NCBI GenBank assembly: GCA_025464975.1
Contig: JAODMT010000021.1
Coordinates: 1 to 64,000, forward strand
Direction of reading: 5' to 3'
From: Microbacteriaceae bacterium
GTDB lineage: Bacteria > Actinomycetota > Actinomycetes > Actinomycetales > Microbacteriaceae
Length of the DNA stretch: 64,000 bases
Part shown: positions 1 through 64,000 of the stretch, one piece after another
How the letters are laid out: every line of letters begins with the position of its first letter
How positions within the stretch are numbered: position 1 is the first letter of the stretch
Position numbers and translations under genes: made by a program
Notes under the pieces: generated by a model
What the model saw: only the letters and a program-made list of their open reading frames with translations
The model's database searches: none
What the model was told of the DNA's origin: nothing

Positions 1-22
1 CCCCCCCCCCCCCCCCCCCCCC
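1..22. other. poly-C run at window edge
   Basis: The first 22 bases are all C. A homopolymer of this length is unusual in a bacterial chromosome and sits at the window's first base, so it is probably a contig edge or a sequencing/assembly artefact. The interval 1-302 contains no gene; it holds this run, one 52-nt dispersed repeat and a probable promoter for the binding-protein gene at 303. Confidence 0.6.
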
Positions 23-28
23 GGCCGA

Positions 29-80
29 GGGGACAGGATGTGCTCTTCCCGCCCGCTACGAGGACCCGAAGTTGACCCCT
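29..80 (+). repeat. 52-nt dispersed palindromic repeat, copy 1
   Basis: This intergenic element begins GGGGACAGGATGTGCTC and ends CCGAAGTTGACCCCT. Copies of exactly the same length occur at 13037-13088 (45 of 52 identical by hand) and, inverted, at 52891-52942. The ends are near-inverted (GGGGACA against TGTCCCC in copy 2). It has no coding potential. Confidence 0.75.
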
Positions 81-134
81 GAGCGGCATCGGAAGGCGGC
101 ATAGCTGTGAATTCCGAGCTTTTCTAAAAATCAC

Positions 135-164
135 TTGCTTTAGTAACACTCTTGGTTTTATAGT
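135..164 (+). promoter_or_regulatory. probable sigma-70-type promoter of the sugar operon
   Basis: TTGCTT (135-140) and TATAGT (159-164) are separated by 18 bases and lie about 140 nt upstream of the binding-protein start at 303. The stretch is much more A/T-rich than its surroundings. No other good -35/-10 pair is visible before the operon. No clear palindromic operator was recognised. Confidence 0.45.
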
Positions 165-302
165 CGTGACAGCTTCCAAACGGGAGCGTTTCAACGACGA
201 AGCGACGCGACGTAATGAGCGTCCTGGAGTCGCTTGGGGCAATCATTCGGGGTACACGACAGGTGCGCCCTGGCACTCTCACCCGCACGATCAGGAGTTT
301 CA

Positions 303-1679
303 ATGAAGAAACAGCGACTGCGTTTAGCCATCGCCACCACCATCGCAGTTCTGGCCCTCACGGCATGTTCCACAACAGCGGGAGCCGGGACTGCCAGCGT
401 AAAAACCGACCCCAAGGCGAAGGTGACCATCACCATCGGTGACGAGCCCACGGCCGATAAGCCCGCGGACCTCGCGAACTTTCTCGCCCGGGTCAAGGAC
501 TTCGAGAAGCAGAACCCCAACATCACGATCAAGCCGTCGACGGAAGCGTGGGACGCGCAAACATTCCAGGCGAAGCTTGCCGGTGGGACGCTGCCCACCG
601 TAATGAATGCTTCCCTCACCTACAGCCACGAGCTCATTGCGAACGGCCAGCTTCCCAACATGACGCCGTACCTGAAGCAACTCAACATGATCGGTGACCT
701 GAACCCGCTGGCGGTGAAGAATGTGCAGGACTCGTCGGGCCAGATCTACACGGTGCCCACCGGGCTCTTCTCGGTCGGCTTGGCCTACAACCGCAAGATC
801 TTCCAACAGGCCGGGCTGGACCCGAACAAGCCGCCGACGACCTGGGACGAAGTGCGCGCCGATGCCAAGGCCATCTCCGAGAAGGTGCCCGGTGCGGCAG
901 GTTACGCACAGCTGACGACCAACAACACGGGCGGCTGGATGCTCACGACCATGACCTACAGCATGGGAGGTGCGATCGAGAACAAGGCAGGGACCAAGAC
1001 AACGTTTGGCCCGGCCACCACGCAAGCCTTGCAATTGCTGCACGACATGCGCTGGGTGGACAACTCCATGGGTAGTCAATTCCTCTACGACCAGGATCAG
1101 GTTCGTCAGGCCTTCTCTGCAGGGAAGATCGGCATGGTCCTGCAGGCTCCCGACATCTTCCAGCAGGCGACCCACAACTATGGGATGGACCCGAAGAGCT
1201 TCGGGGAGGCCGCCCTGCCGCAGGCCAATGGGCAGAACGGCACATTGACCGGTGGTTCGCTGGAGCTCTTCAACGTCAAGGCGTCTCCGAACCAACTGCT
1301 CGCTGCCCTCAAATGGGTCAAGTACTACGACTTCGATCAGTACTACAACAAGGGCCTGGCCCTGTCCGCAGCGAAGGCCGCTGCCGACTCCGGCAACACC
1401 GTAGGCCTGCCGAGCCTGCCACCGGTCTCGAACGCGGTGAACCAACGCTATCTGGGCTGGGTCAAGGACTTGATCAACGTGCCGGAGAACCAGTTCGCGG
1501 GATACACGAACTCAAAGCTGAAGCTCATCCCCGAGCCTGCCGCCGCGACACAGCAGGTGTATGCCGCCCTCGACCCGGTGGTGCAGAAGATACTCACGGA
1601 TAAGAATGCCGACATCAAGCAGACTCTCGACTCTGCAGCCCAGTCGATCAACGGCATCCTGGCGCAGTCCTCGCGCTGA
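303..1679 (+). CDS. sugar ABC transporter substrate-binding lipoprotein
   Basis: This 458-residue family 1 extracellular solute-binding protein captures a carbohydrate outside the membrane and hands it to the two permeases that follow. The N-terminus has basic residues, a hydrophobic segment and the lipobox LTAC with Cys22 as the lipidation site. Residues from about 40 onward show the usual carbohydrate-binding layout, including EAWDAQTFQAKLAGG and the GLFSVGLAYN hinge-region motif. ATG at 303 is preferred over the upstream in-frame start because GGAG lies just before it and only this start gives a clean signal peptide. No ATPase is encoded nearby, so a shared MsmK/UgpC-type ATPase elsewhere is likely. 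The substrate is not determinable here; neighbouring enzymes point to a sugar acid or its glycoside. Confidence 0.9.
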   Translation: MKKQRLRLAIATTIAVLALTACSTTAGAGTASVKTDPKAKVTITIGDEPTADKPADLANFLARVKDFEKQNPNITIKPSTEAWDAQTFQAKLAGGTLPTVMNASLTYSHELIANGQLPNMTPYLKQLNMIGDLNPLAVKNVQDSSGQIYTVPTGLFSVGLAYNRKIFQQAGLDPNKPPTTWDEVRADAKAISEKVPGAAGYAQLTTNNTGGWMLTTMTYSMGGAIENKAGTKTTFGPATTQALQLLHDMRWVDNSMGSQFLYDQDQVRQAFSAGKIGMVLQAPDIFQQATHNYGMDPKSFGEAALPQANGQNGTLTGGSLELFNVKASPNQLLAALKWVKYYDFDQYYNKGLALSAAKAAADSGNTVGLPSLPPVSNAVNQRYLGWVKDLINVPENQFAGYTNSKLKLIPEPAAATQQVYAALDPVVQKILTDKNADIKQTLDSAAQSINGILAQSSR

Positions 1680-1689
1680 CAATCATTGG

Positions 1690-1719
1690 CGGCCGGGTTC
1701 ACCATATTGGGCCCGGCCG
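1690..1719 (+). terminator. intra-operon hairpin (attenuator or mRNA stabiliser)
   Basis: CGGCCGGG (1690-1697) and CCCGGCCG (1712-1719) form a perfect 8-bp stem with a 14-nt loop between the binding-protein gene and the first permease gene. No T run follows, so it is more likely a partial terminator or a 3' stabiliser that raises binding-protein expression over permease than a full stop. Confidence 0.5.
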
Positions 1720-1741
1720 TCACTTCCCAAAGGGGACTCAG

Positions 1742-2686
1742 ATGACAAAGACCATCGAACTTTCCGCAGGAGCAGGAGCGTCGGCCGTTCGGCGCAAGCG
1801 CTTCAGCGTGACGAAGTGGTACCGCTCCGGCGGCCTTTCCGCCGTGCTATTCGGTATCCCGATCGTCCTGATTTTTCTCTACTTCAGCTGGGGTCCCATC
1901 GTTCAGGGCGTGTTCCTAAGCCTTGAGAAGACCAACCTCGTGGCGCCCGCCAAGTGGGTTGGCCTCGGCAACTTCGCCTACGTCTTGTCCGACCCGACAC
2001 TTCCCCAAGCTGCCTTGAACACCTTGTACTTCGCAGTGCTCGCGCTGATCGTGGGATTTCCGATCCCGATCCTGCTTGCGGTGTTCATCAACGAGCTTCG
2101 ACGATGGGATTGGTTGTACAACACGTTGGCCTACCTGCCGGCGGTCGTGCCTCCCGTCGCAGCCATCCTGCTCTGGAAATTCTTCTACGAACCGTCGAAA
2201 ACGGGAATCTTCAACACAATGCTCGGCTGGATCGGAATCGGCCCATTCCCGTGGCTCAACTCGGAAGCGATGGCCATGCCCTCGATCGTGCTGTATGCCA
2301 CGTGGGCCGGCGCGGGCGCCACCGCGATCATCTACATCGCCGCGTTGGGAACGGTCAGGACCGAACTGTACGAGGCGGCCGAGATCGACGGAGCGACGAT
2401 CTGGAGGCGCATCTGGCACATCACCCTTCCGCAGATGCGCAACATCATTTTCACCATGATGCTCCTACAGCTCATCGGCACGTTCCAACTGTTCACTGAG
2501 CCGTTCCTCTTCACCGGCGGTGGCCCGAACAACGCAACGCAGACGATTCTTCTCAAGATTTACAACTATGCGTTCGTCAATGGCGACTACGGTGCAGCGA
2601 CGGCGCTGAGCGTGCTGCTCGCGGTCTTCCTCGGGTTGCTTTCCTTCGTCTATTACTTCGTCACCAAGAAATGGAGCCGCTCATGA
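1742..2686 (+). CDS. sugar ABC transporter permease, MalF type
   Basis: This 314-residue inner-membrane permease belongs to the binding-protein-dependent transport family that carries carbohydrates. Six hydrophobic segments can be traced, starting at about residues 30-50. The cytoplasmic EAA loop that docks the ATPase reads ELYEAAEIDGATIWRRIWHI. A TEPFLFTGGGPNNATQT stretch near the C-terminus is typical of the family. It follows the binding protein after a hairpin, has AAAGGGGACTC ahead of its ATG, and overlaps the next permease by 4 bases (ATGA), so it is in one operon. Confidence 0.92.
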   Translation: MTKTIELSAGAGASAVRRKRFSVTKWYRSGGLSAVLFGIPIVLIFLYFSWGPIVQGVFLSLEKTNLVAPAKWVGLGNFAYVLSDPTLPQAALNTLYFAVLALIVGFPIPILLAVFINELRRWDWLYNTLAYLPAVVPPVAAILLWKFFYEPSKTGIFNTMLGWIGIGPFPWLNSEAMAMPSIVLYATWAGAGATAIIYIAALGTVRTELYEAAEIDGATIWRRIWHITLPQMRNIIFTMMLLQLIGTFQLFTEPFLFTGGGPNNATQTILLKIYNYAFVNGDYGAATALSVLLAVFLGLLSFVYYFVTKKWSRS

Positions 2687-3657
2687 GCGTGATCGACGAC
2701 AGTCTGGTGGTGAGCACAACCGAACAGACACTCGCTGGAGCCGCTGTGGACCGGAAGCGTGGGAAGCAGGCAACGCCAAAAGAGCGAGGCGTCATATCCG
2801 TCGCGGATCGCCGACGCCCGGCAGTCAGGGTCTGGATGTGGGTCATCCAGATTCTCATTTTCGTCGGCCTGATCGTGGCGGGACTCGGCCCCCTCGTCTG
2901 GTCGGCGAAGGCATCGGTCTCCGGTAGCCAGGCGATCATCTCGAATCCGATGGGGATCTTCTTCACACCTAACCAATGGGGCAATTTTGCAACCGCCTGG
3001 AACGGCGCCCAGATAGGCCTCGACCTCGGGAACACGGCCTTCCTCGCCGTGGGATCGACGATCGCGACCCTATTCGTCAGTGGCACCGGTGCCTATCTCC
3101 TGAGCGTGCTCCGGCCGAAATGGGGACCCATTCTCAACGGCGCCATCCTCGCCACACTGTTCCTGCCCGGAATCATCTCGCTCGTACCGCTCTACCTCAC
3201 CATCCTGAAACTGCCGGTGATTGGCGTGAGCCTGCAGAACACGTTCTGGGCGGTCTGGCTGCCCGCCGGCGCGAGCGCGTTCAACGTAATCGTGCTCAAG
3301 AACTTCTTCGATTCGATCCCGCGGGAGCTGATCGAGGCGGCGAAGATCGATGGCGCGGGACCAATCAGGGTCCTCACGACGGTTGTCCTCCCGTTGTCTC
3401 GTCCGATCATCGGCGTCGTCGCGCTGTTGACGGTCGTTGCCTCGTGGAAGGACTACCTCTGGCCGATGCTGGTCTTGACCGATCCCAAACTTCAACCGGT
3501 TTCCGTTGCTCTACCGACGCTGGCGAAGGGTCCGACACCGTTTGCCGTGCAGATGGCGGCCGTGTTCCTCACGGTTATCATCCCGGTTGTTCTGTTTGTG
3601 GTTTTTCAAAAACAGTTCCTGCGCGGGGTCGGTACCGCGGGCGGAGTAAAAGGATGA
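2683..3657 (+). CDS. sugar ABC transporter permease, MalG type
   Basis: This 324-residue permease is the partner of the preceding MalF-type protein. After a charged N-terminal tail of about 60 residues come six membrane segments. The EAA motif is ELIEAAKIDGAGPIRVLTTV. The start at 2683 overlaps the upstream stop as ATGA, indicating translational coupling; an in-frame ATG at 2671 is less likely. It ends in the usual GTAGGVKG-type C-terminus. The next gene again overlaps (ATGA), extending the operon into catabolic enzymes. Confidence 0.92.
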   Translation: MSVIDDSLVVSTTEQTLAGAAVDRKRGKQATPKERGVISVADRRRPAVRVWMWVIQILIFVGLIVAGLGPLVWSAKASVSGSQAIISNPMGIFFTPNQWGNFATAWNGAQIGLDLGNTAFLAVGSTIATLFVSGTGAYLLSVLRPKWGPILNGAILATLFLPGIISLVPLYLTILKLPVIGVSLQNTFWAVWLPAGASAFNVIVLKNFFDSIPRELIEAAKIDGAGPIRVLTTVVLPLSRPIIGVVALLTVVASWKDYLWPMLVLTDPKLQPVSVALPTLAKGPTPFAVQMAAVFLTVIIPVVLFVVFQKQFLRGVGTAGGVKG

Positions 3658-4526
3658 GCGAGCTCGCGGGTGCCCGTATTCTCATCACCGGTGCTTCGGG
3701 CCGGATCGGCACGGTGACGTCCAAGCACCTGACCGCCTCCGGCGCACTGGTGACGGCCCTTTCGTCGTCGGTGAACGAGTCGCTCGTCGCAGATCGGATC
3801 ATCATCGGTGATGCCACTCGAGAGGACGACGTTGCGGAGGCGATGGATGGCGCGGACTTCGTGGTGCATCTCGCGGCGCTGGCGCATCGCACGGCCGGTA
3901 CGCCCTACGCGGTCTACTCGACGAACGTCGTCTCCACCTTCAATGTGCTGGCACAGGCAGGCGAGCGTGGCATCGAGAGGGTGGTCGTGGCCGGCAGCAT
4001 CAATTCGTACGGGCTTCCGCAGAACGACCATCCGCTTCTGCCCGCGTATTTTCCGCTCGACACGGACATCCCGATAGACCTGAGCGACTGGTACTCGCTA
4101 TCGAAACGAAACGACGAGAACGCAGCGAGGATGGCGTGGCGTCACTGGGGCATCAACGTGGTCACGCTGCGATTCCCGCACGTGAACAGCGCCGAGGAAT
4201 TGGCTAAAATCTCCGGCAAGATCAGGGACGATCCCGAGTCCGGGATACGCGAGGGGTGGTCGTATCTCGATACGCGCGACGCCGCCAGATCAATCGAACT
4301 GTCCTTGACCGCCCGTACAACGGGCGCACACGCCTTTTTTCTCGCCGCGAACAACACCAACTCGCCCTATCGCACGGAGGATCTCCTGCGTCGATACGCG
4401 CCGGATGTGCCGAGGCTTCGCCGATTTGTCGAGCGGGAAGTGCCCATCGACCTCACTCCTGCCAGGAAACTCATCGGTTTCCAGGCTGCCCACGAGCTCG
4501 ACATTCCGACACTCGACCTCCCCTAA
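3654..4526 (+). CDS. NAD(P)-dependent SDR, uronate dehydrogenase/epimerase-like
   Basis: This 290-residue extended short-chain dehydrogenase has the nucleotide-binding motif GASGRIG at residues 13-19. The acidic DAT after the second strand is consistent with NAD binding. The catalytic Tyr147 and Lys151 lie in WYSLSKR. Length and layout resemble uronate dehydrogenases and NAD-dependent epimerases. It overlaps the upstream permease gene by 4 bases and precedes a mannonate-dehydratase-type enzyme, so oxidation of a sugar or uronic acid to an aldonic/aldaric acid is a reasonable inference. The exact substrate cannot be read from sequence; dTDP-/UDP-sugar epimerase activity is the main alternative. 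Confidence 0.75.
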   Translation: MSELAGARILITGASGRIGTVTSKHLTASGALVTALSSSVNESLVADRIIIGDATREDDVAEAMDGADFVVHLAALAHRTAGTPYAVYSTNVVSTFNVLAQAGERGIERVVVAGSINSYGLPQNDHPLLPAYFPLDTDIPIDLSDWYSLSKRNDENAARMAWRHWGINVVTLRFPHVNSAEELAKISGKIRDDPESGIREGWSYLDTRDAARSIELSLTARTTGAHAFFLAANNTNSPYRTEDLLRRYAPDVPRLRRFVEREVPIDLTPARKLIGFQAAHELDIPTLDLP

Positions 4527-4584
4527 TCGTCCGATCTCCAGCGCACCGCCAATCTCCGCACCAGCTCAGAACAGGAACCGTTTG

Positions 4585-5841
4585 ATGACTATCGACAACT
4601 TCGCTAACCCATGGCCGGCACGCGAGAACATCGAGATCACTTCGGTGCGGGCGATCACGACCGCCCCTGAGGGGACCGCCCTGGTTGTCGTTCGCATCGA
4701 CACGAATGTCCCCGGACTGTACGGACTCGGCTGTGCCACGTTCACGCAACGTTGGAAGGCGGTGCAGACCTTTGTCGACGAGCACCTCTCTCGCCTCCTG
4801 ATCGGTCGGTACCCGGGAGACATCAACGACCTGGTGCGTCTCGCCGCTTTCAGCGGATACTGGCGCGGCGGTCCCGTCACGAACAACGCGATCTCGGGCA
4901 TCGACCAGGCGCTCTGGGACATCGCCGGAAAACGAGCGGGACTCCCCGTGTACGAGCTGCTCGGCGGCAAGGTCCGTGCTGCGGCGGACACCTACATCCA
5001 TGCCGCCGGCAAGACAGCCGAGGAAACGATCGATCAGGCCCTGGGCTTCATCGACGACGGGTGGCGTCACATCCGGCTTCAGATCTCCACACCGGGTGGG
5101 GGAGGGTACGGCGCACCGAAGGTGCCCACCGAATATCCGAATGCCCCCTATCGCAACGGATGGAGCGGCCGTGACTACCTTCGCCGTGTGCCCGCCCTCT
5201 TCGAGGCCGCACGGGATGCCCTGCCGGACAACATCGAACTGCTTCACGACGTGCACTCCCGATTGAGCCCGAAGGAGGCGGTGTTACTCGCGCGCTCACT
5301 GGAGCAGTACGGACTGTACTTCCTCGAAGACGTGCTCCCGCCCGAGCACTGGGACCGACTTCCCGAGGTGCGAGCGGCGAGTCCGGTGCCGCTTGCCGTC
5401 GGAGAGCTCACCACGTCGCTGACGGATGCTGTGCGCCTCGTCCGCGACGGGGGTGTCGACTTCATCCGCAGCCACATCTCTGACATCGGCGGTCTCAGCC
5501 CCGCCCGCAAGGTGGCCGATCTTGCCGAGCTCAGCGGCGTGAAGACGGCGTGGCACGGACCCGGGGACACCTCTCCGATCGGCGCGGCCGCGAATGTCGC
5601 ACTCGACGTGTCCTCGGCCGCCTTCGGCATCCAAGAGGGCCACATCTACAACGAGGCGACGCACGATGTCTTCCCCGGAACCCTGCGGATCCGCGACGGG
5701 TATCTGACTCCGAACGTGGCGCCGGGATGGGGAATCGACATTGACGAAGTCGCGGCAAAACGGTTCCCCGCGGGAATTTCCGGCCATGATGAGTGGGCGG
5801 CGGGAGTTCGCCGACCGGATGGCGCATTGGAGGCACCGTGA
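4585..5841 (+). CDS. mannonate/gluconate dehydratase-family enolase (ManD/RspA-like)
   Basis: This 418-residue enolase-superfamily protein removes water from a sugar acid through an Mg-stabilised enolate. Family motifs visible in order are YWRGGPV, SGIDQALWDIAGKRAG, the metal-region LLHDVHSRLS, the second ligand region FLEDVLPPEHWD, the third AVGELTTS, and the diagnostic WHGPGDTSPIG near the C-terminus. These match the ManD subgroup (D-mannonate and D-gluconate dehydratases, also called starvation-sensing RspA). ATG at 4585 follows CAGGAAC; the longer upstream frame lacks family similarity. It ends 1 base into the regulator that follows. Which sugar acid is used is unresolved; several ManD members have very low activity. 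Confidence 0.85.
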   Translation: MTIDNFANPWPARENIEITSVRAITTAPEGTALVVVRIDTNVPGLYGLGCATFTQRWKAVQTFVDEHLSRLLIGRYPGDINDLVRLAAFSGYWRGGPVTNNAISGIDQALWDIAGKRAGLPVYELLGGKVRAAADTYIHAAGKTAEETIDQALGFIDDGWRHIRLQISTPGGGGYGAPKVPTEYPNAPYRNGWSGRDYLRRVPALFEAARDALPDNIELLHDVHSRLSPKEAVLLARSLEQYGLYFLEDVLPPEHWDRLPEVRAASPVPLAVGELTTSLTDAVRLVRDGGVDFIRSHISDIGGLSPARKVADLAELSGVKTAWHGPGDTSPIGAAANVALDVSSAAFGIQEGHIYNEATHDVFPGTLRIRDGYLTPNVAPGWGIDIDEVAAKRFPAGISGHDEWAAGVRRPDGALEAP

Positions 5842-7127
5842 TGCAGCCCATCAAGCCAGCAGTGTTCGGTGGCGCACCGAGCCGGATGGCCCAGACGCGG
5901 CGTCGCCCCGTCTCTGACCCCCAACAACTCGGTGCGAATCAGTACGACCTCGGCTCATTCAACGAGGCAACGATCATCGAGGCCATCCGGCAGGCCGGAA
6001 CGATCAGTCGCACCGAGATCTCCGAACAGACCGGTCTCACCCAGCAATCCGTATCGCGCATCCTCCGGGTGCTTCTGGAACGCGGGTTGCTCGCAGAGGG
6101 GGCGCAGGAGCGCACCGAACGTCTCGGCAAGCCGCGAATCCCGGTGCGGTTGCGAGCCGAGGCGGCTTACGCCGCCGGTGTACTCGTCGACCCGGAATTG
6201 ATGTCGGTCGTGCTTGCCGATCTGGACGGGACTGTCATCGAACGGCGCAGCATGCCGCTGACACCGGCGATCTCCCCGACGGCGCTGGTGGAGGCGATCG
6301 CGGTGTGTGTCGACGAGATGATCGAGGCTTCGGGGATCGACTCGACCACGGTGCTCGGCGTGGGAGTGGCAGTTCCGGGGCCAATCACGACCGACGGAGA
6401 GTTGCTCAACCTGCCGCTGTCCGAGACCTGGCGCGATGTCCCGCTTCGGCAACTCCTGGTCGACCGCCTCCAGCGCCCGGTAGTGGTCGAGAAGGACGGC
6501 GCCGCCGCCGCCATCGGCGAACGGTGGATCGGCCGCACCGACCGAGCGGGCGATTTCGTGTACCTGTACTTCGGAACGGGAATCGGCTCCGGCCTCGTCC
6601 TGAACGGCGAGGTGTACCGGGGAATCAGCGCCAACGCGGGCGAGTTCGGACAGCTGTGCGCAGTTCGAGTCGGCCGGATCGATGGTGCCGGCCGGCCAAT
6701 GCTGGTGCGTGAATGCAATCCGACAGCTGCGCTGCCGGAGATCGCCCGCGAGTTGGGGTACTCCGGTGCCGCCGTCAGTTATCTGGAGATGTGCGCAGAG
6801 GTCGGCAGGGGGGAGCCGTCCGCGGTCGCGGCAGCGCAGCAGATCGCCGACGTCATAGCGGTCGGAGCCGTCGCCCTGATCGACCTTCTCGACCTTCCGA
6901 CCTTGGTCGTTGGCGGACCCGTCTTCGAAGACGAACTCCGGGAGATCGTGCTGAGCACCATCGATCGAGCCGTCAACGAACTCCCCACGGCTCATTTCGC
7001 CCGTCACGTCTCAGTGCAGCCATCCCTGCTGGACACCGAAGCCGGCGCCATCGGAGCGGCCTCGACGATCTTCCACGCGTCCTTCGCACCCCATGTCCGG
7101 CGCACCCAGAAGTACCGACTCAACTGA
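5841..7127 (+). CDS. ROK-family transcriptional regulator
   Basis: This 428-residue protein has a winged helix-turn-helix at about residues 42-84 (ISRTEISEQTGLTQQSVSRI) followed by a ROK sugar-sensing domain. The domain carries the ATP/sugar-site motif YLYFGTGIGSGLVL and DGAAAAIGERW. The usual ROK zinc site is missing: the GEIGH motif reads GEFGQ and there is no CxCGxxGC cluster in the following loop. It starts at ATG 5841, sharing one base with the previous stop, with GGAGG in front, so it is co-transcribed with the sugar-acid genes. It probably represses this operon in response to an intermediate. Confidence 0.85.
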   Translation: MQPIKPAVFGGAPSRMAQTRRRPVSDPQQLGANQYDLGSFNEATIIEAIRQAGTISRTEISEQTGLTQQSVSRILRVLLERGLLAEGAQERTERLGKPRIPVRLRAEAAYAAGVLVDPELMSVVLADLDGTVIERRSMPLTPAISPTALVEAIAVCVDEMIEASGIDSTTVLGVGVAVPGPITTDGELLNLPLSETWRDVPLRQLLVDRLQRPVVVEKDGAAAAIGERWIGRTDRAGDFVYLYFGTGIGSGLVLNGEVYRGISANAGEFGQLCAVRVGRIDGAGRPMLVRECNPTAALPEIARELGYSGAAVSYLEMCAEVGRGEPSAVAAAQQIADVIAVGAVALIDLLDLPTLVVGGPVFEDELREIVLSTIDRAVNELPTAHFARHVSVQPSLLDTEAGAIGAASTIFHASFAPHVRRTQKYRLN

Positions 7128-7144
7128 ATGGACATCCCGGCTTG

Positions 7145-8029
7145 ATGCAATTCCCCGCGACATCCGACACGCACCACACGAACCTCAGTTCGTACACCCA
7201 CCTGTCAGCGCCAGACGGGAAGCTCACGGCTGATGTCGACCCGCGCGGCGCACGGCTGGCATCCCTCGTGCACCGGAATTCAGGACACGACGCGCTGCTG
7301 CACACCGACTGGGAGAACGAGGACTGGAGTGGAGCATTCGCCTCGGCGAATTCGTCCGCCGAGTGGCATCGGCGGTATCCGGGCGGCTGGCACGTTCTCG
7401 CCCCGCACGTTGGCGAATCCCGGGCGTTGGGCGGCGTCGAGCATCCGTTCCATGGCGAAGCCGCCTGGCGGCCCTGGCGGGTGACCAACGTCACCGAGAG
7501 TTCGTGCACGTTCGAGGTCGTGCTGCGCACTGTGCCACTTCTGCTGCGAAGAGAGTTCATTCTTACGGACGACGCCGTTCTGGTGACGCAGCACTTCGTG
7601 AACCTGTCAATGTTGGCTGTGTCATTCAGCTGGACCGAGCATCCCGCCTTTGGAGATGCGCTGATAGACGAGAAGAGCGAAGTCACACTCGGTGGAAAGC
7701 GGGTTGACATCCGGCTCCCTCGCCGGGGCGACGCGCACTCGGGATTCGCAACTTTTGAAGCAGCGGGAGTCGGCGGGTTCGCAATCAGGAATCCCCGCAC
7801 TCGGCTCGAGGCGGTACTGGAGTGGGACACCGAGGTTCTGCCTTATGCGTCCGCCTGGCAGGAGCACAACAGATCGCAGGGGTTCCCGTGGTGGGGAACA
7901 ACCAACACGATCGCTTTAGAACCCGCATCGCGGCAATACGAGGCGGTCCCAGTCGGGCTCGGGCCGTTGACCGTGGAACCTCGAAGCACCCTCTCGTCCT
8001 CCCTGAAACTCTCCTTCCGCTCCTTCTAA
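7145..8029 (+). CDS. aldose 1-epimerase-like protein
   Basis: This 294-residue protein has a galactose-mutarotase-like beta fold. Visible features are DPRGARLASLVHRNSGHDALLH at the start, GGWHVLAPHVG around residue 80, SFSWTEHPAFGD in the middle and PWWGTTNTIALEPAS near the end, the last two fitting the histidine and carboxylate of the mutarotase site. It follows the ROK gene by 17 nt and ends 5 nt from the convergent oxidoreductase gene. The start at ATG 7145 has no strong ribosome-binding site, so its expression may depend on coupling. It likely interconverts anomers of the imported sugar. Confidence 0.7.
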   Translation: MQFPATSDTHHTNLSSYTHLSAPDGKLTADVDPRGARLASLVHRNSGHDALLHTDWENEDWSGAFASANSSAEWHRRYPGGWHVLAPHVGESRALGGVEHPFHGEAAWRPWRVTNVTESSCTFEVVLRTVPLLLRREFILTDDAVLVTQHFVNLSMLAVSFSWTEHPAFGDALIDEKSEVTLGGKRVDIRLPRRGDAHSGFATFEAAGVGGFAIRNPRTRLEAVLEWDTEVLPYASAWQEHNRSQGFPWWGTTNTIALEPASRQYEAVPVGLGPLTVEPRSTLSSSLKLSFRSF

Positions 8030-8034
8030 AGACC

Positions 8035-9147
8035 TCACGCCAGAGTCGGGCTGCGGACCCCACCCGGCGCATCCGAAAGCGGCACGGCGGCCGGCCGCTC
8101 GCAGGTGCTCTCCACCGCAACGGTAGTGCCGCTCTCCGCTGCGCTCAGCAGCGAGACCATCACATCGAGCACGTGGAAGGCGAGGTTTCCGTTGGCGCGG
8201 GCTTCGACCCCGTCGGGTGTCGCGGCGAGGTCGGCCAGCCCGTAACCGCGGGCGGCATTCCGATAGCCGGCGCTCGGCGGGAGGGTCACCCACTCCTCGT
8301 CGCGAAGGGTTCGCAGTCGCACGTCACCGTCGAAACCGTTGGGATCTGGCACGACCAACGAGCCGGCCTCGCCGTGCACCTCGATGTTGGATGAACGGGT
8401 CGCGACCGCGTCGAAACTCATCACCAGCGTCGACAGCGCTCCGGAAGCGTGGCGGAGCACCCCCGTGACGTGAGTGTCCACGGCGACGGGGACGGTGACG
8501 CCCTCTCGTGGACCGGAGCCGATGGTGCGACTGTCCCGCGTGTGACTCGCCGAGCCGATCACCGACTCGACCGGCCCGAGCATGGTCACCAGCGCGGTGA
8601 CGTAGTACGGTCCCATGTCGAGCAGCGGGCCGCCACCCGGTTGATAGTAGAAGTCGGGGTTGGGATGCCAGCGCTCGTGCCCTGGCGTCATCATCACCGC
8701 GGTGGCCGCGATGGGGGAGCCGATCAACCCGTCGTCGATGGCCCGTCGAGCGGTCTGGATTCCCGTGCCAAGCACCGTGTCGGGGGCGCTGCCAACGCGG
8801 ACACCGGCCGCACGCCCGGCATCCACGATTCGCTTGGCATCCGGAAGCGTGGCCGCGAGAGGCTTCTCGCCGTATACCGCCTTGCCCGCGGCAATCGCCT
8901 TGAGGGCGATCTCGGCGTGTGCCGCCGGAATGGTGAGATTGAGCACGAGGTCGACTTCCGGGTCGGCGAGGAGCTCATCGACGGTCAAGGCGCGAACACC
9001 CCGCTCGGCCGCCACGGTGCTGGCCCGCACCGAGTCGATGTCGGCGATGGCGACGAGTTCCACGGCCTCAAGTCGCTCGAACGTGCTCAGATAGGCACCG
9101 GAAATCGCTCCGACTCCGACAATTCCAACTTTCAGCGACTGGCCCAC
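8035..9147 (-). CDS. Gfo/Idh/MocA-family oxidoreductase
   Basis: This 370-residue NAD(P)-dependent sugar or cyclitol dehydrogenase has an N-terminal Rossmann motif GIVGVGAISG (residues 8-17). The family signature GEKPLAAT contains the conserved lysine, and GGGPLLDMGPYYV carries the catalytic-region aspartate. The upstream ThuA-like gene overlaps it by 16 bases, so the two are translationally coupled. The combination resembles ThuA/ThuB pairs, in which a Gfo/Idh dehydrogenase makes a 3-keto sugar. Transcription is from the divergent region in front of the LacI gene. Confidence 0.88.
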   Translation of the reverse strand: MGQSLKVGIVGVGAISGAYLSTFERLEAVELVAIADIDSVRASTVAAERGVRALTVDELLADPEVDLVLNLTIPAAHAEIALKAIAAGKAVYGEKPLAATLPDAKRIVDAGRAAGVRVGSAPDTVLGTGIQTARRAIDDGLIGSPIAATAVMMTPGHERWHPNPDFYYQPGGGPLLDMGPYYVTALVTMLGPVESVIGSASHTRDSRTIGSGPREGVTVPVAVDTHVTGVLRHASGALSTLVMSFDAVATRSSNIEVHGEAGSLVVPDPNGFDGDVRLRTLRDEEWVTLPPSAGYRNAARGYGLADLAATPDGVEARANGNLAFHVLDVMVSLLSAAESGTTVAVESTCERPAAVPLSDAPGGVRSPTLA

Positions 9148-9836
9148 AGGATCCCTCTCTCGATGATGGTGCGCACGTTCGGGTTGTTTACGATCGCGAG
9201 CTGGTGGCCGGGAGTGGAGACGACGATCCTGCCGTCACCCCACTGCCTGGTCCACACCGCCGGGCAGGTGACCGGCCGATTCCAGGCGTCGAAGTCGCGC
9301 GCGGTGAGCGTCGTTGTCGCGAGCACGTCGTTGTATCCGTCGCTGAGCACCCAGTACTGCTCGGTCGTGAGTGTGAAGTCCGAGATGCCACGCACGATCG
9401 GGTGGTCGCTCTGCTCCGGGACGATGTTCACGACATACTCGACGAAGCAATCGGTGCCGTCGCCCGGCAGGTCGGCGGGGGACGCTTTGATCGGATGGTG
9501 CGCGAACTGGCCACCGATCAGGTGGAGGTAGTCGGCGCTGTTGCGGTATGAGTCGGCGATGCCCCCGTGCCAGCCGACCAGGCCGGTGCCGGCGCGAACG
9601 GCGGCGGTGAGACCGCGGACTTCCTCATCCGCAATGGTGTTCATCGTGTTGACCTGCACGATGACCGCAACCGAGGCCAGGTAGTCGGCATCGGCATAAA
9701 CGGCGGTGGAGTCTTCGACTCGCACCGTGTACCCGTTCTCCTCGAGGTAGGGAATGAACGAGTCGGTCGTCTCGACCGGCTGGTGTCCGTCCCAGCCGCC
9801 TCGGACGATCAGGGCGTTCTTTGTCGGCACTGACAT
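9132..9836 (-). CDS. ThuA-like (trehalose-utilisation family) protein
   Basis: This 234-residue ThuA-domain protein has a class I glutamine-amidotransferase-like fold. Recognisable elements are ALIVRGGWDGHQPVET at the N-terminus, GLVGWHGG in the centre, GGQFAHHP, and TPGHQLAIVNNPNVRTIIERGI at the C-terminus. ATG at 9836 is chosen because AAGGAA precedes it and the family begins here; the longer frame runs through the operator region. It is the first gene of a two-gene operon with the Gfo/Idh oxidoreductase. ThuA proteins act on keto-sugars made by such dehydrogenases. A TTGCGCAA palindrome lies 20 nt upstream of its start. Confidence 0.85.
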   Translation of the reverse strand: MSVPTKNALIVRGGWDGHQPVETTDSFIPYLEENGYTVRVEDSTAVYADADYLASVAVIVQVNTMNTIADEEVRGLTAAVRAGTGLVGWHGGIADSYRNSADYLHLIGGQFAHHPIKASPADLPGDGTDCFVEYVVNIVPEQSDHPIVRGISDFTLTTEQYWVLSDGYNDVLATTTLTARDFDAWNRPVTCPAVWTRQWGDGRIVVSTPGHQLAIVNNPNVRTIIERGILWASR

Positions 9837-9855
9837 GTGATTCCTTAGGCTAAAT

Positions 9856-9867
9856 AGTTGCGCAACT
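9856..9867. promoter_or_regulatory. LacI-type operator O1 (thuA side)
   Basis: AGTTGCGCAACT is a perfect 12-bp palindrome, 20 nt upstream of the ThuA-like start and so probably within its promoter or leader. The same core TTGCGCAA recurs at 9944-9951, between the same divergent genes. A central CG with symmetric half-sites is typical of LacI/GalR operators. Confidence 0.75.
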
Positions 9868-9925
9868 TTTGAATGAGAATTGGTGCGCTCGAGGATTCTC
9901 ACACGAATTTCTGAGGAATAGCGGC

Positions 9926-9943
9926 GTTTTTCGCAAGAAAAAC
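9926..9943. repeat. GTTTTTC-GCAA-GAAAAAC hairpin/palindrome
   Basis: GTTTTTC (9926-9932) and GAAAAAC (9937-9943) are perfect inverted repeats around GCAA. The stem abuts operator O2. It could be a promoter-proximal element or chance in an A/T-rich promoter region. Confidence 0.4.
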
Positions 9944-9953
9944 TTGCGCAACT
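9942..9953. promoter_or_regulatory. LacI-type operator O2 (regulator side)
   Basis: ACTTGCGCAACT shares the TTGCGCAA core and 11 of 12 bases with O1. It is 86 bp from O1 and ends 25 nt before the LacI start codon. This arrangement suggests autoregulation and joint repression of the ThuA-like operon, possibly with looping. Confidence 0.72.
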
Positions 9954-9978
9954 TTGTGGCTCGCCTAGGGTTGGCTCC

Positions 9979-10995
9979 GTGAACGGAAACCAGCGCCGAC
10001 CCACCCTTCGCGACGTGGCTGCGCGCGTCGGAACGACGATCCCGACGGTCTCGAAGGTCTTGAGCGGCCGCAGCGATGTGTCAGACGACACTCGCTCCGC
10101 GGTCTTGGCTGTGATCGCCGAACTAGGCTATCGGCTCCCCGCCGGCCGGGCCGCGACAACCAGGGGGTCCCGGATGCCCTCCGCCGACCTCGTCATCAGC
10201 GGCATCGAGGGGACCTGGGCGAACCGGGCGCTGATCGGCGTCGAACGGGCCGCGGTTGACGCTCAAATCGACCTCATCGTCAGCGTTGCGCGGGATCCGG
10301 ATGACGGCTGGCTGACCAGATTGCTTTCCCGACCGTCGCACGGCGCGGTTCTTGCCCTCGTCAATGCCTCCAATGACCAGCTCGCCGCCCTCTCGGCCGC
10401 CGCAATACCGGTCGTGCTGCTGGACCCGGTCACGCAGCCACCCGACTTCGTCCCCAGCGTCGGGGCGGCGAACTGGGATGCTGGCCGAGCCGTCGCCGAG
10501 CACCTCATCGGCCTCGGTCATCACGAGTTGGCTATCGTCGCCGGACGTCGAGACCAGCTATATAGTCAGGCCCGAATCGACGGTTTCCGGTCCGCCGCCG
10601 AGTCGGCCGGCGCCACGCTACCGCCGGAGCGCATCATTCACGCGAATTGGAGCCGCAACGCCGCCCGCGACGCCGGGATCGCGCTACTCACCTCCGCCAA
10701 TCCGCCCAGTGCCGTTTTTGCCTGCTCAGACACGATGGCACTCGGGATCTACGAGGCCGCGCGAGAGATCGGCACGACCATCCCCGGCGCCCTCAGCGTC
10801 GTGGGATTCGACGACCTCCCCGAGGGCGAGTGGATGACTCCGCAACTGACGACGGTGCGCCAGCCGATCGCGGACATGGGAGCCGCGGCGTTGCGCATGC
10901 TGCTTCGCATGCCGGGTCGAACCGGAATTGCGGAGCGGGAACAGCTCTCCACGACGCTCGTCGTCCGCGAGTCGACGGCTCCGTGGGTCGAGTAG
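9979..10995 (+). CDS. LacI/GalR-family transcriptional regulator
   Basis: This 338-residue repressor has the LacI helix-turn-helix at residues 9-30 (TLRDVAARVGTTIPTVSKVLSG) with hinge-helix-type residues after it. The periplasmic-binding-protein-like sensor domain shows GAANWDAGRAVAEHLIGLGHH and FACSDTMALGIYEAAREIG. It starts at GTG 9979. It is divergent from the ThuA-like/oxidoreductase operon, with two TTGCGCAA operators in the gap, so that operon is its most likely target. Its last codons and stop lie inside a short dispersed repeat, so the C-terminal Trp-Val-Glu may be repeat-derived. Confidence 0.9.
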   Translation: MNGNQRRPTLRDVAARVGTTIPTVSKVLSGRSDVSDDTRSAVLAVIAELGYRLPAGRAATTRGSRMPSADLVISGIEGTWANRALIGVERAAVDAQIDLIVSVARDPDDGWLTRLLSRPSHGAVLALVNASNDQLAALSAAAIPVVLLDPVTQPPDFVPSVGAANWDAGRAVAEHLIGLGHHELAIVAGRRDQLYSQARIDGFRSAAESAGATLPPERIIHANWSRNAARDAGIALLTSANPPSAVFACSDTMALGIYEAAREIGTTIPGALSVVGFDDLPEGEWMTPQLTTVRQPIADMGAAALRMLLRMPGRTGIAEREQLSTTLVVRESTAPWVE

Positions 10996-11182
10996 GGCGC
11001 TCCGCGCCCGTGCTGTCGGTCGAGTAGGGCGCTCCGCGCCCGTATCGAGGCCTCGCGGTGTAGTGGGTCTCGATACGCTCGCTGCGCTCGCTACTCGACC
11101 CGCGGGGATGCTGCGCTCGCTACTCGACCCGCGGGGATGCGGTGCTCGCTACTCGACCCGCGGTCGGGTTATTCGACCCGCG
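10986..11182. repeat. cluster of GGTCGAGTAG / CTACTCGACC palindromic repeats
   Basis: Two direct 25-nt units (10986-11010 and 11018-11042) start GGTCGAGTAG and carry the hairpin GGGCGC-TCC-GCGCCC. They are followed by an inverted relative (11068-11100) and then three contiguous 29-bp units with CTACTCGACCCGCGGGGATG, starting at 11084, 11113 and 11142, with a partial fourth ending in TTATTCGACCCGCG. The patch fills the gap between the LacI 3' end and the convergent CrtC-like gene. The motif family is widespread in Microbacteriaceae; no mobilising gene is present. Confidence 0.8.
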
Positions 11183-11185
11183 TGC

Positions 11186-12265
11186 TCAGCGAGCGTGTCC
11201 GAAGTACATCAGCTCCCAGATCGCCTTGTCTTCGTGCCGTTCGACGAGAACGTCGCGCTCGAATCGTTCGATGGTGCAGTCGCCGGCGAATCGCAAGTAC
11301 GCGCCGTCGAACCGCGCCACCTTGGCCACGAGGCGCTTGATCCCAGTGGTGGCGTCGATCATCCGCGCGCGGGTCAGGTCCTCGCGACGCGTGAACGTCA
11401 CCACATACCGTTCGTCGCCGTCCTCGTAGATGTACCTAGTGATTCCGCCCACCGGCTTTCCCGTGTGACCGTCGGTGAACACATCCTCGGTCTCGAAGCG
11501 CACCTTCGACGCGTCGTCCGCGATGATCTTGCCGTCTTTCGCAAGCATCAGAATCGGGATCGCGGAATAGCCGTACTTCTCGTGGGCCGTGATGTATGAG
11601 GCGATCACGGAGTACGGTCCGGCCTGCCCGCGCGCCCAATACCAGTCGTGGATGAGCTTCATGAGGCCGGCGTTGCCCCAATTGTGGTCGTGGTACCCCA
11701 CTCCGGCAGAGGTGTGCGCCTCGCCGACGATGCTGTACGACGCCTCCACGTTGCCTTGCGGAACCGAGGGCAACCAAGAGAACTCAAGAGAGCGATCGGC
11801 TCCGAACAACATGTAGCCGGTCTCCGGCCGCCAGGGGGGAACGGTGCCCGTCAGGGTCACGCTGATCTCGATCTCCTCGACGGAGACGTTGATGCGGTAG
11901 GTATTCAGGTCTCCCGTGAAGCGGTTGTCGCCAATGCGGACGTCGGCGTGGTCCTTCGCTGCCGACCAACTCTCGGGCGCGAAGTTCGCGATCTTTTCGA
12001 AGCTGCGTCCGTCGGCGAGGTCGAGATTGAGGCGGATGAGCGGGGCCAGGGGCGTGCCCGGAGTCGAGATGTCCTTGTTCATGAAGACGATGACCAGCTT
12101 CGACCCATCGTCGAGGTGTGCGTCGAAATACCACCATTCGTAGGAGCCGCGGGCGTTGTCGGTGCGGGCGCCATCCTCCCAGACCGCGATGTGATCAGGC
12201 GAGATGTTGAGGCGCTGAAAGTCGGCCGGCGTGCTCGCGGTGAGGGCGAGGGGAGCGTGTGGCAT
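11186..12265 (-). CDS. AttH/CrtC-like lipocalin-fold protein
   Basis: This 359-residue protein resembles the hydroxyneurosporene-synthase (CrtC)/AttH family. The N-terminal motif SYEWWYFDAHLDDG and the central GVGYHDHNWGN are the characteristic elements, and both belong to the two lipocalin-like halves. GGAAGGATTCTC precedes ATG 12265. No signal peptide is visible, so the protein is probably cytoplasmic. It is divergent from a TetR regulator with two CTGACA-type operators between them, so it is probably induced by a TetR ligand. CrtC members hydrate carotenoids or other hydrophobic substrates; no carotenoid genes are nearby, so the substrate is unknown. Confidence 0.7.
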   Translation of the reverse strand: MPHAPLALTASTPADFQRLNISPDHIAVWEDGARTDNARGSYEWWYFDAHLDDGSKLVIVFMNKDISTPGTPLAPLIRLNLDLADGRSFEKIANFAPESWSAAKDHADVRIGDNRFTGDLNTYRINVSVEEIEISVTLTGTVPPWRPETGYMLFGADRSLEFSWLPSVPQGNVEASYSIVGEAHTSAGVGYHDHNWGNAGLMKLIHDWYWARGQAGPYSVIASYITAHEKYGYSAIPILMLAKDGKIIADDASKVRFETEDVFTDGHTGKPVGGITRYIYEDGDERYVVTFTRREDLTRARMIDATTGIKRLVAKVARFDGAYLRFAGDCTIERFERDVLVERHEDKAIWELMYFGHAR

Positions 12266-12284
12266 GAGAATCCTTCCGTGATTT

Positions 12285-12298
12285 CTGACACCTGTCAG
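12285..12298. promoter_or_regulatory. TetR-type operator, site 1
   Basis: CTGACACCTGTCAG is a perfect palindrome (CTGACA-CC-TGTCAG) just upstream of the CrtC-like start. A second, weaker copy is centred 42 bp away, exactly four helical turns, so both sites face the same side of the DNA. Confidence 0.75.
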
Positions 12299-12326
12299 AT
12301 ACTTGTAGTAGTAGGATACTCGTTAT

Positions 12327-12340
12327 CTGACACACGTCAA
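12327..12340. promoter_or_regulatory. TetR-type operator, site 2
   Basis: CTGACACACGTCAA is an imperfect version of site 1: the left half is identical and the right half reads TTGACG on the opposite strand. It ends 19 nt before the GTG start of the TetR gene and probably mediates autoregulation. Confidence 0.65.
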
Positions 12341-12359
12341 GTTTTGATTGGAGATCACG

Positions 12360-13004
12360 GTGAGCGGCAACGTATTGCCTAGGCGGGCGGGACGTCCGGG
12401 AGCGGACACGGCGGATCTGCCGACGGACGAGGAGATCATCCGCCGGGGCCTGTCGTCGTTCGCCGAGCTCGGATACGAAGGAACGTCCGTGCGGGAGTTG
12501 TCTCGTCGGCTGGGGGTGAGTCACAACTTCGTCAACGACCGGTACGGGTCGAAGGAGAAATTCTGGAAGATGCTCATCGACACGGTCGGCTGGACTGTTG
12601 TCGAGCCGCTCCGGGACGTCCTGTCGGTGCCGTACGACGACGAGCTGGAACGGTTCACGGACGGGGTACGCATATTTCTGCGGGCGGCGTCCGCAAACGC
12701 CGATCTCACGCGGATCATCACCGAGGAATCGGGCAGTGGCGGCCCGCGCCTGGAGTATGTCTACGAGCGTCACGTCGAGCCAATCGTGCAGATGATCAAG
12801 CCGGCGTACGACCGCCTCGTCGCCGAGGGGCGGGTTCGGGATGTTCCATTTGGGGTCATGATGTTCGCGGTCCTGGCGATGACCGGAGTGTCGAGTCGCC
12901 AGGGCCTTCTCGCCCTCCTCGGCGCTGACGCCGACGCCGATTCCTTGGGCGACTCGCTCAGCCAGATCGTGCTCGAGGGTCTGATCCTGCAGCGGCTTCC
13001 GTAG
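12360..13004 (+). CDS. TetR-family transcriptional regulator
   Basis: This 214-residue regulator has a TetR-type helix-turn-helix near residues 35-70 (GTSVRELSRRLGVSHNFVND and the RYGSKEKFWKML capping segment). The all-helical ligand domain follows. GTG 12360 is chosen over an in-frame TTG at 12348 because GGAG lies 7 nt upstream of the GTG. It is divergent from the AttH/CrtC-like gene, and the intergenic region contains two related palindromes, so it probably represses both genes. The effector is unknown. Confidence 0.88.
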   Translation: MSGNVLPRRAGRPGADTADLPTDEEIIRRGLSSFAELGYEGTSVRELSRRLGVSHNFVNDRYGSKEKFWKMLIDTVGWTVVEPLRDVLSVPYDDELERFTDGVRIFLRAASANADLTRIITEESGSGGPRLEYVYERHVEPIVQMIKPAYDRLVAEGRVRDVPFGVMMFAVLAMTGVSSRQGLLALLGADADADSLGDSLSQIVLEGLILQRLP

Positions 13005-13036
13005 TCATACCGGCGCGGGTCGACCACCGGCCGCCA

Positions 13037-13088
13037 GGGGACAGGATGTGCTCGTCCCGGGCGCGACGACGAGCCGAAGTTGTCCCCT
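13037..13088 (+). repeat. 52-nt dispersed palindromic repeat, copy 2
   Basis: This is the most symmetric copy: outer arms GGGGACA/TGTCCCC and inner arms CTCGTC/GACGAG, so the transcript could form a nested hairpin. It lies between the convergent 3' ends of the TetR and hydrolase genes. Compared by hand it shares 45 of 52 bases with copy 1 and 42 of 52 with copy 3. Confidence 0.8.
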
Positions 13089-13144
13089 CGGCGCTAGACC
13101 GCCCGAGGTGCCCCGAACGTGGAAACAATCACGTGAGTAAGGCA

Positions 13145-13978
13145 TCACAGTTTGGAGTTCTCGCGCAGCCAATCCATCGCAACCGGGCACGCGTTGAGCA
13201 CCGAGACATGACCGTCGTTCGGCCGCAACCACAACTCTGCATCGGCACAGCGGCGAAGCAACCAGTCCGCATGCGTCGGCGGCACCACGTGGTCCTTGCC
13301 CCCCTGAACCAGCAACACGGGAACCGTGATCTCGGACGGGTCGAAGCCCCATGGGGAAGCCAGGGCGACATCATCATCGATCAGCCCGTCTGGTCCCGCC
13401 TCGTTGGCCACGCCGACATCATCGCCGAGCGACGACCACGGACCAGCGAGCGCGGTCCAGTCGGCCTCAACGAAGCTATTGGGATCGAACTCCTCGATGG
13501 CGGCGAATCGCTCCCGCTCGTCGCGACCGACTATTGCCGCCAACAGGGCATCGGCGGAAGCCATGCCGTCGAACCAGTCAAAGTCCTCGGTGAGGGGAGC
13601 AATGCCGGCGAGGCATACCGCGGCCGTCACCCGGTCGGGCAGCAGCGCGGCGCAAGCGAGGGCGTGCGGTCCGCCGCCCGAGGCGCCCATCACGGCAAGC
13701 CGGGAGACCCCAAGCGAGTCGGTGATCTGCGCCACATCCTCGGCGGCCGAAGCCACGTTCCGGCCGACATTGGGACTGGATCCGCCATAGCTCGGGCGCC
13801 CGTAGGAGATCAGGCGGATGTGCCGCTTGGCCGCCGCGGCCAGGAGCGGCTCGAGCGGCGCACCGGTCTGCGGCGACCCGTGATGCCACAACACCGTGAG
13901 CGTATCCACGGCCCCGTGTCCGGTGTCGTAGACGCGTACCGTGCGGCCGTCGCGCAGCCACACGTCCCGGGAGATCAT
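13145..13978 (-). CDS. alpha/beta-hydrolase family protein
   Basis: This 277-residue hydrolase has the oxyanion-loop motif HHGSPQTG, the nucleophile elbow MGASGGGPHA (Ser in GASGG), an acidic residue in VQGGKDHVVPP and the catalytic histidine in NDGHVSV. ATG 13978 fits the family N-terminus (MISRDVWLRDG); a longer frame to 14020 would run through the promoter of the divergent AraC gene. Substrate unknown; the fold covers esterases, proline iminopeptidase-like and haloalkane-type enzymes. It is divergent from the AraC regulator with about 80 nt between starts. Confidence 0.8.
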   Translation of the reverse strand: MISRDVWLRDGRTVRVYDTGHGAVDTLTVLWHHGSPQTGAPLEPLLAAAAKRHIRLISYGRPSYGGSSPNVGRNVASAAEDVAQITDSLGVSRLAVMGASGGGPHALACAALLPDRVTAAVCLAGIAPLTEDFDWFDGMASADALLAAIVGRDERERFAAIEEFDPNSFVEADWTALAGPWSSLGDDVGVANEAGPDGLIDDDVALASPWGFDPSEITVPVLLVQGGKDHVVPPTHADWLLRRCADAELWLRPNDGHVSVLNACPVAMDWLRENSKL

Positions 13979-14060
13979 GGCCAGAGCGTATCTCGGCGGA
14001 GCGGATCGGGCCAGTGGCAATCCCCCTGCGGGGCGAACATCCCGGTGCTACCGTGGTGCC

Positions 14061-14510
14061 ATGACGCCTCAGGAGCTCGCCAACCTCGCGCACCTGCGCC
14101 GGGCGCGGGATCTGATCGACCGCGAATTCGCGCGACCGCTCGACGTGCCAACGATCGCCAGTCATGCGTTCATGTCTCCGGCGCACTTCTCTCGGCAATT
14201 CCGCGCCGCCTACGGAGAGACGCCCTACAGCTACCTCATGACCCGCCGGATCGAACGAGCGATGGCGCTCCTGCGGGCCGGTGTCAGCGTCACCGACGCG
14301 TGCATGACCGTCGGCTGTACGTCGCTCGGGTCATTCAGCTCCCGATTCACCGAACTGGTCGGCGAGACGCCAACCGCATACCGCAACCGGGAACATCCGG
14401 CCCTCGCCGCCATGCCGGCGTGCCTCGCGAAGGTGCGCACTCGACCAATGAGAACGGCCGGGAGCGCGCCGAGCAGGATCCGAGAAGCACTCGGCGGGTC
14501 GGCGGCCTAG
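14061..14510 (+). CDS. small AraC-family regulator
   Basis: This 149-residue protein consists almost entirely of the AraC DNA-binding domain. Its two helix-turn-helix units are at about residues 30-55 (LDVPTIASHAFMSPAHFSRQ) and 75-105 (VSVTDACMTVGCTSLGSFSS), with the family signature ending FTELVGETPTAYR. No sensor domain is present, so it may act through partner binding or expression level, like SoxS-type proteins. A VOC-family protein gene follows 10 nt downstream, probably in the same operon, a common pairing in actinobacteria. Confidence 0.88.
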   Translation: MTPQELANLAHLRRARDLIDREFARPLDVPTIASHAFMSPAHFSRQFRAAYGETPYSYLMTRRIERAMALLRAGVSVTDACMTVGCTSLGSFSSRFTELVGETPTAYRNREHPALAAMPACLAKVRTRPMRTAGSAPSRIREALGGSAA

Positions 14511-14520
14511 CGTTGGCGCC

Positions 14521-14934
14521 ATGACCATTTCACTTCAGTACTCACACATCACCGTCAACGACCCGGATGAGTCGCTCGCCTTCTATCGCGACGCCCTCGG
14601 CCTCGAGCTGCGCAATGACGTGGCATCCGGCGGCTTTCGCTGGGTGACCCTCGGCAGCGCGACTCAGCCGGGCCTCGAAATCGTACTCTCGGAACCGCAC
14701 GCCGGCCGATCGAAGGCCGACGGCGACGCTCTTCAGGAGCTGCTCACCAAGGGGGTCTTGCCCAACATCGTGTTCGGCACCGACGATCTGGACTCGACGT
14801 TCGAGCGGCTGCGGGCATCCGGCGCCGAGGTCATGCAGGAGCCAATCGATCAGCCATGGGGACCGCGGGACTGCGCATTCCGGGACCCGTCCGGAAACAC
14901 CGTTCGCATCGCCGAAACCCCGGCCAATCACTAG
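14521..14934 (+). CDS. VOC-family (glyoxalase/bleomycin-resistance-like) protein
   Basis: This 137-residue vicinal-oxygen-chelate protein has two beta-alpha-beta-beta-beta halves. Visible elements are HITVNDPDESLAFYRDALGLELR at the N-terminus, with the first metal-ligand histidine, and WGPRDCAFRDPSGNTVRIAE at the C-terminus, where a glutamate ligand is expected. It is probably co-transcribed with the AraC gene upstream. The family includes lyases, dioxygenases and drug-binding proteins; nothing here identifies the substrate. Confidence 0.82.
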   Translation: MTISLQYSHITVNDPDESLAFYRDALGLELRNDVASGGFRWVTLGSATQPGLEIVLSEPHAGRSKADGDALQELLTKGVLPNIVFGTDDLDSTFERLRASGAEVMQEPIDQPWGPRDCAFRDPSGNTVRIAETPANH

Positions 14935-14966
14935 TCGACAGGCGGCAGCCGACAATCTCGTAGCGG

Positions 14967-15000
14967 GTCTTCGGCCACCGAACCGAAGGGGGCCGAAGAC
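14967..15000. terminator. bidirectional terminator-like hairpin
   Basis: GTCTTCGGCC (14967-14976) and GGCCGAAGAC (14991-15000) form a perfect 10-bp stem with a 14-nt loop. It sits between the convergent 3' ends of the VOC gene and the UPF0303-type gene. There is no T run, which is common for actinobacterial terminators. Confidence 0.65.
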
Positions 15001-15009
15001 TCGTCGCGG

Positions 15010-15480
15010 CTAGGCTGCGGCCTCGGCGAGATAGCGCCGGACCGCCTCGGCTGTGGCCTCGTGGTCGACGACATCGGGCTCTCCGGAGGTGCTGATCGAT
15101 CCGACCAACTCCCCGTCGACGAAGATCGGGATGCTGCCGCCCCAGAACTTGTAGCTGTCGTCGAGGCCGTCGGCGATGGAGGGGTCCGCCTCCTTCTTGA
15201 ACCTGGCCAGCAGCGAGCTGTGACCGAGTTTCTTCACGACGAGGATCTTGCCCTGGATGACATTCGCGTTGCCCTGCCCGGTGCTGCCGAGCTGCGCGCG
15301 GTAGGCGAGCTCGTCGCCAATGTGGACGTCCACCGCGAGGTTCCGCTCCCACTCGCGGATGACACCGAGGGCGATCTCACCAAGCCGTGTCGCGTCATCC
15401 CGGCTGAAGGAGCGAAAATTCGCGACCGGCTCGTTTTCGAGCTGGTCGATCGTGTAGGTGGGTTCTGGGCGCGTCATCAT
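15010..15480 (-). CDS. heme-degrading-domain (UPF0303-like) protein
   Basis: This 156-residue protein resembles the GlcG/HbpS-related UPF0303 family. Family features are GQGNANVIQGKILVVKKLGHSS in the middle and GGSIPIFVDGELVGSISTSG near the C-terminus. Two adjacent ATGs (15480 and 15477) are possible; the second has the better spacing from AAGGA. No transmembrane or signal segment is present. The biochemical role of the family is not settled, and no neighbouring gene clarifies it. Confidence 0.75.
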   Translation of the reverse strand: MMTRPEPTYTIDQLENEPVANFRSFSRDDATRLGEIALGVIREWERNLAVDVHIGDELAYRAQLGSTGQGNANVIQGKILVVKKLGHSSLLARFKKEADPSIADGLDDSYKFWGGSIPIFVDGELVGSISTSGEPDVVDHEATAEAVRRYLAEAAA

Positions 15481-15658
15481 GTTCCTTCACTGAGTCGGAT
15501 CGCGGCGAGAAACCGGTGCGTTCCCGTCGTGCCTCTCAAACTCTAGGCGTAGCCGCTGGGCGCGCGAAACGTGCTGGCAACACTCGAGGAGTTGACTGTC
15601 GGTGGCTCCAACGATGGTCGCCATCCCGCTCGCAGTTCGAATCCAGGTGAGGCCACCA

Positions 15659-17143
15659 ATGCACGTCGACCAATCAGTGACCCCCCTGCCGATCGATCTT
15701 GCCAGGGCGGGTGTCCGGGACATTGCGGCCGGTCTTCGGGCGGGTGATTTCACCTCGGTACAACTCACCGCCGCCTATCTCCAGCGCATCGCCGAGATCA
15801 GCGACGGAGGGCCACGGCTGAATTCCGTGCGAGCGATCAACGATGCCGCGCTCAGCGACGCCGCGGAGCGCGACCGAGAGCGGGCCTCGTGCCTCACGGA
15901 CCTCGGGCCGCTGCACGGCGTGCCGATTCTTCTCAAGGACAACATCGACGTCGCCGGGATGCCGACCACGGGCGGATCGCTCGCGCTCGAGCACTCCCGG
16001 CCGCGAGCCGATTCTCCGGTGGCGTCAGCCTTGCGGCGGGCGGGTGCGGTACTCCTCGGCAAGACCAATCTCACCGAGTTCGCCAACTACATGACCACCG
16101 GCATGGCCAACGGCTACAGTTCGCTCGGCGGGCAGGTGCTCAATCCGTACGACGCGAGCCTGACCACGAGCGGGTCGAGCGCCGGCTCCGGCTCGGCCGC
16201 GGCCACCGCGCTCGCCGCCGCGACGGTGGGCACCGAGACGTTCGGCTCCATCCTGTCTCCGGCCCTCGCCAATTCCCTCGTCGGGGTCAAACCCACCGTC
16301 GGGCTCGTGAGTCGCACGGGCATCATCCCCATCTCCGGCACCCAAGACACCGCCGGGCCGATGACACGCTGGGTCTACGACGCGGCCGCGCTGCTCACCG
16401 CGATGACCGGCATCGACCCGGAGGACCCCGCCACCGCCGCCAATCCACTCCTCGGAACCGACTTCGTCGCCGCGCTGTCCCCGACAGCGCTCTCCGGTGC
16501 GCGGCTTGGCTTCGTCGCGGACGCGGGCGACGAGGTGTACACCCGCTCTCTCGCCCTGCTGCAGAGCCGGGGCGCGACGCTGGTGCCGGTGACCGTGCCG
16601 GAGCCGCTGACGCCGCGGTTCCTGAGCTTCGAACTGCGCCGCGATCTCAACGCCTACCTCGCCCGCATCCACAGCACTCCTGCGGTTGGTGCGGCAACGG
16701 ACGGCCAGGCAAGGACCCTCGCCGAGATCATCGACTTCAACGAGAGGCACGCGGATGTCGCTCTCAAGTACGGCCAGAAACTGCTGATCGAGTCGCAAGA
16801 GATCGACCTGGATGACCCCGGCACCGCCGCCCACTACGCCCAGGTTCGAGCGTCGAGCGTCAACGAGAGCCGGACCATCGTCGACACCCTATTGAGGGAG
16901 AACGGGATCGAGGCGATCGTCTCCAACTCCACCACGGTGCACCTTGGCGCGCGCGCCTGCTACCCCTCCGTCGTGGTGCCGGCTGGCTACCTCAGCGCGG
17001 GGCGTAAGCCCGCCGGACTGCTCTTTCTCGGCACGGCCTGGTCCGAGGCGACGCTGCTCGCACTCGCCTACGACTTCGAGCAGGCCGCGGGCACCTGGCG
17101 AGCGCCGGAGGAGATGAATCCCTCGCTGTTCCGCCGCCGCTGA
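15659..17143 (+). CDS. amidase signature enzyme (peptide-amidase-like)
   Basis: This 494-residue amidase hydrolyses a C-N amide bond with a Ser-cisSer-Lys triad. The lysine is Lys93 in PILLKDNIDV, the glycine/serine-rich stretch is TSGSSAGSGSAAA around residues 170-182 (cis-serine about 173) and the nucleophile is Ser197 in GTETFGSI. ATG 15659 follows AGGTGAGG. The order and spacing fit stand-alone amidases rather than GatA, because no gatB/gatC is nearby. Full-length and intact. It may act on a C-terminal amide or an aryl amide; substrate unknown. Confidence 0.85.
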   Translation: MHVDQSVTPLPIDLARAGVRDIAAGLRAGDFTSVQLTAAYLQRIAEISDGGPRLNSVRAINDAALSDAAERDRERASCLTDLGPLHGVPILLKDNIDVAGMPTTGGSLALEHSRPRADSPVASALRRAGAVLLGKTNLTEFANYMTTGMANGYSSLGGQVLNPYDASLTTSGSSAGSGSAAATALAAATVGTETFGSILSPALANSLVGVKPTVGLVSRTGIIPISGTQDTAGPMTRWVYDAAALLTAMTGIDPEDPATAANPLLGTDFVAALSPTALSGARLGFVADAGDEVYTRSLALLQSRGATLVPVTVPEPLTPRFLSFELRRDLNAYLARIHSTPAVGAATDGQARTLAEIIDFNERHADVALKYGQKLLIESQEIDLDDPGTAAHYAQVRASSVNESRTIVDTLLRENGIEAIVSNSTTVHLGARACYPSVVVPAGYLSAGRKPAGLLFLGTAWSEATLLALAYDFEQAAGTWRAPEEMNPSLFRRR

Positions 17144-17152
17144 GACTCTTTT

Positions 17153-17272
17153 CTATGCGGCCGAGTCGCCGGGCCAGTCCCCCATGAGGAGGTCGCTGAT
17201 GTCGATGGGCTGCGTGGGGGGAAGGTCAATCGCTGCCGGGTCGATCGTGTGCTCGTGATTATTGTGCATCAT
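17153..17272 (-). CDS. possible 39-residue small protein
   Basis: A short frame begins with two ATGs (17272, 17269) after a GGGGGT ribosome-binding-like sequence 6 nt upstream and ends in TAG. The product is hydrophilic and His/Asn-rich at the start (MMHNNHEHTID), then Pro/Asp-rich, ending LLMGDWPGDSAA. It has no signal peptide or cysteines. It lies downstream of, and in the same direction as, the YeiH-type exporter gene and is separated from it by an inverted repeat. It could be a leader or secreted peptide, a RiPP-like precursor, or a chance frame; I recognise no family. Confidence 0.35.
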   Translation of the reverse strand: MMHNNHEHTIDPAAIDLPPTQPIDISDLLMGDWPGDSAA

Positions 17273-17292
17273 TGCATTACCCCCAATTTGTG

Positions 17293-17377
17293 CCCTGTGA
17301 CTCAGGTATTTCGACAATATTCCTGAAGCTGAGAATGCCCATGAGCATCTGCTGGGAGTTCCCCCTGACTCACAGGG
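17293..17377. repeat. long-arm inverted repeat between exporter and small ORF
   Basis: CCCTGTGACTCAGG (17293-17306) pairs with CCTGACTCACAGGG (17364-17377) with one mismatch in 14. The right arm covers the exporter's stop codon. Inside, TCAGG (17302-17306) can alternatively pair with CCTGA (17322-17326). This suggests a terminator or alternative RNA structures between the exporter gene and the small downstream frame. Confidence 0.5.
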
Positions 17378-18431
17378 TTCCGGTAGCGAGTTGAATGAGG
17401 AGACTCGTTACTGCGACGAGAACCCAGAGAATTCCGCCGAGGAGGAGCGGGCGGGCACCGGCCTTGCGGAGGGTGGAGAGCCGGGTCGAGAATCCGATTC
17501 CGGTGAGCGCCATGGTAATCATGAACACGCCGAGGGCGCTCAGCGTCGGATGCCACGAGACCGGGATGAGGCCGACCGTGTCGAGGGCGCTCGCGACGAG
17601 AAATCCGATGATGAAGAGCGGAACGATCCTCTTCCACGGCACTCGTCGCCGGGCCGTCTCGCCTCCGGCCGCCGCATCCTTCCTGGACTGCACCGCGGCG
17701 AGCACGATCGAGATCGGGATGATCATCAGGGTGCGGGTCAGCTTGACGACGACCGCGTACGCTCCGGCGCTCGCCCCGAATGTGTAGGCCGCGGCAACGA
17801 CCGATGAGGTGTCGTTGATCGCGGTTCCCGCCCACAGCCCGAAGGCGTGCTGTGACAGCCCGAGCAGGTGACCGATCATCGGAAACAGCAGCACCGCCGC
17901 GATGTTGAAAGTGAAGATCGTGCCGATGGCGTAGGCAACTTCGGCGTCGGCGGCCCCGATCACCGCAGTTGTCGCGGCGATGGCTGAGGCGCCGCAGATT
18001 CCGGTGCCGACGCCGATCAGGGTGCGGATGTCGCCGTTGACCCGGAGCATCCGGCCGACCAGCCAGGCGCCAACCAGGGCCACCGCGAGGGTGCCGAGCA
18101 TCACGGGAAGCGAGGACAGACCGACGCTGAGCACCTGGGTCAGGGACAGACCGGTGCCGAGGATGACGATGCTTGCCTGCAGAACTCGCTTGCCCGCAAA
18201 CTTCGTTCCCGCTTCCAGAACGGTGCCCGGACGGATGACGCTCGCAAGGATCGCACCGATAATGATGCCGAAGACCGGGCCGCCGACGATGGGAACCAGC
18301 GACCCGAGGAACATTGCCACCGCCGAAATCACGAGCACGACTGCGAGGCCCGGCCAGAGTCCAAGCACCCGACTCGCTCGGGATGGTCCGGGGGGCGGTG
18401 AGAGCGGTGCCGCCTCTAATTCGCTTGTCAT
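17370..18431 (-). CDS. YeiH-family putative sulfate exporter
   Basis: This 353-residue polytopic membrane protein of the YeiH/UPF0324 family has about ten hydrophobic segments. Family-typical stretches are GPVFGIIIGAILAS, LQASIVILGTGLSLTQVLSVG, GIGTGICGASAIAATT-like VGTGICGASAIAATTAVIGA, and LWAGTAINDTSSVVAAAYTFG. Family members are annotated as sulfate or sulfonate exporters on limited evidence. It is divergent from a LysR regulator, the same arrangement as yeiH/yeiE-type pairs, and the shared intergenic region contains a LysR-type palindrome. Confidence 0.85.
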   Translation of the reverse strand: MTSELEAAPLSPPPGPSRASRVLGLWPGLAVVLVISAVAMFLGSLVPIVGGPVFGIIIGAILASVIRPGTVLEAGTKFAGKRVLQASIVILGTGLSLTQVLSVGLSSLPVMLGTLAVALVGAWLVGRMLRVNGDIRTLIGVGTGICGASAIAATTAVIGAADAEVAYAIGTIFTFNIAAVLLFPMIGHLLGLSQHAFGLWAGTAINDTSSVVAAAYTFGASAGAYAVVVKLTRTLMIIPISIVLAAVQSRKDAAAGGETARRRVPWKRIVPLFIIGFLVASALDTVGLIPVSWHPTLSALGVFMITMALTGIGFSTRLSTLRKAGARPLLLGGILWVLVAVTSLLIQLATGTL

Positions 18432-18509
18432 CGTGTTCCTTCTTCTGATACCGCTGTCGATTCGACTGCGTGTTCAACTGTCGCGCAGATCCGCCCGACC
18501 CGGGTAGAC

Positions 18510-18550
18510 GGCAACCGCCGATGGGGTCATAGGGTTGCCCTATGGCAACC
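18510..18550. promoter_or_regulatory. LysR-type operator cluster overlapping the regulator start
   Basis: CATAGGGTTGCCCTATG (18528-18544) is a perfect palindrome with the LysR T-N11-A spacing, and its last three bases are the LysR start codon. An overlapping palindrome GGTTGCC-CTAT-GGCAACC spans 18533-18550, and a further GGCAACC lies at 18510-18516. This repeated motif set suggests strong autoregulation and control of the divergent exporter. Confidence 0.7.
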
Positions 18551-19474
18551 CCCGGCGAGCATCTCCCTGATCTCGATTCCCTCTCCCTGCTGCTCGCGGT
18601 CGAGGAGACCGGAAGCGTCGGTGCGGCCGCCCGGAGATTCTCCATCAGTCAGCCCGCTGCGAGTGCGCGCTTGCGTAACCTCGAGCAGCAGCTTCGAGTG
18701 GTTCTCCTCGAGCGCCGGACCACCGGGTCGACCCTGACCGCGGGCGGCCGAGTGGTGGTCGAGTGGGCGCGGCCGCTGGTTCGCGCCGGGGCGGAGTTCG
18801 GTCGTAACGTCGACGCGCTGGTCGGTGACCGTGACGACAGGCTGCGTGTCGCGGCATCCCTCACCGTTGCCGACTACCTCATGCCGGCCTGGCTTATCGC
18901 CCTGCACTCCGCGCTGCCGGATGTCTCGGTGTCGCTGCAGCCGGGGAACTCGGAGAAAGTGACCGAGCTGGTGCTGGCCGGAGACGCCGAGCTCGGATTC
19001 GTTGAGGGACCGCACGCCCCGAATGAGGTGCGCTCGTGGACGGTCGGGCACGACGAACTCGTTCTCGTCGTTGGCCCATCACATCCGTGGGCGCGCCGCT
19101 CCGAACCGATCGGGGCCGCCGAACTGGCGATCGGATCCCTGGTGCTGCGGGAGCCGGCATCCGGCACACGACAGGTTCTCGATCTCGCGCTTCTCGCCCA
19201 CGGCCTGAGAGTCCGGCCGGCGATGGAGCTCGGGTCGACCACCGCAATCAAGCACGCCCTCACCGGCGGGCAGAATGCGTCGCTGCTCAGCCGCCTGAGC
19301 GTCACGGATGATCTGGCAAGCGGCACGCTCGTGTCCCTCGCCACCCCGGGGCTCGACCTCACGCGGGTATTTCGCGCAATTTGGCTCGGCGCCAAGGTGC
19401 CGTCGGGGGCGGCCGGCGCTCTGCTCGCGATCAGCCTGCGTGCGTCGATCCCGTCGTCGGGAGCCGGCAGCTAG
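18542..19474 (+). CDS. LysR-family transcriptional regulator
   Basis: This 310-residue regulator has a LysR helix-turn-helix at about residues 15-75 (SLLLAVEETGSVGAAARRFS, ISQPAASARLRNLEQQLRVV, then LLERR...LTAGG). A type 2 periplasmic-binding fold follows for effector sensing. It is divergent from the YeiH-type exporter gene, which is its likely target, as in many yeiH/lysR pairs. The start codon is embedded in a palindrome, so binding could block translation-region transcription as well as initiation. The effector is unknown; sulfur oxyanions or sulfonates are plausible from the exporter family. Confidence 0.88.
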   Translation: MATPGEHLPDLDSLSLLLAVEETGSVGAAARRFSISQPAASARLRNLEQQLRVVLLERRTTGSTLTAGGRVVVEWARPLVRAGAEFGRNVDALVGDRDDRLRVAASLTVADYLMPAWLIALHSALPDVSVSLQPGNSEKVTELVLAGDAELGFVEGPHAPNEVRSWTVGHDELVLVVGPSHPWARRSEPIGAAELAIGSLVLREPASGTRQVLDLALLAHGLRVRPAMELGSTTAIKHALTGGQNASLLSRLSVTDDLASGTLVSLATPGLDLTRVFRAIWLGAKVPSGAAGALLAISLRASIPSSGAGS

Positions 19475-19516
19475 TCGGCCGGAAGCCACGCGCTGCGGTG
19501 GGCGGGCAGGCGCCGG

Positions 19517-19568
19517 CGTTAGGGAGTCGTTAGGGAATTCGGGCTGGCCGTAAGGAAGTCGTGAGCAA
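19517..19568 (+). promoter_or_regulatory. KdpE-type direct-repeat array
   Basis: CGTTAGGGA occurs at 19517 and 19528, with CGTAAGGAA at 19549 and CGTGAGCAA at 19560. Successive starts are 11, 21 and 11 bp apart, so all lie on one DNA face with one degenerate unit between. Direct repeats at about 11 bp are typical of OmpR/PhoB-family response regulators such as KdpE. A -10-like TATCTACT follows at 19592. This is the likely osmotic/K+-responsive promoter of the kdp operon. Confidence 0.65.
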
Positions 19569-19689
19569 CCCGATTCGCCGCTGATAACGGGTATCTACTG
19601 ATCTGCTGTGCCCGACGAATCGCTGATTCGACAGGGTGCCGGGGGCCATGCGGGCCGCCGAAGTCAACAGTTCGGATGGAGAAACTCCT

Positions 19690-19773
19690 GTGCTCGATCT
19701 TGTGTATGTCCTCGTCGCGATCGCCGTGTTCGCGGTGATCGGCGTCGTTGCCTGGGGGGTCGAGAAGCTGTGA
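19690..19773 (+). CDS. small single-span membrane peptide preceding kdpF
   Basis: A 27-residue frame starts at GTG 19690 after GGAG (19677-19681 region) and ends in TGA overlapping the kdpF start as GTGA. Residues 3-22 ([20 protein letters not shown]) form one hydrophobic helix, followed by GVEKL. The overlap with kdpF and good ribosome-binding site argue that it is translated. Similar short membrane frames precede kdpF in other actinobacteria as far as I recall, but its function is unknown; it may be a second KdpF-like accessory subunit. Confidence 0.6.
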
Positions 19774-19859
19774 TCGTCATCACCATCTTCGCCGCTGTGC
19801 TCGCCGTCGCCGCTCTCGCCTACCTCGTGTACGCGCTCGTGAAACCGGAGCGCTTCTGA
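19770..19859 (+). CDS. kdpF: K+-transporting ATPase subunit KdpF
   Basis: This 29-residue hydrophobic peptide (start GTG 19770) has one transmembrane helix ([20 protein letters not shown]) and the typical KdpF C-terminus ALVKPERF. KdpF stabilises the KdpABC complex, acting like a lipid-like subunit. Its TGA overlaps the kdpA ATG by one base (TGATG), giving tight coupling. Confidence 0.85.
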
Positions 19860-21532
19860 TGACGGTGCTATTCGGCATTCTCCAAATCCTCACCCTCGTC
19901 GTGATCCTTGCCCTGATCCACCGCCCACTGGGCGACTACATGGCCCGGGTCTACACGAGCGGCAAGAACCTCAAGGTCGAGCGGATGTTCTACCGCCTGA
20001 TCGGCGTCGACTCCGCTTCTGAACAGTCCTGGCGTTCGTACCTCCGAAGCGTCCTGGTGTTCTCCCTCGTCGGTGTGCTCTTCGTCTACGCGATTCAGCG
20101 GGCCCAGGCCGTGCTGCCGTACTCGCTCGGCTTCCCGGCGATTCCGCAGGGCCTGTCGTTCAACACCGCGGTCTCCTTCGTCACCAACACGGACTGGCAG
20201 TCCTACTCCCCGGACGTGACGATGGGCTACACCGTGCAGCTCGCCGGGCTTGTGGTGCAGAACTTCGTCTCGGCCGCGGTCGGCATCGCCGTCGCGATCA
20301 CCCTCGTTCGGGGCTTCGCTCGCCGCAATTCCGGCACGATCGGAAACTTCTGGGTCGACCTCACCCGCGGCGTTCTTCGCTTGCTGCTTCCCGGCGCGAT
20401 CATCGCGTCGATCGTGTTGATCATCGGCGGGGTCATCCAGAACTTCAACGGATTCACCGACGTGACGACGATCACCGGCGCGACCCAGCATTTGCCGGGC
20501 GGCCCGGTTGCCTCCCAAGAGGCGATCAAGGAATTCGGCACCAACGGTGGAGGGTTCTTCAACGTGAACTCCGCGCACCCGTTCGAGAACCCGACGGCGT
20601 GGACGAACCTGTTCGAGATCGTGCTGATGCTCGCCATCCCGTTCTCCCTGCCGCGCACCTTCGGCAGGATGGTCGGCGACAGCCGGCAGGGCAGGGCGAT
20701 TCTCGCGGTCATGGCCTCGATCTTCGCGGTGTCGCTCACCGCTCTCACCCTGTTCGAGGCGCTCGGCGGTGGCACCGCAACGAGTCTTGCCGGCGCGGCG
20801 ATGGAGGGCAAGGAAGACCGGTTCGGCATCTGGGGCTCCACCCTGTTCGCGACCTCGACGACGCTCACCTCGACCGGTGCCGTCAACTCGATGCACGACT
20901 CCTTCACCTCACTCGGCGGCATGATGACACTGCTCAACATGATGCTCGGCGAGATCGCGCCGGGCGGAACGGGATCGGGCCTGTACGGGATGCTGATCCT
21001 CGCCGTGATCACGGTGTTCATCGCCGGGCTTCTGGTCGGTCGCACTCCCGAATACCTCGGAAAGAAGATCGGGCCGCGAGAGATCAAGCTCGCAAGCATT
21101 TACATCCTGATCACCCCGACCCTCGCGCTCGCCGGAACGGCACTGAGTTTCGCGATTCCCGCGGTGCGCGCCGACGTCGAGAAGACGTCGATCTGGAACC
21201 CCGGGCTGCACGGCCTGTCGGAGGTGCTGTACGCGTTCACCTCCGCGGCGAACAACAACGGGTCGGCGTTTGCCGGTCTCACAGCCAACACCCCGTGGTT
21301 CAACACCGCGCTCGGCGTGGTGATGGTGTTCGGTCGCTTCCTGCCGATCGTATTCGTGTTGGCCCTCGCGGGCTCGCTTGCCCGCCAGGAAAAGATCCCG
21401 GCCACCACGGGAACCCTGCCAACCTACAGGCCGCAGTTTGTCGGCCTGCTCATCGGAGTGGCCGTCATCGTGACCGCGCTCACTTACTTCCCTGTTTTGG
21501 CGCTCGGACCGCTAGCTGAAGGGCTGCACTAG
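19859..21532 (+). CDS. kdpA: K+-transporting ATPase subunit KdpA
   Basis: This 557-residue channel-like subunit binds and conducts K+ in the Kdp P-type ATPase. About ten membrane segments are visible. Selectivity-filter-type motifs are [21 protein letters not shown] near residue 225 and [12 protein letters not shown] near residue 465. ATG 19859 overlaps the kdpF stop; the upstream frame belongs to kdpF. Normal length and order for kdpFABC. Confidence 0.97.
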
Positions 21533-21535
21533 ACC

Positions 21536-23698
21536 ATGTCAACACTCACCCCAATTCCCACCGCGGATCAGACGCCGGCAGCATTAAGCGACGGCTCACC
21601 GAAGACGAGCGCATTCACTCTTGCGCAACTCGTCGCCGCACTGCCCGGAGCGTTCCGCAAGCTCAGCCCGCGGCAAATGTGGCACAACCCCGTCATGTTC
21701 ATCGTGGAGATCGGCGCTGCCTTCACCACGCTGATCGCGATCGTCGAGCCGATCATCGGCGGAACCCAGGTCTCCGGCGCAAGCGTCGTTCCGGGATCCT
21801 TCACCTGGGGAATCGCCGTCTGGCTGTGGCTCACCGTGATCTTCGCCAACCTCGCCGAGTCGGTTGCCGAGGGCCGCGGAAAGGCGCAGGCGGAGAGTCT
21901 GCGGGCAACCCGCACGAGCACGATGGCCAACCGGGTCGACTCGTACGACGAGGTGGGGGATGGCGCGGCCGAACGTGCCGGGACATCGCCGGTCTCCTCG
22001 GCCGATCTGACGCTCGGCGACGTCGTCGTGATCGTCGCGGGGGAGCTGGTCCCCGGCGACGGCGACATCATCTGGGGCATCGCGTCAGTCGACGAGTCGG
22101 CCATCACCGGTGAGTCGGCGCCCGTCATCCGCGAGTCCGGAGGGGATCGCAGTGCGGTGACCGGAGGAACCCGGGTGCTGTCGGACCGAATCGTCGTTCG
22201 CATCACGAGCAAGCCGGGCGAGACCTTCGTCGACCGGATGATCCGACTGGTCGAGGGCGCCTCGCGCCAGAAGACCCCGAATGAGATCGCGCTGAACATC
22301 CTGCTTGCGAGTCTGACGATCGTCTTCGTCGTCGTCGTGCTCACCCTCAACCCGATCGCCGGCTACTCGAACGCGGCCGTCAGCATCCCGGTGCTCATCG
22401 CGCTTCTGGTCTGCCTCATCCCGACCACGATCGGTGCGCTGCTCTCCGCGATCGGCATCGCCGGGATGGACCGGCTCGTTCAACGCAATGTGCTCGCGAT
22501 GTCCGGCCGGGCGGTCGAGGCCGCCGGCGACGTGACGACCCTGCTGCTCGACAAGACCGGAACCATCACCTACGGAAACCGTCAGGCCGCCGAATTCACC
22601 GCACTGAGCGGGGTGCCGGCCGACGAACTGGTCCGGGCCGCCGCGGTGTCCTCGCTCAGCGACCCGACCCCGGAGGGCAAGTCGATAGTCGACCTCGCCG
22701 GTGTACAGGGACTCAGCCTCGACGGTCTGCCGAGCGGTGAGATCGTGCCGTTCACCGCGCAGACCCGCATGAGCGGGCTCGACCTGCCGGACGGATCTCA
22801 GATTCGCAAGGGCGCCGGCTCCGCCGTGATCGCGTGGGTCGAGGAAGCCGGTCGGCTCGGCAGCCAGGAACTGGCAGAACTGGACGAGTCGATCGAGAGG
22901 ATCTCCAACGCCGGCGGGACACCGCTCGTCGTCGCGACCAAGTCCTCGGTCGGAACCGCTCGCGTTCTCGGAGTCGTCTACCTCAAGGACATCGTGAAGA
23001 CCGGACTCAAGGAGCGGTTCGCCGAGCTGCGGCTCATGGGCATCCGAACGGTCATGATCACCGGCGACAACCCCCTGACGGCGCGGGCGATCGCGGCGGA
23101 GGCCGGAGTGGATGACTTCCTCGCCGAAGCCACTCCGGAGGACAAGCTCGCGCTGATCCGCAAGGAGCAGGAGGGCGGAAGCCTGGTCGCGATGACCGGG
23201 GACGGAACCAACGACGCCCCCGCCCTCGCCCAGGCCGACGTCGGAGTCGCGATGAACACCGGCACTTCGGCGGCCAAGGAGGCCGGCAACATGGTCGATC
23301 TCGATTCCGACCCGACCAAGCTCATCGACATCGTGCGAATCGGCAAGCAACTGCTGATCACGCGCGGAGCCCTGACGACCTTCTCGATCGCGAACGACGT
23401 GGCCAAGTACTTCGCCATAATCCCGGCGATGTTCGCCGGGGTATTCCCCGGGCTGGCGGTGCTGAACATCATGCGGCTGCACACGCCGGCATCCGCCATC
23501 CTGTCGGCGATCATCTTCAACGCGGTCATCATCGTGATCCTGATCCCGCTCGCCCTGCGCGGCGTGAACTACCGCGCGAGTTCCGTGTCGAGCATCCTCA
23601 CCCGCAACATCCTCATCTACGGCGTCGGCGGAATCGTCGCCCCGTTCATCGGAATCAAGCTGATCGACCTCGTCGTCAGTCTTCTTCCCGGCTTCTAA
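21536..23698 (+). CDS. kdpB: K+-transporting ATPase ATP-binding subunit KdpB
   Basis: This 720-residue P-type ATPase catalytic subunit has the phosphorylation motif DKTGT with Asp339. The actuator-domain motif ITGES, the nucleotide-domain regions, and the hinge [20 protein letters not shown] are all present. About seven membrane segments are visible. It starts 3 nt after kdpA. It hydrolyses ATP to drive K+ uptake through KdpA. Intact and of normal length. Confidence 0.97.
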
Positions 23699-23738
23699 CC
23701 ACTCAGATTTCACAAGATTTCACAAGGGAAAGAAAACT

Positions 23739-24347
23739 ATGAGTTCACCACGAACAGCGGTTCGCCAGTACTGGGTGGCCGTGCGGGCGATGTTGATCTT
23801 CACCGCCGTGCTCGGGATCGGCTACACCGCCGCGATCACCGGAATCGGGCAGCTCGTGCTGCCCGTGCAGTCCAACGGGTCGACAGTGAAGGTCGACAAC
23901 CAGGTGGTCGGTTCCAACCTCATCGGTCAGAGCTTCACCGACAAGAAGGGCAAGGCGCTTCCGCAGTGGTTCCAGTCCCGTCCCTCGGCGGCCGGGACCG
24001 GGTACGACGCGTCGGCTTCGAGCGGCAGCAACTACGGTCCGGAGAACAAGGACCTCATCGCCGCGATCAAGGAGCGGAAGGCCGCAATCGCAAAGCTCGA
24101 CGGCGTCTCGCCGGCACGCATCCCCGCCGATGCCGTCACCGCCTCGGGTTCGGGTCTCGACCCGGACATCAGCCCGACGTACGCGCTCGAGCAGGTGAAC
24201 CGAGTCGCAACGACGCGCGGGTTGTCGGAAGCCTCCGTTCGCTCGCTCGTCGACGCGCAAATACAGGCGCCCGAGCTCGGATACCTCGGCCAGTCGACGG
24301 TGAACGTGCTCGACCTCAACATCGCGCTCGCCAACCTGAAGGGCTAG
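23739..24347 (+). CDS. kdpC: K+-transporting ATPase subunit KdpC
   Basis: This 202-residue subunit has one N-terminal membrane helix (residues about 15-38) and an extracytoplasmic domain with GQSFTDKKGKALPQWFQSRPSA and GSGLDPDISPTYALEQVNRVA, both family hallmarks. KdpC stabilises the complex and may aid ATP or K+ binding. The 40-nt gap after kdpB contains the tandem duplication AGATTTCACA x2 (23705-23724), then AAGGGAAAG as ribosome-binding site. Confidence 0.96.
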   Translation: MSSPRTAVRQYWVAVRAMLIFTAVLGIGYTAAITGIGQLVLPVQSNGSTVKVDNQVVGSNLIGQSFTDKKGKALPQWFQSRPSAAGTGYDASASSGSNYGPENKDLIAAIKERKAAIAKLDGVSPARIPADAVTASGSGLDPDISPTYALEQVNRVATTRGLSEASVRSLVDAQIQAPELGYLGQSTVNVLDLNIALANLKG

Positions 24348-24350
24348 AAA

Positions 24351-26867
24351 ATGAAACGAGGGCGGCTCCGGGTGCTCCTCGGCGCCGCTCCGGGCGTCGG
24401 TAAGACGTACGCGATGCTCGAGGAGGGCGCACGCTTGCGGGCGGAGGGCAAGGATGTCGTGGTCGCTGTCGTGGAGACCCACGGCCGGGCCGCGACGGCG
24501 AACCTGCTCGGTGACCTCGAGGTGATTCCGAGGCATGTGACGCAGCATCGCGGAGTCGAACTCACCGAGATGGACCTCGACGCCGTGCTCGCTCGCCGGC
24601 CCGACGTCGCCCTTGTCGACGAACTCGCCCACAGCAACGCGCCAGGCTCGCAACACGACAAGCGATGGCAAGACGTCGAGGCGCTGCTTGCCGCCGGCAT
24701 TACCGTCATGTCAACGGTCAACGTGCAGCACATCGAGTCGCTCAGCGACGTCGTGGAACAGATCACCGGGGCACCGCAGCGAGAAACCGTGCCGGATCAG
24801 GTGCTGCGCACCGCCGATCAGATCGAGGTCATCGACCTGGCGCCGCAGGCGTTGCGGGACAGGCTGGCCGAGGGGCACGTCTATCCGGCCGCGCGGATCG
24901 ACGCGGCGCTCTCCAATTACTTCCGGCTCGGCAACCTCACCGCGTTACGAGAGCTCGCCCTGCTCTGGCTCGCGGACGAGGTGGACAGTGCGCTCAAGGC
25001 GTACCGCGCCGAACACAACATCGACAGCAAGTGGGAGGCGCGCGAGCGGGTGGTGGTCGCGCTCACCGGCGGTCCGGAGGGGGAGACGCTGATCCGGCGC
25101 GGCGCCCGAATCGCCGCCCGCTCGGCAGGCGGCGAGCTCATCGTCGTGCACGTGAGCGGGCAGGACGGCTTGAGCGAGACCCACCCCGGCGCCCTCTCCG
25201 CGCAGCGCGCCCTCGCCGAGAAGCTCGGCGGAACCTATCACCAGGTGATCGGGAACGACATCCCGCGGTCGCTCGTCGAGTTCGCCCGGGCACTGAACGC
25301 CACCCAACTCGTCATCGGTGTCAGCCGCCGCAGTCGCCTCGCCGCCGCGCTCACCGGTCCGGGGATCGGCGCGACCGTCATCCGGGAATCCGGAGTCATC
25401 GATGTGCACATCGTCACTCACTCCGCCGCCGGGGGCCACTTCGCCCTTCCCCGCTTCGTGGGCGGCCTCACGGTCAGGCGGCGGATGGCCGGATTCATCC
25501 TCGCCCTGCTCGGCGGCCCGCTGGTCACGATGCTGCTCGTCTCGCTTCGCACGAACGACTCGATCACGAGCGACGTGCTCGGCTTCCAGCTGCTCGTCGT
25601 GGTTGTCGCCCTCGTCGGTGGACTCTGGCCGGCCCTGTTCGCCGCCTTCCTCTCCGGGCTCACGCTCGACTTCTTCTTCGTGCAGCCGCTGTACAGTGTC
25701 ACGGTCGCCAAGCCGACTCACCTGATCGCCCTCGGGCTTTACGTTGCCAACGCGATTCTCGTGAGTTACGTGGTCGACCAGGCGGCACGGCGGTCACGAG
25801 CCGCCGTGCGGGCGGTCGCCGAGTCGGAGTTGCTCGCCACAATTGCCGGAAGCGTCCTACGAGGTCAGGATGCGCTGCAGGCGCTCATCAATCGCACGCG
25901 GGAGGCGTTCAACCTCAGCAGTGTGCGGGTGATGTCAGATGGGGAGGCGCTCTATACGGCGGGCGAGATCAAGGATGGCGACCGGCTCAGCACCATCTCC
26001 ACGGGAGAACGGGGGACGCTCGAACTGCGCGGGCCAGACCTAGCCGCTTCGGAGCGGCGGTTGCTCAACGTCATCGCCGCGCAAGTCGATGCGGCCATCG
26101 AACACAACGCCCTCACCAAGACTGCGGAGGAGGTCGGGCCGCTCGCGGAGCTTGACCGAATGCGCACGGCCCTCCTCGCCGCCGTCGGTCACGATCTGCG
26201 GCGACCGCTCACCGCGGCGACGGCGGCCGTGACCGGCCTCCGGGCGACCGACGTGACCTTGTCCGAGCACGACCGCGAGGAACTCCTCGTCACCGCCCAG
26301 GAGAGTCTGGAAACGCTGTCGGCGCTCGTGACGAACCTGCTCGACGTCACCAGAATTCAGGCCGGTGCGCTCGCGGTATCGTCCGCGGCGCTCGGCGTCG
26401 AGGAGGTCATCCTCCCCGCGCTCGATGAACTCGGGCTCGGCCCCGCCGACGTGCATTTGAGCATCGCGGACGACCTGCCGCCCGTCTTCGCCGACGCCGG
26501 GCTGCTCCAACGGGTGCTCGTCAACCTGCTCGACAACGCCGTGCGATTCTCGCCGGATGCCTCCCCGGTTCTCGTCTCCGCGAGTAGTTTCGCCGGGACG
26601 GTGGAGATCCGGGTTGCCGACACCGGACCGGGTGTGCCCGACGAACGTCGGGGCGACATCTACGTGCCGTTTCAGCGCCTCGGCGACACCGATAATCTGA
26701 CCGGCCTCGGTCTTGGGCTCGCCCTGTCTAAGGGCTTCATCGAGGGGATGGGTGGCACACTGCACGCCGACGACACCCCTGGTGGCGGGCTCACCATGGT
26801 CATCGCTCTCCCGGCGGCGCAGAGCGAAGCACCGCTTGGGACTCAACCAGCGGTTCGGAGTCAGTAA
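24351..26867 (+). CDS. kdpD: sensor histidine kinase KdpD
   Basis: This 838-residue K+/osmotic sensor kinase controls KdpE. Domains in order: KdpD N-terminal domain with Walker A GAAPGVGKT at residues 11-19; a universal-stress-protein domain at about 230-360; four membrane segments (DUF4118) at about 375-485; a GAF-like region; a HisKA domain with phospho-acceptor His614 in VGHDLRRPLTA; and a HATPase domain with NLLDNAVRFS, DTGPGVPD and GLGLGLALS. It begins 3 nt after kdpC and overlaps kdpE by one base (TAATG). The gene is full-length, unlike the truncated KdpDs in some genomes. Confidence 0.95.
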   Translation: MKRGRLRVLLGAAPGVGKTYAMLEEGARLRAEGKDVVVAVVETHGRAATANLLGDLEVIPRHVTQHRGVELTEMDLDAVLARRPDVALVDELAHSNAPGSQHDKRWQDVEALLAAGITVMSTVNVQHIESLSDVVEQITGAPQRETVPDQVLRTADQIEVIDLAPQALRDRLAEGHVYPAARIDAALSNYFRLGNLTALRELALLWLADEVDSALKAYRAEHNIDSKWEARERVVVALTGGPEGETLIRRGARIAARSAGGELIVVHVSGQDGLSETHPGALSAQRALAEKLGGTYHQVIGNDIPRSLVEFARALNATQLVIGVSRRSRLAAALTGPGIGATVIRESGVIDVHIVTHSAAGGHFALPRFVGGLTVRRRMAGFILALLGGPLVTMLLVSLRTNDSITSDVLGFQLLVVVVALVGGLWPALFAAFLSGLTLDFFFVQPLYSVTVAKPTHLIALGLYVANAILVSYVVDQAARRSRAAVRAVAESELLATIAGSVLRGQDALQALINRTREAFNLSSVRVMSDGEALYTAGEIKDGDRLSTISTGERGTLELRGPDLAASERRLLNVIAAQVDAAIEHNALTKTAEEVGPLAELDRMRTALLAAVGHDLRRPLTAATAAVTGLRATDVTLSEHDREELLVTAQESLETLSALVTNLLDVTRIQAGALAVSSAALGVEEVILPALDELGLGPADVHLSIADDLPPVFADAGLLQRVLVNLLDNAVRFSPDASPVLVSASSFAGTVEIRVADTGPGVPDERRGDIYVPFQRLGDTDNLTGLGLGLALSKGFIEGMGGTLHADDTPGGGLTMVIALPAAQSEAPLGTQPAVRSQ

Positions 26868-27565
26868 TGAGAATTCTCGTTGCGGACGACGACCCGCAGA
26901 TCATCCGAGCGCTTAAGGTGACACTCCGGGCGAGGGGCTATGACATCGTCACGGCGGCGGACGGCCCGGAGGCGCTCGCCAAGACGATCAGCCACCACCC
27001 CGACCTCGTGATGCTCGACCTCGGCATGCCGACGCTCAACGGTATCGAGGTCATCCAGGGCCTTCGCGGCTGGAGCCAGGTGCCGATCCTTATCGTCTCC
27101 GGTCGCACGGACGCCGCCGACAAGGTCGAAGCTCTTGACGCGGGGGCGGATGACTACGTGACGAAACCGTTCGCGATCGATGAGCTGCTCGCCCGAATCC
27201 GGGCGCTCACCCGCCGACTTCCGGCGGGGGAGGAGAAGGAGCCGGTCGTCGCCTTCGGTGACATTCGCGTGGACTTCTCGGCGAAACGGGTGTCGGCGAG
27301 CGGAGGCGGTGCGGAGCCGATCCGGCTGACTCCGACGGAGTGGCGAATTCTCGAGTTGCTCGTGCTGAACCCCGGCAAGCTCGTGACGCGCGAGACGCTC
27401 CTCACCCAGGTGTGGGGCCCGAATCACACCGCCGACACCGGCTACCTCCGGCTCTATCTCGCCCAGCTGCGAAAGAAGCTCGAGCCGATTCCCGCGCACC
27501 CGCGATACCTCGTTACCGTGCTCGGCATGGGTTACCGCTTCATCGCGGACGGCTCATCGGGATAG
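26867..27565 (+). CDS. kdpE: response regulator KdpE
   Basis: This 232-residue OmpR/PhoB-family regulator has the receiver-domain acidic pocket (ADDDP at the N-terminus), the phosphorylation site Asp51 in VMLDLGMP, the switch region VSGRT and Lys in VTKPF. The C-terminal winged helix shows LTPTEWRILELLVLNPGKLV and LRLYLAQLRKKLE. It is expected to bind the direct-repeat array at 19517-19568. Its ATG shares a base with the kdpD stop. A 75-nt inverted repeat follows the gene. Confidence 0.95.
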   Translation: MRILVADDDPQIIRALKVTLRARGYDIVTAADGPEALAKTISHHPDLVMLDLGMPTLNGIEVIQGLRGWSQVPILIVSGRTDAADKVEALDAGADDYVTKPFAIDELLARIRALTRRLPAGEEKEPVVAFGDIRVDFSAKRVSASGGGAEPIRLTPTEWRILELLVLNPGKLVTRETLLTQVWGPNHTADTGYLRLYLAQLRKKLEPIPAHPRYLVTVLGMGYRFIADGSSG

Positions 27566-27607
27566 CCGTGTCCCGGGATGACGCTTTGTGCACCACCTGG
27601 GACATCA

Positions 27608-27682
27608 AAACGCAGGAGATCCACCACGAATAGAGCGGTTTTCGTCGAATGGTGGCCTTTGAGTGGTGAATCTCCTGCGTTT
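27608..27682. repeat. 75-nt dispersed inverted repeat, copy A
   Basis: AAACGCAGGAGATCCACCAC (27608-27627) and GTGGTGAATCTCCTGCGTTT (27663-27682) are inverted repeats with 19 of 20 positions matching, around a 35-nt core containing GTTTTCG and GAATGG. A second copy with the same arms and a related core is at 48974-49047. It lies between kdpE and thyA and could act as a terminator hairpin or a REP-like/MITE-like element. Confidence 0.85.
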
Positions 27683-27758
27683 CGGTATGCGTAGGGGTGA
27701 CGACACGTCGGGGTCAGGAGCGTCGCAAAACCGCGGCATTGCCCGTACGCTCGAAGCA

Positions 27759-28565
27759 ATGAGTACCGCGATTTCCACCCCATACGAAGATCTGCTTCGC
27801 GACACCCTCGAAAACGGCGCCGTGAAGTCCGACCGGACGGGCACCGGCACTCGAAGCGTGTTCGGAAGGCAACTGCGATTCGACCTGAGCAAGGGATTCC
27901 CGCTCATCACGACGAAGCGAGTTCACTTCCGCTCGATCGCCTACGAGTTGCTCTGGTTTTTGCGCGGCGACGGAAACGTGCGCTGGTTGCAGGAGCACGG
28001 CGTGACCATCTGGGACGAGTGGGCGGACCAAAACGGCGATCTCGGTCCGGTCTACGGCGTGCAGTGGCGGTCCTGGCCGGCGCCATCCGGAGCGCACATC
28101 GACCAGATCACGGACGTCATCGAAACGATCAAGTCGAACCCGGATTCGCGGCGGATGATCGTGTCGGCCTGGAACGTCGCCGACATTCCCGACATGGCCC
28201 TCGCGCCGTGTCACCTGCTGTTCCAGTTCTACGTCGCGGACGGCAAGCTCTCCTGCCAGCTCTACCAGCGCAGCGGCGACCTGTTCCTGGGTGTGCCGTT
28301 CAACATCGCGAGCTACGCACTGCTCACCCACATGATCGCCGCGCAGACCGGCCTCGAGGTGGGCGAGTTCATCTGGACCGGCGGCGACTGCCACATCTAC
28401 GACAACCACATCGAGCAGGTCACCGAGCAGCTGACTCGCGCGCCGTTCCCGTCGCCGAAACTGCGTCTCGCGCCCCGCAACAACATCTCCGACTACGTTT
28501 TCGAGGACTTCGAGGTGCTCGACTACCAGCACCACCCGGCGATCAAGGCGCCCGTCGCCGTCTAG
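27759..28565 (+). CDS. thyA: thymidylate synthase
   Basis: This 268-residue ThyA converts dUMP to dTMP using methylene-tetrahydrofolate. The catalytic Cys151 is in [14 protein letters not shown]; the phosphate-binding Arg motif [10 protein letters not shown], the folate/dUMP region [12 protein letters not shown] and the C-terminal PVAV are present. ATG 27759 is chosen because the protein then begins with the family sequence [14 protein letters not shown]; the longer frame passes through the 75-nt repeat. dfrA (folA) usually follows thyA but does not here. Confidence 0.97.
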
Positions 28566-28575
28566 CTGTTGCCCT

Positions 28576-29400
28576 TTAGGTGAGATGGTCGAATTCGCCG
28601 CTCACCCACGCCATGTAACGGTCGGCCGACCGCCGGATGACGGCGCGGGCATCCGTCTCGATCACGTTGCCGAAATTGCCGTAGATCCGATCGAAGTCAC
28701 GGTCGATCACGGCGGTCGCGACCCGGTCGACCACGGCGGCGGACATCGGGATCGCGTTCGGGTAGCTGCGCATGAAGGTCACCCAGACGCCGGACGGGCC
28801 GGGAAACAGCGTGTCACCGGCGAGCAACACACCGCGCCGGTCGGCTGCACCGTCCACGTAGGCCACCGCGCTGCCGGGGAAGTGCCCGCCAATGGTGCGG
28901 AGGGTGATTCCCGGCAACACCTCCAGTTGGCCGCTCCAGGGCTGAATCGCCGGATCCTCCCACCGCACCCAGGATCGGTCGGCCTCGGAGACGAGCACTG
29001 TCGCCCCGCCGAGCGCGCGTGACCAGGACACTTGCGCGCCGAACATGTGCGGATGACTCGCCGCGATGACGGCGGCGCCACCGAGTTCGCGCACCCGCTC
29101 GACCCCGGCGTCATCGACAAAGCCCGGCGGATCCCAGAGCAGGTTGCCTTCGGGCGTCTGAGCGAGCACGGCGGTCTGGCCGATGCCGATGGATGGTTGC
29201 GTGGTGATGCTGGTCAGCCCCGGTTCCATCGGCTCGATCCGCAGTCGGAAACCGTCGTCGCGCAACTGCTCGAGACTGTGCCAGGCCTGACCGGACCTCG
29301 GCACGTACTGCCGTTCGTCTTCGCAAATGGCGCACGAATCGGGAGGCAGTTGCGTTTCGGGGTACTCGACTGCGCACGCGGCGCAGATCCACAGCGGCAT
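28576..29400 (-). CDS. metallo-beta-lactamase-fold protein with N-terminal zinc ribbon
   Basis: This 274-residue protein begins with a rubredoxin-like zinc ribbon (WICAACAVEY and SCAICEDE) and continues as a beta-lactamase fold. The first metal motif reads SHPHMFG, so the two histidines remain but the Asp-His of HxHxDH are replaced; GGHFPGS and LAGDTLFPG supply the third His and the bridging Asp. Loss of the second-site ligands suggests a mononuclear or altered site. It is convergent with thyA (10 nt apart) and divergent from the aminotransferase. Function unknown; MBL-fold hydrolase or detoxification enzyme. Confidence 0.8.
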   Translation of the reverse strand: MPLWICAACAVEYPETQLPPDSCAICEDERQYVPRSGQAWHSLEQLRDDGFRLRIEPMEPGLTSITTQPSIGIGQTAVLAQTPEGNLLWDPPGFVDDAGVERVRELGGAAVIAASHPHMFGAQVSWSRALGGATVLVSEADRSWVRWEDPAIQPWSGQLEVLPGITLRTIGGHFPGSAVAYVDGAADRRGVLLAGDTLFPGPSGVWVTFMRSYPNAIPMSAAVVDRVATAVIDRDFDRIYGNFGNVIETDARAVIRRSADRYMAWVSGEFDHLT

Positions 29401-29494
29401 GGGATCTCCCTTCGCGGAATATTCGACCCGGCGGCGTCAAGCGTAGCCATCGACCATCGTCGTCAGGAGCTCCGCCGTCAAGTAGTTTTGATCT

Positions 29495-30742
29495 GTGAGC
29501 GAAAAGGGCACCACTCTCGACCGAATGTACGACGACCTGCGCGGAAAGGGCCTCTCGCTCGATCTGACACGGGGCAAACCTTCTCCCGAGCAGCTTGATC
29601 TGTCGGACGACCTGCTATCGCTGCCGGGCGGGGCGGACTTCCGGGACGCCAAAGGCACCGACCTGAGGAACTACGGCGGTCCCGACGGTCTCCTTGAGCT
29701 TCGCGAAATCTTCGGCGAGCTGCTCTCGATCCCGGCCGAACAGCTTCTCGCGGCAGGCAACGCGAGCCTGACTCTCATGCACGACACCATCGTCAGCGCG
29801 CTGCTTCACGGCGTGCCCGGCGGCTCCGGCCCGTGGCGCGACGTTCCGAACCTCGCCTTCATCTGCCCGGTTCCGGGATACGACCGACACTTCAGCATTT
29901 GCGAGGCGCTCGGCATCCGCATGATCCCCGTGCCGTTCGTGAACGAGCGGCCCGACCTCGAGACCATCGCTCGTCTCGTTGCGAGCGACCCGGGCATCCG
30001 CGGCATGTGGGCTGTTCCCACGTATGCCAACCCGACGGGCGTCGTCTACACCGCCGCGGAGGCCGAGGCTCTCGTCGGAATGCCGACCGCGGCGCCGGAC
30101 TTCCGCCTGTTCTGGGACAACGCGTACGCGGTGCACCACATCACGGACGACGAGCCGGCCGCAATCGACGTGCTTGCCTTGGCCGACTCGGCAGGGAACG
30201 CGAATCGCCCACTCGTCTTCGCGTCGACCTCCAAGATCACCTACCCGGGCGCCGGGGTGGCGTTCTTCGGCGCCTCGCCAGAGAACATCGCCTGGCACCG
30301 GCGTCACGCCTCGGTGCAGAGCATCGGGCCGGACAAGATCAATCAGCTGCGACACGTGCGGCTGTTGCGGGATGCCGAGGGGGTCCGCGCCCACATGCGA
30401 GCGCATCGCGCCATTGTGAAGCCGCGGTTTGAAGCCGTGCTGCGAATCCTGGAGCAACGGCTCTCCGGAGTCGCGACCTGGACCACACCGACCGGCGGCT
30501 ACTTCGTGAGCTTGACCGTGCCGAACGGTGCGGCATCTCGCGCTGTGGCGCTCGCCGGCGAGATAGGCGTAGCCGTCACTCCGGCCGGCGCGAGCTTCCC
30601 GTATGGAGACGACCCGGACGACTCGAACATCCGCATTGCACCCACTTTCCCGTCGCTTCGAGACCTTGAGACGGCAATCGAGGCGCTGTGCACGTGCGTT
30701 CTCGTGGCGGCCGGCCAAGTGGCCGCGGAACGAGCGAAATAG
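29495..30742 (+). CDS. class If aspartate aminotransferase-like PLP enzyme
   Basis: This 415-residue fold-type I aminotransferase is of the subgroup that includes corynebacterial AspT. The PLP-binding Lys247 is in STSKITYPGAG. Other motifs: LTRGKPSPEQLDLSDDLLSL, YGGPDGLLELREIFGELL, CPVPGYDRHFSICEALGI, YANPTGVVYT and, for carboxylate binding, RIAPTFP. GTG 29495 is the start. It likely transfers the amino group between aspartate and 2-oxoglutarate. It is divergent from the MBL gene and convergent with the coiled-coil membrane protein. Confidence 0.88.
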   Translation: MSEKGTTLDRMYDDLRGKGLSLDLTRGKPSPEQLDLSDDLLSLPGGADFRDAKGTDLRNYGGPDGLLELREIFGELLSIPAEQLLAAGNASLTLMHDTIVSALLHGVPGGSGPWRDVPNLAFICPVPGYDRHFSICEALGIRMIPVPFVNERPDLETIARLVASDPGIRGMWAVPTYANPTGVVYTAAEAEALVGMPTAAPDFRLFWDNAYAVHHITDDEPAAIDVLALADSAGNANRPLVFASTSKITYPGAGVAFFGASPENIAWHRRHASVQSIGPDKINQLRHVRLLRDAEGVRAHMRAHRAIVKPRFEAVLRILEQRLSGVATWTTPTGGYFVSLTVPNGAASRAVALAGEIGVAVTPAGASFPYGDDPDDSNIRIAPTFPSLRDLETAIEALCTCVLVAAGQVAAERAK

Positions 30743-30747
30743 TCGCC

Positions 30748-32052
30748 TCAGCGCAGCGCGTCGTAGCGGGCGAGCGCGTCCGCATCCCGGGAATAGGTCG
30801 CGGAACTGCGCGCGGTGTCGAGAGCGTCGACGGGGTCCGCTTGCGCCTCCGCGACGGTGAGCAGACGCTTGGCCTCGGCCAGGCGCGTGCGGGCCTCGGC
30901 GCCGATGCCGCCGCGGTTGCCACTGATGAACTCCTCGGTCGCCGTGATCTGGCTGTGCGCGCTGACCAGAACGCCGGCGAGGGCTGCAATCGCGTGTTCG
31001 GCGCGCTGGGCCTGGTTGCGGGCCTTCGCGAGGGCCGAGTCGAGTGCGGCGATCCCGGACTGTAGCCGGGCGATGGATGCCGCGGGGTCGGCCCGGTCGA
31101 GGTGACTGATGTCCGACTCGATGGCGGTGATCGCGTCGGCGATTCTGCCGCCGGCGTCCGGGTCCGGGGCGGCGTCACGGGCCGCACGGGCCTCGGCGAG
31201 GTCGGCCTCGGTCCGGGCCGCGAGCTCGTTCAGCCGCGCGGAGTCCCGTGTGAGCGATTCGGCGAGCGACTCGACAGCGTCGATCAGTCCGGCCGCCTCC
31301 TGGGCGCCTGAGCGTGCGTCCCCGGCGAGGTCGGCCGCTCCCGTCGCCCCCGGATCAGCGAGCAGCCGTTCCGCTGCTCCCGCTTTTTCGCCGGCCGCTC
31401 GCAACTGAGCGCGTGCTTCATTCACATTCTCCCGCACGCCGTCGATCACCGCGGGGGAGTAGCTGTGGGAGAGCTCGGCGAGGGTCGCGTCGGCGCCCGG
31501 CACCCGCATCGATGTGGAAACGATGAGCAAGCCCACCGCCTTCAGCTCGGATGGCGCGTTGCTCTCGTCACGTCGAAGCGCATCAAACGTCCCAGATTCG
31601 CGAGTCAGGGCGTCCTGGGCCGTTTCGCACAGCCGCAGGATTTTCTGGTTCCACTCCCGCTGTTTCGTGTGGCTGTCGGGAACCGAGTCGTCGAGCTCCT
31701 GTTTGAGGCGGAACGCCTCGGTCAGGCCAGCCCGAGCACCGGCGATCGCGTCGGCGAAGCCCCGGGTGCGCTCGTCCCCGAACTGAGCGGCGGCGAAACC
31801 GACCTCGTCTTCGTTCTCCTTCACGGCATCGTCGAGACGCACGAGGGCGATGTTCGCGCTCCTGGAGAGGTCGGCGAGATCATCGACATCACGGCCGGGG
31901 ACGGGAACCTCCGCGGAGCCCCGGCGCCGGCGCACGAGCAGGAAGAAGCCGACCGCGAGAAGTAGCACGAAGACGACTGCGATGGCCACAACGGCCGTGA
32001 CGACGCCCGAAACGACATCGGTCGAAGCGGTGGGGACTGCCTGAAAGACCAT
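30748..32052 (-). CDS. membrane-anchored coiled-coil protein
   Basis: This 434-residue protein has one transmembrane helix near the N-terminus (VVSGVVTAVVAIAVVFVLLL and flank, then RRRR) and a long Ala/Glu/Arg-rich helical region predicted as coiled coil. It resembles the C-terminal part of actinobacterial TPM-domain proteins but lacks the TPM domain. ATG 32052 is preferred; a GTG at 32106 would extend it by 18 residues. It is divergent from the large helicase-like gene, 99 nt away, so a shared promoter region is possible. Function unknown; perhaps an envelope or division scaffold. Confidence 0.7.
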   Translation of the reverse strand: MVFQAVPTASTDVVSGVVTAVVAIAVVFVLLLAVGFFLLVRRRRGSAEVPVPGRDVDDLADLSRSANIALVRLDDAVKENEDEVGFAAAQFGDERTRGFADAIAGARAGLTEAFRLKQELDDSVPDSHTKQREWNQKILRLCETAQDALTRESGTFDALRRDESNAPSELKAVGLLIVSTSMRVPGADATLAELSHSYSPAVIDGVRENVNEARAQLRAAGEKAGAAERLLADPGATGAADLAGDARSGAQEAAGLIDAVESLAESLTRDSARLNELAARTEADLAEARAARDAAPDPDAGGRIADAITAIESDISHLDRADPAASIARLQSGIAALDSALAKARNQAQRAEHAIAALAGVLVSAHSQITATEEFISGNRGGIGAEARTRLAEAKRLLTVAEAQADPVDALDTARSSATYSRDADALARYDALR

Positions 32053-32150
32053 GGCCGGTATCTTACTTTCGATCGCGATACCGCCCGACGCATGGCGAAA
32101 CTCCACCGTAGGTCCCGAACATTCGGCGCCGCGGGCGTTAAAGTGGCCGT

Positions 32151-35100
32151 GTGCGGCGCGCCAACAGACCTCAAGACGACGACCTCTTCGACGAGCCGGA
32201 AGATACTCATGCCCGTGCGCAGGTACAAGTGACGGCGCCGCATGCGCTGAACTTCGGCGACCCGAACTATTCGCTCTCCAACGTGGCCGAGCCGGCCTGG
32301 CGGGCGTGGCGCTCTGCCATCGCCGCGGTGGGCGGACCTTCGTCGCTGCTGCACTTCGTCGACAACCCGCTCACACGGATCGAGCTGAGCGCGACCCATC
32401 CGGGCGGACTCGCGCAGTTCATCACGGGCAAGTCGACCCTGCTTTCCAACCTGATCCGGGACGACCTCGCCCTGCGAGCGGCGAAGCTGTCCGCCGGAGA
32501 AATCGCTGAGAAGAGCCTCGAACTCTCGACCGCGCGCGGCATCGACTCCATCCACCTGGGAATCGGAATCGCCGAGTGGCAGCACGCTGGCGTCGACTAC
32601 CGGGCCCCCGTGCTGCTTCGCCCACTCGCGATCCGGCGCTACGGAAGCAACTTCGAGCTGAAGCTCAAGGGCGCGCCGTTCCTGAACCCCGAGCTCTCCC
32701 GCGCCCTCGAGGCGCAGTTCCACATCGCCCTCGACGCGGACGCGTTTGTCGCCCTCGCGCAAGAGGACGGCTCGTTCAAGCCCAACCCGGTGATCGACCG
32801 ACTCCGCGGGCTCACCTCGCACCTCGAATGGTTCAACGTGCTCCCCCGCCTCGTCGTCTCGTCCTTCGCGGATGTCGCGACCGCGATGCACGCGGACTCC
32901 GCCGTTCTCGAACACCCCATCCTCGACGCCCTCGCCGGCAACCCGTCGGCGAAGTGGACGGTTGGGGAGAGCTACGCACCGGTCGAGCCGCAGAGCCCGG
33001 ACGTGCGCAGCCCGGAGACGGACACGCTCCTGCTCGACGCTGACGCCGAACAGGAGAACGTGATCGCCCAGATCGCGGCCGGCAATTCCGTCGTCGTTAA
33101 GACCCTCCCGGGCACCGGCGCGACGCAGACCATCGTCAACGCCATCGGCTGCCTCGTCAGCCAGAACAAGCGGGTGCTCGTGGTGAGCCCGCGACGCTCC
33201 TCGCTCGCCGGCATCGCCCAACGATTCGGCGACATCGGGCTGAACGGCATCGCCGTCTCGCCGTCGACGCTTCGACGCGACCTCATCCGGTCGATTGGCC
33301 GCAACGAAAAGGCCAAGTCTCCTCAGATCACCGAGGTGGATGACGCGCTGGTTCGCCTCCGCAAGGTGCTGCTCGACTACCGAACCGCTGTCGCCCGCAC
33401 CGACCCGTCCTTCGGGGTCTCTGTGCTCGATTGCCTCTCCGAACTGTCCCGCCTCGCACTTCTTCCCGACCCGCCGGCGACCACGGCCCGGCTCTCGCGC
33501 GAATCGGTCGCCCTGCTTGCCGACGATCGCGAGACCGCGGCTCGAGCGATGGTCGAAGCTGCATCGCTCGGCGAATTCCGCTACGGCCCGGGAGACTCGC
33601 CGTGGTATGGCGCGAAATTCTCCACGAGTGAGAGCGCGACCCGAGCGCACGGCATCGCACGCCAGCTTCACCACACCGAACTTCCCCGGCTGATCGAGCG
33701 GGCCAACGAGCTGATCTACGGCACGCGAATGCGACCGTTCGAGACGATCAACGAACTCGGGGTCTACCTCCGGTTGCTCATCGACATCCGGGACACGCTC
33801 GACAGGTTCCTGCCGGTGGTCTTCGACCGGTCGCTCAGCGAACTGATCGCCGCGACCTCCCCCCGCAAGGATTCGCCGACCATGACGACATCCAATCGGC
33901 GTCGGCTCAAGAAGCTTGCCCGCGAATACGTTCGCCCCGGCGTGCACATCGCGGATATCAACGAGAGCCTCATCCGCATTCAGCAGCAGCGCATCCTGTG
34001 GCAACGGTTTGTCGCGGCCGGAGTCACCCCCGAGGTGCCGGTCGGAATCGCGGACGTTCAGGTGGCGTACCAGCAGGTGGCTCAGGACCTCAGCTTCCTC
34101 GACGAGCCGCTCGGCGCGGTCACGCAGGAGACCCAGCTCGCGCACCTGCCGATCCACATCCTGCTCGAGCGGATGGCCGCGCTCGCCGCCGACTCGGACG
34201 TGCTCAACAATCTGCAGGAACGCGTTCAGTTGCGCTCTACTCTGCGCCACCTGCAACTCGACCCGCTACTCGACGATCTCGCGTCGCGTCACGTTCCGGA
34301 TGCCCAGGTGCCGTCGGAACTCGAGCTGGCCTGGTGGCAGTCGGCGCTCGAGTCGCTGCTCGAGGGCGACCGCGCACTGCTCAACGCCAACACCTCCGTG
34401 CTCGATCGTCTCGAGGCCGACTTCCGTCTCGTGGATGAGGCACACGCCGCGGGAAGCTCCCAACTGCTGTCCTGGCAGCTCGCCGAGAACTGGAGCATCG
34501 GACTCGTCGATTGGCCGGACGAAGCGGCGGCGCTCAAGCGCGCCCTCCGCGGTGAACGACCGGATGCCCGCGACCTGCAGGAGGCTGCACCGCACCTGTC
34601 GCGAACCGTCGCCCCGGTGTGGCTTGCGTCCCCGTACGAGGTCGCGGCGATCACGGACACCCTGCACTTCGACACCGTGGTGCTCGTCGACGCTGGAGCA
34701 ACGACTCTTCCGGAAAACGTCGGCGCCATCCGCCGTGGCAAGCAGGTCGTCGCGTTCGGCGACCCCGTGACCCAGACGCCGTCGCCGTTCACGATCGCGA
34801 TCACCGGCACCGACGATCGTGCGGAGCTGGATGCCGAGGCGCTCGACTCGCTGCACGGCCAGTCGGCGCTCGCCCGGCTCGGTTCGCTGCTGCCGACGCT
34901 CGCTCTGACCCGCAGCTATCGTGCGGGCGGCGAGGATCTCGCCGAACTCGTCAACCGCCGGTTCTACGCGGGCAAGATCGAGTCCTGGCCGTGGGCCGGC
35001 AGTTTCCTCGGTCACAACAGCATTCGTCTCGACTACGTGGCGGATGGATCGGGCATGCCCGATCCGGAGTCCGGCGGAGTGGAGAGTGTCGACGCCGAAG

Positions 35101-35909
35101 TCAACCGTGCGGTCGAGCTCGTGCTCGAGCATGCGGCGATGCGGCCGACCGAATCGCTCATGGTTATCACGGCGAGCCCGAAGCACGCGGTTCGGGTGCA
35201 GCAGGCCGTTCTCGCCGCGACCGTCGGACGACCGGAGCTGAGCGAATTCGTTCTCGGCGATCGCCCGGAGCCCTTCACCGTTACGACCATTGAACAGGCC
35301 GTTGCCCAGAGCCGCGACCGAGTCATCTTCTCGATCGGCTACGGCCGTACCCCGCACGGTCGCGTGTTGTCCGACTTCGGTGCGTTGGGCCACCCGGGCG
35401 GCGAGCGGCTACTCGCCGTCGCGATGACGCGGGCGCGGCGATCGCTCGTGATCGTGACCTGTTTCGAAGCCGCCGACATCGACGAGGATCGCATGCAGTA
35501 CGGCGCGATCGCCCTCGCGGAGATTCTCACCGACGTGACGGCCCGCACCACCGTGAAGGCTCAGTCGGACGTCGGAGACCCGATGCTCATCGACCTCGCC
35601 CGGCGGCTGCAGAACCGTGGCCTACGCGTGGCCCTCGGCCACCGCGGAAAACTCGGCCTCGTGGCGTCCCATCGGGGAATGTGTCTGACCATCGAGACGG
35701 ACTCGGTGCTGCAGAACACGAGCCTTCGTGAGTCGTTGCGTTTGCGTCCGGAGATGCTTCGCCGACTCGGCTGGCACTACCTGCGCGTGCACGCGTTCGA
35801 GCTGTTCAGCGAGCCGGATGTCGTTGCCGATCGGGTCGTGGCCATGCTCGGCCTCGATTCCGCGCCGGTGACCGAGCCGATCCCGGTTGTCTCCTCGCCT
35901 CGGAGCTGA
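32151..35909 (+). CDS. SF1 helicase/Vsr-nuclease-like protein with degenerate catalytic motifs
   Basis: This 1252-residue protein has the layout of DUF4011/RloF-type SF1 helicases with a C-terminal Vsr-like domain. The Walker A motif PGTGKSQTI of the family reads PGTGATQTI here, so the lysine is Ala324. Walker B reads FDTVVLVDAGA, with Val846-Asp847 where DE is expected. Motif III (AFGDPVTQTP), an LxxSYRAGGEDLAELVN segment and motif VI (LAVAMTRARRSLVIV) remain. The last 110 residues match the nuclease domain shape (RRLGWHYLRVHAFELF) but the ID and ECDG motifs read LG and IETDS. The frame is intact and has normal codon use, so this looks like a maintained pseudo-enzyme. GTG 32151 is the start. 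Confidence 0.72.
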   Translation: MRRANRPQDDDLFDEPEDTHARAQVQVTAPHALNFGDPNYSLSNVAEPAWRAWRSAIAAVGGPSSLLHFVDNPLTRIELSATHPGGLAQFITGKSTLLSNLIRDDLALRAAKLSAGEIAEKSLELSTARGIDSIHLGIGIAEWQHAGVDYRAPVLLRPLAIRRYGSNFELKLKGAPFLNPELSRALEAQFHIALDADAFVALAQEDGSFKPNPVIDRLRGLTSHLEWFNVLPRLVVSSFADVATAMHADSAVLEHPILDALAGNPSAKWTVGESYAPVEPQSPDVRSPETDTLLLDADAEQENVIAQIAAGNSVVVKTLPGTGATQTIVNAIGCLVSQNKRVLVVSPRRSSLAGIAQRFGDIGLNGIAVSPSTLRRDLIRSIGRNEKAKSPQITEVDDALVRLRKVLLDYRTAVARTDPSFGVSVLDCLSELSRLALLPDPPATTARLSRESVALLADDRETAARAMVEAASLGEFRYGPGDSPWYGAKFSTSESATRAHGIARQLHHTELPRLIERANELIYGTRMRPFETINELGVYLRLLIDIRDTLDRFLPVVFDRSLSELIAATSPRKDSPTMTTSNRRRLKKLAREYVRPGVHIADINESLIRIQQQRILWQRFVAAGVTPEVPVGIADVQVAYQQVAQDLSFLDEPLGAVTQETQLAHLPIHILLERMAALAADSDVLNNLQERVQLRSTLRHLQLDPLLDDLASRHVPDAQVPSELELAWWQSALESLLEGDRALLNANTSVLDRLEADFRLVDEAHAAGSSQLLSWQLAENWSIGLVDWPDEAAALKRALRGERPDARDLQEAAPHLSRTVAPVWLASPYEVAAITDTLHFDTVVLVDAGATTLPENVGAIRRGKQVVAFGDPVTQTPSPFTIAITGTDDRAELDAEALDSLHGQSALARLGSLLPTLALTRSYRAGGEDLAELVNRRFYAGKIESWPWAGSFLGHNSIRLDYVADGSGMPDPESGGVESVDAEVNRAVELVLEHAAMRPTESLMVITASPKHAVRVQQAVLAATVGRPELSEFVLGDRPEPFTVTTIEQAVAQSRDRVIFSIGYGRTPHGRVLSDFGALGHPGGERLLAVAMTRARRSLVIVTCFEAADIDEDRMQYGAIALAEILTDVTARTTVKAQSDVGDPMLIDLARRLQNRGLRVALGHRGKLGLVASHRGMCLTIETDSVLQNTSLRESLRLRPEMLRRLGWHYLRVHAFELFSEPDVVADRVVAMLGLDSAPVTEPIPVVSSPRS

Positions 35910-35932
35910 CCGGTGAGCGAGCAGGGCGAGCC

Positions 35933-36103
35933 GTGACCGAGCAGGACGAGCCAACTCCTCCACAGAGGCGGCGGAGACGAGTCACCACCGAGCCGACCCC
36001 CGGAACCGACCCGAATCCGCAGCAGGAGCCTCCTCGCCACGCCGAAAACGAGAACGACGAGCGACTGAAGGCGGACAAGCCACCTCACTGGGGAACCGTC
36101 TAG
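35933..36103 (+). CDS. small conserved-looking charged protein
   Basis: A 56-residue frame (start GTG 35933) encodes a highly charged, disordered-looking protein: MTEQDEPTPPQRRRRRV at the start, Pro/Glu/Asn-rich centre, and NDERLKADKPPHWGTV at the end. The DERLKxDKPPHW ending recurs in small actinobacterial proteins as far as I recall. It begins 23 nt after the helicase-like gene, in the same direction, so co-transcription is likely. It has no membrane segment or cysteine. Function unknown; it may be an accessory peptide of the helicase-like protein. Confidence 0.6.
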   Translation: MTEQDEPTPPQRRRRRVTTEPTPGTDPNPQQEPPRHAENENDERLKADKPPHWGTV

Positions 36104-36224
36104 GCGATGCCACCCGGGCGACGGGAACGTCGTCGGTGCGGTGCTTGAGGGTGCGATTCTGTCCCGCGAGCGAGACATGCCCGTCGGCGTGGCCTTCCGG
36201 GAAGCGCCACGGAATCCGACGCGC

Positions 36225-36704
36225 TCAGCGGGCGGCGTGCGATCCCGTCGACTCGGCCGGCGGCTGCAGGGCGTGATTGCCCTCGGGAGAAGGGACGCCA
36301 GCCAGCAGGTCGCGAATTTGGATCAGCAGCTCGGTCTCGGTGGGCGGAACGTCCGACGGTGAGGCGGTGTCCTCGGTCTTTCTCTTGAGGAAACTGATCT
36401 TGCTCAGCCGGTTGATCGGCAGCACGAGCGCGAAGTAGACGACGGCCGCCACGATGAGGAACTGCAGCACGGCGGCGATCACGGAGCCGAACAGGATCTT
36501 CGCCGTGCCGCCGGCGATAGTCGGAATGGTCACGATGAAGGCGTGCTGTAGGTCCTTCGCGTTGAAGAGCGCGCCGATCAGTGGGTTGATCAGCGCGGTC
36601 ACCAGGGTCGTGACGATTGCGGTGAACGCGGTACCGATGACGACCGCTACCGCGAGATCGATGACGTTCCCGCGAAGAATGAAGTCCTTGAATCCCTTGA
36701 GCAT
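36225..36704 (-). CDS. mscL: large-conductance mechanosensitive channel
   Basis: This 159-residue MscL has the amphipathic N-terminal helix and TM1 (MLKGFKDFILRGNVIDLAVA then VVIGTAFTAIV), a periplasmic loop, TM2 (SVIAAVLQFLIVAAVVYFAL) and a cytoplasmic helix with ETELLIQIRDLL. It forms a pentameric pore that releases osmolytes under hypo-osmotic shock. Slightly longer than the E. coli protein because of a C-terminal tail. It is separate from the FmdB-like gene upstream. Confidence 0.96.
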   Translation of the reverse strand: MLKGFKDFILRGNVIDLAVAVVIGTAFTAIVTTLVTALINPLIGALFNAKDLQHAFIVTIPTIAGGTAKILFGSVIAAVLQFLIVAAVVYFALVLPINRLSKISFLKRKTEDTASPSDVPPTETELLIQIRDLLAGVPSPEGNHALQPPAESTGSHAAR

Positions 36705-36801
36705 TGCGATCTCCTTGGTGCGCGCCGCGCGAACGACTGTGCCGGTGTGATTAGAGAGGTGTGACTGAAGAGCCGTAACTAGACAGAGACGGGGGAGCGG
36801 A

Positions 36802-37251
36802 TTACGCGGCCGGCTTGGATTTGGACCCAGACGCCGACGACCCAGAGCCCGACGACCCGGAGCCCGAAGACCCAGACCCCGACCTCGCCCCGGACCCCGA
36901 TGACCCGGACCCCGATGACCCCGACCCCGATGACCCAGAGTCTGAAGCGGAGGACCCCGACGATCCGGAGGAAGAGGATGACGAATCGGAAGTCGACGCT
37001 GACGACGAAGTCGACCCTCCCGAAGAAGCGGAAGCTCCCGACGACGCGGCCGCTCCGCTCTTGCCGGCCGCCGCCCGGCTGTCGTTGCGGTAGAAGCCCG
37101 AGCCGTTGAAGGTCACGCCGATCGAATTGAACACCTTGCGCAGCTGCGGTTCGCCGCAGTTGGGGCACACGGTGAGGGAGTCATCCGTGAACGCCTGGTA
37201 CTGGTCGAATGCGAAGTCGCACTTCGCGCAGCGGTAGGAATAGGTGGGCAC
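36802..37251 (-). CDS. FmdB-family zinc-ribbon protein with Ser/Gly repeat tail
   Basis: This 149-residue protein has a classic FmdB putative regulatory domain: MPTYSYRCAKCDFAFDQYQA with CxxC, then TVCPNCGEP with a second CxxC. After residue 60 the protein becomes a low-complexity tail of Ser/Gly/Ala (repeats of SGSG) ending SKSKPAA. The DNA of the tail consists of short tandem GGGTC-type repeats, a likely site of length variation. FmdB proteins are thought to be zinc-binding regulatory factors; this one lies next to MTHFS and mscL, a common order in actinobacteria. Confidence 0.88.
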   Translation of the reverse strand: MPTYSYRCAKCDFAFDQYQAFTDDSLTVCPNCGEPQLRKVFNSIGVTFNGSGFYRNDSRAAAGKSGAAASSGASASSGGSTSSSASTSDSSSSSSGSSGSSASDSGSSGSGSSGSGSSGSGARSGSGSSGSGSSGSGSSASGSKSKPAA

Positions 37252-37299
37252 GGGAGTCCTTTGATGCGATGGGAAGTGAAGGTGTGGAAGGGACGGGAA

Positions 37300-37878
37300 C
37301 TAGAAGCTGATGGTCGCGCTCGGGGTGACAACACCGTCCACGCGCTTGTCGTGCACCTCGGTTGGCACAGAGTCGACCAGCTCCCGATCGAAGATCACAG
37401 CATAGACCGGCGGACACTTTTCCATCGAACCGAGCGTGCGGTCGAAGTATCCGCGACCCCAGCCCATGCGCATTCCGGTCCGATCGACGCTCGCCGCCGG
37501 CACGATGATGAGGTCGACGTCGTTGATTGCTATTGGCCCGAGCAGTTCGCCGACCGGCTCCGGCATGCCGGTGAATCCCTCGACCTCGGTCTCGCCATCG
37601 CCGACTGTCCAGTCGAGCAGCCCGTCGTCGCGGGAGATCGGAAACAGGATGCGGATGCCCCGCGCCGTCGCCCAGTTGAGGAAGGGGCGGATGTTGGGCT
37701 CTTCCGTCGTCGGGAGGTACGCCGAGACCGACCCGACCCCCAAATTCATCGCCAATGTGATGAGTTTTTCGTTCAGCTGAGCGGTCGCGGTCTCGCGCTC
37801 GCGGGCGGTCATGATCCGTCGGCGCTCCCGCAATTCGGCTCGGAGAGCACGCTTCTGGTGGCTCTCGTCCCCGCTCAT
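37300..37878 (-). CDS. 5-formyltetrahydrofolate cyclo-ligase
   Basis: This 192-residue enzyme converts 5-formyl-THF to 5,10-methenyl-THF using ATP. The N-terminal helix KRALRAELRERRR and the nucleotide-binding motif MRMGWGRGYFDRTL (P-loop-like GxGxGYYD) are diagnostic. It begins at ATG 37878 and is divergent from galU with 66 nt between, so both have promoters in a short region. Full length; widely conserved gene order MTHFS-galU in actinobacteria. Confidence 0.94.
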   Translation of the reverse strand: MSGDESHQKRALRAELRERRRIMTARERETATAQLNEKLITLAMNLGVGSVSAYLPTTEEPNIRPFLNWATARGIRILFPISRDDGLLDWTVGDGETEVEGFTGMPEPVGELLGPIAINDVDLIIVPAASVDRTGMRMGWGRGYFDRTLGSMEKCPPVYAVIFDRELVDSVPTEVHDKRVDGVVTPSATISF

Positions 37879-37944
37879 GAATGTAAGTCTAGTTTCCTCC
37901 GAAATTAACTCCCCCCGATTTGGGTGGCATATAGCCTAGGGTTC

Positions 37945-38838
37945 ATGCCCTTCAAGATCACCAAAGCAGTCATCCCAGCCGCCGGGCTCGGAACCCGATT
38001 CCTGCCGGCAACCAAAGCAATGCCGAAAGAGATGCTTCCGGTGGTCGACAAGCCGGCCATCCAGTACGTGGTGGAGGAGGCGGTCGCCGCCGGCCTGACC
38101 GACGTGCTCATGATCACCGGGCGCAACAAGAACGCACTGGAGAACCACTTCGACCGCGTCGGCGAGCTTGAGGCGACCCTCCTTCAGAAGGGTGACATCG
38201 AACGACTGCGCAAGGTCAACTACGCCACGGACCTCGCCGAGGTGCACTACGTGCGCCAGGGAGACCCGAAGGGACTCGGACACGCGGTGCTGCGTGCCCG
38301 CATGCACATTGGGAACGAGCCGTTCGCCGTTCTCCTCGGCGACGACATCATCGACGAGCGGGATGTGCTGCTCGCGCGCATGCTCGAGGAGCAGGGCAAA
38401 CGTAACGCCACGATCGTGGCGCTGCTCGAAGTCGACCCCGCCCAGGTGCACATGTACGGGATCGCGACGGTCGAGACGACCGAGACGGATGACGTGGTTC
38501 GCATCACCGGAATGGTCGAGAAGCCGACGCGGGAGGCCGCGCCGTCCAACTACGCCATTATCGGGCGGTACGTGTTGCAGCCAGAGATCTTCGACATCCT
38601 GGAGCACACGCAACCGGGGAAGGGCGGGGAGATCCAGCTGACGGATGCCCTGCAGACGCTTGCGGCCAACACGAGTATCGCGGGCGGGGTCTACGGCGTC
38701 GTGTTCCGCGGTCGCCGGTACGACACGGGTGATCGTCTCGATTACATCAAGGCGATCGTGCAGCTCGCCGTCGACCGCGAGGATCTCGGTCCCGAACTTC
38801 GCCCGTGGCTCAAGAACTTTGCTGAGACCCTGAAATAG
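37945..38838 (+). CDS. galU: UTP--glucose-1-phosphate uridylyltransferase
   Basis: This 297-residue GalU makes UDP-glucose for cell-envelope sugars. The nucleotide-binding motif AAGLGTRFLPATKAMPKEML and the catalytic VVDKPAIQYVVEEA are at the N-terminus, followed by GHAVLRARMHIG and YDTGDRLDYIKAIVQLAV. ATG 37945 is preferred over 37924. In other actinobacteria galU is followed by glp (moeA-like), rimJ and sepX/glpR; here rimJ-like and sepX-like genes are present downstream but moeA is replaced by an SPFH protein. Confidence 0.96.
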   Translation: MPFKITKAVIPAAGLGTRFLPATKAMPKEMLPVVDKPAIQYVVEEAVAAGLTDVLMITGRNKNALENHFDRVGELEATLLQKGDIERLRKVNYATDLAEVHYVRQGDPKGLGHAVLRARMHIGNEPFAVLLGDDIIDERDVLLARMLEEQGKRNATIVALLEVDPAQVHMYGIATVETTETDDVVRITGMVEKPTREAAPSNYAIIGRYVLQPEIFDILEHTQPGKGGEIQLTDALQTLAANTSIAGGVYGVVFRGRRYDTGDRLDYIKAIVQLAVDREDLGPELRPWLKNFAETLK

Positions 38839-38929
38839 GGCGCAGCGAAAATCTGGCCAATCATCCCGCGCGGGGAGACAATTAGTCAGAGGCGTTTGGT
38901 GTCTGCCGACGCCAATGGAGATGATTCTT

Positions 38930-39826
38930 ATGATCGTTTACATAGTCGTTCTGGTGATCGTTTTGATTGTGGCGATCATCCTTCTCGCCAATTCGATTAA
39001 AGTCGTCAAGCAGTACGAGCGAGGCGTGATTCTGCGTTTCGGTCGCCTGATTGGCACGAGGGATCCCGGGCTGCGGTTCATCATCCCCTCGGTCGACAGG
39101 CTTCATCGTGTATCGCTGCGAATCGTGACGTTGCCCATCCAATCGCAGGGCATCATCACCCGCGACAATGTCAGCGTCGGGGTTTCGGCCGTCGCCTACT
39201 TCAGGATCGTCGACCCGATCAAGTCGGTCGTCGCGATCGAGAACGTGTATTCGGCGATCGAGCAGATTGCGCAAACAACGCTCCGCAAGGTCGTCGGCCA
39301 GCACAGCCTGGACGAAACGCTCGCCGAGACGGATTCCCTCAATCTCAACATTCGGGAGATTCTCGATGTGCTCACCGTCGACTGGGGTGTCGAGGTGACA
39401 CTGGTCGAACTGAAGGACATCCTCTTGCCCGACACGATGAAGCGGGCCATGGCCAAACAGGCGGAGGCCGAGCGTGAGAAGCGTGCAAAGATCATCGCCG
39501 CCGAGGGTGAGTCCCTTGCTGCGGCCGCGCTGGGCGCCGCGTCCGACACGATGATGGCGCATCCGCTGGCGCTGCAGCTGCGGAATTTGCAGAGTCTGGT
39601 GGAGATCGGCGTCGACAAAAACACTGTCGTGGTGTTCCCCGCGCCCCTGATGAGCACGATCGGCGAGCTCGGGAGCTTCCTTGCCAGAGAATCCGCGGCC
39701 AGCGAGGCAGGAGAACGCGAGGCGCGGCTGGTGACGCACCCGTCGTCGTCGCGTTCGGTGCCGGAAGTGGCTGTCAACTCCCGCGGTGGTGCACGTGCAC
39801 CTCGCGCTTCGCGCAGCGGCAAGTAG
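38930..39826 (+). CDS. SPFH/stomatin-like membrane protein
   Basis: This 298-residue slipin-type protein has one N-terminal membrane helix (IVYIVVLVIVLIVAIILLAN), a band-7 domain (VKQYERGVILRFGRLIGTRDPG, then KDILLPDTMKRAMAKQAEAEREKRA) and a basic Ser/Arg-rich C-terminus. The start is ambiguous: ATGs at 38915, 38921 and 38930 are in frame; 38930 has GGAG at a good distance. Such proteins organise membrane microdomains and associate with NfeD-type proteases; no nfeD is adjacent. It occupies the position of moeA/glp in the usual galU cluster. Confidence 0.85.
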   Translation: MIVYIVVLVIVLIVAIILLANSIKVVKQYERGVILRFGRLIGTRDPGLRFIIPSVDRLHRVSLRIVTLPIQSQGIITRDNVSVGVSAVAYFRIVDPIKSVVAIENVYSAIEQIAQTTLRKVVGQHSLDETLAETDSLNLNIREILDVLTVDWGVEVTLVELKDILLPDTMKRAMAKQAEAEREKRAKIIAAEGESLAAAALGAASDTMMAHPLALQLRNLQSLVEIGVDKNTVVVFPAPLMSTIGELGSFLARESAASEAGEREARLVTHPSSSRSVPEVAVNSRGGARAPRASRSGK

Positions 39827-39895
39827 AGGCGAGCACGGGAGTCCGTTGCGGGCGATGGGAAGAGAAAGAATTGGGCTGGACTTAGACTGGCTTGC

Positions 39896-40552
39896 GTGGC
39901 GACCCCGATCCCAACCATGCGCGAGGGCAAGAATTCGATTCGGCCGATTCGTCTGCGGGACGCAAGAGTGCTCGAACGCGAGCTGCTCGACAATCGAAGC
40001 TGGTTACGCAAGTGGGAGGCGACCAACCCGCACGGCCCGATGAGCTTCGACGTGCGCTCGAGCATCCGCAGTCTTCAGACCAACGCGCGTGCCGGACTCG
40101 GGTTGCCGTTCGCCATCGAGCACGACGGCGAGTTTGCTGGTCAACTCAACGTGTCCGGGATCACCTACGGCTCGCTGTCATCCGCGACCATCGGCTATTG
40201 GGTGTCCGAGCGATTCGCGGGCCTCGGAGTGACGCCAACGGCGGTTGCCCTCGCGAGTGACTACGCCTTCTTCCAGGTGGGCCTTCACCGCATGGAGATC
40301 TGCATCCGTCCGGAAAACGGCCCAAGCCTTCGCGTGGTGGAGAAACTCGGATTTCGCTACGAGGGGCTTCGGCGGCGCTACATCCACATCAACGGTGATT
40401 GGCGCGACCACTTCTGTTTCGCGCTCGTCGCGGAAGAGTTGCCAACCGGGGTGCTTCGACGCTGGCTCGACGGTCAGGTTCCCTCCGGAGCGGGCGTCGT
40501 TCCGCAGGCCGACCGGGATGCGGCGCTGCAAACCGGCACACATCCGCGCTGA
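39896..40552 (+). CDS. GNAT acetyltransferase, RimJ/RimL type
   Basis: This 218-residue N-acetyltransferase has the GNAT pattern IRPIRLRDARVLERELL, the acetyl-CoA region YWVSERFAGLGVTPTAVALA and the RimJ-like ending RMEICIRPENGPSLRVVEKLGFRYEGLRRR. It starts at GTG 39896. RimJ-type enzymes acetylate protein N-termini, such as ribosomal S5. Its place between galU and a SepX/GlpR-like protein matches the conserved galU-glp-rimJ-glpR order, minus glp. Confidence 0.88.
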   Translation: MATPIPTMREGKNSIRPIRLRDARVLERELLDNRSWLRKWEATNPHGPMSFDVRSSIRSLQTNARAGLGLPFAIEHDGEFAGQLNVSGITYGSLSSATIGYWVSERFAGLGVTPTAVALASDYAFFQVGLHRMEICIRPENGPSLRVVEKLGFRYEGLRRRYIHINGDWRDHFCFALVAEELPTGVLRRWLDGQVPSGAGVVPQADRDAALQTGTHPR

Positions 40553-40604
40553 CACACCCTCGCTAATCGGCTGATTAACGGCTGGACACTCGTACCGTAG
40601 GCGT

Positions 40605-41528
40605 ATGGGTGGAGACGGGCTGGGATCGAGCGTGATGTTCGCGCTTGCCGCCGTGCTCTGGCTGGCCTACTTCGTGCCGACCTGGTTGCGTCGCCGCGAG
40701 TATCTCGCGACGGAACGCAACGCCGTTCGCCTTCAACAGACCCTCCGCGTCATGGCCGAAACGGCCGAGGTGCCGGAGCAGGTGCGCGCCGAGAGCTCTG
40801 CCCGCAACGTCGCCGAGCAGGAGCGAATCCTCAAGAAACGGCAACAGCGTGCCGCTGCCATCGCCGAGGCGCAGGAGACGGCTCTCGCGCGAGCGGCCGC
40901 ACGTCGACTGGCCGAGCGGCAGCCAGCCATCGCCGCGGACCTCGCGGTCAGCTCGTCGGCCTCCCGCCGCTTGCGTCGCTCCCGCGCCGTCACCTCGGCG
41001 ACCCTGCTCGTCTCCCTCGTGTCCACCGGGGTGGGCATCGGGCAACTTCACGCTTCTGGCTCCTGGGCGCTCCTCGCCGCCGGTGGGCTGGTCGCAACCG
41101 GCAGCTTCGCCATGCTTGGGCTGATGGCTTCGGTCGGTCGCGCTCGCGCGCAGCTCGCACACACCATCCGACAACAGCCGCCCGTGGTTGTTGCCACGCA
41201 GAAGCCCGCGGCTGCCATCCCGGAGAAGCCGGCGGTTCAGTCCACGTGGACTCCCGTGCAGGTTCCGAAGCCGCTGTACCTGTCCCGTCCGACGGTCGAC
41301 CGGACCGTCGCGACATCCCTCGAAGCGGCAGCCGAGCTGCGACAGGCCGCGGCCGACGCCGAGCGCCGGTTGCGCGACGCGCAGCGGGAAGCCGAAGTAA
41401 CGCCAATCCGAGCGGCGAGCAAGACGACGGATAGCCGCTTCGCCAGCATGGGAATCGTCGAATCCCAGCCGCAGACTCGCACCGACCTTGACGCGGTGCT
41501 TCGCCGCCGTCGCGCCGTCGCCAGCTGA
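40605..41528 (+). CDS. SepX/GlpR-like septal membrane protein
   Basis: This 307-residue protein starts with a membrane helix (VMFALAAVLWLAYFVPTWLRR) followed by a helical charged region, two more membrane segments at about residues 128-170, and a variable C-terminus ending DLDAVLRRRRAVAS. The ...AYFVPTWLRRREYL start is typical of actinobacterial SepX/GlpR proteins, which localise to the septum and, in corynebacteria, bind the gephyrin-like Glp and FtsZ. Position after a RimJ-type gene supports this assignment. MoeA/Glp is not encoded in this window, so the partner may be elsewhere or absent. Confidence 0.7.
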   Translation: MGGDGLGSSVMFALAAVLWLAYFVPTWLRRREYLATERNAVRLQQTLRVMAETAEVPEQVRAESSARNVAEQERILKKRQQRAAAIAEAQETALARAAARRLAERQPAIAADLAVSSSASRRLRRSRAVTSATLLVSLVSTGVGIGQLHASGSWALLAAGGLVATGSFAMLGLMASVGRARAQLAHTIRQQPPVVVATQKPAAAIPEKPAVQSTWTPVQVPKPLYLSRPTVDRTVATSLEAAAELRQAAADAERRLRDAQREAEVTPIRAASKTTDSRFASMGIVESQPQTRTDLDAVLRRRRAVAS

Positions 41529-41578
41529 CTCGCAGCAAACTCACCGATCCGGGCGTTTGGCCGGCGGAACCGTCTCCC

Positions 41579-41596
41579 GGGAGTGTGCTCCTTTTT
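41579..41596 (+). terminator. weak intrinsic terminator-like sequence
   Basis: GGGAGTGTGCTCC followed by TTTTT can form a short GGAG/CTCC hairpin ahead of a U run, about 50 nt after the SepX-like gene. The stem is only 4 bp, so function is uncertain. Confidence 0.35.
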
Positions 41597-41661
41597 CCAT
41601 GCGGCGAGGCTCATTGCGTCAATCGAGGGCTCTCGAAGGTGATAACGTAGCAACGCACTAC

Positions 41662-41734
41662 GGGCCCTTGGCGCAGTTGGTAGCGCGCCTCGTTCGCATC
41701 GAGGAGGTCAGGAGTTCGAATCTCCTAGGGTCCA
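41662..41734 (+). tRNA. tRNA-Ala (anticodon CGC)
   Basis: A full cloverleaf can be drawn over 73 nt: acceptor GGGCCCT/AGGGTCC with one G-U, D stem GCGC/GCGC, anticodon stem CCTCG/CGAGG with loop TTCGCAT giving anticodon CGC (41695-41697), and T arm AGGAG-TTCGAAT-CTCCT. The discriminator is A; the CCA end is not fully encoded. It decodes GCG alanine codons. Confidence 0.95.
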
Positions 41735-41766
41735 CCGTTACAGGTCTGCTTCGGCAATCGACGAGA

Positions 41767-41787
41767 GCCACCCTTCGGGGTGGCTTT
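41767..41787 (+). terminator. terminator hairpin after tRNA-Ala
   Basis: GCCACCC-TTCG-GGGTGGC forms a perfect 7-bp stem with a UUCG tetraloop, followed by TTT, 33 nt after the tRNA. It also lies 20 nt beyond the convergent lysozyme-like gene's stop and may serve both. Confidence 0.85.
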
Positions 41788-41805
41788 CGTCGTTGGTGCG
41801 TTGAA

Positions 41806-42384
41806 CTACTTGGATAGGGCGCTCACGATAGCCTGCGCGCCATCCCAATACGGAGTGTAGAAGTTCGGGTCTTGATTGGCCTGAACTGCGTGGGCGGCCC
41901 CAGTCGGGGTCAGAGTCTTCCAGTTCGGGATCCGAACGAGTGCGGCGAAAAAGTTCGTCGCGGAGATATACGGATCCATTCGGTCGGTGAGGCTACCCCA
42001 GGCACCATTCGCCCGCTGTTGGAAGAGCCCTCGGCTGTCAACGCCGGCGGCGTCCCCGTAGGAGAGGTCTCGAAGACCGGACTCTCCCATTGCCGTCATC
42101 ACCCCTATGGCCTGGGTGTGCGTCCCGATGCCGAACGAGCGCGCCGCGTTGATGATGTGGGCGGCATTTACGAGACGGTCCTGGCAGTAGCCGGCGATCG
42201 GCCCTGCCGGCACGATGATGGTCCCGACAGTGACCGGGGCAACGTGCGGGCACACGGGGGCGGCGGATTGAGTCGGCGTGGGTGACAGGGGAGAGGTCAG
42301 AAGCTGTGAGGCACCATACAGACCACCACCGAGCCCGACTGTCAAACAGACGCCGACAACGATCGGGACTAGCGGGTTGCGCAC
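41806..42384 (-). CDS. exported lysozyme-like (transglycosylase-fold) protein
   Basis: This 192-residue protein has a signal-anchor (PLVPIVVGVCLTVGLGGGLYG), a short linker and a lysozyme-like domain with the catalytic-type glutamate in VMTAMGESGLRDL and the sequences DSRGLFQQR and AVQANQDPNFYTPYWDGAQAIV. GTG 42384 is preferred because AAGGAGGAGG directly precedes it; a GTG at 42429 lacks this. The domain recurs in many actinobacterial secreted proteins and may cleave peptidoglycan. It is convergent with the tRNA. Confidence 0.82.
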   Translation of the reverse strand: MRNPLVPIVVGVCLTVGLGGGLYGASQLLTSPLSPTPTQSAAPVCPHVAPVTVGTIIVPAGPIAGYCQDRLVNAAHIINAARSFGIGTHTQAIGVMTAMGESGLRDLSYGDAAGVDSRGLFQQRANGAWGSLTDRMDPYISATNFFAALVRIPNWKTLTPTGAAHAVQANQDPNFYTPYWDGAQAIVSALSK

Positions 42385-42470
42385 TGCCTCCTCCTTCCTT
42401 CGAGCGGCACGGGCACGAGCGTAGTTCACCTGGCTTGGTGCTCGGCTTTCACCAGCTCAAGTTGCCTGCG

Positions 42471-42752
42471 TTAGCGGATGGCGAAATGGGTCTGGCCGAT
42501 GGCGTCCAGCTCCGCGACATCCACGCTTGAGACCCGGGCGCCCGGCGGCCCGCGTCGAAGCCAGGCGATGAAATCGTCGACGACGTCTGGCTGCCCCTCC
42601 GCCTCGACGTAAACGGAAGAATCAGGCCGATTTGTGACGAAGCCGGCGAGTCCGAGTCGGTGCGCCTGCCTTCGAGCGTTCCAGCGAAAGCCGACGCCCT
42701 GCACGCTGCCGCGAACCGTGACGCTGCGACGAACGATGCCGGCGGGATCCAT
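42471..42752 (-). CDS. acylphosphatase
   Basis: This 93-residue acylphosphatase hydrolyses carboxyl-phosphate bonds. The family motif RGSVQGVGFRWNARRQAHRL contains the phosphate-binding Arg, and GFVTNRPDSSVYVEAEG carries the catalytic Asn region. ATG 42752 fits the family start; the longer frame crosses into the NUDIX gene region. The gene follows NUDIX at 32 nt. Confidence 0.9.
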   Translation of the reverse strand: MDPAGIVRRSVTVRGSVQGVGFRWNARRQAHRLGLAGFVTNRPDSSVYVEAEGQPDVVDDFIAWLRRGPPGARVSSVDVAELDAIGQTHFAIR

Positions 42753-42784
42753 GGGGATCAGGGTACGCGTGAGACGGGCACCCA

Positions 42785-43252
42785 TCATCCACGAGGGGAC
42801 AGTCGGGCCTCGAGCGCGTCGAGCACGGCAACCTGACCTCGCACGACCTTGACTCTGGCTTCCGCGAGGGAGACCCAGCGCGCATCGTCGATCTCGGGAA
42901 ACCACTGGCGACGACCGGAACGGGGTGGCCACTCCGCCTCGAACAGGTTGCTCGATACCGTCTCAGCCGCGAAGTCGGTCTGCGCTGTGAAGACAACGAC
43001 GACCTTGCGCGAAGGCTGTTCGAACTCTCCGAGAAGTGTCCATTCCGCTGGGGGAGCGGGATGTCCGATCTCCTCGGCGAACTCGCGAAGGGCGGCGTCG
43101 AGATCCGTCTCGGCCCCGACCGGCTCGCCCTTGGGAATCGACCAGGCCGCGGCATCCTTCGTCCGCCAGAACGGACCGCCCATGTGACCGATCCACACCG
43201 AAAGAGAGTCGTCCGCCTCGAGACGGTAGAGCAAGAGCCCGCAACTTCGCAT
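42785..43252 (-). CDS. NUDIX hydrolase
   Basis: This 155-residue NUDIX pyrophosphatase has the Nudix box GEPVGAETDLDAALREFAEEIG (Gx5Ex7REUxEExG) with the Mg-binding glutamates. MRSCGLLLYR at the N-terminus and WTLLGEFEQPSRKVVVVFTA match a subgroup that hydrolyses nucleoside diphosphate derivatives. ATG 43252 is favoured by GGGAG upstream and lack of homology in the longer frame. Probably co-transcribed with acylphosphatase. Substrate not identifiable. Confidence 0.88.
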   Translation of the reverse strand: MRSCGLLLYRLEADDSLSVWIGHMGGPFWRTKDAAAWSIPKGEPVGAETDLDAALREFAEEIGHPAPPAEWTLLGEFEQPSRKVVVVFTAQTDFAAETVSSNLFEAEWPPRSGRRQWFPEIDDARWVSLAEARVKVVRGQVAVLDALEARLSPRG

Positions 43253-43457
43253 GGGGACAGTCTCCCGCAGCCTGCCGAAATCTATAGTCCTCCGGTTCCC
43301 GTCTGCCAACCGTCTACTCCCGCCAGAACTGGCAGCGTACCGTCAGCAATGATCCGGCATTCACAGCGACGTGAATGGGCGGTTGGCTTACTGCCGGCGG
43401 GCCTCGCGGTCAGTTCGCAGCGCTTCTCGCCCGAGGCACCCAAAGGAGAGCAGACCG

Positions 43458-44768
43458 ATGAAAAGACGAACTGTTGGCCGGGCACTGGCTGCCACACTGG
43501 CACTCGCACTGGGTGTCGCGCTAGGCGGATGCAGTTCGAGCGCGGGGGGAGGCGGTGTGGTTGCCTCGGGCAACTACTCCGGTCCGGCAGTGACCATCAG
43601 CTTCTGGAACGGGTGGACCGGCGGGTCGGCTCCCGTGCTCGTTCCGAAGCTCATCGGCCAGTTCAACGACTCCCACAAGAACATCAAGGTAAAGAACGTT
43701 CCGCAGGAATGGGCCGCCATCTCGGCCAAAATGCCCCTCGCGATCAAGGCGGGTAAGGGACCGGATGTCGCGGTCGCCCACGGCGACGACATCGCCACCT
43801 ACGCCGCGCAGGGCCTGCTGCTGAAAAGTGACAGCATCGTCAAGGCGTTGGGGTATTCGGCGAGTGACTTCCCGAAGGGCCTCTTGAGCGCGGCAACCTA
43901 CAAGGGAAGCCAATACGCCATCCCGTGGAGTGTCACCCCGCTCGGGCTTTTCATCAACAAGGACGTACTGACTGCCGCCGGACTCGATCCGAACCTCGTG
44001 CCGACCGACCAGCCGAGCTACATGGACGCCCTCGCCAAGCTCAAGGCCGCGGGGGTGCAGGGCGAATGGGTTGACGGGTTTGTCTTTACCGGCACGTTCG
44101 AATTCGAGACCCTGGTCTGGCAGTTCGGCGGCCAACTGTTCAACGACGACGTCTCGAAGGCAACCTTCAACTCCGAGGCCGGAGTCAAGGCGCTCACCCA
44201 CATGGTCGACATCGTGAAGCAGGGTTACAGCCCGCCGAATGTGGCCCAGGACGGCAACATCAATGCCCTGGTTGGCAGCAAGACCGCCTTCAACTGGAAC
44301 GGGGTGTGGCAGACGACAAACTCGGCGCTCGACAAGGTCAACTGGACGGCGGCGGCCGTGCCGCAGATCGGCCCGGAGAAGGCCGTTTGGTCGAGCTCGA
44401 CCGACTGGATCTTCCCGGCAAACAAGGGGCAGGACAAGAACAAGACCTCGGCGGCCGCAACGTTCGTGAAATGGATGAATGACAACTCATCCGGCTGGGC
44501 GGCGACCGGCGAGCTGCCGGCCAAGAACTCGGTGCGCAACGATCCGCAGCTGCTGCAGGACCACCCGAACCTCAAGCCGTTCCTCGACCAGCTGCCGTAC
44601 GCACACTACGAGACCGTGTCGCCCGGAATCACGAACGCCGTCGCCACAATCACCACCGCGGTGAATGAGGCCGTGCTGCTGAAGAAGAGTCCGAAGCAGG
44701 CCCTCGACGATGGCGTAGCCAAGGCGAACCAGCTGCTCAAGCAGAACGCCAGCCAGTACGGTGGCTAG
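43458..44768 (+). CDS. sugar ABC transporter substrate-binding lipoprotein
   Basis: This 436-residue family 1 extracellular binding protein has a lipobox LGGC after a hydrophobic signal (Cys25 region in ALGVALGGCSSS), so it is anchored to the membrane. Binding-domain landmarks include ISFWNGWTGGSAP, GPDVAVAHGDDIATYA and the C-terminal helix AVLLKKSPKQALDDGVAKANQLL. AAAGGAGAG precedes ATG 43458. It overlaps the first permease by 8 bases, forming a three-gene operon with no ATPase. Downstream, and convergent, lies alditol oxidase, so a polyol or its glycoside is a possible substrate. Confidence 0.9.
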   Translation: MKRRTVGRALAATLALALGVALGGCSSSAGGGGVVASGNYSGPAVTISFWNGWTGGSAPVLVPKLIGQFNDSHKNIKVKNVPQEWAAISAKMPLAIKAGKGPDVAVAHGDDIATYAAQGLLLKSDSIVKALGYSASDFPKGLLSAATYKGSQYAIPWSVTPLGLFINKDVLTAAGLDPNLVPTDQPSYMDALAKLKAAGVQGEWVDGFVFTGTFEFETLVWQFGGQLFNDDVSKATFNSEAGVKALTHMVDIVKQGYSPPNVAQDGNINALVGSKTAFNWNGVWQTTNSALDKVNWTAAAVPQIGPEKAVWSSSTDWIFPANKGQDKNKTSAAATFVKWMNDNSSGWAATGELPAKNSVRNDPQLLQDHPNLKPFLDQLPYAHYETVSPGITNAVATITTAVNEAVLLKKSPKQALDDGVAKANQLLKQNASQYGG

Positions 44769-45702
44769 CACCGGCCTCTCGCTTCCCCCCGCTCCCGCCG
44801 GCCTCCGCGCCCGCGGGGGCGGGGTGCGTCGGCGCACCGGAATCGCTTACGTGTTCCTCGCGCCTTTCCTCATCCTGTTCGGCATCTTCGTTCTGTGGCC
44901 GGCGATCTACGGCGTGTGGATCAGTCTGCACGACTGGAATCCGCTCGTGCCGCTTCAGCCGTGGGTTGGTTTGCAGAATTACGTAGACCTTTTCACCGCG
45001 GGATCGGTCACGTCGGCCGACTTCTGGCTGAGCATGCGCGCGACAGCAATCTTCACGGTCGCGAGCGTGCCGTTCTTGCTCGTGATCCCCCTCCTCATCG
45101 CGGTGCTGCTCAACCAGAGGATTCGTGGTGGCACGGTGTTCCGGGCGATCTTCTTCGCGCCGTACGTTCTCGGGGTGGCGGTGCTCGGCGTGATCTGGCG
45201 GTACCTGCTCGATCCGCAGCTCGGCGTCGTGAACCACGTGCTTGGCGTGCTCGGACTGCCGTCCGACATCCCCTGGACGGTGGATGTTCCGTGGGCCTGG
45301 GTCTCCCTCGTCGGAGTGACGGTGTGGTGGACCCTCGGCTTCAACACGGTGATTCTGCTCGCCGGGCTCAAGGGCATAAGCGCCGACCTCTACGACGCGG
45401 CGGCGATGGATGGCGCGGGCTCGGTCCGTAAGTTCTGGAGCGTCACCCTGCCGGGACTTCGACCCGTGATGACCTTCGTGACAACCATCACGATCCTCGC
45501 CTCGGCCAACATGTTCGGACAGGCATACTTGCTGACAAAGGGCGGTCCAGGACACGCCACCCGCACCGCGATCATGTTCATCGCGGACGAGGGCCTTTCG
45601 CAAAACCAGATGGGCGCGGCGGCGGCAATGAGCTACGTGCTGTTCGCGTGCCTCGCCATCATCAGCATCGTCAACTTCCGCTTGCAGCGAGAAAAAGCAT
45701 GA
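44761..45702 (+). CDS. sugar ABC transporter permease, MalF type
   Basis: This 313-residue permease has six membrane segments and the EAA-type loop DLYDAAAMDGAGSVRKFWSVTL. GTG 44761 overlaps the preceding stop by 8 bases. The C-terminal ITILASANMFGQAYLLTKGGPG segment is characteristic of MalF/UgpA-type permeases. It forms the first half of a heterodimeric carbohydrate permease. Confidence 0.92.
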   Translation: MASTGLSLPPAPAGLRARGGGVRRRTGIAYVFLAPFLILFGIFVLWPAIYGVWISLHDWNPLVPLQPWVGLQNYVDLFTAGSVTSADFWLSMRATAIFTVASVPFLLVIPLLIAVLLNQRIRGGTVFRAIFFAPYVLGVAVLGVIWRYLLDPQLGVVNHVLGVLGLPSDIPWTVDVPWAWVSLVGVTVWWTLGFNTVILLAGLKGISADLYDAAAMDGAGSVRKFWSVTLPGLRPVMTFVTTITILASANMFGQAYLLTKGGPGHATRTAIMFIADEGLSQNQMGAAAAMSYVLFACLAIISIVNFRLQREKA

Positions 45703-45712
45703 GGGGGCGGAC

Positions 45713-46627
45713 ATGAGCGCGAGTGCCACAACGACCGAGGCCATTCCGGATCGCCCCCCGGCGACGCCGGTGGCCGTCCGCGGGCCGCAGCGCAAGAAGG
45801 CGCGGCGCAGCAGGTTCTCGCGGGCGGTGCTTTACGCGGTGCTGGTGCTGCTCGCCCTCATCATCCTGCTGCCGCTGGTCTGGGTCGTGCTCACCTCGTT
45901 CAAGACCGACTTCGACGCCATCAATTCGCCGATCAACCCGATCCCGAATCCGTTCACCACGGAGGCGTATCAGACCCTCGCGTCCGGGCAGCAGCCGATA
46001 TTCCTCTGGTTCCTGAACAGTCTCGCCGCCGGGATACTGCAGACCGTGCTGATCCTCATCACCGCGTCGGCCGGCGCCTACGCCCTCGCCCGGCTTGAGT
46101 TCCGCGGCAAGCGGCTCGTGTTCAGCGCGATCGTGACAACGCTGCTCGTGCCGCCGGTGATTTTCCTCATCCCGAACTACCTCATCGTGCAGAACTTCGG
46201 GTGGCTCGACTCCATCTGGGCGATCACCGTGCCCGGGGCTGCCGGGGCATTTGGCATCTTCTTCCTCCGGCAATTCTTCATCGGGTTGCCGCCGGAAATG
46301 GAGGAGGCGGCGCGCGTGGATGGCGCCGGTGACTTCAGGATCTTCTGGCAGATCGTGCTTCCGCTGTCGCGCCCGGCCCTCGCGACGCTTGCGGTGTTGA
46401 GCTTCCTCAACAACTGGAACGACTTCCTCTGGCCGATCTACGTGCTGCTGACCCCGGAACACCAGACCCTCCAGCCGGGTCTCGCGGTGCTTCAGGGGGC
46501 GTACGCCACCCACTTCGGCATCCTCATGGCCGGCGCGATCATCGCCTCGGTTCCGGTTCTCATCCTCTTCACCGTCGCCCAGCGGCAGATTGTGGACAGC
46601 GTTGCCAGTTCCGGCGTGAAGGGGTAG
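45713..46627 (+). CDS. sugar ABC transporter permease, MalG type
   Basis: This 304-residue permease is the partner of the upstream one. After a 35-residue basic tail (RGPQRKKARRSRFSRA) six membrane segments follow, with the EAA motif EMEEAARVDGAGDFRIFWQI and the standard ending ASSGVKG. ATG 45713 is 10 nt after the upstream stop. The operon then ends in a 7-bp hairpin, convergent with alditol oxidase. Confidence 0.92.
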   Translation: MSASATTTEAIPDRPPATPVAVRGPQRKKARRSRFSRAVLYAVLVLLALIILLPLVWVVLTSFKTDFDAINSPINPIPNPFTTEAYQTLASGQQPIFLWFLNSLAAGILQTVLILITASAGAYALARLEFRGKRLVFSAIVTTLLVPPVIFLIPNYLIVQNFGWLDSIWAITVPGAAGAFGIFFLRQFFIGLPPEMEEAARVDGAGDFRIFWQIVLPLSRPALATLAVLSFLNNWNDFLWPIYVLLTPEHQTLQPGLAVLQGAYATHFGILMAGAIIASVPVLILFTVAQRQIVDSVASSGVKG

Positions 46628-46629
46628 CC

Positions 46630-46652
46630 CGGCGCGTTCACCGGCCGCGCCG
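46630..46652. terminator. bidirectional terminator-like hairpin
   Basis: CGGCGCG (46630-46636) and CGCGCCG (46646-46652) form a perfect 7-bp stem with a 9-nt loop between the convergent permease and alditol-oxidase genes. There is no T run. Confidence 0.6.
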
Positions 46653-46657
46653 ATGCC

Positions 46658-47911
46658 CTAGCCGGCAAAGATGGTGCGGTCGAGATACGCGTTGCGGAAC
46701 TTCCCCGACGGGTCCATCTGTTCGGCGAGACCGCGGAAGTCCGCGAGGCGCGGGTAGAGCGAATCGAGCCGGGAGGAATCGATATCGAACACCTTGCCCC
46801 AGTGCGGGCGGCCGCGGAATGGGGCCAGCGCGGCATCGATGGCGGGCAAGAGGCCGAACACGGCCTCCTCCTGCGTCCAGGTGAAATGGAGTCCGACTGT
46901 GTCGTGTCCGTACGCGGGCGACAGCCACAGGTCATCCGCCCTCATCGTGCGGATCTCCGAGATCAGCAGGTACGGTGCCATGGCCGGGCCGAGCGCCCGC
47001 ATCGCATCGATGGCGGCGACGGCGTGCTCGCGGGGCACGAGGTATTCAGTCTGCAACTCCTCACCGGCGCTCGGCGTGAAGCCCATGCGAAAGTGCGCCA
47101 GCCGGTCCCACCACGGCCCCGGCACGCCGCTCTGCTGCGTCGCGTTGGCGCTCGGGCCACCGGGCAGCGGATGCAGCTCGGTCGTCTGCCTGACGGCGCC
47201 GAACAGGTCGTCCCGATCGGCCGCGGTGGTGTCGCCGTCGAGGCGACTCTTCAGCCACACCGTCGTTCCGCCGACATCTCCCCAGAGGGTGAAGACGCTC
47301 ACGCTGTAGGCGCTGGACGTTATCTCATCGAAGTGCTCCCGCAGCTCGGCCCACCCGAGGTTCTCGAACACATCCTGCCGAACGTCGAAGGTCGGCTCGA
47401 TGTCGAGGCTCACCGCCGTGACGACGCCGAGGGCGCCGAGTGAGACCACTGCGCCGTCAAAACCGGTGTCGCCGCGGACCAGTCGGCGCGACTCGCCGGT
47501 CGCGGTGACGAACTCCAGGGCGGCGACCGCCGTCGGCAGGGTGCCGTTCCGGTCACCGGATCCGTGCGTCCCGGTCGCGATGGCTCCGGCGACCGAGATG
47601 TGCGGGAGGGAGGCGAGATTGTGCAGAGCCCAGCCTCCGTCGCTCAGTCGCTGAGCGAACTCGCCGAAGCGCAGGCCGCCTCCCACCGTGACCGTGCGCG
47701 AATCGGCGTCCACCTCGAAAATCGCCGGGAGGCGGGTGAGGGAGACCTGGGTGGCAGGGGAGTCCGCGACATCGTTGAACGAGTGACGACTGCCGAGCGC
47801 CTTGATCCGGTCGGAGGCGGACACCACGTGCTGAAGCTCCTCGATCGACCCGGGCGACTCGATTTTTGTGGCGCGATACTCATAGTTGCCGGACCAGTTT
47901 TTCGAAGTCAT
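46658..47911 (-). CDS. alditol (xylitol/sorbitol) oxidase
   Basis: This 417-residue flavoprotein belongs to the vanillyl-alcohol-oxidase family and resembles Streptomyces AldO. The covalent FAD attachment His43 is in LGSRHSFND, the FAD domain shows HNLASLPHISVAGAIATGTHG, and the substrate domain ends with PHWGKVFDI and DPSGKFRNAYLDRTIF. The enzyme oxidises the C1 hydroxyl of polyols to the aldose with release of hydrogen peroxide. It faces, and ends 31 nt from, a three-gene sugar ABC transporter operon, so transport and oxidation may be linked, though they are on opposite strands. DUF4349 lies upstream. Confidence 0.88.
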   Translation of the reverse strand: MTSKNWSGNYEYRATKIESPGSIEELQHVVSASDRIKALGSRHSFNDVADSPATQVSLTRLPAIFEVDADSRTVTVGGGLRFGEFAQRLSDGGWALHNLASLPHISVAGAIATGTHGSGDRNGTLPTAVAALEFVTATGESRRLVRGDTGFDGAVVSLGALGVVTAVSLDIEPTFDVRQDVFENLGWAELREHFDEITSSAYSVSVFTLWGDVGGTTVWLKSRLDGDTTAADRDDLFGAVRQTTELHPLPGGPSANATQQSGVPGPWWDRLAHFRMGFTPSAGEELQTEYLVPREHAVAAIDAMRALGPAMAPYLLISEIRTMRADDLWLSPAYGHDTVGLHFTWTQEEAVFGLLPAIDAALAPFRGRPHWGKVFDIDSSRLDSLYPRLADFRGLAEQMDPSGKFRNAYLDRTIFAG

Positions 47912-47937
47912 CCAGCAAGTCTAGGAACCCGAGACGG

Positions 47938-48819
47938 CTACTCCGCTCCAGGAGCGGCAGGCGGCGCGCGACGCGCCCGGAGCGCCCGCACGATTGCCAA
48001 GGCGACGGCCGCCACCCCTCCCAGAAACGCGAGCCACGGGATCAGCACCCCCGCGACGACGAGAAGCCCGGAGAGAAAGCCGACGAACGCGTCGAAGCCG
48101 ATAGCCAGCCCCGCGAGAAAGGTCGCGGGAGACGGCTTCGGCGCTGCGGCGACAGAGCCGAGCATGAGCGTCACGGTCGAGAGATCCACACGGTCGGTGA
48201 TCGAGCGCTTCTGAGACTCGAGGCTTTCGAGCTCGCCCTGCCGGGTGGCAAGCGTCGACTCGATGGAGATCAGATCCGCGGTCGTCGCCGCTCGGGACAT
48301 CAGGTCGACGAGTCGGGCGACGGACGTCCGCAGCGCGACGATTCGCGCGTCGAGGTCTTTCGACTCGGCGGTCACGTCCTGTTGCGAGAGGTCGATGCTC
48401 TCGAGCCGACCGAGCGTCTTCAGCTCGTCGATGGTCGAGTTGAGCCGGGCGGACGGGATGCGCGCGGTCAGCTTCGCCGAGCCCGGTTCGGTCTTCGTAG
48501 CGGTACGTTCGATCCGACCGTCGATCCTCCCGCCCGCCGCCTCGACGATCCGCACCGCGGACTCCACCGCAGTGGCCGGCCGCTCGACCGTGACCGACAT
48601 AGTGCCCGTCGTTATCACCTGCCGCCCGCTTGCGGTCGTCTCGGAAGCGGCGGCCCCCGAGCCGGCGCCCGGATTCTTGCCGGCCGAGCCGCCGCCACTC
48701 GAGTCGGTGGCGACGCTCGACCCCACCGTTGACCCGGTCGAGCCGCTCGTTGTTGCCGAGCATCCGCCGAGTGTGAGAGCAGCGAGAATCAGGACCGTTG
48801 ACATCACTATTCGTCTCAT
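47938..48819 (-). CDS. DUF4349 lipoprotein
   Basis: This 293-residue protein has a lipobox LGGC after a hydrophobic signal, a low-complexity Ser/Gly region and the DUF4349 domain (VITTGTMSVTVERPATAVESAV then GRIDGRIERT) with a coiled-coil stretch (RLVDLMSRAATTADLISIES and following). Two membrane segments lie at the C-terminus. DUF4349 proteins are envelope-located with unknown function, often associated with stress or anti-sigma-like roles. Start ATG 48819; an earlier in-frame GTG/ATG to 48855 is possible. Confidence 0.82.
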   Translation of the reverse strand: MRRIVMSTVLILAALTLGGCSATTSGSTGSTVGSSVATDSSGGGSAGKNPGAGSGAAASETTASGRQVITTGTMSVTVERPATAVESAVRIVEAAGGRIDGRIERTATKTEPGSAKLTARIPSARLNSTIDELKTLGRLESIDLSQQDVTAESKDLDARIVALRTSVARLVDLMSRAATTADLISIESTLATRQGELESLESQKRSITDRVDLSTVTLMLGSVAAAPKPSPATFLAGLAIGFDAFVGFLSGLLVVAGVLIPWLAFLGGVAAVALAIVRALRARRAPPAAPGAE

Positions 48820-48973
48820 GCCCCACGGTAGAGTCAGCGGTCGCCGAAGCACCACCCAACGTTTCCCGCCAGTTATTCGTCACCGTTTCTGACAGCACCG
48901 GGAATCCTCCTGTGCTTCACGGGACTCACCGGCCCGCGCCTGACCGCACGCCGGCACCGCCCGCCTGCACCGA

Positions 48974-49047
48974 AAACGCAGGAGAACACCACAGCGGCAT
49001 CGTTTTCCGCCCGAATGGCGACGCTAAGTGGTGAATCTCCTGCGTTT
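48974..49047. repeat. 75-nt dispersed inverted repeat, copy B
   Basis: AAACGCAGGAGAACACCAC (48974-48992) and GTGGTGAATCTCCTGCGTTT (49028-49047) form inverted arms. The right arm is identical to that of copy A at 27663-27682, and the core also has GTTTTCCG and GAATGG. It lies between the divergent DUF4349 and aldo-keto reductase genes. Confidence 0.85.
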
Positions 49048-49103
49048 TGAGTGAGCGGGCGAGCGTCACCAGCGGCATGACTCGGTACACCTAGGCTTGA
49101 GCA

Positions 49104-50102
49104 ATGGACACTCGCACCCTCGGCCGCACCAATCGCTCTGTCTCCGTGATCGGTCTTGGCACCTGGCAACTCGGGGGCGACTGGGGCGAGGTGACCGAGG
49201 CGGATGCCCGCGCTGTGCTCGACGCGTCGGTAGCCGCAGGCGGTACGGTGTTCGATACCGCGGACGTCTACGGTGATGGGCGAAGCGAGACCCTCATTGG
49301 CGAGTACCTCGCGGACAACCCGGGCAACGAGATCACGGTCGCGACGAAAATGGGGCGGCGCGAGGCGCAGGATCCGGCGAACTACACCCTCGACAACTTC
49401 CGTCGGTGGACCGACCGGTCTCGCGCGAACCTGCGCACCGAGCGGCTCGACCTCGTGCAATTGCACTGCCCGCCAAGCGTCGTCCTGAGCACGGATTCTG
49501 TGTACGACGCGCTGGACACTCTCGTATCCGAGGGGGCCATCGCCAACTACGGTGTGAGCGTCGAGACCGTCGCGGAGGCGCTCGCCGCGATCGCGCGACC
49601 CAATGTCGCGACGGTGCAGATCATCCTGAACGCCTTCCGGCTCAAGCCGCTCGACGCCGTGCTTCCGGCGGCCAGCGCGGCCGGCGTCGGAATCATCGTG
49701 AGAGTGCCGCTCGCCTCCGGGCTTCTCGGCGGCAAGTACACCGCAGGCACCACCTTCGCCGCCAACGATCACCGCACGTACAACCGCGATGGTTCGGCGT
49801 TCGACGTCGGCGAGACGTTCTCCGGCGTGGACTTCGAGCAGGGTGTGCGGGCCGCTCAGGAGTTCGCCGCGCTTCTGCCCGGCGAGCCCGCGGCGGCCGG
49901 TCTCAGTACCGCGCAGGTCGCCCTCGCCTGGGTCGCCCAACTCGACGGTGTCAGCACCGTGATCCCGGGCGCTCGCAACGTCGACCAGGCGGCGTCGAAC
50001 GCCGCTGCCGGATCGGCTCCCCGACTAAGCGCCGAGTTCACCGCCGCGGTCACCGACATCTACGACCGGTACTTCCGTGCGGCCATTCACGACCGCTGGT
50101 AG
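49104..50102 (+). CDS. aldo/keto reductase
   Basis: This 332-residue NADPH-dependent reductase has the TIM-barrel AKR pattern: SVIGLGTWQLGGDWG, GTVFDTADVYGDGRSE with the catalytic Asp and Tyr, VATKMGRRE with the catalytic Lys, and DLVQLHCPPS with the His. The VIPGARN motif near the C-terminus binds the NADPH phosphate. It reduces carbonyls or oxidises a sugar. It is convergent with a second AKR gene 20 nt away. Substrate unknown. Confidence 0.88.
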   Translation: MDTRTLGRTNRSVSVIGLGTWQLGGDWGEVTEADARAVLDASVAAGGTVFDTADVYGDGRSETLIGEYLADNPGNEITVATKMGRREAQDPANYTLDNFRRWTDRSRANLRTERLDLVQLHCPPSVVLSTDSVYDALDTLVSEGAIANYGVSVETVAEALAAIARPNVATVQIILNAFRLKPLDAVLPAASAAGVGIIVRVPLASGLLGGKYTAGTTFAANDHRTYNRDGSAFDVGETFSGVDFEQGVRAAQEFAALLPGEPAAAGLSTAQVALAWVAQLDGVSTVIPGARNVDQAASNAAAGSAPRLSAEFTAAVTDIYDRYFRAAIHDRW

Positions 50103-50121
50103 CGCCGCGGCGCTCGCCGGG

Positions 50122-50955
50122 TCAGTGCGCGTCGGGGTCCATCCCGGTGCGAGCCCCGGACTCCAGTGACGCGATCGCCGACAGGTCGTCCGCGTCCAGT
50201 TCGAAGTCGAAGACGTCGATGTTTTCCGCGATTCGCGCCGCGCTCTCCGACTTGGGGATCACGACGTTGCCGAGCTGGATGTGCCAGCGCAACACCACCT
50301 GTGCCGGGGTCTTGCCATGCCTCGCGGCGATCGATTCGAGCACCCGGTCGCCGATCACCCGCCCGCGCGCCAGCGGTGACCAGGCCTCGGTGACGATGCC
50401 GTTGCCCCGGTCGTAGTCGCGCACCGCCCGTTGGGGCAGCCAGGGGTGCAGCTCCACCTGATTGACCGCCGGAACGATCTCGGTCTCCGCGAGCAGGCGA
50501 TCGATGTGATGCGGCGCGAAGTTGGAGACACCGATGGATAGCGCCCGGCCATCGGATCGAATTGCCTCGAGGGCCCGCCAGGTGTCGACGAACAGGTCCT
50601 TCGACGGCACCGGCCAGTGAATGAGGTAGAGGTCCACATAGTCGAAGCGGAGCAGGTCGAGGCTCGAGTCGAACGCGCGCATGGTGCGGTCGTAGCCGTG
50701 GTCGCTGTCCCACACCTTGGTCGTGACAAAAATGTCTCCCCGGGGCACTCCCGCCGCCCGCACTCCGTCGCCGACCCCGCGTTCGTTGTTGTACAGGGTC
50801 GCGGTGTCGATGTGCCGGTATCCGGATCCGATCGCGGTCTCGACCACCCGCGCGGCATCCGAATCGGCGACCTTGTAGACCCCGAGCCCGAGCTGCGGGA
50901 TGCGGCGGCCGTCGTTCAGGGGGAGGGAGGGGGAGATCGCGCCAGTGGTCATCAT
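50122..50955 (-). CDS. aldo/keto reductase, diketogluconate-reductase type
   Basis: This 277-residue AKR belongs to the AKR5 (2,5-diketo-D-gluconate reductase) branch. Signatures: GSGYRHIDTATLYNNERGVG with Asp and Tyr, TTKVWDSDHGY with the Lys, DYVDLYLIHWP with the His, IGVSNFAPHH, and VVIPKSESAARIAEN for cofactor binding. It is divergent from the FMN-reductase gene; the intergenic region is 73 nt. Probably reduces a keto-sugar or aldehyde. Confidence 0.9.
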   Translation of the reverse strand: MMTTGAISPSLPLNDGRRIPQLGLGVYKVADSDAARVVETAIGSGYRHIDTATLYNNERGVGDGVRAAGVPRGDIFVTTKVWDSDHGYDRTMRAFDSSLDLLRFDYVDLYLIHWPVPSKDLFVDTWRALEAIRSDGRALSIGVSNFAPHHIDRLLAETEIVPAVNQVELHPWLPQRAVRDYDRGNGIVTEAWSPLARGRVIGDRVLESIAARHGKTPAQVVLRWHIQLGNVVIPKSESAARIAENIDVFDFELDADDLSAIASLESGARTGMDPDAH

Positions 50956-51028
50956 CCCATTATCGGGAATGCATGATTGTTGGTGGTGTTACGGGCAGTA
51001 ACCACACTGTTTGACTTACGGGAGAACC

Positions 51029-51613
51029 ATGTCAAGGCTCATGATCATTGTTGGAAGCGTTCGTCCCGGCCGTATCGGCTTGCCGATCGCCACGTGGGTG
51101 CGCGATTCCGTCGCCGCCCGCGGTGACTTCGAGATCGACTGGGTCGACCTCGCGGAGCTCGGGCTTCCGTTCATGGACGAGCCGAGTCATCCGCGCCTTC
51201 GCACCTACACGCACCAGCACACGCTCGACTGGAGCGCTCGAGTGGATGCCGCGGACGCAATCCTGCTCGTCACTCCCGAGTACAACCACAGCTATTCGCC
51301 GGCGCTCAAGAACGCCTTCGACTTTCTCATGCAGGAGTGGTGGCGCAAGCCGGTCGCGTTCGTGAGCTACGGAGGAGTCTCGGGCGGCTCCCGCGGAGTC
51401 GTCGCATTCGAGCCGGTCATCCTGCAACTCGGCATGGTGCGCGTCGGCGCTGCGGTGGAGATCCCGTTCGCCGGTCGACTCGTGGTCGACGGGGTATTCA
51501 CCCCGGAGCAAAAGGAAATAGACATCCTCGAGAAGTTGCTCGACGAGACCGCGTCGCTCGTCGAGGCACTCCGACCGCTGCAAAACAGGCAGTCGGCCGC
51601 TCAGCTCGGCTGA
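51029..51613 (+). CDS. NADPH-dependent FMN reductase-like protein
   Basis: This 194-residue flavodoxin-fold protein has the FMN-phosphate motif VGSVRPGRIGLPIA, the central LLVTPEYNHSYSPALKNAFDFL typical of NADPH-FMN/quinone reductases, and the flavin-ring motif SYGGVSGGSRG. ATG 51029 has GGAG upstream, better than TTG 51011. It probably supplies reduced FMN or reduces quinones. Its 3' end overlaps the convergent MFS gene by 13 bases. Confidence 0.9.
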   Translation: MSRLMIIVGSVRPGRIGLPIATWVRDSVAARGDFEIDWVDLAELGLPFMDEPSHPRLRTYTHQHTLDWSARVDAADAILLVTPEYNHSYSPALKNAFDFLMQEWWRKPVAFVSYGGVSGGSRGVVAFEPVILQLGMVRVGAAVEIPFAGRLVVDGVFTPEQKEIDILEKLLDETASLVEALRPLQNRQSAAQLG

Positions 51614-52812
51614 ACCGGGATGGGTTCGGTGTCGGGGATCGGGCTGGCGTCCTTGCCTCGCAGGTCTGGATGGGCCCGGCGGAAGACGGTGGGGACGATG
51701 AACCCGACGCCGACAAAGGCGACCGCCACCCAGAACGCGCCGGGAGCGTTGAACCGGTCGATGAGAAACCCCGCGACGGCCGACCCGAGGGCCGCCCCGA
51801 TGAGCTGCCCGGTGCCGACCCATCCGTAGGCCTCGGCGGTCTCGCTGAATCGCACGCTCGACGACACGATGGCAAACATCACGGCGAGGGCCGGGGCGAT
51901 GCCGATGCCGGCGAGAAGCACCGTGATCGCGAGCCACCAGAATCCGGTGAAGGCGGCGGCGAGTGACATCCCGACGAAGATCGCGAACATGCGCCGCGCG
52001 AGCGCCCAAGGCCCGATCGGAACGTGGCCGAGCGACAACCCGCCGATGAGGGAGCCGACGGCGAACAGGGCGAGCACGATGCCCGATTCCGTGCCGTTGT
52101 CGCCGAAGGTCGCGACGATCCCGGCTTCGATGGATGCGCACGCCCCAACAAGCAGGAAGCCGACCGTGGTGGCCAGAAGCACCGCCGGCTTGGCGAGTAC
52201 GGCGCCGAGGTTGCGCCGGCTGCGCGGGATTCGCACGCGCCCGACCTCGGGGGAGGACAGGAACCACAGGCCGCCGCCGAGCAGGAAGGCGAGCGCGACC
52301 AGGATGGCGATGACGGTGCTGATCTGCAGCGCGACGAAGGTCGTGATGACCGGGCCGACCACCCAAATGACTTCCTGAGCCGAGGCGTCGAGAGAGAACA
52401 GCGGGGTGAGCTGGCGGGAGTTGACCATCTTTGGATAGATAGTGCGCACGGCTGGTTGCACCGGAGGGGTGCTCAGACCGCTGATGAACCCGATCACCAT
52501 GTAGAGCGGGATCGGCAGAGTCGGGGCCAGTGCGATGGTGCCGACCGCTGTGCCGCAGATGATCGTGGTGAGCACGAGCACTTGCCGCATTCCCCAAACG
52601 CCCATCCACCGGCTCGTGAGCGGGCCGGCAATGGCTTGGCCGATGCTCGTCGCGGCGAGAACAAGACCGGCCGCGCCGTAGGAGTGATGGATGCGTTGGA
52701 TGTGCAGCAGGTAGGCGAGCGAGAGCATCCCGTTGGGGAATCGTGCCAACAGCTGAGCCGACATAATTCGCGCTACTCCGCGCGTCTTAAGCAGGCTCAG
52801 ATAGATTTTCAC
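51601..52812 (-). CDS. MFS transporter
   Basis: This 403-residue major-facilitator protein has twelve hydrophobic segments. The RWMGVWGMRQVLVL loop between TM2 and TM3 corresponds to the MFS signature, and GFISGLSTPPVQPAVRTIYP lies in the TM4-TM5 region. It resembles actinobacterial drug-efflux/arabinose-efflux-type permeases. The divergent region upstream (485 bp) is shared with nrdA. Substrate unknown. Confidence 0.88.
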   Translation of the reverse strand: MKIYLSLLKTRGVARIMSAQLLARFPNGMLSLAYLLHIQRIHHSYGAAGLVLAATSIGQAIAGPLTSRWMGVWGMRQVLVLTTIICGTAVGTIALAPTLPIPLYMVIGFISGLSTPPVQPAVRTIYPKMVNSRQLTPLFSLDASAQEVIWVVGPVITTFVALQISTVIAILVALAFLLGGGLWFLSSPEVGRVRIPRSRRNLGAVLAKPAVLLATTVGFLLVGACASIEAGIVATFGDNGTESGIVLALFAVGSLIGGLSLGHVPIGPWALARRMFAIFVGMSLAAAFTGFWWLAITVLLAGIGIAPALAVMFAIVSSSVRFSETAEAYGWVGTGQLIGAALGSAVAGFLIDRFNAPGAFWVAVAFVGVGFIVPTVFRRAHPDLRGKDASPIPDTEPIPVQPS

Positions 52813-52890
52813 AAGGGTGCAAGCCTAGCGGGCGGCGGGAAATTCCCGACAGATGTTCAGCGCAACTCCGGGGCCCCGCGGCACCTCGTG

Positions 52891-52942
52891 AGGGGGCAAC
52901 TTCGGCTGGTCGTTGCCCCGTCGAGGAGCACATTTTGTCCCC
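52891..52942 (-). repeat. 52-nt dispersed palindromic repeat, copy 3
   Basis: On the minus strand this copy reads GGGGACAAAATGTGCTCCTC ... CCGAAGTTGCCCCCT, matching copy 2 at 42 of 52 positions with no gap. It lies in the 485-bp gap (52813-53297) between the MFS gene and nrdA, upstream of the nrd regulatory sites. Confidence 0.75.
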
Positions 52943-53025
52943 TGACGGCCCCACGGGGTAACGCCTGAGCGGAATGCGGCGAGAGTCGGAACGGGCACCC
53001 GGACGAGCCGGTCGACGGCCCGGAA

Positions 53026-53048
53026 AATAGTGCACAGGCTGTACTATT
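53026..53048. promoter_or_regulatory. AATAGTGCA inverted repeat upstream of nrdA
   Basis: AATAGTGCA (53026-53034) and TGTACTATT (53040-53048) match as inverted repeats in 8 of 9 positions around CAGGC. It lies upstream of the DnaA boxes and could bind a further regulator; no family can be named. Confidence 0.45.
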
Positions 53049-53057
53049 CGGGGAAAG

Positions 53058-53077
53058 TTATCCACATCTGTGGATGA
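53058..53077. promoter_or_regulatory. pair of inverted DnaA boxes
   Basis: TTATCCACA (53058-53066) is the consensus DnaA box. TGTGGATGA (53069-53077) is its inverted near-copy (TCATCCACA), two bases away. They sit just upstream of the nrdA promoter. E. coli nrdAB is also controlled by DnaA through two boxes, so replication-linked control of ribonucleotide reductase is plausible here. Confidence 0.7.
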
Positions 53078-53082
53078 CACGC

Positions 53083-53098
53083 CCACTACATCTGGGGT
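53083..53098. promoter_or_regulatory. NrdR box 1
   Basis: CCACTACATCTGGGGT matches the NrdR consensus acaCwAtATaTwGtgt at about 11 of 16 positions. Its centre is 32 bp from that of box 2, leaving a 16-nt gap: the three-helical-turn spacing typical of paired NrdR sites. Confidence 0.65.
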
Positions 53099-53114
53099 TA
53101 ACCGAATGTCGGAG

Positions 53115-53130
53115 GCCCGCTATATAGTGG
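53115..53130. promoter_or_regulatory. NrdR box 2 overlapping the nrdA -10 region
   Basis: GCCCGCTATATAGTGG keeps the right half ATATAGTG of the NrdR consensus, with a weaker left half. It contains TATATA (53121-53126), a probable -10 element, with TTAACC (53098-53103) 17 nt upstream as -35. Binding of NrdR-ATP/dATP would block the promoter. Confidence 0.65.
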
Positions 53131-53205
53131 TCAAACCGCGGAACAGTAGCTCCCCGGATCCTCCGCTCGGAGGCATCCGCTCGGCTGCAATCCGCAGACA
53201 ATTTC

Positions 53206-53262
53206 GACCCCGCGAGGGGTCACCTGGGGGACAGGGAAAGCGGCCGGTGGGGACGGCTTTCC
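53206..53262 (+). promoter_or_regulatory. structured nrdA leader
   Basis: The roughly 165-nt leader between the predicted promoter and GTG 53298 contains GACCCC-GCGA-GGGGTC (53206-53221), a GNRA-type hairpin, and GGAAAGC ... GCTTTCC (53235-53241 / 53256-53262). This may affect translation or transcript stability. It is not recognisable as a cobalamin riboswitch. Confidence 0.4.
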
Positions 53263-53297
53263 GGTAGACGCGTCCAATGGACGAACGAGGAGAACAA

Positions 53298-55799
53298 GTG
53301 GCAATCACAGTAGTCAAGCGCAACGGGCAACGCGAGCCGTACGACGCCAACAAGATCAACCTCGCGATCGAGCACGCCAGCGCGGGACTCGACGACAACA
53401 TCACCTGGGTGACGCAGATCGCGAGCGAACTCGAACTCACCCTCTTCGATGGCATCACGACCCAGCAACTTGACGAGGCCGTCATCCAGGTCGCCTTGCA
53501 AAACGTCAAGGATGACCCGGCGTTCGACACCGTTGCCGCGCGCCTGCTCCTCAAGACCATCTACAAGCGGGTGCTCGGCGACTACGAGACCAGCGCGGAG
53601 CTGAAGGAGTTGCACGCCAGCCACTTCGCAGCCAATGTGAAGCGCGGGGTGGACGAGCAGCTTCTCGACCCGCGACTCACCTCCCTCTTCGACCTCGACA
53701 CCCTCGCGGGCGCCCTCGAGCCGGCGCACGACGAGCTGCTCAAGTACATCGGCGTCGTAACGCTCAACAACCGGTACGGCATCAAGGGTCGCAACGGGGA
53801 CGCCCTGGAGGTTCCGCAGTACTTCTGGATGCGGATCGCGATGGGCCTGTCGCTCAACGAGGCGAACCCGACCGAGCACGCCATCAAGTTCTACGAGAAG
53901 ATGTCACGGCTTGAGTACCTCGCCGCGGGCTCCACCCTCGTCAACGCGGGAACCATTTACCCGCAGCTCGCGAACTGCTTCGTCATGGAGATGCAGGACG
54001 ACATGGAGCACATCGCCAAGACCACCCGGGACGTGATGTGGCTCACGAAGGGCACCGGTGGCATCGGTCTCTCGGTCACAAAGCTGCGCGCGCAGGGTTC
54101 GCCCATCCGCTCGAACAACACCACCTCCACCGGGCCGATCCCGTTCATGCACACGATCGATTCAATCCTGCGTGCCGTCAGCCGCGGAGGAAAGAAGTTC
54201 GGCGCTCTGTGCTTCTACATGGAGAACTGGCACCTCGACTTCCCGGAGTTCCTCGACCTCCGTCAGAACTCCGGAGACCCCTACCGCCGCACTCGCACCG
54301 CAAACACCGCGGTGTGGATCAGTGACGAGTTCATGAAGCGCGTGCAGAACGACGACGATTGGTACCTCTTCGACCCGCTCGAGGTTCAGGATCTCAACGA
54401 GCTCTACGGCAAGGAGTTCTCGGCGAAGTACAACGAGTACGTCGCCAAGGCCGAGGCGGGCGAGATGCGCCTGTTCAAGAAGATCACGGCCCGTGAACAG
54501 TTCAAATCCATTCTCATTTCGCTGCAGACCACCAGTCACCCGTGGCTGTGCTGGAAAGACACGATCAACAACCGCGCGCTAAACAACAACACGGGCACGA
54601 TCCACCTCTCCAACCTGTGCACCGAGATCACCCTCCCGCAGGACGAGGACAACGTCTCGGTCTGCAACCTCGCGTCGATCAACCTCTCCAGGCACCTGGT
54701 CGCCGCTCCGACAGGCTCGGGGCAGGTGCCAACGCTCGACTTCGGCAAGATCGAGGAGAGCGCCCGCCTCGCCGTTCGTCAGCTCGACAACCTGATCGAC
54801 ATCACCCGGTCGTCGGTCGCCGAGGCGGACTTCTCGAACCAGCAAAACCGTGCCGTCGGACTTGGCGTGATGGGATTCACCGACATTGTGGAGAAGCTCG
54901 GCATCAGCTACGAAAGCGAAGAGTCGTACGACCTGATCGACGAGATCATGGAGCACGTCTCCTACGCGGCCATCGACGAGAGCGCGAACCTCGCCGCCGA
55001 GCGTGGGGCGTACCCGAACTTCGAGGGCTCGCGCTGGTCGCAGGGCCTCGTTCCGCTCGACTCGATCGCGCTCACCGAGGCGGATCGTGGCATGGAGATC
55101 AAGGTCAACCGCAAGACTCGGCTCGACTGGGATGCGCTGCGACTCAAGGTGAAGGCCGGGATGCGCAACGCGACGCTGATGGCGATCGCCCCGACTGCAT
55201 CCATCGGACTCGTCGCCGGCACCACCCCCGGCCTCGACCCGCAGTTCTCGCAGATCTTCAGCCGCGCCACCTCCAACGGCAAGTTCCTCGAGGTCAACCG
55301 CAACCTGGTCACTGACCTCCAGCAGCTCGGAATTTGGGACTCCACTCGCGAGTCGATCCTGCGCAGCCAGGGCGACATCCAGAACATCGATGCCATCCCC
55401 GACTCGCTCAAGGCGACATACAAGACGAGCTTCCAGTTGTCGCCGTATGCCTTCCTCGAGGTCGCCGCTCGCGCCCAGAAGTGGATCGACCAGGCCATTA
55501 GCCGCAACATGTACCTCGAGACCCGTGACCTCGGCGACATGATGGACATCTACTTCGCGGCCTGGGAGCGTGGGGTCAAGACCACGTACTACCTGCACAT
55601 GAAGCCGCGCCACACTGCGGAGCAGTCGACGGTGAAGGTGAACAAGGCGGAGGAGATCGGCACCGGCGCCCGCAAGGGCTTCGGCGCAACGGTGTCAGCG
55701 GGAGTCGCGGAGCTGGCGTCTGCCGAGGCCGCCGCACCCGCCGTCGCGCCGCGCAAGGGCTTCGGCTTCGGCGGCCTTGCACCCAAGAGCGGAGAGTGA
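53298..55799 (+). CDS. nrdA: ribonucleotide reductase class I alpha subunit
   Basis: This 833-residue catalytic subunit reduces ribonucleotides to deoxyribonucleotides. An N-terminal ATP-cone (residues about 1-95, VVKRNGQREPYDANKI) gives allosteric dATP control. Active-site cysteines can be placed in LANCFVMEMQ, SNLCTEI (with the Asn and Glu of NLCTE) and VSVCNLAS. GTG 53298 has GAGGAG upstream, better than ATG 53277. The C-terminus (RKGFGFGGLAPKSGE) has no cysteines: the redox-active CxxC tail needed for turnover by thioredoxin/glutaredoxin is missing from this frame, but a short frame ending CDSCQ begins 8 nt after the stop. Confidence 0.95.
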   Translation: MAITVVKRNGQREPYDANKINLAIEHASAGLDDNITWVTQIASELELTLFDGITTQQLDEAVIQVALQNVKDDPAFDTVAARLLLKTIYKRVLGDYETSAELKELHASHFAANVKRGVDEQLLDPRLTSLFDLDTLAGALEPAHDELLKYIGVVTLNNRYGIKGRNGDALEVPQYFWMRIAMGLSLNEANPTEHAIKFYEKMSRLEYLAAGSTLVNAGTIYPQLANCFVMEMQDDMEHIAKTTRDVMWLTKGTGGIGLSVTKLRAQGSPIRSNNTTSTGPIPFMHTIDSILRAVSRGGKKFGALCFYMENWHLDFPEFLDLRQNSGDPYRRTRTANTAVWISDEFMKRVQNDDDWYLFDPLEVQDLNELYGKEFSAKYNEYVAKAEAGEMRLFKKITAREQFKSILISLQTTSHPWLCWKDTINNRALNNNTGTIHLSNLCTEITLPQDEDNVSVCNLASINLSRHLVAAPTGSGQVPTLDFGKIEESARLAVRQLDNLIDITRSSVAEADFSNQQNRAVGLGVMGFTDIVEKLGISYESEESYDLIDEIMEHVSYAAIDESANLAAERGAYPNFEGSRWSQGLVPLDSIALTEADRGMEIKVNRKTRLDWDALRLKVKAGMRNATLMAIAPTASIGLVAGTTPGLDPQFSQIFSRATSNGKFLEVNRNLVTDLQQLGIWDSTRESILRSQGDIQNIDAIPDSLKATYKTSFQLSPYAFLEVAARAQKWIDQAISRNMYLETRDLGDMMDIYFAAWERGVKTTYYLHMKPRHTAEQSTVKVNKAEEIGTGARKGFGATVSAGVAELASAEAAAPAVAPRKGFGFGGLAPKSGE

Positions 55800-55807
55800 C
55801 GGTAGCG

Positions 55808-55876
55808 ATGAACCCCGACGAGTACTACGTTCCGGTCGATCCGATGGACGACCTTCAATGCGACAGCTGCCAATGA
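55808..55876 (+). CDS. detached CxxC tail of NrdA (separate frame)
   Basis: A 22-residue frame (ATG 55808, TGA) encodes MNPDEYYVPVDPMDD followed by LQCDSCQ. CxxCQ is a typical C-terminal ending of class I NrdA proteins, where the cysteine pair re-reduces the active site. The frame is displaced by -1 relative to nrdA; joining them would extend NrdA by 27 residues. Either a one-base indel (mutation or sequence error) has split the gene, or the tail is made by frameshifting or as a trans-acting peptide. GGAG lies 12 nt before the ATG. Confidence 0.55.
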   Translation: MNPDEYYVPVDPMDDLQCDSCQ

Positions 55877-55943
55877 CCGACGACGATCGCACGGCGATTC
55901 GCTCGATAGTCATCCCGGCACAAAAATTTAGACAGGAATTCTG

Positions 55944-56939
55944 ATGGGCATCTTGGGAACCGGCCTCCAGGAGGGGCTTCTCCTCAAACCGATTCGCTAC
56001 CAGTGGGCGATGGATCTTTACGATCAGGCCGTCGCCAACACCTGGTTCCCGAACGAGATTCAGCTCGGCGAGGACATCGCGGACTTCAAGAAGATGACCG
56101 ACGAGGAACGTCACGCCGTCACCTTCTTGATGAGCTACTTCAACCCGAACGAGCTGCTCGTGAATAAGGCGCTTGCGTTCGGTGTGTACCCGTACGTGAG
56201 CGCGGCCGAGTGCAGCATCTACCTCGCCAAGCAGATGTGGGAGGAGGCCAACCACTGTATGTCGTTCGAGTACGTGCTTGAAACGTTCCCGATCGACCGC
56301 GCGGCCGCCTACAACTCCCACATCGACATCCCCTCGATGGCGCGCAAGGAGGAGTTCGAACTCAAGTACATCCGCCGGATGACCGAGCAGACCCTCGACA
56401 TCACCACGACCGAGGGCAAGAAGGACTTCGTCCGCAACCTCGTGGCGTACAACGTGATTCTTGAGGGCGTCTGGTTCTACTCGGGATTCATGGTCGCCCT
56501 GTCGTTCCGGCAGCGCAACCTGCTGCGCAACTTCGGTTCACTCATGGACTGGGTGGTGCGTGACGAGAGCCTGCACCTCAAGTTCGGAATCAACCTCATC
56601 CTCACCGTGCTCGAGGAGAACCCCGACCTGCAGACCGAGGAGTTCGCCGCCGAGATCAAGCAGATGATTCTCGACGCCGTCGAGATGGAGGAGGAGTACA
56701 ACCGGGACCTGCTCCCCGGCGGAATCCTCGGGCTCAACGCCAACTACATCAACCAGTACGTGAAGTACCTCGCCGACCGGCGCCTCGAGGAGCTCGGCTT
56801 CGAGGCGGAATACAACGTCTCCAACCCGGCAAAGTGGATGGCGACCGCCAACGACACCCTCCAGCTCGTGAACTTCTTCGAATCGACGAACACGTCCTAC
56901 GAGTCGAACGCGTCGGCAAGCGTTGCCTCCAAGCAGTAG
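55944..56939 (+). CDS. nrdB: ribonucleotide reductase class I beta subunit, Ic-like
   Basis: This 331-residue radical subunit of ribonucleotide reductase has metal ligands inferred by alignment with E. coli NrdB as Glu70, Glu101, His104, Glu174, Glu208 and His211. The position of the radical tyrosine (E. coli Tyr122) is Phe108 here, and the first ligand is Glu, not Asp. Both features match class Ic enzymes such as Chlamydia NrdB, which use an Mn/Fe cofactor without a tyrosyl radical. ATG 55944 is preceded by ACAGGAA. It lies 67 nt after the detached tail frame of nrdA. Confidence 0.93.
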   Translation: MGILGTGLQEGLLLKPIRYQWAMDLYDQAVANTWFPNEIQLGEDIADFKKMTDEERHAVTFLMSYFNPNELLVNKALAFGVYPYVSAAECSIYLAKQMWEEANHCMSFEYVLETFPIDRAAAYNSHIDIPSMARKEEFELKYIRRMTEQTLDITTTEGKKDFVRNLVAYNVILEGVWFYSGFMVALSFRQRNLLRNFGSLMDWVVRDESLHLKFGINLILTVLEENPDLQTEEFAAEIKQMILDAVEMEEEYNRDLLPGGILGLNANYINQYVKYLADRRLEELGFEAEYNVSNPAKWMATANDTLQLVNFFESTNTSYESNASASVASKQ

Positions 56940-57441
56940 CGCATCGCGGGTTGCCGAATCGGCGCTGACTCTCGAGCGGGTCGAGTGGGATGATTCCCGC
57001 GCGGCCGGTCTTCGCGTCGAGATGGACGCGGAGATGGGGGCGCTGTATGCGTCATCCACCGACGGCTTCTCGCCGGAGCGAAGCGCGGCGGTTTCTGCCG
57101 CGTTGGCGGTGCGTCCGGAGCACGTGGTGGCAACCGTTCTCGCGTTCGACGGCGACAAGGCCGTCGGGCACGCGGCACTCAGGCCCTTCGATGGGGCGCT
57201 CGAGGTGAAGAAGGTGTTCGTGACGGCTGAGGCGCGGGGCCGTGGCATTTCTCGAGCGCTCATGCGCGAGCTGGAGGTCATCGCCTCCGAACGGAACATC
57301 ACGCGACTTGTACTGCAGACGGGCGACCGCCAACCGGAAGCCATCGGTCTGTATGAGGCGATCGGTTACCGTCAGATCCCGGTGTACGAGCCGTACACCG
57401 TGCTGGCGGTCGCCCTCTGCTACGACAAGGTTTTGCACTGA
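56923..57441 (+). CDS. GNAT-family N-acetyltransferase
   Basis: This 172-residue acetyltransferase has the acetyl-CoA motif VFVTAEARGRGISRALM and a C-terminal GLYEAIGYRQIPVY. It starts at TTG 56923, overlapping nrdB by 17 bases, with no other start before the domain, so it is translationally coupled to the nrd operon. The substrate is unknown. Alternative: an unrelated gene using read-through expression. Confidence 0.8.
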   Translation: MPPSSSASRVAESALTLERVEWDDSRAAGLRVEMDAEMGALYASSTDGFSPERSAAVSAALAVRPEHVVATVLAFDGDKAVGHAALRPFDGALEVKKVFVTAEARGRGISRALMRELEVIASERNITRLVLQTGDRQPEAIGLYEAIGYRQIPVYEPYTVLAVALCYDKVLH

Positions 57442-57714
57442 GTTCGTTTGTGATTGAGCTGATATCCGGCCGCGCTGACCCGCGGACCCCCCGGGTGTAG
57501 GCTCCGAACACGGTCTCCACGATGGTGTATTGCGGTGACTCGAACCGGGAATTCAGATGACAGCGCTTTCGATGCTTCGAGGTCGTTCGGCGCCGCGCCA
57601 GCACGCGGTGGTTATGCATCCGGACCCGGCTTTCGATACTCTCAGTTTGCTCAGCTTCGTCGTCGGTTCGACCGCACGTATCCGTGCACACCTTGAGAGA
57701 AATTAGGAACAGCC

Positions 57715-58605
57715 ATGCGTATCAGATTCGGGATTCCCGTGCTCGCGGTCGTCGCGGCACTCGCCCTCAGCGGATGCGTTAACAACTCGGCTCCCGGGGG
57801 GCAAGGCGCGTCGACGGCCCCCACCGGCAGCAAGGACAACGCCATCGCGGCGCTCCTGCCCGCGTCGATCAAGTCGTCCGGCAAGCTTCAGGTCGGGGTC
57901 GACGCGACCTACGCGCCGAACGAGTACAAGGATGCCAACGGCGGCGCGATCGGCTGGGACATCGACCTGTTCAACGCCGTGAGCGCAAAGCTCGGGGTCA
58001 AGCCCGTCTACAACATCGCCGGGTTCGACACCATCCTGCCGAACATCACGGGCAAGAAGTACGACGTTGGGCTGTCTTCCTTCACCGACACCACCGACCG
58101 CGAGAAGCAGGTCGACTTCGTGAACTACTACTCGGCAGGCATCCTCTGGGCCTCGACGAAGGGTAAGACCGTCGACCCGGCCAACGCGTGCGGCCTCAAG
58201 GTCGCCGTCGAGACCGGTACCACGGAGGAACAGGACGACGTGCCGGCCAAGTCGAAGGCGTGCACGGATGCCGGTAAACCCGCCATCCAGATCCTCAAGT
58301 TCGACGGCCAGGACCAGGCGACCAACGCCGTCGCCCTCGGCCAGGCGGACGCGATGAGCGCCGACTCGCCGATCACCGAGTACGCGATCGCGAAGTCGAA
58401 CGGAAAGCTGCAGCCCGCGGGCAAGAGCTTCGAGGTCGCTCCCTATGGGGTTGCGGTCGACAAGGGATCGAAGCTCGCCACCGCTCTGCAGAAGGCCTAC
58501 CAGGCCATTGTGGACGACGGCACGTACACGAAGATCCTCGACAAATGGGGCGTTGCAGATGGTGGCCTGACGTCCATCACGATCAACGCCGCGGCAAACG
58601 GCTAA
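57715..58605 (+). CDS. polar amino-acid ABC transporter binding lipoprotein
   Basis: This 296-residue family 3 binding protein has lipobox LSGC (Cys21 region) after MRIRFGIPVLAVVAALA. The binding domain shows GKLQVGVDATYAPNEYKDAN, GWDIDLFNAVSAKLG and DYVGLSSFTDT-like DVGLSSFTDTTDR. It starts a three-gene operon with permease and ATPase. The 273-nt region upstream (57442-57714) has no gene and a possible weak promoter with GATACT at 57635. Confidence 0.9.
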   Translation: MRIRFGIPVLAVVAALALSGCVNNSAPGGQGASTAPTGSKDNAIAALLPASIKSSGKLQVGVDATYAPNEYKDANGGAIGWDIDLFNAVSAKLGVKPVYNIAGFDTILPNITGKKYDVGLSSFTDTTDREKQVDFVNYYSAGILWASTKGKTVDPANACGLKVAVETGTTEEQDDVPAKSKACTDAGKPAIQILKFDGQDQATNAVALGQADAMSADSPITEYAIAKSNGKLQPAGKSFEVAPYGVAVDKGSKLATALQKAYQAIVDDGTYTKILDKWGVADGGLTSITINAAANG

Positions 58606-58608
58606 CCC

Positions 58609-59610
58609 TTGGCTTCAACTCACGAGCGTTCGGCGACGGGGACTTCCTCGTCGCCGGACGGCACTCGCCCCGCGCAGGTGATCAAGGCGGTGCGTCTTCG
58701 CCACCCCTGGCGCAACCTGATCGCCGTCGTCATCGTCGTGTACCTCGCCGCGTTCCTCTGGGACGCCGCCCGGAGGCAACCATTCCAGTGGGACACCTAC
58801 GCGAAGTATCTCTTCGATCAGCGAGTCTCGCAGGCCGCTCTCGTGACCCTGCAACTGACCATCTACTCGATGCTCATCGCCGTGGTGCTCGGCCTTCTTC
58901 TCGCGGTTATGCGCTTGTCGTCCAACCCGGTGTTCACGAGCATTTCGTGGTTCTACCTGTGGATCTTCCGCGGCACCCCGGTGTACGTGCAGCTCGTCTT
59001 CTGGGGCCTGCTCTCGGTGATCTACCCGACGCTTTCGCTCGGTCTGCCCTTCGCGCCGCCTCTGATCACCCTCCCAACCGGAGACGCGCTCAACGTGTTC
59101 GAGCTCGCGATCATCGGCCTCGCTCTCAATGAGGCCGCCTATCTCGCCGAGATCGTGCGCGCCGGCATCCTTTCCGTCGATCGCGGCCAGGAGGAGGCGG
59201 CGGTCGCGCTAGGCATGACCTGGCCGCAGACGATGTGGCGCATCGTGATCCCGCAATCGATGCGCGTGATCATCCCGCCGACCGGCAACGAGTTCATCTC
59301 GATGCTCAAGACGACCTCGCTCGTCACGGCCGTTCCGTTCACCCTGGACCTCTTCGCCCGCTCACGCGACATCTCCGTCGAGACATTCACCCCGATCCCG
59401 CTGCTCCTGGTCGCCTCGACCTGGTACCTGGCCATCACCTCCGTTCTCATGGTCGGTCAGTACTTTCTCGAGAAGCGGTTCGCCCGGGGCATTGGCGACG
59501 CGAGGCCGGACGGCGCCGAAACCCGCTCGTCTCCCGCACCGCAAACGGGACCGATCGGCGCGGCGGGTTCCTCCGACGCGCCGGTTCTGGACAAGAGGGA
59601 ACACCAGTGA
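58609..59610 (+). CDS. polar amino-acid ABC transporter permease
   Basis: This 333-residue permease has a HisM/GlnP-type core. Membrane segments begin at about residue 38; the EAA-type loop reads [26 protein letters not shown], a family hallmark, and [24 protein letters not shown] follows. The start is TTG 58609, 3 nt after the binding-protein stop, with no good ribosome-binding site; GTG 58678 is an alternative. It overlaps the ATPase start by 4 bases (GTGA). Confidence 0.9.
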
Positions 59611-60380
59611 CCCAGACATCCGTACCCATGGTCGAGGCCGACCAGGTGTCCAAGAGCTTCGGTTCCAACCATGTGCTCAAGAGCATCTCGCTCACCGTCA
59701 ACCGTGGCGAGGTGATGTGCCTCGTCGGGCCGAGCGGCTCGGGCAAATCAACCTTCCTGCGCTGCATCAATCACCTCGAGCAAGTGGATGCCGGCAGGCT
59801 GCGAGTGGATGGCACACTCATCGGCTACCGCGAAAAAGGCGACAAACTGCATGAGCTGAAGCCGCAAGAGGCCGCGCTGCAGCGCCGCGACATCGGAATG
59901 GTGTTCCAGCGGTTCAACCTCTTCCCGCACATGACCGCGCTCGACAACATCATCGAGGCTCCGATGCGGGTGAAGCGGATGCCGAAGGCGAAAGCGGTGG
60001 CGCGGGCGAAGGAGCTTCTGGCCAGGGTCGGGCTCGCGGACAAAGCGAGCGCGTACCCCGCTCATCTGAGTGGCGGTCAGCAGCAGCGAGTCGCGATCGC
60101 CCGGGCGCTCGCGATGGACCCGAAGCTCATGCTCTTCGACGAGCCGACCTCCGCTCTCGATCCCGAGCTGGTGGGCGAGGTGCTCGATGTCATGAAGGAG
60201 CTCGCCGTCGAGGGAATGACGATGATCGTCGTGACCCACGAAATGGGGTTCGCCCGCGAGGTCGCCGATTCGCTTGTGTTCATGGACGGCGGGGTCGTCG
60301 TCGAGGCCGGCGATCCGCGATCAGTGCTGACCGATCCTCAGCACGAGCGAACCAGGGCCTTTCTCTCGAAGGTGCTGTAG
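59607..60380 (+). CDS. polar amino-acid ABC transporter ATPase
   Basis: This 257-residue ATP-binding subunit has Walker [10 protein letters not shown], signature LSGGQQQR, Walker [15 protein letters not shown] and the switch-His THEMGFA. The sequence around the Q-loop ([18 protein letters not shown]) is typical of glutamine/polar-amino-acid transporters. GTG 59607 overlaps the permease stop. It energises the uptake of the amino acid bound by the 57715 protein. A GntR regulator follows. Confidence 0.95.
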
Positions 60381-60479
60381 TGGCATCCGCCCGGTATTTC
60401 GTCACGGCCGGAACGGATCTAAAATCGTAGTGCGCAGGCCCGTCGAGCCTGTCGCAACCGTTCCCGAGGTGGATCAACG

Positions 60480-61151
60480 ATGAACGAAGCGACATACGGA
60501 ACCGCAGCGCGCATCAGCTTGGCAGAAGAAGCCTATGACGCCGTCCGGAGGATGATCCTCGACGGGAGGCTCGCCCCCGGTAGTCGTGTCACCGTGCGTC
60601 CGATCGCCAGCGCTCTCGACCTATCGCCGACACCGATCAAAGCGGCCCTCGCCCGGCTTGAGCAAGAGGGCGTGTTGGAAGCGCGGTTGCATCGTGGATT
60701 TTTCGTGCCGACCCTGAGTCGTGAAGACATGCGTGACATCTATGACATGAGAGAGGGGCTCGACGGTGTGGCCGTCCGCCGCGCAGCCCAATCGGAGCAG
60801 CGACTAAGAATCGCCGCGGTATTGCGGCGCAGTTGCGAACGGCAGCAGGCATGCCTGCACAAGGGTGACATCGAGGGCTTTCGCGTCGAAGATCTTCAAT
60901 TTCACCAGATCCTGTGGGCGCTGTCGGGCAACGAGCGTGTCAGGCGAGCCGGAGAGAGCCTGCAGGATCAGATGAGGCTCGGCAACGCCGTTTCGGCTCG
61001 GCGGCCGGGCAGGGGAGGGCAGGCGGTCTTTGAGCACCTCGCAATTGTGGAGGCGATTTCGGTTGGCGACAGCGAGGGGGCAGAGAAGGCGGCCCGTCAC
61101 CACATTCGACTGACGGCCGATGACTTGGACGAGGAGCTGGGCGAGAGCTAG
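60480..61151 (+). CDS. GntR-family (FadR/FCD) regulator
   Basis: This 223-residue regulator has a winged helix (LAEEAYDAVRRMILDGRLAPG, then LDLSPTPIKAALARLEQEG) and an FCD domain with Asp/His metal ligands (DLQFHQILW, EHLAIVEAI, ARHHIRL). It is on the same strand as the amino-acid transporter operon, 99 nt downstream, and may control it or the convergent peptidase gene. Effector likely a carboxylate or amino acid. Confidence 0.88.
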   Translation: MNEATYGTAARISLAEEAYDAVRRMILDGRLAPGSRVTVRPIASALDLSPTPIKAALARLEQEGVLEARLHRGFFVPTLSREDMRDIYDMREGLDGVAVRRAAQSEQRLRIAAVLRRSCERQQACLHKGDIEGFRVEDLQFHQILWALSGNERVRRAGESLQDQMRLGNAVSARRPGRGGQAVFEHLAIVEAISVGDSEGAEKAARHHIRLTADDLDEELGES

Positions 61152-61909
61152 GCGGCCGCGGGCACGTCGAAGCGCGGCGTCAGCGAAAGCAGGTCAGACA
61201 CGTCCCCGGACACCTCGACCGGCACCTGGCCGCGCTGATGCAGGATCGCAGGGCCGGGCGCCGTCGGGGAAACGGCGGTGCCGCCGACCGCCGCTGAGGT
61301 GGACCCGCCGTGGCGCTGAACGCGCAACCAGGTGCCCTCCCGCAGCCCGAGAACAGCCACGTCGTTGTCCTCATGGAATTCGCGCAGGCGAAGCTCGCGC
61401 GACTCGCCCGCGTGCGTCGAGTTCGGTTCGGCATCCAGATAGTGGCAGTTCAGCTGGAACGGGATAAGGCCGAGCGTTTCCAGTGAGGGCGGCTGCACGA
61501 TGGGCATGTCGTTGGTGGTGCGCATGGTGGGACACGCGATCAGGCTTCCCGCGCTCGCGCCGCTGTAGCGCAGTTGCCGGGCGACTGCCGCCCGGATCGG
61601 CTCGAGCAGATCCAGCGCGTGGAGCGCCCCGGTGAGCCGAAAGGTGTTGCCGCCGCCGACATAGATGCCGCCCGCGTCCCGGATGGCGGCGGCCGGATCC
61701 TCGACGGAATGGAGTCCTACGACCCTGATGCCGTACCGATCGAAGGCACTCGCAACCTTCGCCGTGTACGCGTCGTGATCGGCGAGGGCCCACGGTGCGA
61801 ACACCACCTCGCGGACACCGCTGAAGAAGTCGCTGATGACGTCTTCGGCATGGATGAGGTAGGCGAGGTTGACGTTACTTGAATTCGACAGCAGTAGAGC
61901 GTTGGTCAC
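61148..61909 (-). CDS. peptidase E-like serine peptidase (family S51)
   Basis: This 253-residue peptidase has the GATase1-like fold of alpha-aspartyl dipeptidase. The nucleophile Ser is in YSGASAGSLIACP; the segments YVGGGNTFRL and PFQLNCHYLDAEP, with the catalytic His region, match the family. GTG 61909 begins the family sequence TNALLLSNSSN; longer starts lack homology. It cleaves Asp-Xaa dipeptides. Its end overlaps the convergent GntR end by 4 bases. Confidence 0.85.
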   Translation of the reverse strand: MTNALLLSNSSNVNLAYLIHAEDVISDFFSGVREVVFAPWALADHDAYTAKVASAFDRYGIRVVGLHSVEDPAAAIRDAGGIYVGGGNTFRLTGALHALDLLEPIRAAVARQLRYSGASAGSLIACPTMRTTNDMPIVQPPSLETLGLIPFQLNCHYLDAEPNSTHAGESRELRLREFHEDNDVAVLGLREGTWLRVQRHGGSTSAAVGGTAVSPTAPGPAILHQRGQVPVEVSGDVSDLLSLTPRFDVPAAA

Positions 61910-62168
61910 GGACACCGACCATACACCCGCCCGAGACTGACTTCGGACCGACGGGGAGGCGCAATTCGTGAGCCCAAATCGAGTCCATTGCCGGGCGATA
62001 CGGGCGTGTGAAGAGCTTGTTACAAACCTGTTAACCGGCCTCTTTTTTGAATTTGAAATGCAATAGTTGCTGCTGTCCCAACGTGAGAGAGCTACCAGCC
62101 ACGTGTAGGAATCCGGGCCGTCACCCGTCCTCCGACGGAACAATCGAGCTCGCTTCAAGAAGGTGTTC

Positions 62169-62996
62169 ATGACTGAGTCAACAATCGGCGCGGGTAATCC
62201 CGGTGCCAGCGACGGGAGCGTCATTACTCGACCGGCGAGGATCGCCGTGCAAAACGTCACCAAGTCCTACGGATCGCGACGCAATCCGACACTCGTGCTC
62301 GACACGGTGAACCTCGAGATCGCGCAGGGCGAATTCCTCTGCCTGCTCGGGCCATCCGGGTGCGGCAAGTCGACGCTGCTCAACATCATCGGCGGCTTCC
62401 TGACCCCCGACTCCGGGTCGGTGACAATCGACGGCCGGAAGGTGGAGCGCCCCGGACCGGATCGGTGCATGATCTTCCAGCAGCCGGCGCTCTTCGGCTG
62501 GCTCACGGCGCTGGACAACGTGATGTTCGGTCCTCGCGCTCAGCACAAGGTCGATGCGGACACGCGGGATCGCGCCATGAGCATGCTCGACACGGTCGGC
62601 CTCGCGGGAACTGCGAACAAGTACCCGCACCAGCTGTCCGGAGGAATGCGGCAGAGACTATCGATCGCCCGGGCGCTAATCAACGAACCGCAGGTGTTGC
62701 TGATGGACGAGCCGTTCGGAGCGCTCGATGCGATAACCCGCGGGCAGATGCAGGAGTTCCTGTTGAACCTCTGGGCCGAGCATCACATGACCGTGGTGTT
62801 CGTCACGCACGACGTTGAAGAGGCCACCCTCCTCGCGGATCGGGTTGCCGTCATGGCCGCGAACCCGGGCCGAATCGTTCACCTCGACTCGGTCGACGTC
62901 CCGCGGCCGCGCAGTTACGACCTCATCGACAGTCCCGAGTACTCGCGCGTGCGCATGCAGATTCGCCGGACGATCGAAAACGGCGGTCACTCGTGA
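62169..62996 (+). CDS. nitrate/sulfonate/taurine-type ABC transporter ATPase
   Basis: This 275-residue ATPase has Walker A GPSGCGKST, signature LSGGMRQRLSIARAL, Walker B LLMDEPFGALDAITRG and the switch-His VTHDVEEA. The C-terminal LADRVAVMAANPGRI matches SsuB/TauB/NrtD proteins. ATG 62169 is preferred to GTG 62163 because AGAAGG lies at the correct distance. The intergenic region before it (61910-62168, 259 nt) is A/T-rich near 62010-62060 and contains no recognised riboswitch. It overlaps the permease by 4 bases. Confidence 0.93.
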   Translation: MTESTIGAGNPGASDGSVITRPARIAVQNVTKSYGSRRNPTLVLDTVNLEIAQGEFLCLLGPSGCGKSTLLNIIGGFLTPDSGSVTIDGRKVERPGPDRCMIFQQPALFGWLTALDNVMFGPRAQHKVDADTRDRAMSMLDTVGLAGTANKYPHQLSGGMRQRLSIARALINEPQVLLMDEPFGALDAITRGQMQEFLLNLWAEHHMTVVFVTHDVEEATLLADRVAVMAANPGRIVHLDSVDVPRPRSYDLIDSPEYSRVRMQIRRTIENGGHS

Positions 62997-63796
62997 GCGC
63001 GCGAACTGCCCGGGATCGGTCGTGGCTGCGGCGTCCTCTGGTGAGTACGGCCAGCGTCGCCGGCGGTGTGGTGCTGTGGTGGATAGTTGCCTCAATAGTC
63101 CGCGATCCGGTGGTTCTGCCATCCCCCATCGATGTCTTCGGCGCCCTGGTGAAGTACATGTCGGGGCCCTACCCGTCGCAGGGCGTGACGCTGTGGCAGC
63201 ACGCGGCGGCAAGCCTCACGAGAATCGCCGTTGGATTCGGCCTCGGGTCGATTATCGGCATCGCCATCGGATCCCTGATGGCTGGTTCGAAGGCCATCCG
63301 GCACATCATCGACCCCTTCATCGAACTCTCCCGGCCACTGCCGCCGCTCGCGTTCATTCCGATCCTCATCGTGTGGTTCGGGATCGGGGAGGTGCCCAAG
63401 GTCCTCCTGATCCTGATCGGAGTAGTGCCGGTGATGATCATCGCCACAGTGACGGGACTCGACAATGTCGAGCCGGAACTCATCCATGCCTCCCGGTCGC
63501 TGGGAGGCTCCGAGCGCTACACCATGATGCACGTCCGGGTGCGGGCTGCGCTGCCGAGCATCGTCACCGGCATGCGGCTCGCGGTTGGCATGTCCTGGAC
63601 GAGCATCGTCGCCGCGGAGATGATCGCCGCGCAGAGCGGGCTCGGTTACGTCATCCTGCAGGCCGGCAACTATCTCGACACATCGTTGATCTTCGCGGCG
63701 ATTCTCGTCATCGGCGTCCTCGGACTCCTCATGGACGGCATCCTCCGCCTCGTTCTGCGCTTTCTCGACCCGGCAGGCGCCGCCCGGCGCGTCTAG
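62993..63796 (+). CDS. nitrate/sulfonate/taurine-type ABC transporter permease
   Basis: This 267-residue permease has six membrane segments. Family motifs: VLPSPIDVFGALV, ELSRPLPPLAFIPILIVWFGIGE, and the EAA-type PELIHASRSLGGSERYTMMHV. GTG 62993 overlaps the upstream TGA. It pairs with the ATPase and the binding protein that follows to import an oxyanion or sulfonate, or possibly a pyrimidine or other nitrogen/sulfur source. Confidence 0.92.
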   Translation: MSARTARDRSWLRRPLVSTASVAGGVVLWWIVASIVRDPVVLPSPIDVFGALVKYMSGPYPSQGVTLWQHAAASLTRIAVGFGLGSIIGIAIGSLMAGSKAIRHIIDPFIELSRPLPPLAFIPILIVWFGIGEVPKVLLILIGVVPVMIIATVTGLDNVEPELIHASRSLGGSERYTMMHVRVRAALPSIVTGMRLAVGMSWTSIVAAEMIAAQSGLGYVILQAGNYLDTSLIFAAILVIGVLGLLMDGILRLVLRFLDPAGAARRV

Positions 63797-63807
63797 CTAG
63801 CTGTGCG

Positions 63808-63826
63808 GCGGGGCCGACAGCCCCGC
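63808..63826 (+). terminator. intra-operon hairpin before binding-protein gene
   Basis: GCGGGGC-CGACA-GCCCCGC forms a perfect 7-bp stem with a 5-nt loop between the permease stop and the binding-protein start. The lack of a T run suggests a processing or stabilising hairpin, allowing different expression of the binding protein. Confidence 0.5.
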
Positions 63827-63866
63827 GGCAAAACCCAACAACAACGACTTAACACGGAGGCAAGAA

Positions 63867-64000
63867 ATGACTAGAACATTCCCGGCACCAGTTCGAAACC
63901 GAAGGCGCGGACCCAAGCGGATTGCAGTGGCGATTGCTGCCGTCGCAACGGCCGTCGCACTGGTTGGCTGCAGCGCCACGGCAGCAGGTAGCGCGAAACC
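63867..64000 (+). CDS. ABC transporter binding lipoprotein (N-terminal part)
   Basis: Only the first 44 codons are in the window. The start ATG 63867 has CGGAGG upstream. The N-terminus is basic (RNRRRGPKRI), then hydrophobic, with lipobox LVGC (Cys36) and a Ser/Ala-rich mature start. By position it should be the binding protein of the preceding ATPase/permease pair; the mature domain that would confirm this lies outside the window. Confidence 0.75.
   Translation, partial: MTRTFPAPVRNRRRGPKRIAVAIAAVATAVALVGCSATAAGSAK

Follow-up and report, generated by a model that had tools for sequence, protein, structure and literature searches.

In the textbook account of class I ribonucleotide reductase (RNR), the redox tail belongs to the catalytic chain. 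The locus described here, from a Microbacteriaceae bacterium (GenBank assembly GCA_025464975.1, contig JAODMT010000021.1; the whole stretch analysed, positions 1 to 64,000, is referred to as the window), raises the question of how such an enzyme is supplied with its tail when the nrdA frame stops short of it and a frame encoding a cysteine pair follows separately. An earlier note on this DNA had set three explanations side by side, namely a one-base indel, -1 ribosomal frameshifting and a peptide acting in trans. Having compared the locus with relatives inside and outside the family, and with unlinked, plasmid-borne and viral copies of the tail, we consider it very likely that the class Ia RNR tail of Microbacteriaceae is a free micro-protein, split off once and acting in trans on NrdA.

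The nrdA locus of the window

The features of the locus are collected in Table 1. The nrdA product matched NCBIfam PRK06539 with 1644 bits (cut-off 988) and scored 373.8 against the NrdJ (class II) model, below the cut-off of 399.95, the class Ia models winning. Its Pfam domains, ATP-cone (PF03477), Ribonuc_red_lgN (PF00317) and Ribonuc_red_lgC (PF02867), were all above cut-off and correspond to an ATP-cone, an all-alpha and a barrel domain. The closest solved relative is P. aeruginosa NrdA (5im3), with which Cys227, Cys441, Cys456 and the TTYYL motif of the window protein align, cysteines on cysteines; the roles of these active-site cysteines, and of the C-terminal tyrosine pair in the radical path, we take to be those of E. 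coli NrdA. The nrdB product matched NCBIfam NF007186 with 404.5 bits (cut-off 237) and Pfam Ribonuc_red_sm with 250 bits. The single PF02867 match in the window genome (assembly 95.8 % complete) is nrdA itself; NrdA is thus its sole RNR large subunit, and the enzyme should therefore be a working one.

The window enzyme is a class Ia RNR with NrdB beside it, and the redox cysteine pair is missing from its large chain. The nrdA frame stops at TGA 55797-55799 and its product ends in ..APRKGFGFGGLAPKSGE, with core and catalytic cysteines intact and the redox tail absent. The last of its five cysteines (residues 227, 305, 418, 441 and 456) is residue 456 of 833, so that the final 377 residues are free of cysteine, in agreement with the earlier note, which had described the frame as ending without cysteine near its C-terminus. 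The 22-codon frame that the note had placed 8 nt after the TGA, in the -1 (equivalently +2) frame, was likewise borne out: it runs from ATG 55808 to TGA 55874-55876, the order at the locus being nrdA, tail ORF, nrdB. A longer reading from GTG 55796 begins VTVAMNPDEYY, and in relatives the start of the tail gene often overlaps the nrdA stop in this way, at -1. Neither of the two candidate starts is preceded by a strong Shine-Dalgarno sequence, from which we infer that translation of the tail gene is coupled to that of nrdA.

The tail peptide was found three times in the window genome, the nrdA-linked copy included. The copy at about G000:C3 630363 may or may not lie in a prophage, the surrounding 19.6 kb holding host-like genes and a tRNA-Lys. 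A search with the 22-residue peptide matched 18 of 40 relatives, often at two or three sites per genome, and within the genus all 13 genomes searched, that of the window among them, contain the peptide. Because it recurs in the window genome, in the genus and in all 105 genomes of the family that have class Ia NrdA (see below), the tail ORF is not a chance frame. The peptide itself is expected to be disordered.

Table 1. Features of the nrdA locus and unlinked tail copies of the window genome
Feature	Position	Strand	Description
NrdR-box-like sequence 1 before nrdA	53083..53098	+	CCACTACATCTGGGGT
NrdR-box-like sequence 2 before nrdA	53115..53130	+	GCCCGCTATATAGTGG
nrdA	53298..55799	+	class Ia RNR large subunit, 833 aa, GTG start, GAGGAG before start
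nrdA, alternative start	upstream ATG 53277	+	840 aa
Tail gene, longer reading	55796..55876	+	GTG start overlaps nrdA stop (GTGA), 26 codons, VTVAMNPDEYYVPVDPMDDLQCDSCQ
Detached redox-tail gene, ATG reading	55808..55876	+	MNPDEYYVPVDPMDDLQCDSCQ; CxxC = Cys18/Cys21
nrdB	55944..56939	+	RNR small subunit, 331 aa, beside nrdA
Unlinked tail copy in window genome	G000:C3 339619-339687		
Further unlinked tail copy in window genome	G000:C3 about 630363-630425		

Conservation of the split across Microbacteriaceae

The family sample consisted of 249 Microbacteriaceae genomes of at least 90 % completeness. Class Ia NrdA (627 bits or more) was found in 105 of them and the tail in 109; the tail gene was present in every one of the 105 genomes with class Ia NrdA, and none was found in 140 of the 144 genomes without it. 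The other four comprise G184, with a convincing tail and no NrdA found in an assembly 94 % complete, and G157, G208 and G218, whose tail matches were weak (E 0.001 to 0.8). Among the matches listed, other family genomes aligned to NrdA with about 160-174 bits and 28-32 % identity, as is expected for another RNR class.

We read the 3' ends of all 105 family NrdA genes, 104 of which have a readable stop; the remaining one (L272, from G256) runs into a contig edge and was excluded from the counts of NrdA ends. No terminal cysteine pair was found in the last 20 residues of any of the 104, and a tail ORF lies directly behind nrdA in 100 of them (98 scored by script, L245 and L265 by eye). The relaxed tail motif also accepted the variants VPTDPMD, VPEDPMD and VPMDPMD, which the strict motif did not. 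In a second, partly overlapping set of 80 named loci from Lacisediminihabitans, Clavibacter, Leifsonia, Salinibacterium, Naasia, Microcella and other Microbacteriaceae, 78 were readable, with a terminal cysteine pair in none and a tail behind nrdA in 75. The encoded micro-proteins are about 20-35 residues long (one linked copy has 59) and end in DPMDxLQC[DE]SCQ. Both cysteines are present in all 100 linked and all 99 unlinked copies examined, the two sets having been picked by a cysteine-containing motif; pN/pS was 0.29 across 90 distinct nrdA-linked sequences, all picked by motif, and variation fell mainly on third codon positions. A [RK]GF[GA] segment is found near the new NrdA end in 104 of 105 loci scanned. 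The earlier note had envisaged relatives with an NrdA naturally devoid of a CxxC tail and without conservation of the short frame; the first half of this describes what the family shows, whereas the second does not, the short frame being conserved throughout.

These counts bear directly on the one-base indel considered in the earlier note, that is, a sequencing error or recent mutation that cut one gene in two. A single genome with a single -1 shift would look alike, and we found nothing else in favour of such an event. However, none of the 104 readable family NrdA genes retains the terminal pair, the split is common to 100 of 104 family loci with varied frames and stops, purifying selection acts on the tail, and the NrdA tree presented below gives the split a single deep origin. 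The probability left to an indel is negligible.

Programmed -1 frameshifting, or slippage at the start/stop overlap, would instead yield some full-length NrdA with its tail in cis, the unlinked copies being accessory. Of the 98 linked tails scored by script, 82 lie in frame 2 (that is, -1) relative to nrdA, as this reading would have it, but the same frame also arises from the start/stop overlaps that were seen (GTGA, ATGA, TGATG, TAATG). Moreover, the frame relation is not constant, with 11 tails in frame 0 and five in frame 1, and the nrdA stop varies (TGA in 62, TAA in 27 and TAG in nine); the linked tails start with ATG in 63, GTG in 34 and TTG in one. The earlier note had seen no obvious slippery heptamer near the stop. 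With three frames, three stop codons, four genomes in which no tail follows nrdA, and unlinked copies of which 99 of 99 have their own start and Shine-Dalgarno sequence, -1 frameshifting fails as a general mechanism, and we hold it to be highly improbable.

Genomes with unlinked tails only

The four genomes without a tail behind nrdA are G042, G078, G140 and G155, all of which have an unlinked tail; NrdR-like boxes precede the best unlinked copy of each genome, the pair of G042 having been recognized by eye. G155 has two PF02867 matches and was left out of the argument that follows. G042, G078 and G140 are 98-100 % complete and have a single PF02867 match each; overall, one such match was found in 13 of the 14 family genomes tested besides that of the window. 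Since the only terminal cysteine pair of these three genomes is unlinked and the RNR is single, the pair can, to judge from their gene content, act on NrdA only in trans; and since their tails are unlinked, neither frameshifting nor readthrough can give NrdA a tail there. The peptide in trans is accordingly the best supported of the three options of the earlier note.

Unlinked copies and predicted NrdR boxes

Nearly all genomes with class Ia NrdA (at least 99 of 105) have a tail copy at a distance from nrdA. We read one unlinked copy per genome in 99 genomes (98 with NrdA, plus G184). All 99 have the motif, with ATG as start in 97 and GTG and TTG in one each, and a Shine-Dalgarno sequence of 4 to 6 nt precedes each of them, the choice of start having been based in part on that sequence; a typical product is MDNENDTVGGYAVPVDPMDLLQCDSCQ. 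On reading the sequences, a hairpin followed by a T-run was visible after many unlinked copies.

Upstream of the window nrdA, the two NrdR-box-like sequences lie 32 bp apart from start to start, with a 16-bp spacer, and in a consensus scan the pair scored 17.5, the 99th percentile for shuffled nrdA upstream regions being 14.3; the consensus used for scoring is one that we presume to represent the NrdR box. In the same kind of scan, 97 of the 99 unlinked copies have a tandem pair of NrdR-like boxes that scores higher (median 17.8) than the 99th percentile for shuffles, 14.7, L315 and L369 being the two without a pair. Of the 105 family nrdA genes, 30 upstream regions were examined and all 30 contain a box pair (median 18.55). 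The distance from start to start is 32-33 bp (spacers of 16-17 bp) at 96 of the 97 unlinked copies and 30 bp at the other; before nrdA it is 32 bp in 27 regions, 33 in two and 31 in one. NrdR is reported to accept box spacers of 14-17 bp and to bind best with 15-17 bp (PMC12051234). The window genome has an NrdR gene of its own (TIGR00244, 146.5 bits; cut-off 124.65). Tail genes and nrdA thus have promoter elements in common, namely the predicted NrdR boxes.

Origin of the detached tail

Outside the family but within the order, 41 genomes gave an NrdA match with an E-value of at most 1e-120. We read 29 of these loci, and in all 29 the gene carries a fused in-frame CxxCQ tail, e.g. ..GVACPVDPMERLQCESCQ; a search with the tail as query matched 18 genomes, once each. 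A profile comparison of 13 fused with 13 detached tails gave a probability of 98.3 % and E 1.6e-14, the rows having been hand-picked and the comparison being partly circular. The detached peptide is therefore of the type expected by the earlier note and a homologue of the tail that NrdA carries in fused form in other families. In the wider phylum outside the order, the only tail matches were that of G689, in a 909-codon open frame, and those of G726 and G732, which are partial, extend over model positions 6/7-19 and do not cover the cysteines.

In an NrdA tree of 58 rows, from which G042 was left out, a single branch with support of 100/100 separates the 30 detached rows from all others, and under midpoint rooting fused rows branch on both sides. 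Because the detached NrdA proteins form one side of a branch nested among fused lineages, the simplest reading is one fission, the redox tail having split off once in evolution. Candidate fused tails inside the family (g49, with open frames of 799-801 codons) were rejected, as these open frames are in a different frame; NrdA stops and the tail starts anew.

Viral and plasmid copies

Viral contigs, numbering at least 152, also contain the micro-gene, as do 19 plasmid records from Clavibacter (15), Leifsonia (three) and Gryllotalpicola (one). One plasmid copy of 33 aa is annotated as 'ribonucleotide-diphosphate reductase subunit beta'. Isolated phages with the gene are the Clavibacter phages CMP1 and CN1A and the Pontimonas phage phiPsal1. 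A degenerate-pattern scan of IMG/VR returned at least 120 stretches, and among the matches listed the motif stands directly before a stop codon in 120 of 120. When both cysteine codons were left free in the pattern, at least 120 matches were obtained, 88 in earlier loci and 32 in new ones, and both cysteines are kept in all 120 of the matches listed. The pN/pS of the viral copies is 0.21. Among the 120 matches listed, a Shine-Dalgarno sequence of at least 4 nt precedes the best start in 64, none was matched in 25, and one has no start in range. The proteins encoded upstream include those of the terminase, holin and exonuclease families (nine proteins tested of 97). An RNR large subunit was absent from 26 of 26 virus records tested, three of them full phage genomes and the other 23 longer contigs that are possibly fragments.

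The viral and plasmid copies would furnish host NrdA with the redox-tail part. For the viral copies alone, a different role can be conceived, in which the peptide does not help RNR but, as a decoy, diverts thioredoxin or NrdA from the host. The lack of an RNR large subunit in the 26 records would suit a decoy, again bearing in mind that 23 may be fragments, yet the viral copies retain both cysteines and the entire NrdA-type motif, as a working tail would and as a decoy could afford to lose. This last point is not decisive, but we regard the decoy as unlikely.

Discussion

At the level of sequence, the comparisons presented here establish that the tail is split from NrdA and occurs together with it, that both of its cysteines are conserved, that the two genes have predicted promoter elements in common and that some genomes have unlinked tails only; from these findings we infer disulfide exchange in trans by the tail peptide. 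A step held to occur within one protein thus probably occurs between two. Our current working model is that the peptide is made from the nrdA-coupled gene and usually also from a separate, NrdR-boxed gene, and that the reduced micro-protein would dock on NrdA through its conserved Y-x-[VI]-P-x-D-P-M-D segment, the [RK]GF[GA] segment at the NrdA end being a candidate docking site for the acidic peptide. Once docked, it would reduce the active-site disulfide of NrdA (Cys227-Cys456 by alignment) after every turnover, and the oxidised peptide would then leave and be reduced again by a thioredoxin-type protein, so that the tail would serve as an exchangeable electron carrier and not as a swinging arm. 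Four thioredoxin-family matches above cut-off were found among the proteins of the window genome. A plausible gain from a free tail is that it can be present in excess over NrdA and have its supply controlled separately.

The same peptide could in principle be a regulator or inhibitor, thioredoxin reducing NrdA directly and the tail blocking or sensing the active site as a redox-sensitive brake. Unlinked NrdR-boxed copies and viral copies are compatible with a brake as well, and non-physiological thiols are described as reducing the RNR active sites of E. coli and L. leichmannii without the tail (PMC4520616). Nevertheless, the peptide has its homologue in the tail that sister lineages carry fused to NrdA, both cysteines are kept in every copy examined, whether viral (among those listed), linked or unlinked, and the single-RNR genomes have no other terminal cysteine pair; a purely regulatory role is for these reasons very unlikely, though not as improbable as frameshifting.

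The nearest biochemical precedent for a tail supplied in trans is NrdJb, a P. aeruginosa protein reported to act mainly in thiol-disulfide exchange for the class II RNR NrdJa (PMC4520616). As in that system, a catalytic chain without the redox cysteine pair is accompanied by a second gene product that, here by its sequence, has the pair, and the two genes are adjacent and derive from a one-chain ancestor. However, NrdJa/NrdJb is a class II, B12-dependent enzyme and the enzyme described here is of class Ia; NrdJb is a larger protein in a tight 1:1 complex, whereas the part found here has about 20-35 residues and would be mobile; and extra unlinked or virus-borne copies, both of which are present here, are not mentioned for NrdJab in the available part of that source (PMC4520616). 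RNR genes split in two are also described for phages, such as nrdA-a/nrdA-b of Aeromonas phage Aeh1 and nrdJ-a/nrdJ-b of Thermus phage phiYS40, and there too the large subunit is encoded as two pieces; the splits reported there are mostly linked to introns, inteins or homing endonucleases inside the gene (PMC3653736), unlike the present case, in which the free part is the redox tail alone, which is also duplicated and occurs in viral contigs where no RNR was found. With the ordinary class Ia NrdA tail, the detached one shares homologous sequence and a cysteine pair at the extreme C-terminus (..LQCESCQ in fused relatives), but it is encoded by a separate gene, often in two or more copies, and not as part of the chain. 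In our search of the open-access literature, no description of a detached class I RNR tail came up.

A natural free tail makes a debated step of RNR catalysis testable, in that docking, transfer of reducing equivalents and rate can be followed with added synthetic peptides. Many such tail genes lack an annotation or carry a wrong name, and ORFs that gene callers skip may encode an essential function. We lean, with less assurance than for the free tail as such, towards the wider proposal that Microbacteriaceae possess, family-wide, a class I RNR with a third, exchangeable and NrdR-regulated redox subunit, whose micro-gene is a mobile part carried alone by phages and plasmids to feed or control host dNTP synthesis. 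If this is true, the viral copies would represent a very small, hitherto unnoticed metabolic gene, among the smallest auxiliary metabolic genes, and if the supply of the tail is limiting and under the control of NrdR, these bacteria would have a new way of tuning dNTP production.

Tail copies in other settings and the NrdA C-terminus

Near the C-terminus of NrdA, a basic-GFG segment ([RK][RK]GFGFGG and variants) was found at 104 of the 105 Microbacteriaceae loci scanned, the sole exception being a contig edge, and fused NrdA proteins, those from outside the family that carry the redox tail in the same chain, have similar segments in their linker. G155, which has no linked tail, carried a second RNR large subunit, and G157, which has no class Ia NrdA, gave a weak tail match (E 0.0014) with one TGA within the open frame.

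Features discussed, with their coordinates
Feature	Position	Source
NrdA C-terminus with basic-GFG segment	55683-55796	the window
Second RNR large subunit	C1:15217-16824	G155
Weak tail match	C18:26842-26898	G157
Tail motif ending a longer ORF	C1:787718-787774	G004 (L004)
Third tail copy	C3: about 630363-630425 (L516 11364-11426)	G000, the window's own genome
Free-standing tail gene, 33 aa	L513 3953-4054	Leifsonia sp. ZF2019 plasmid, NZ_CP065038.1

The longer ORF at L004 spans about 100 aa counted from a possible Met start. The third G000 copy, possibly an element remnant, is preceded by a small membrane-like ORF, and a tRNA-Lys lies about 450 bp upstream. In its record, the plasmid gene carries the name ‘ribonucleotide-diphosphate reductase subunit beta’, probably a misnaming.

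Two consecutive tail-like ORFs that differ from each other were observed on the viral contig L129, the first of 66 aa and ending ..PPDPANAFACESCQ, the next ending ..VPIDPMDDLQCESCQ; the pair may perhaps represent tails serving two NrdA types.
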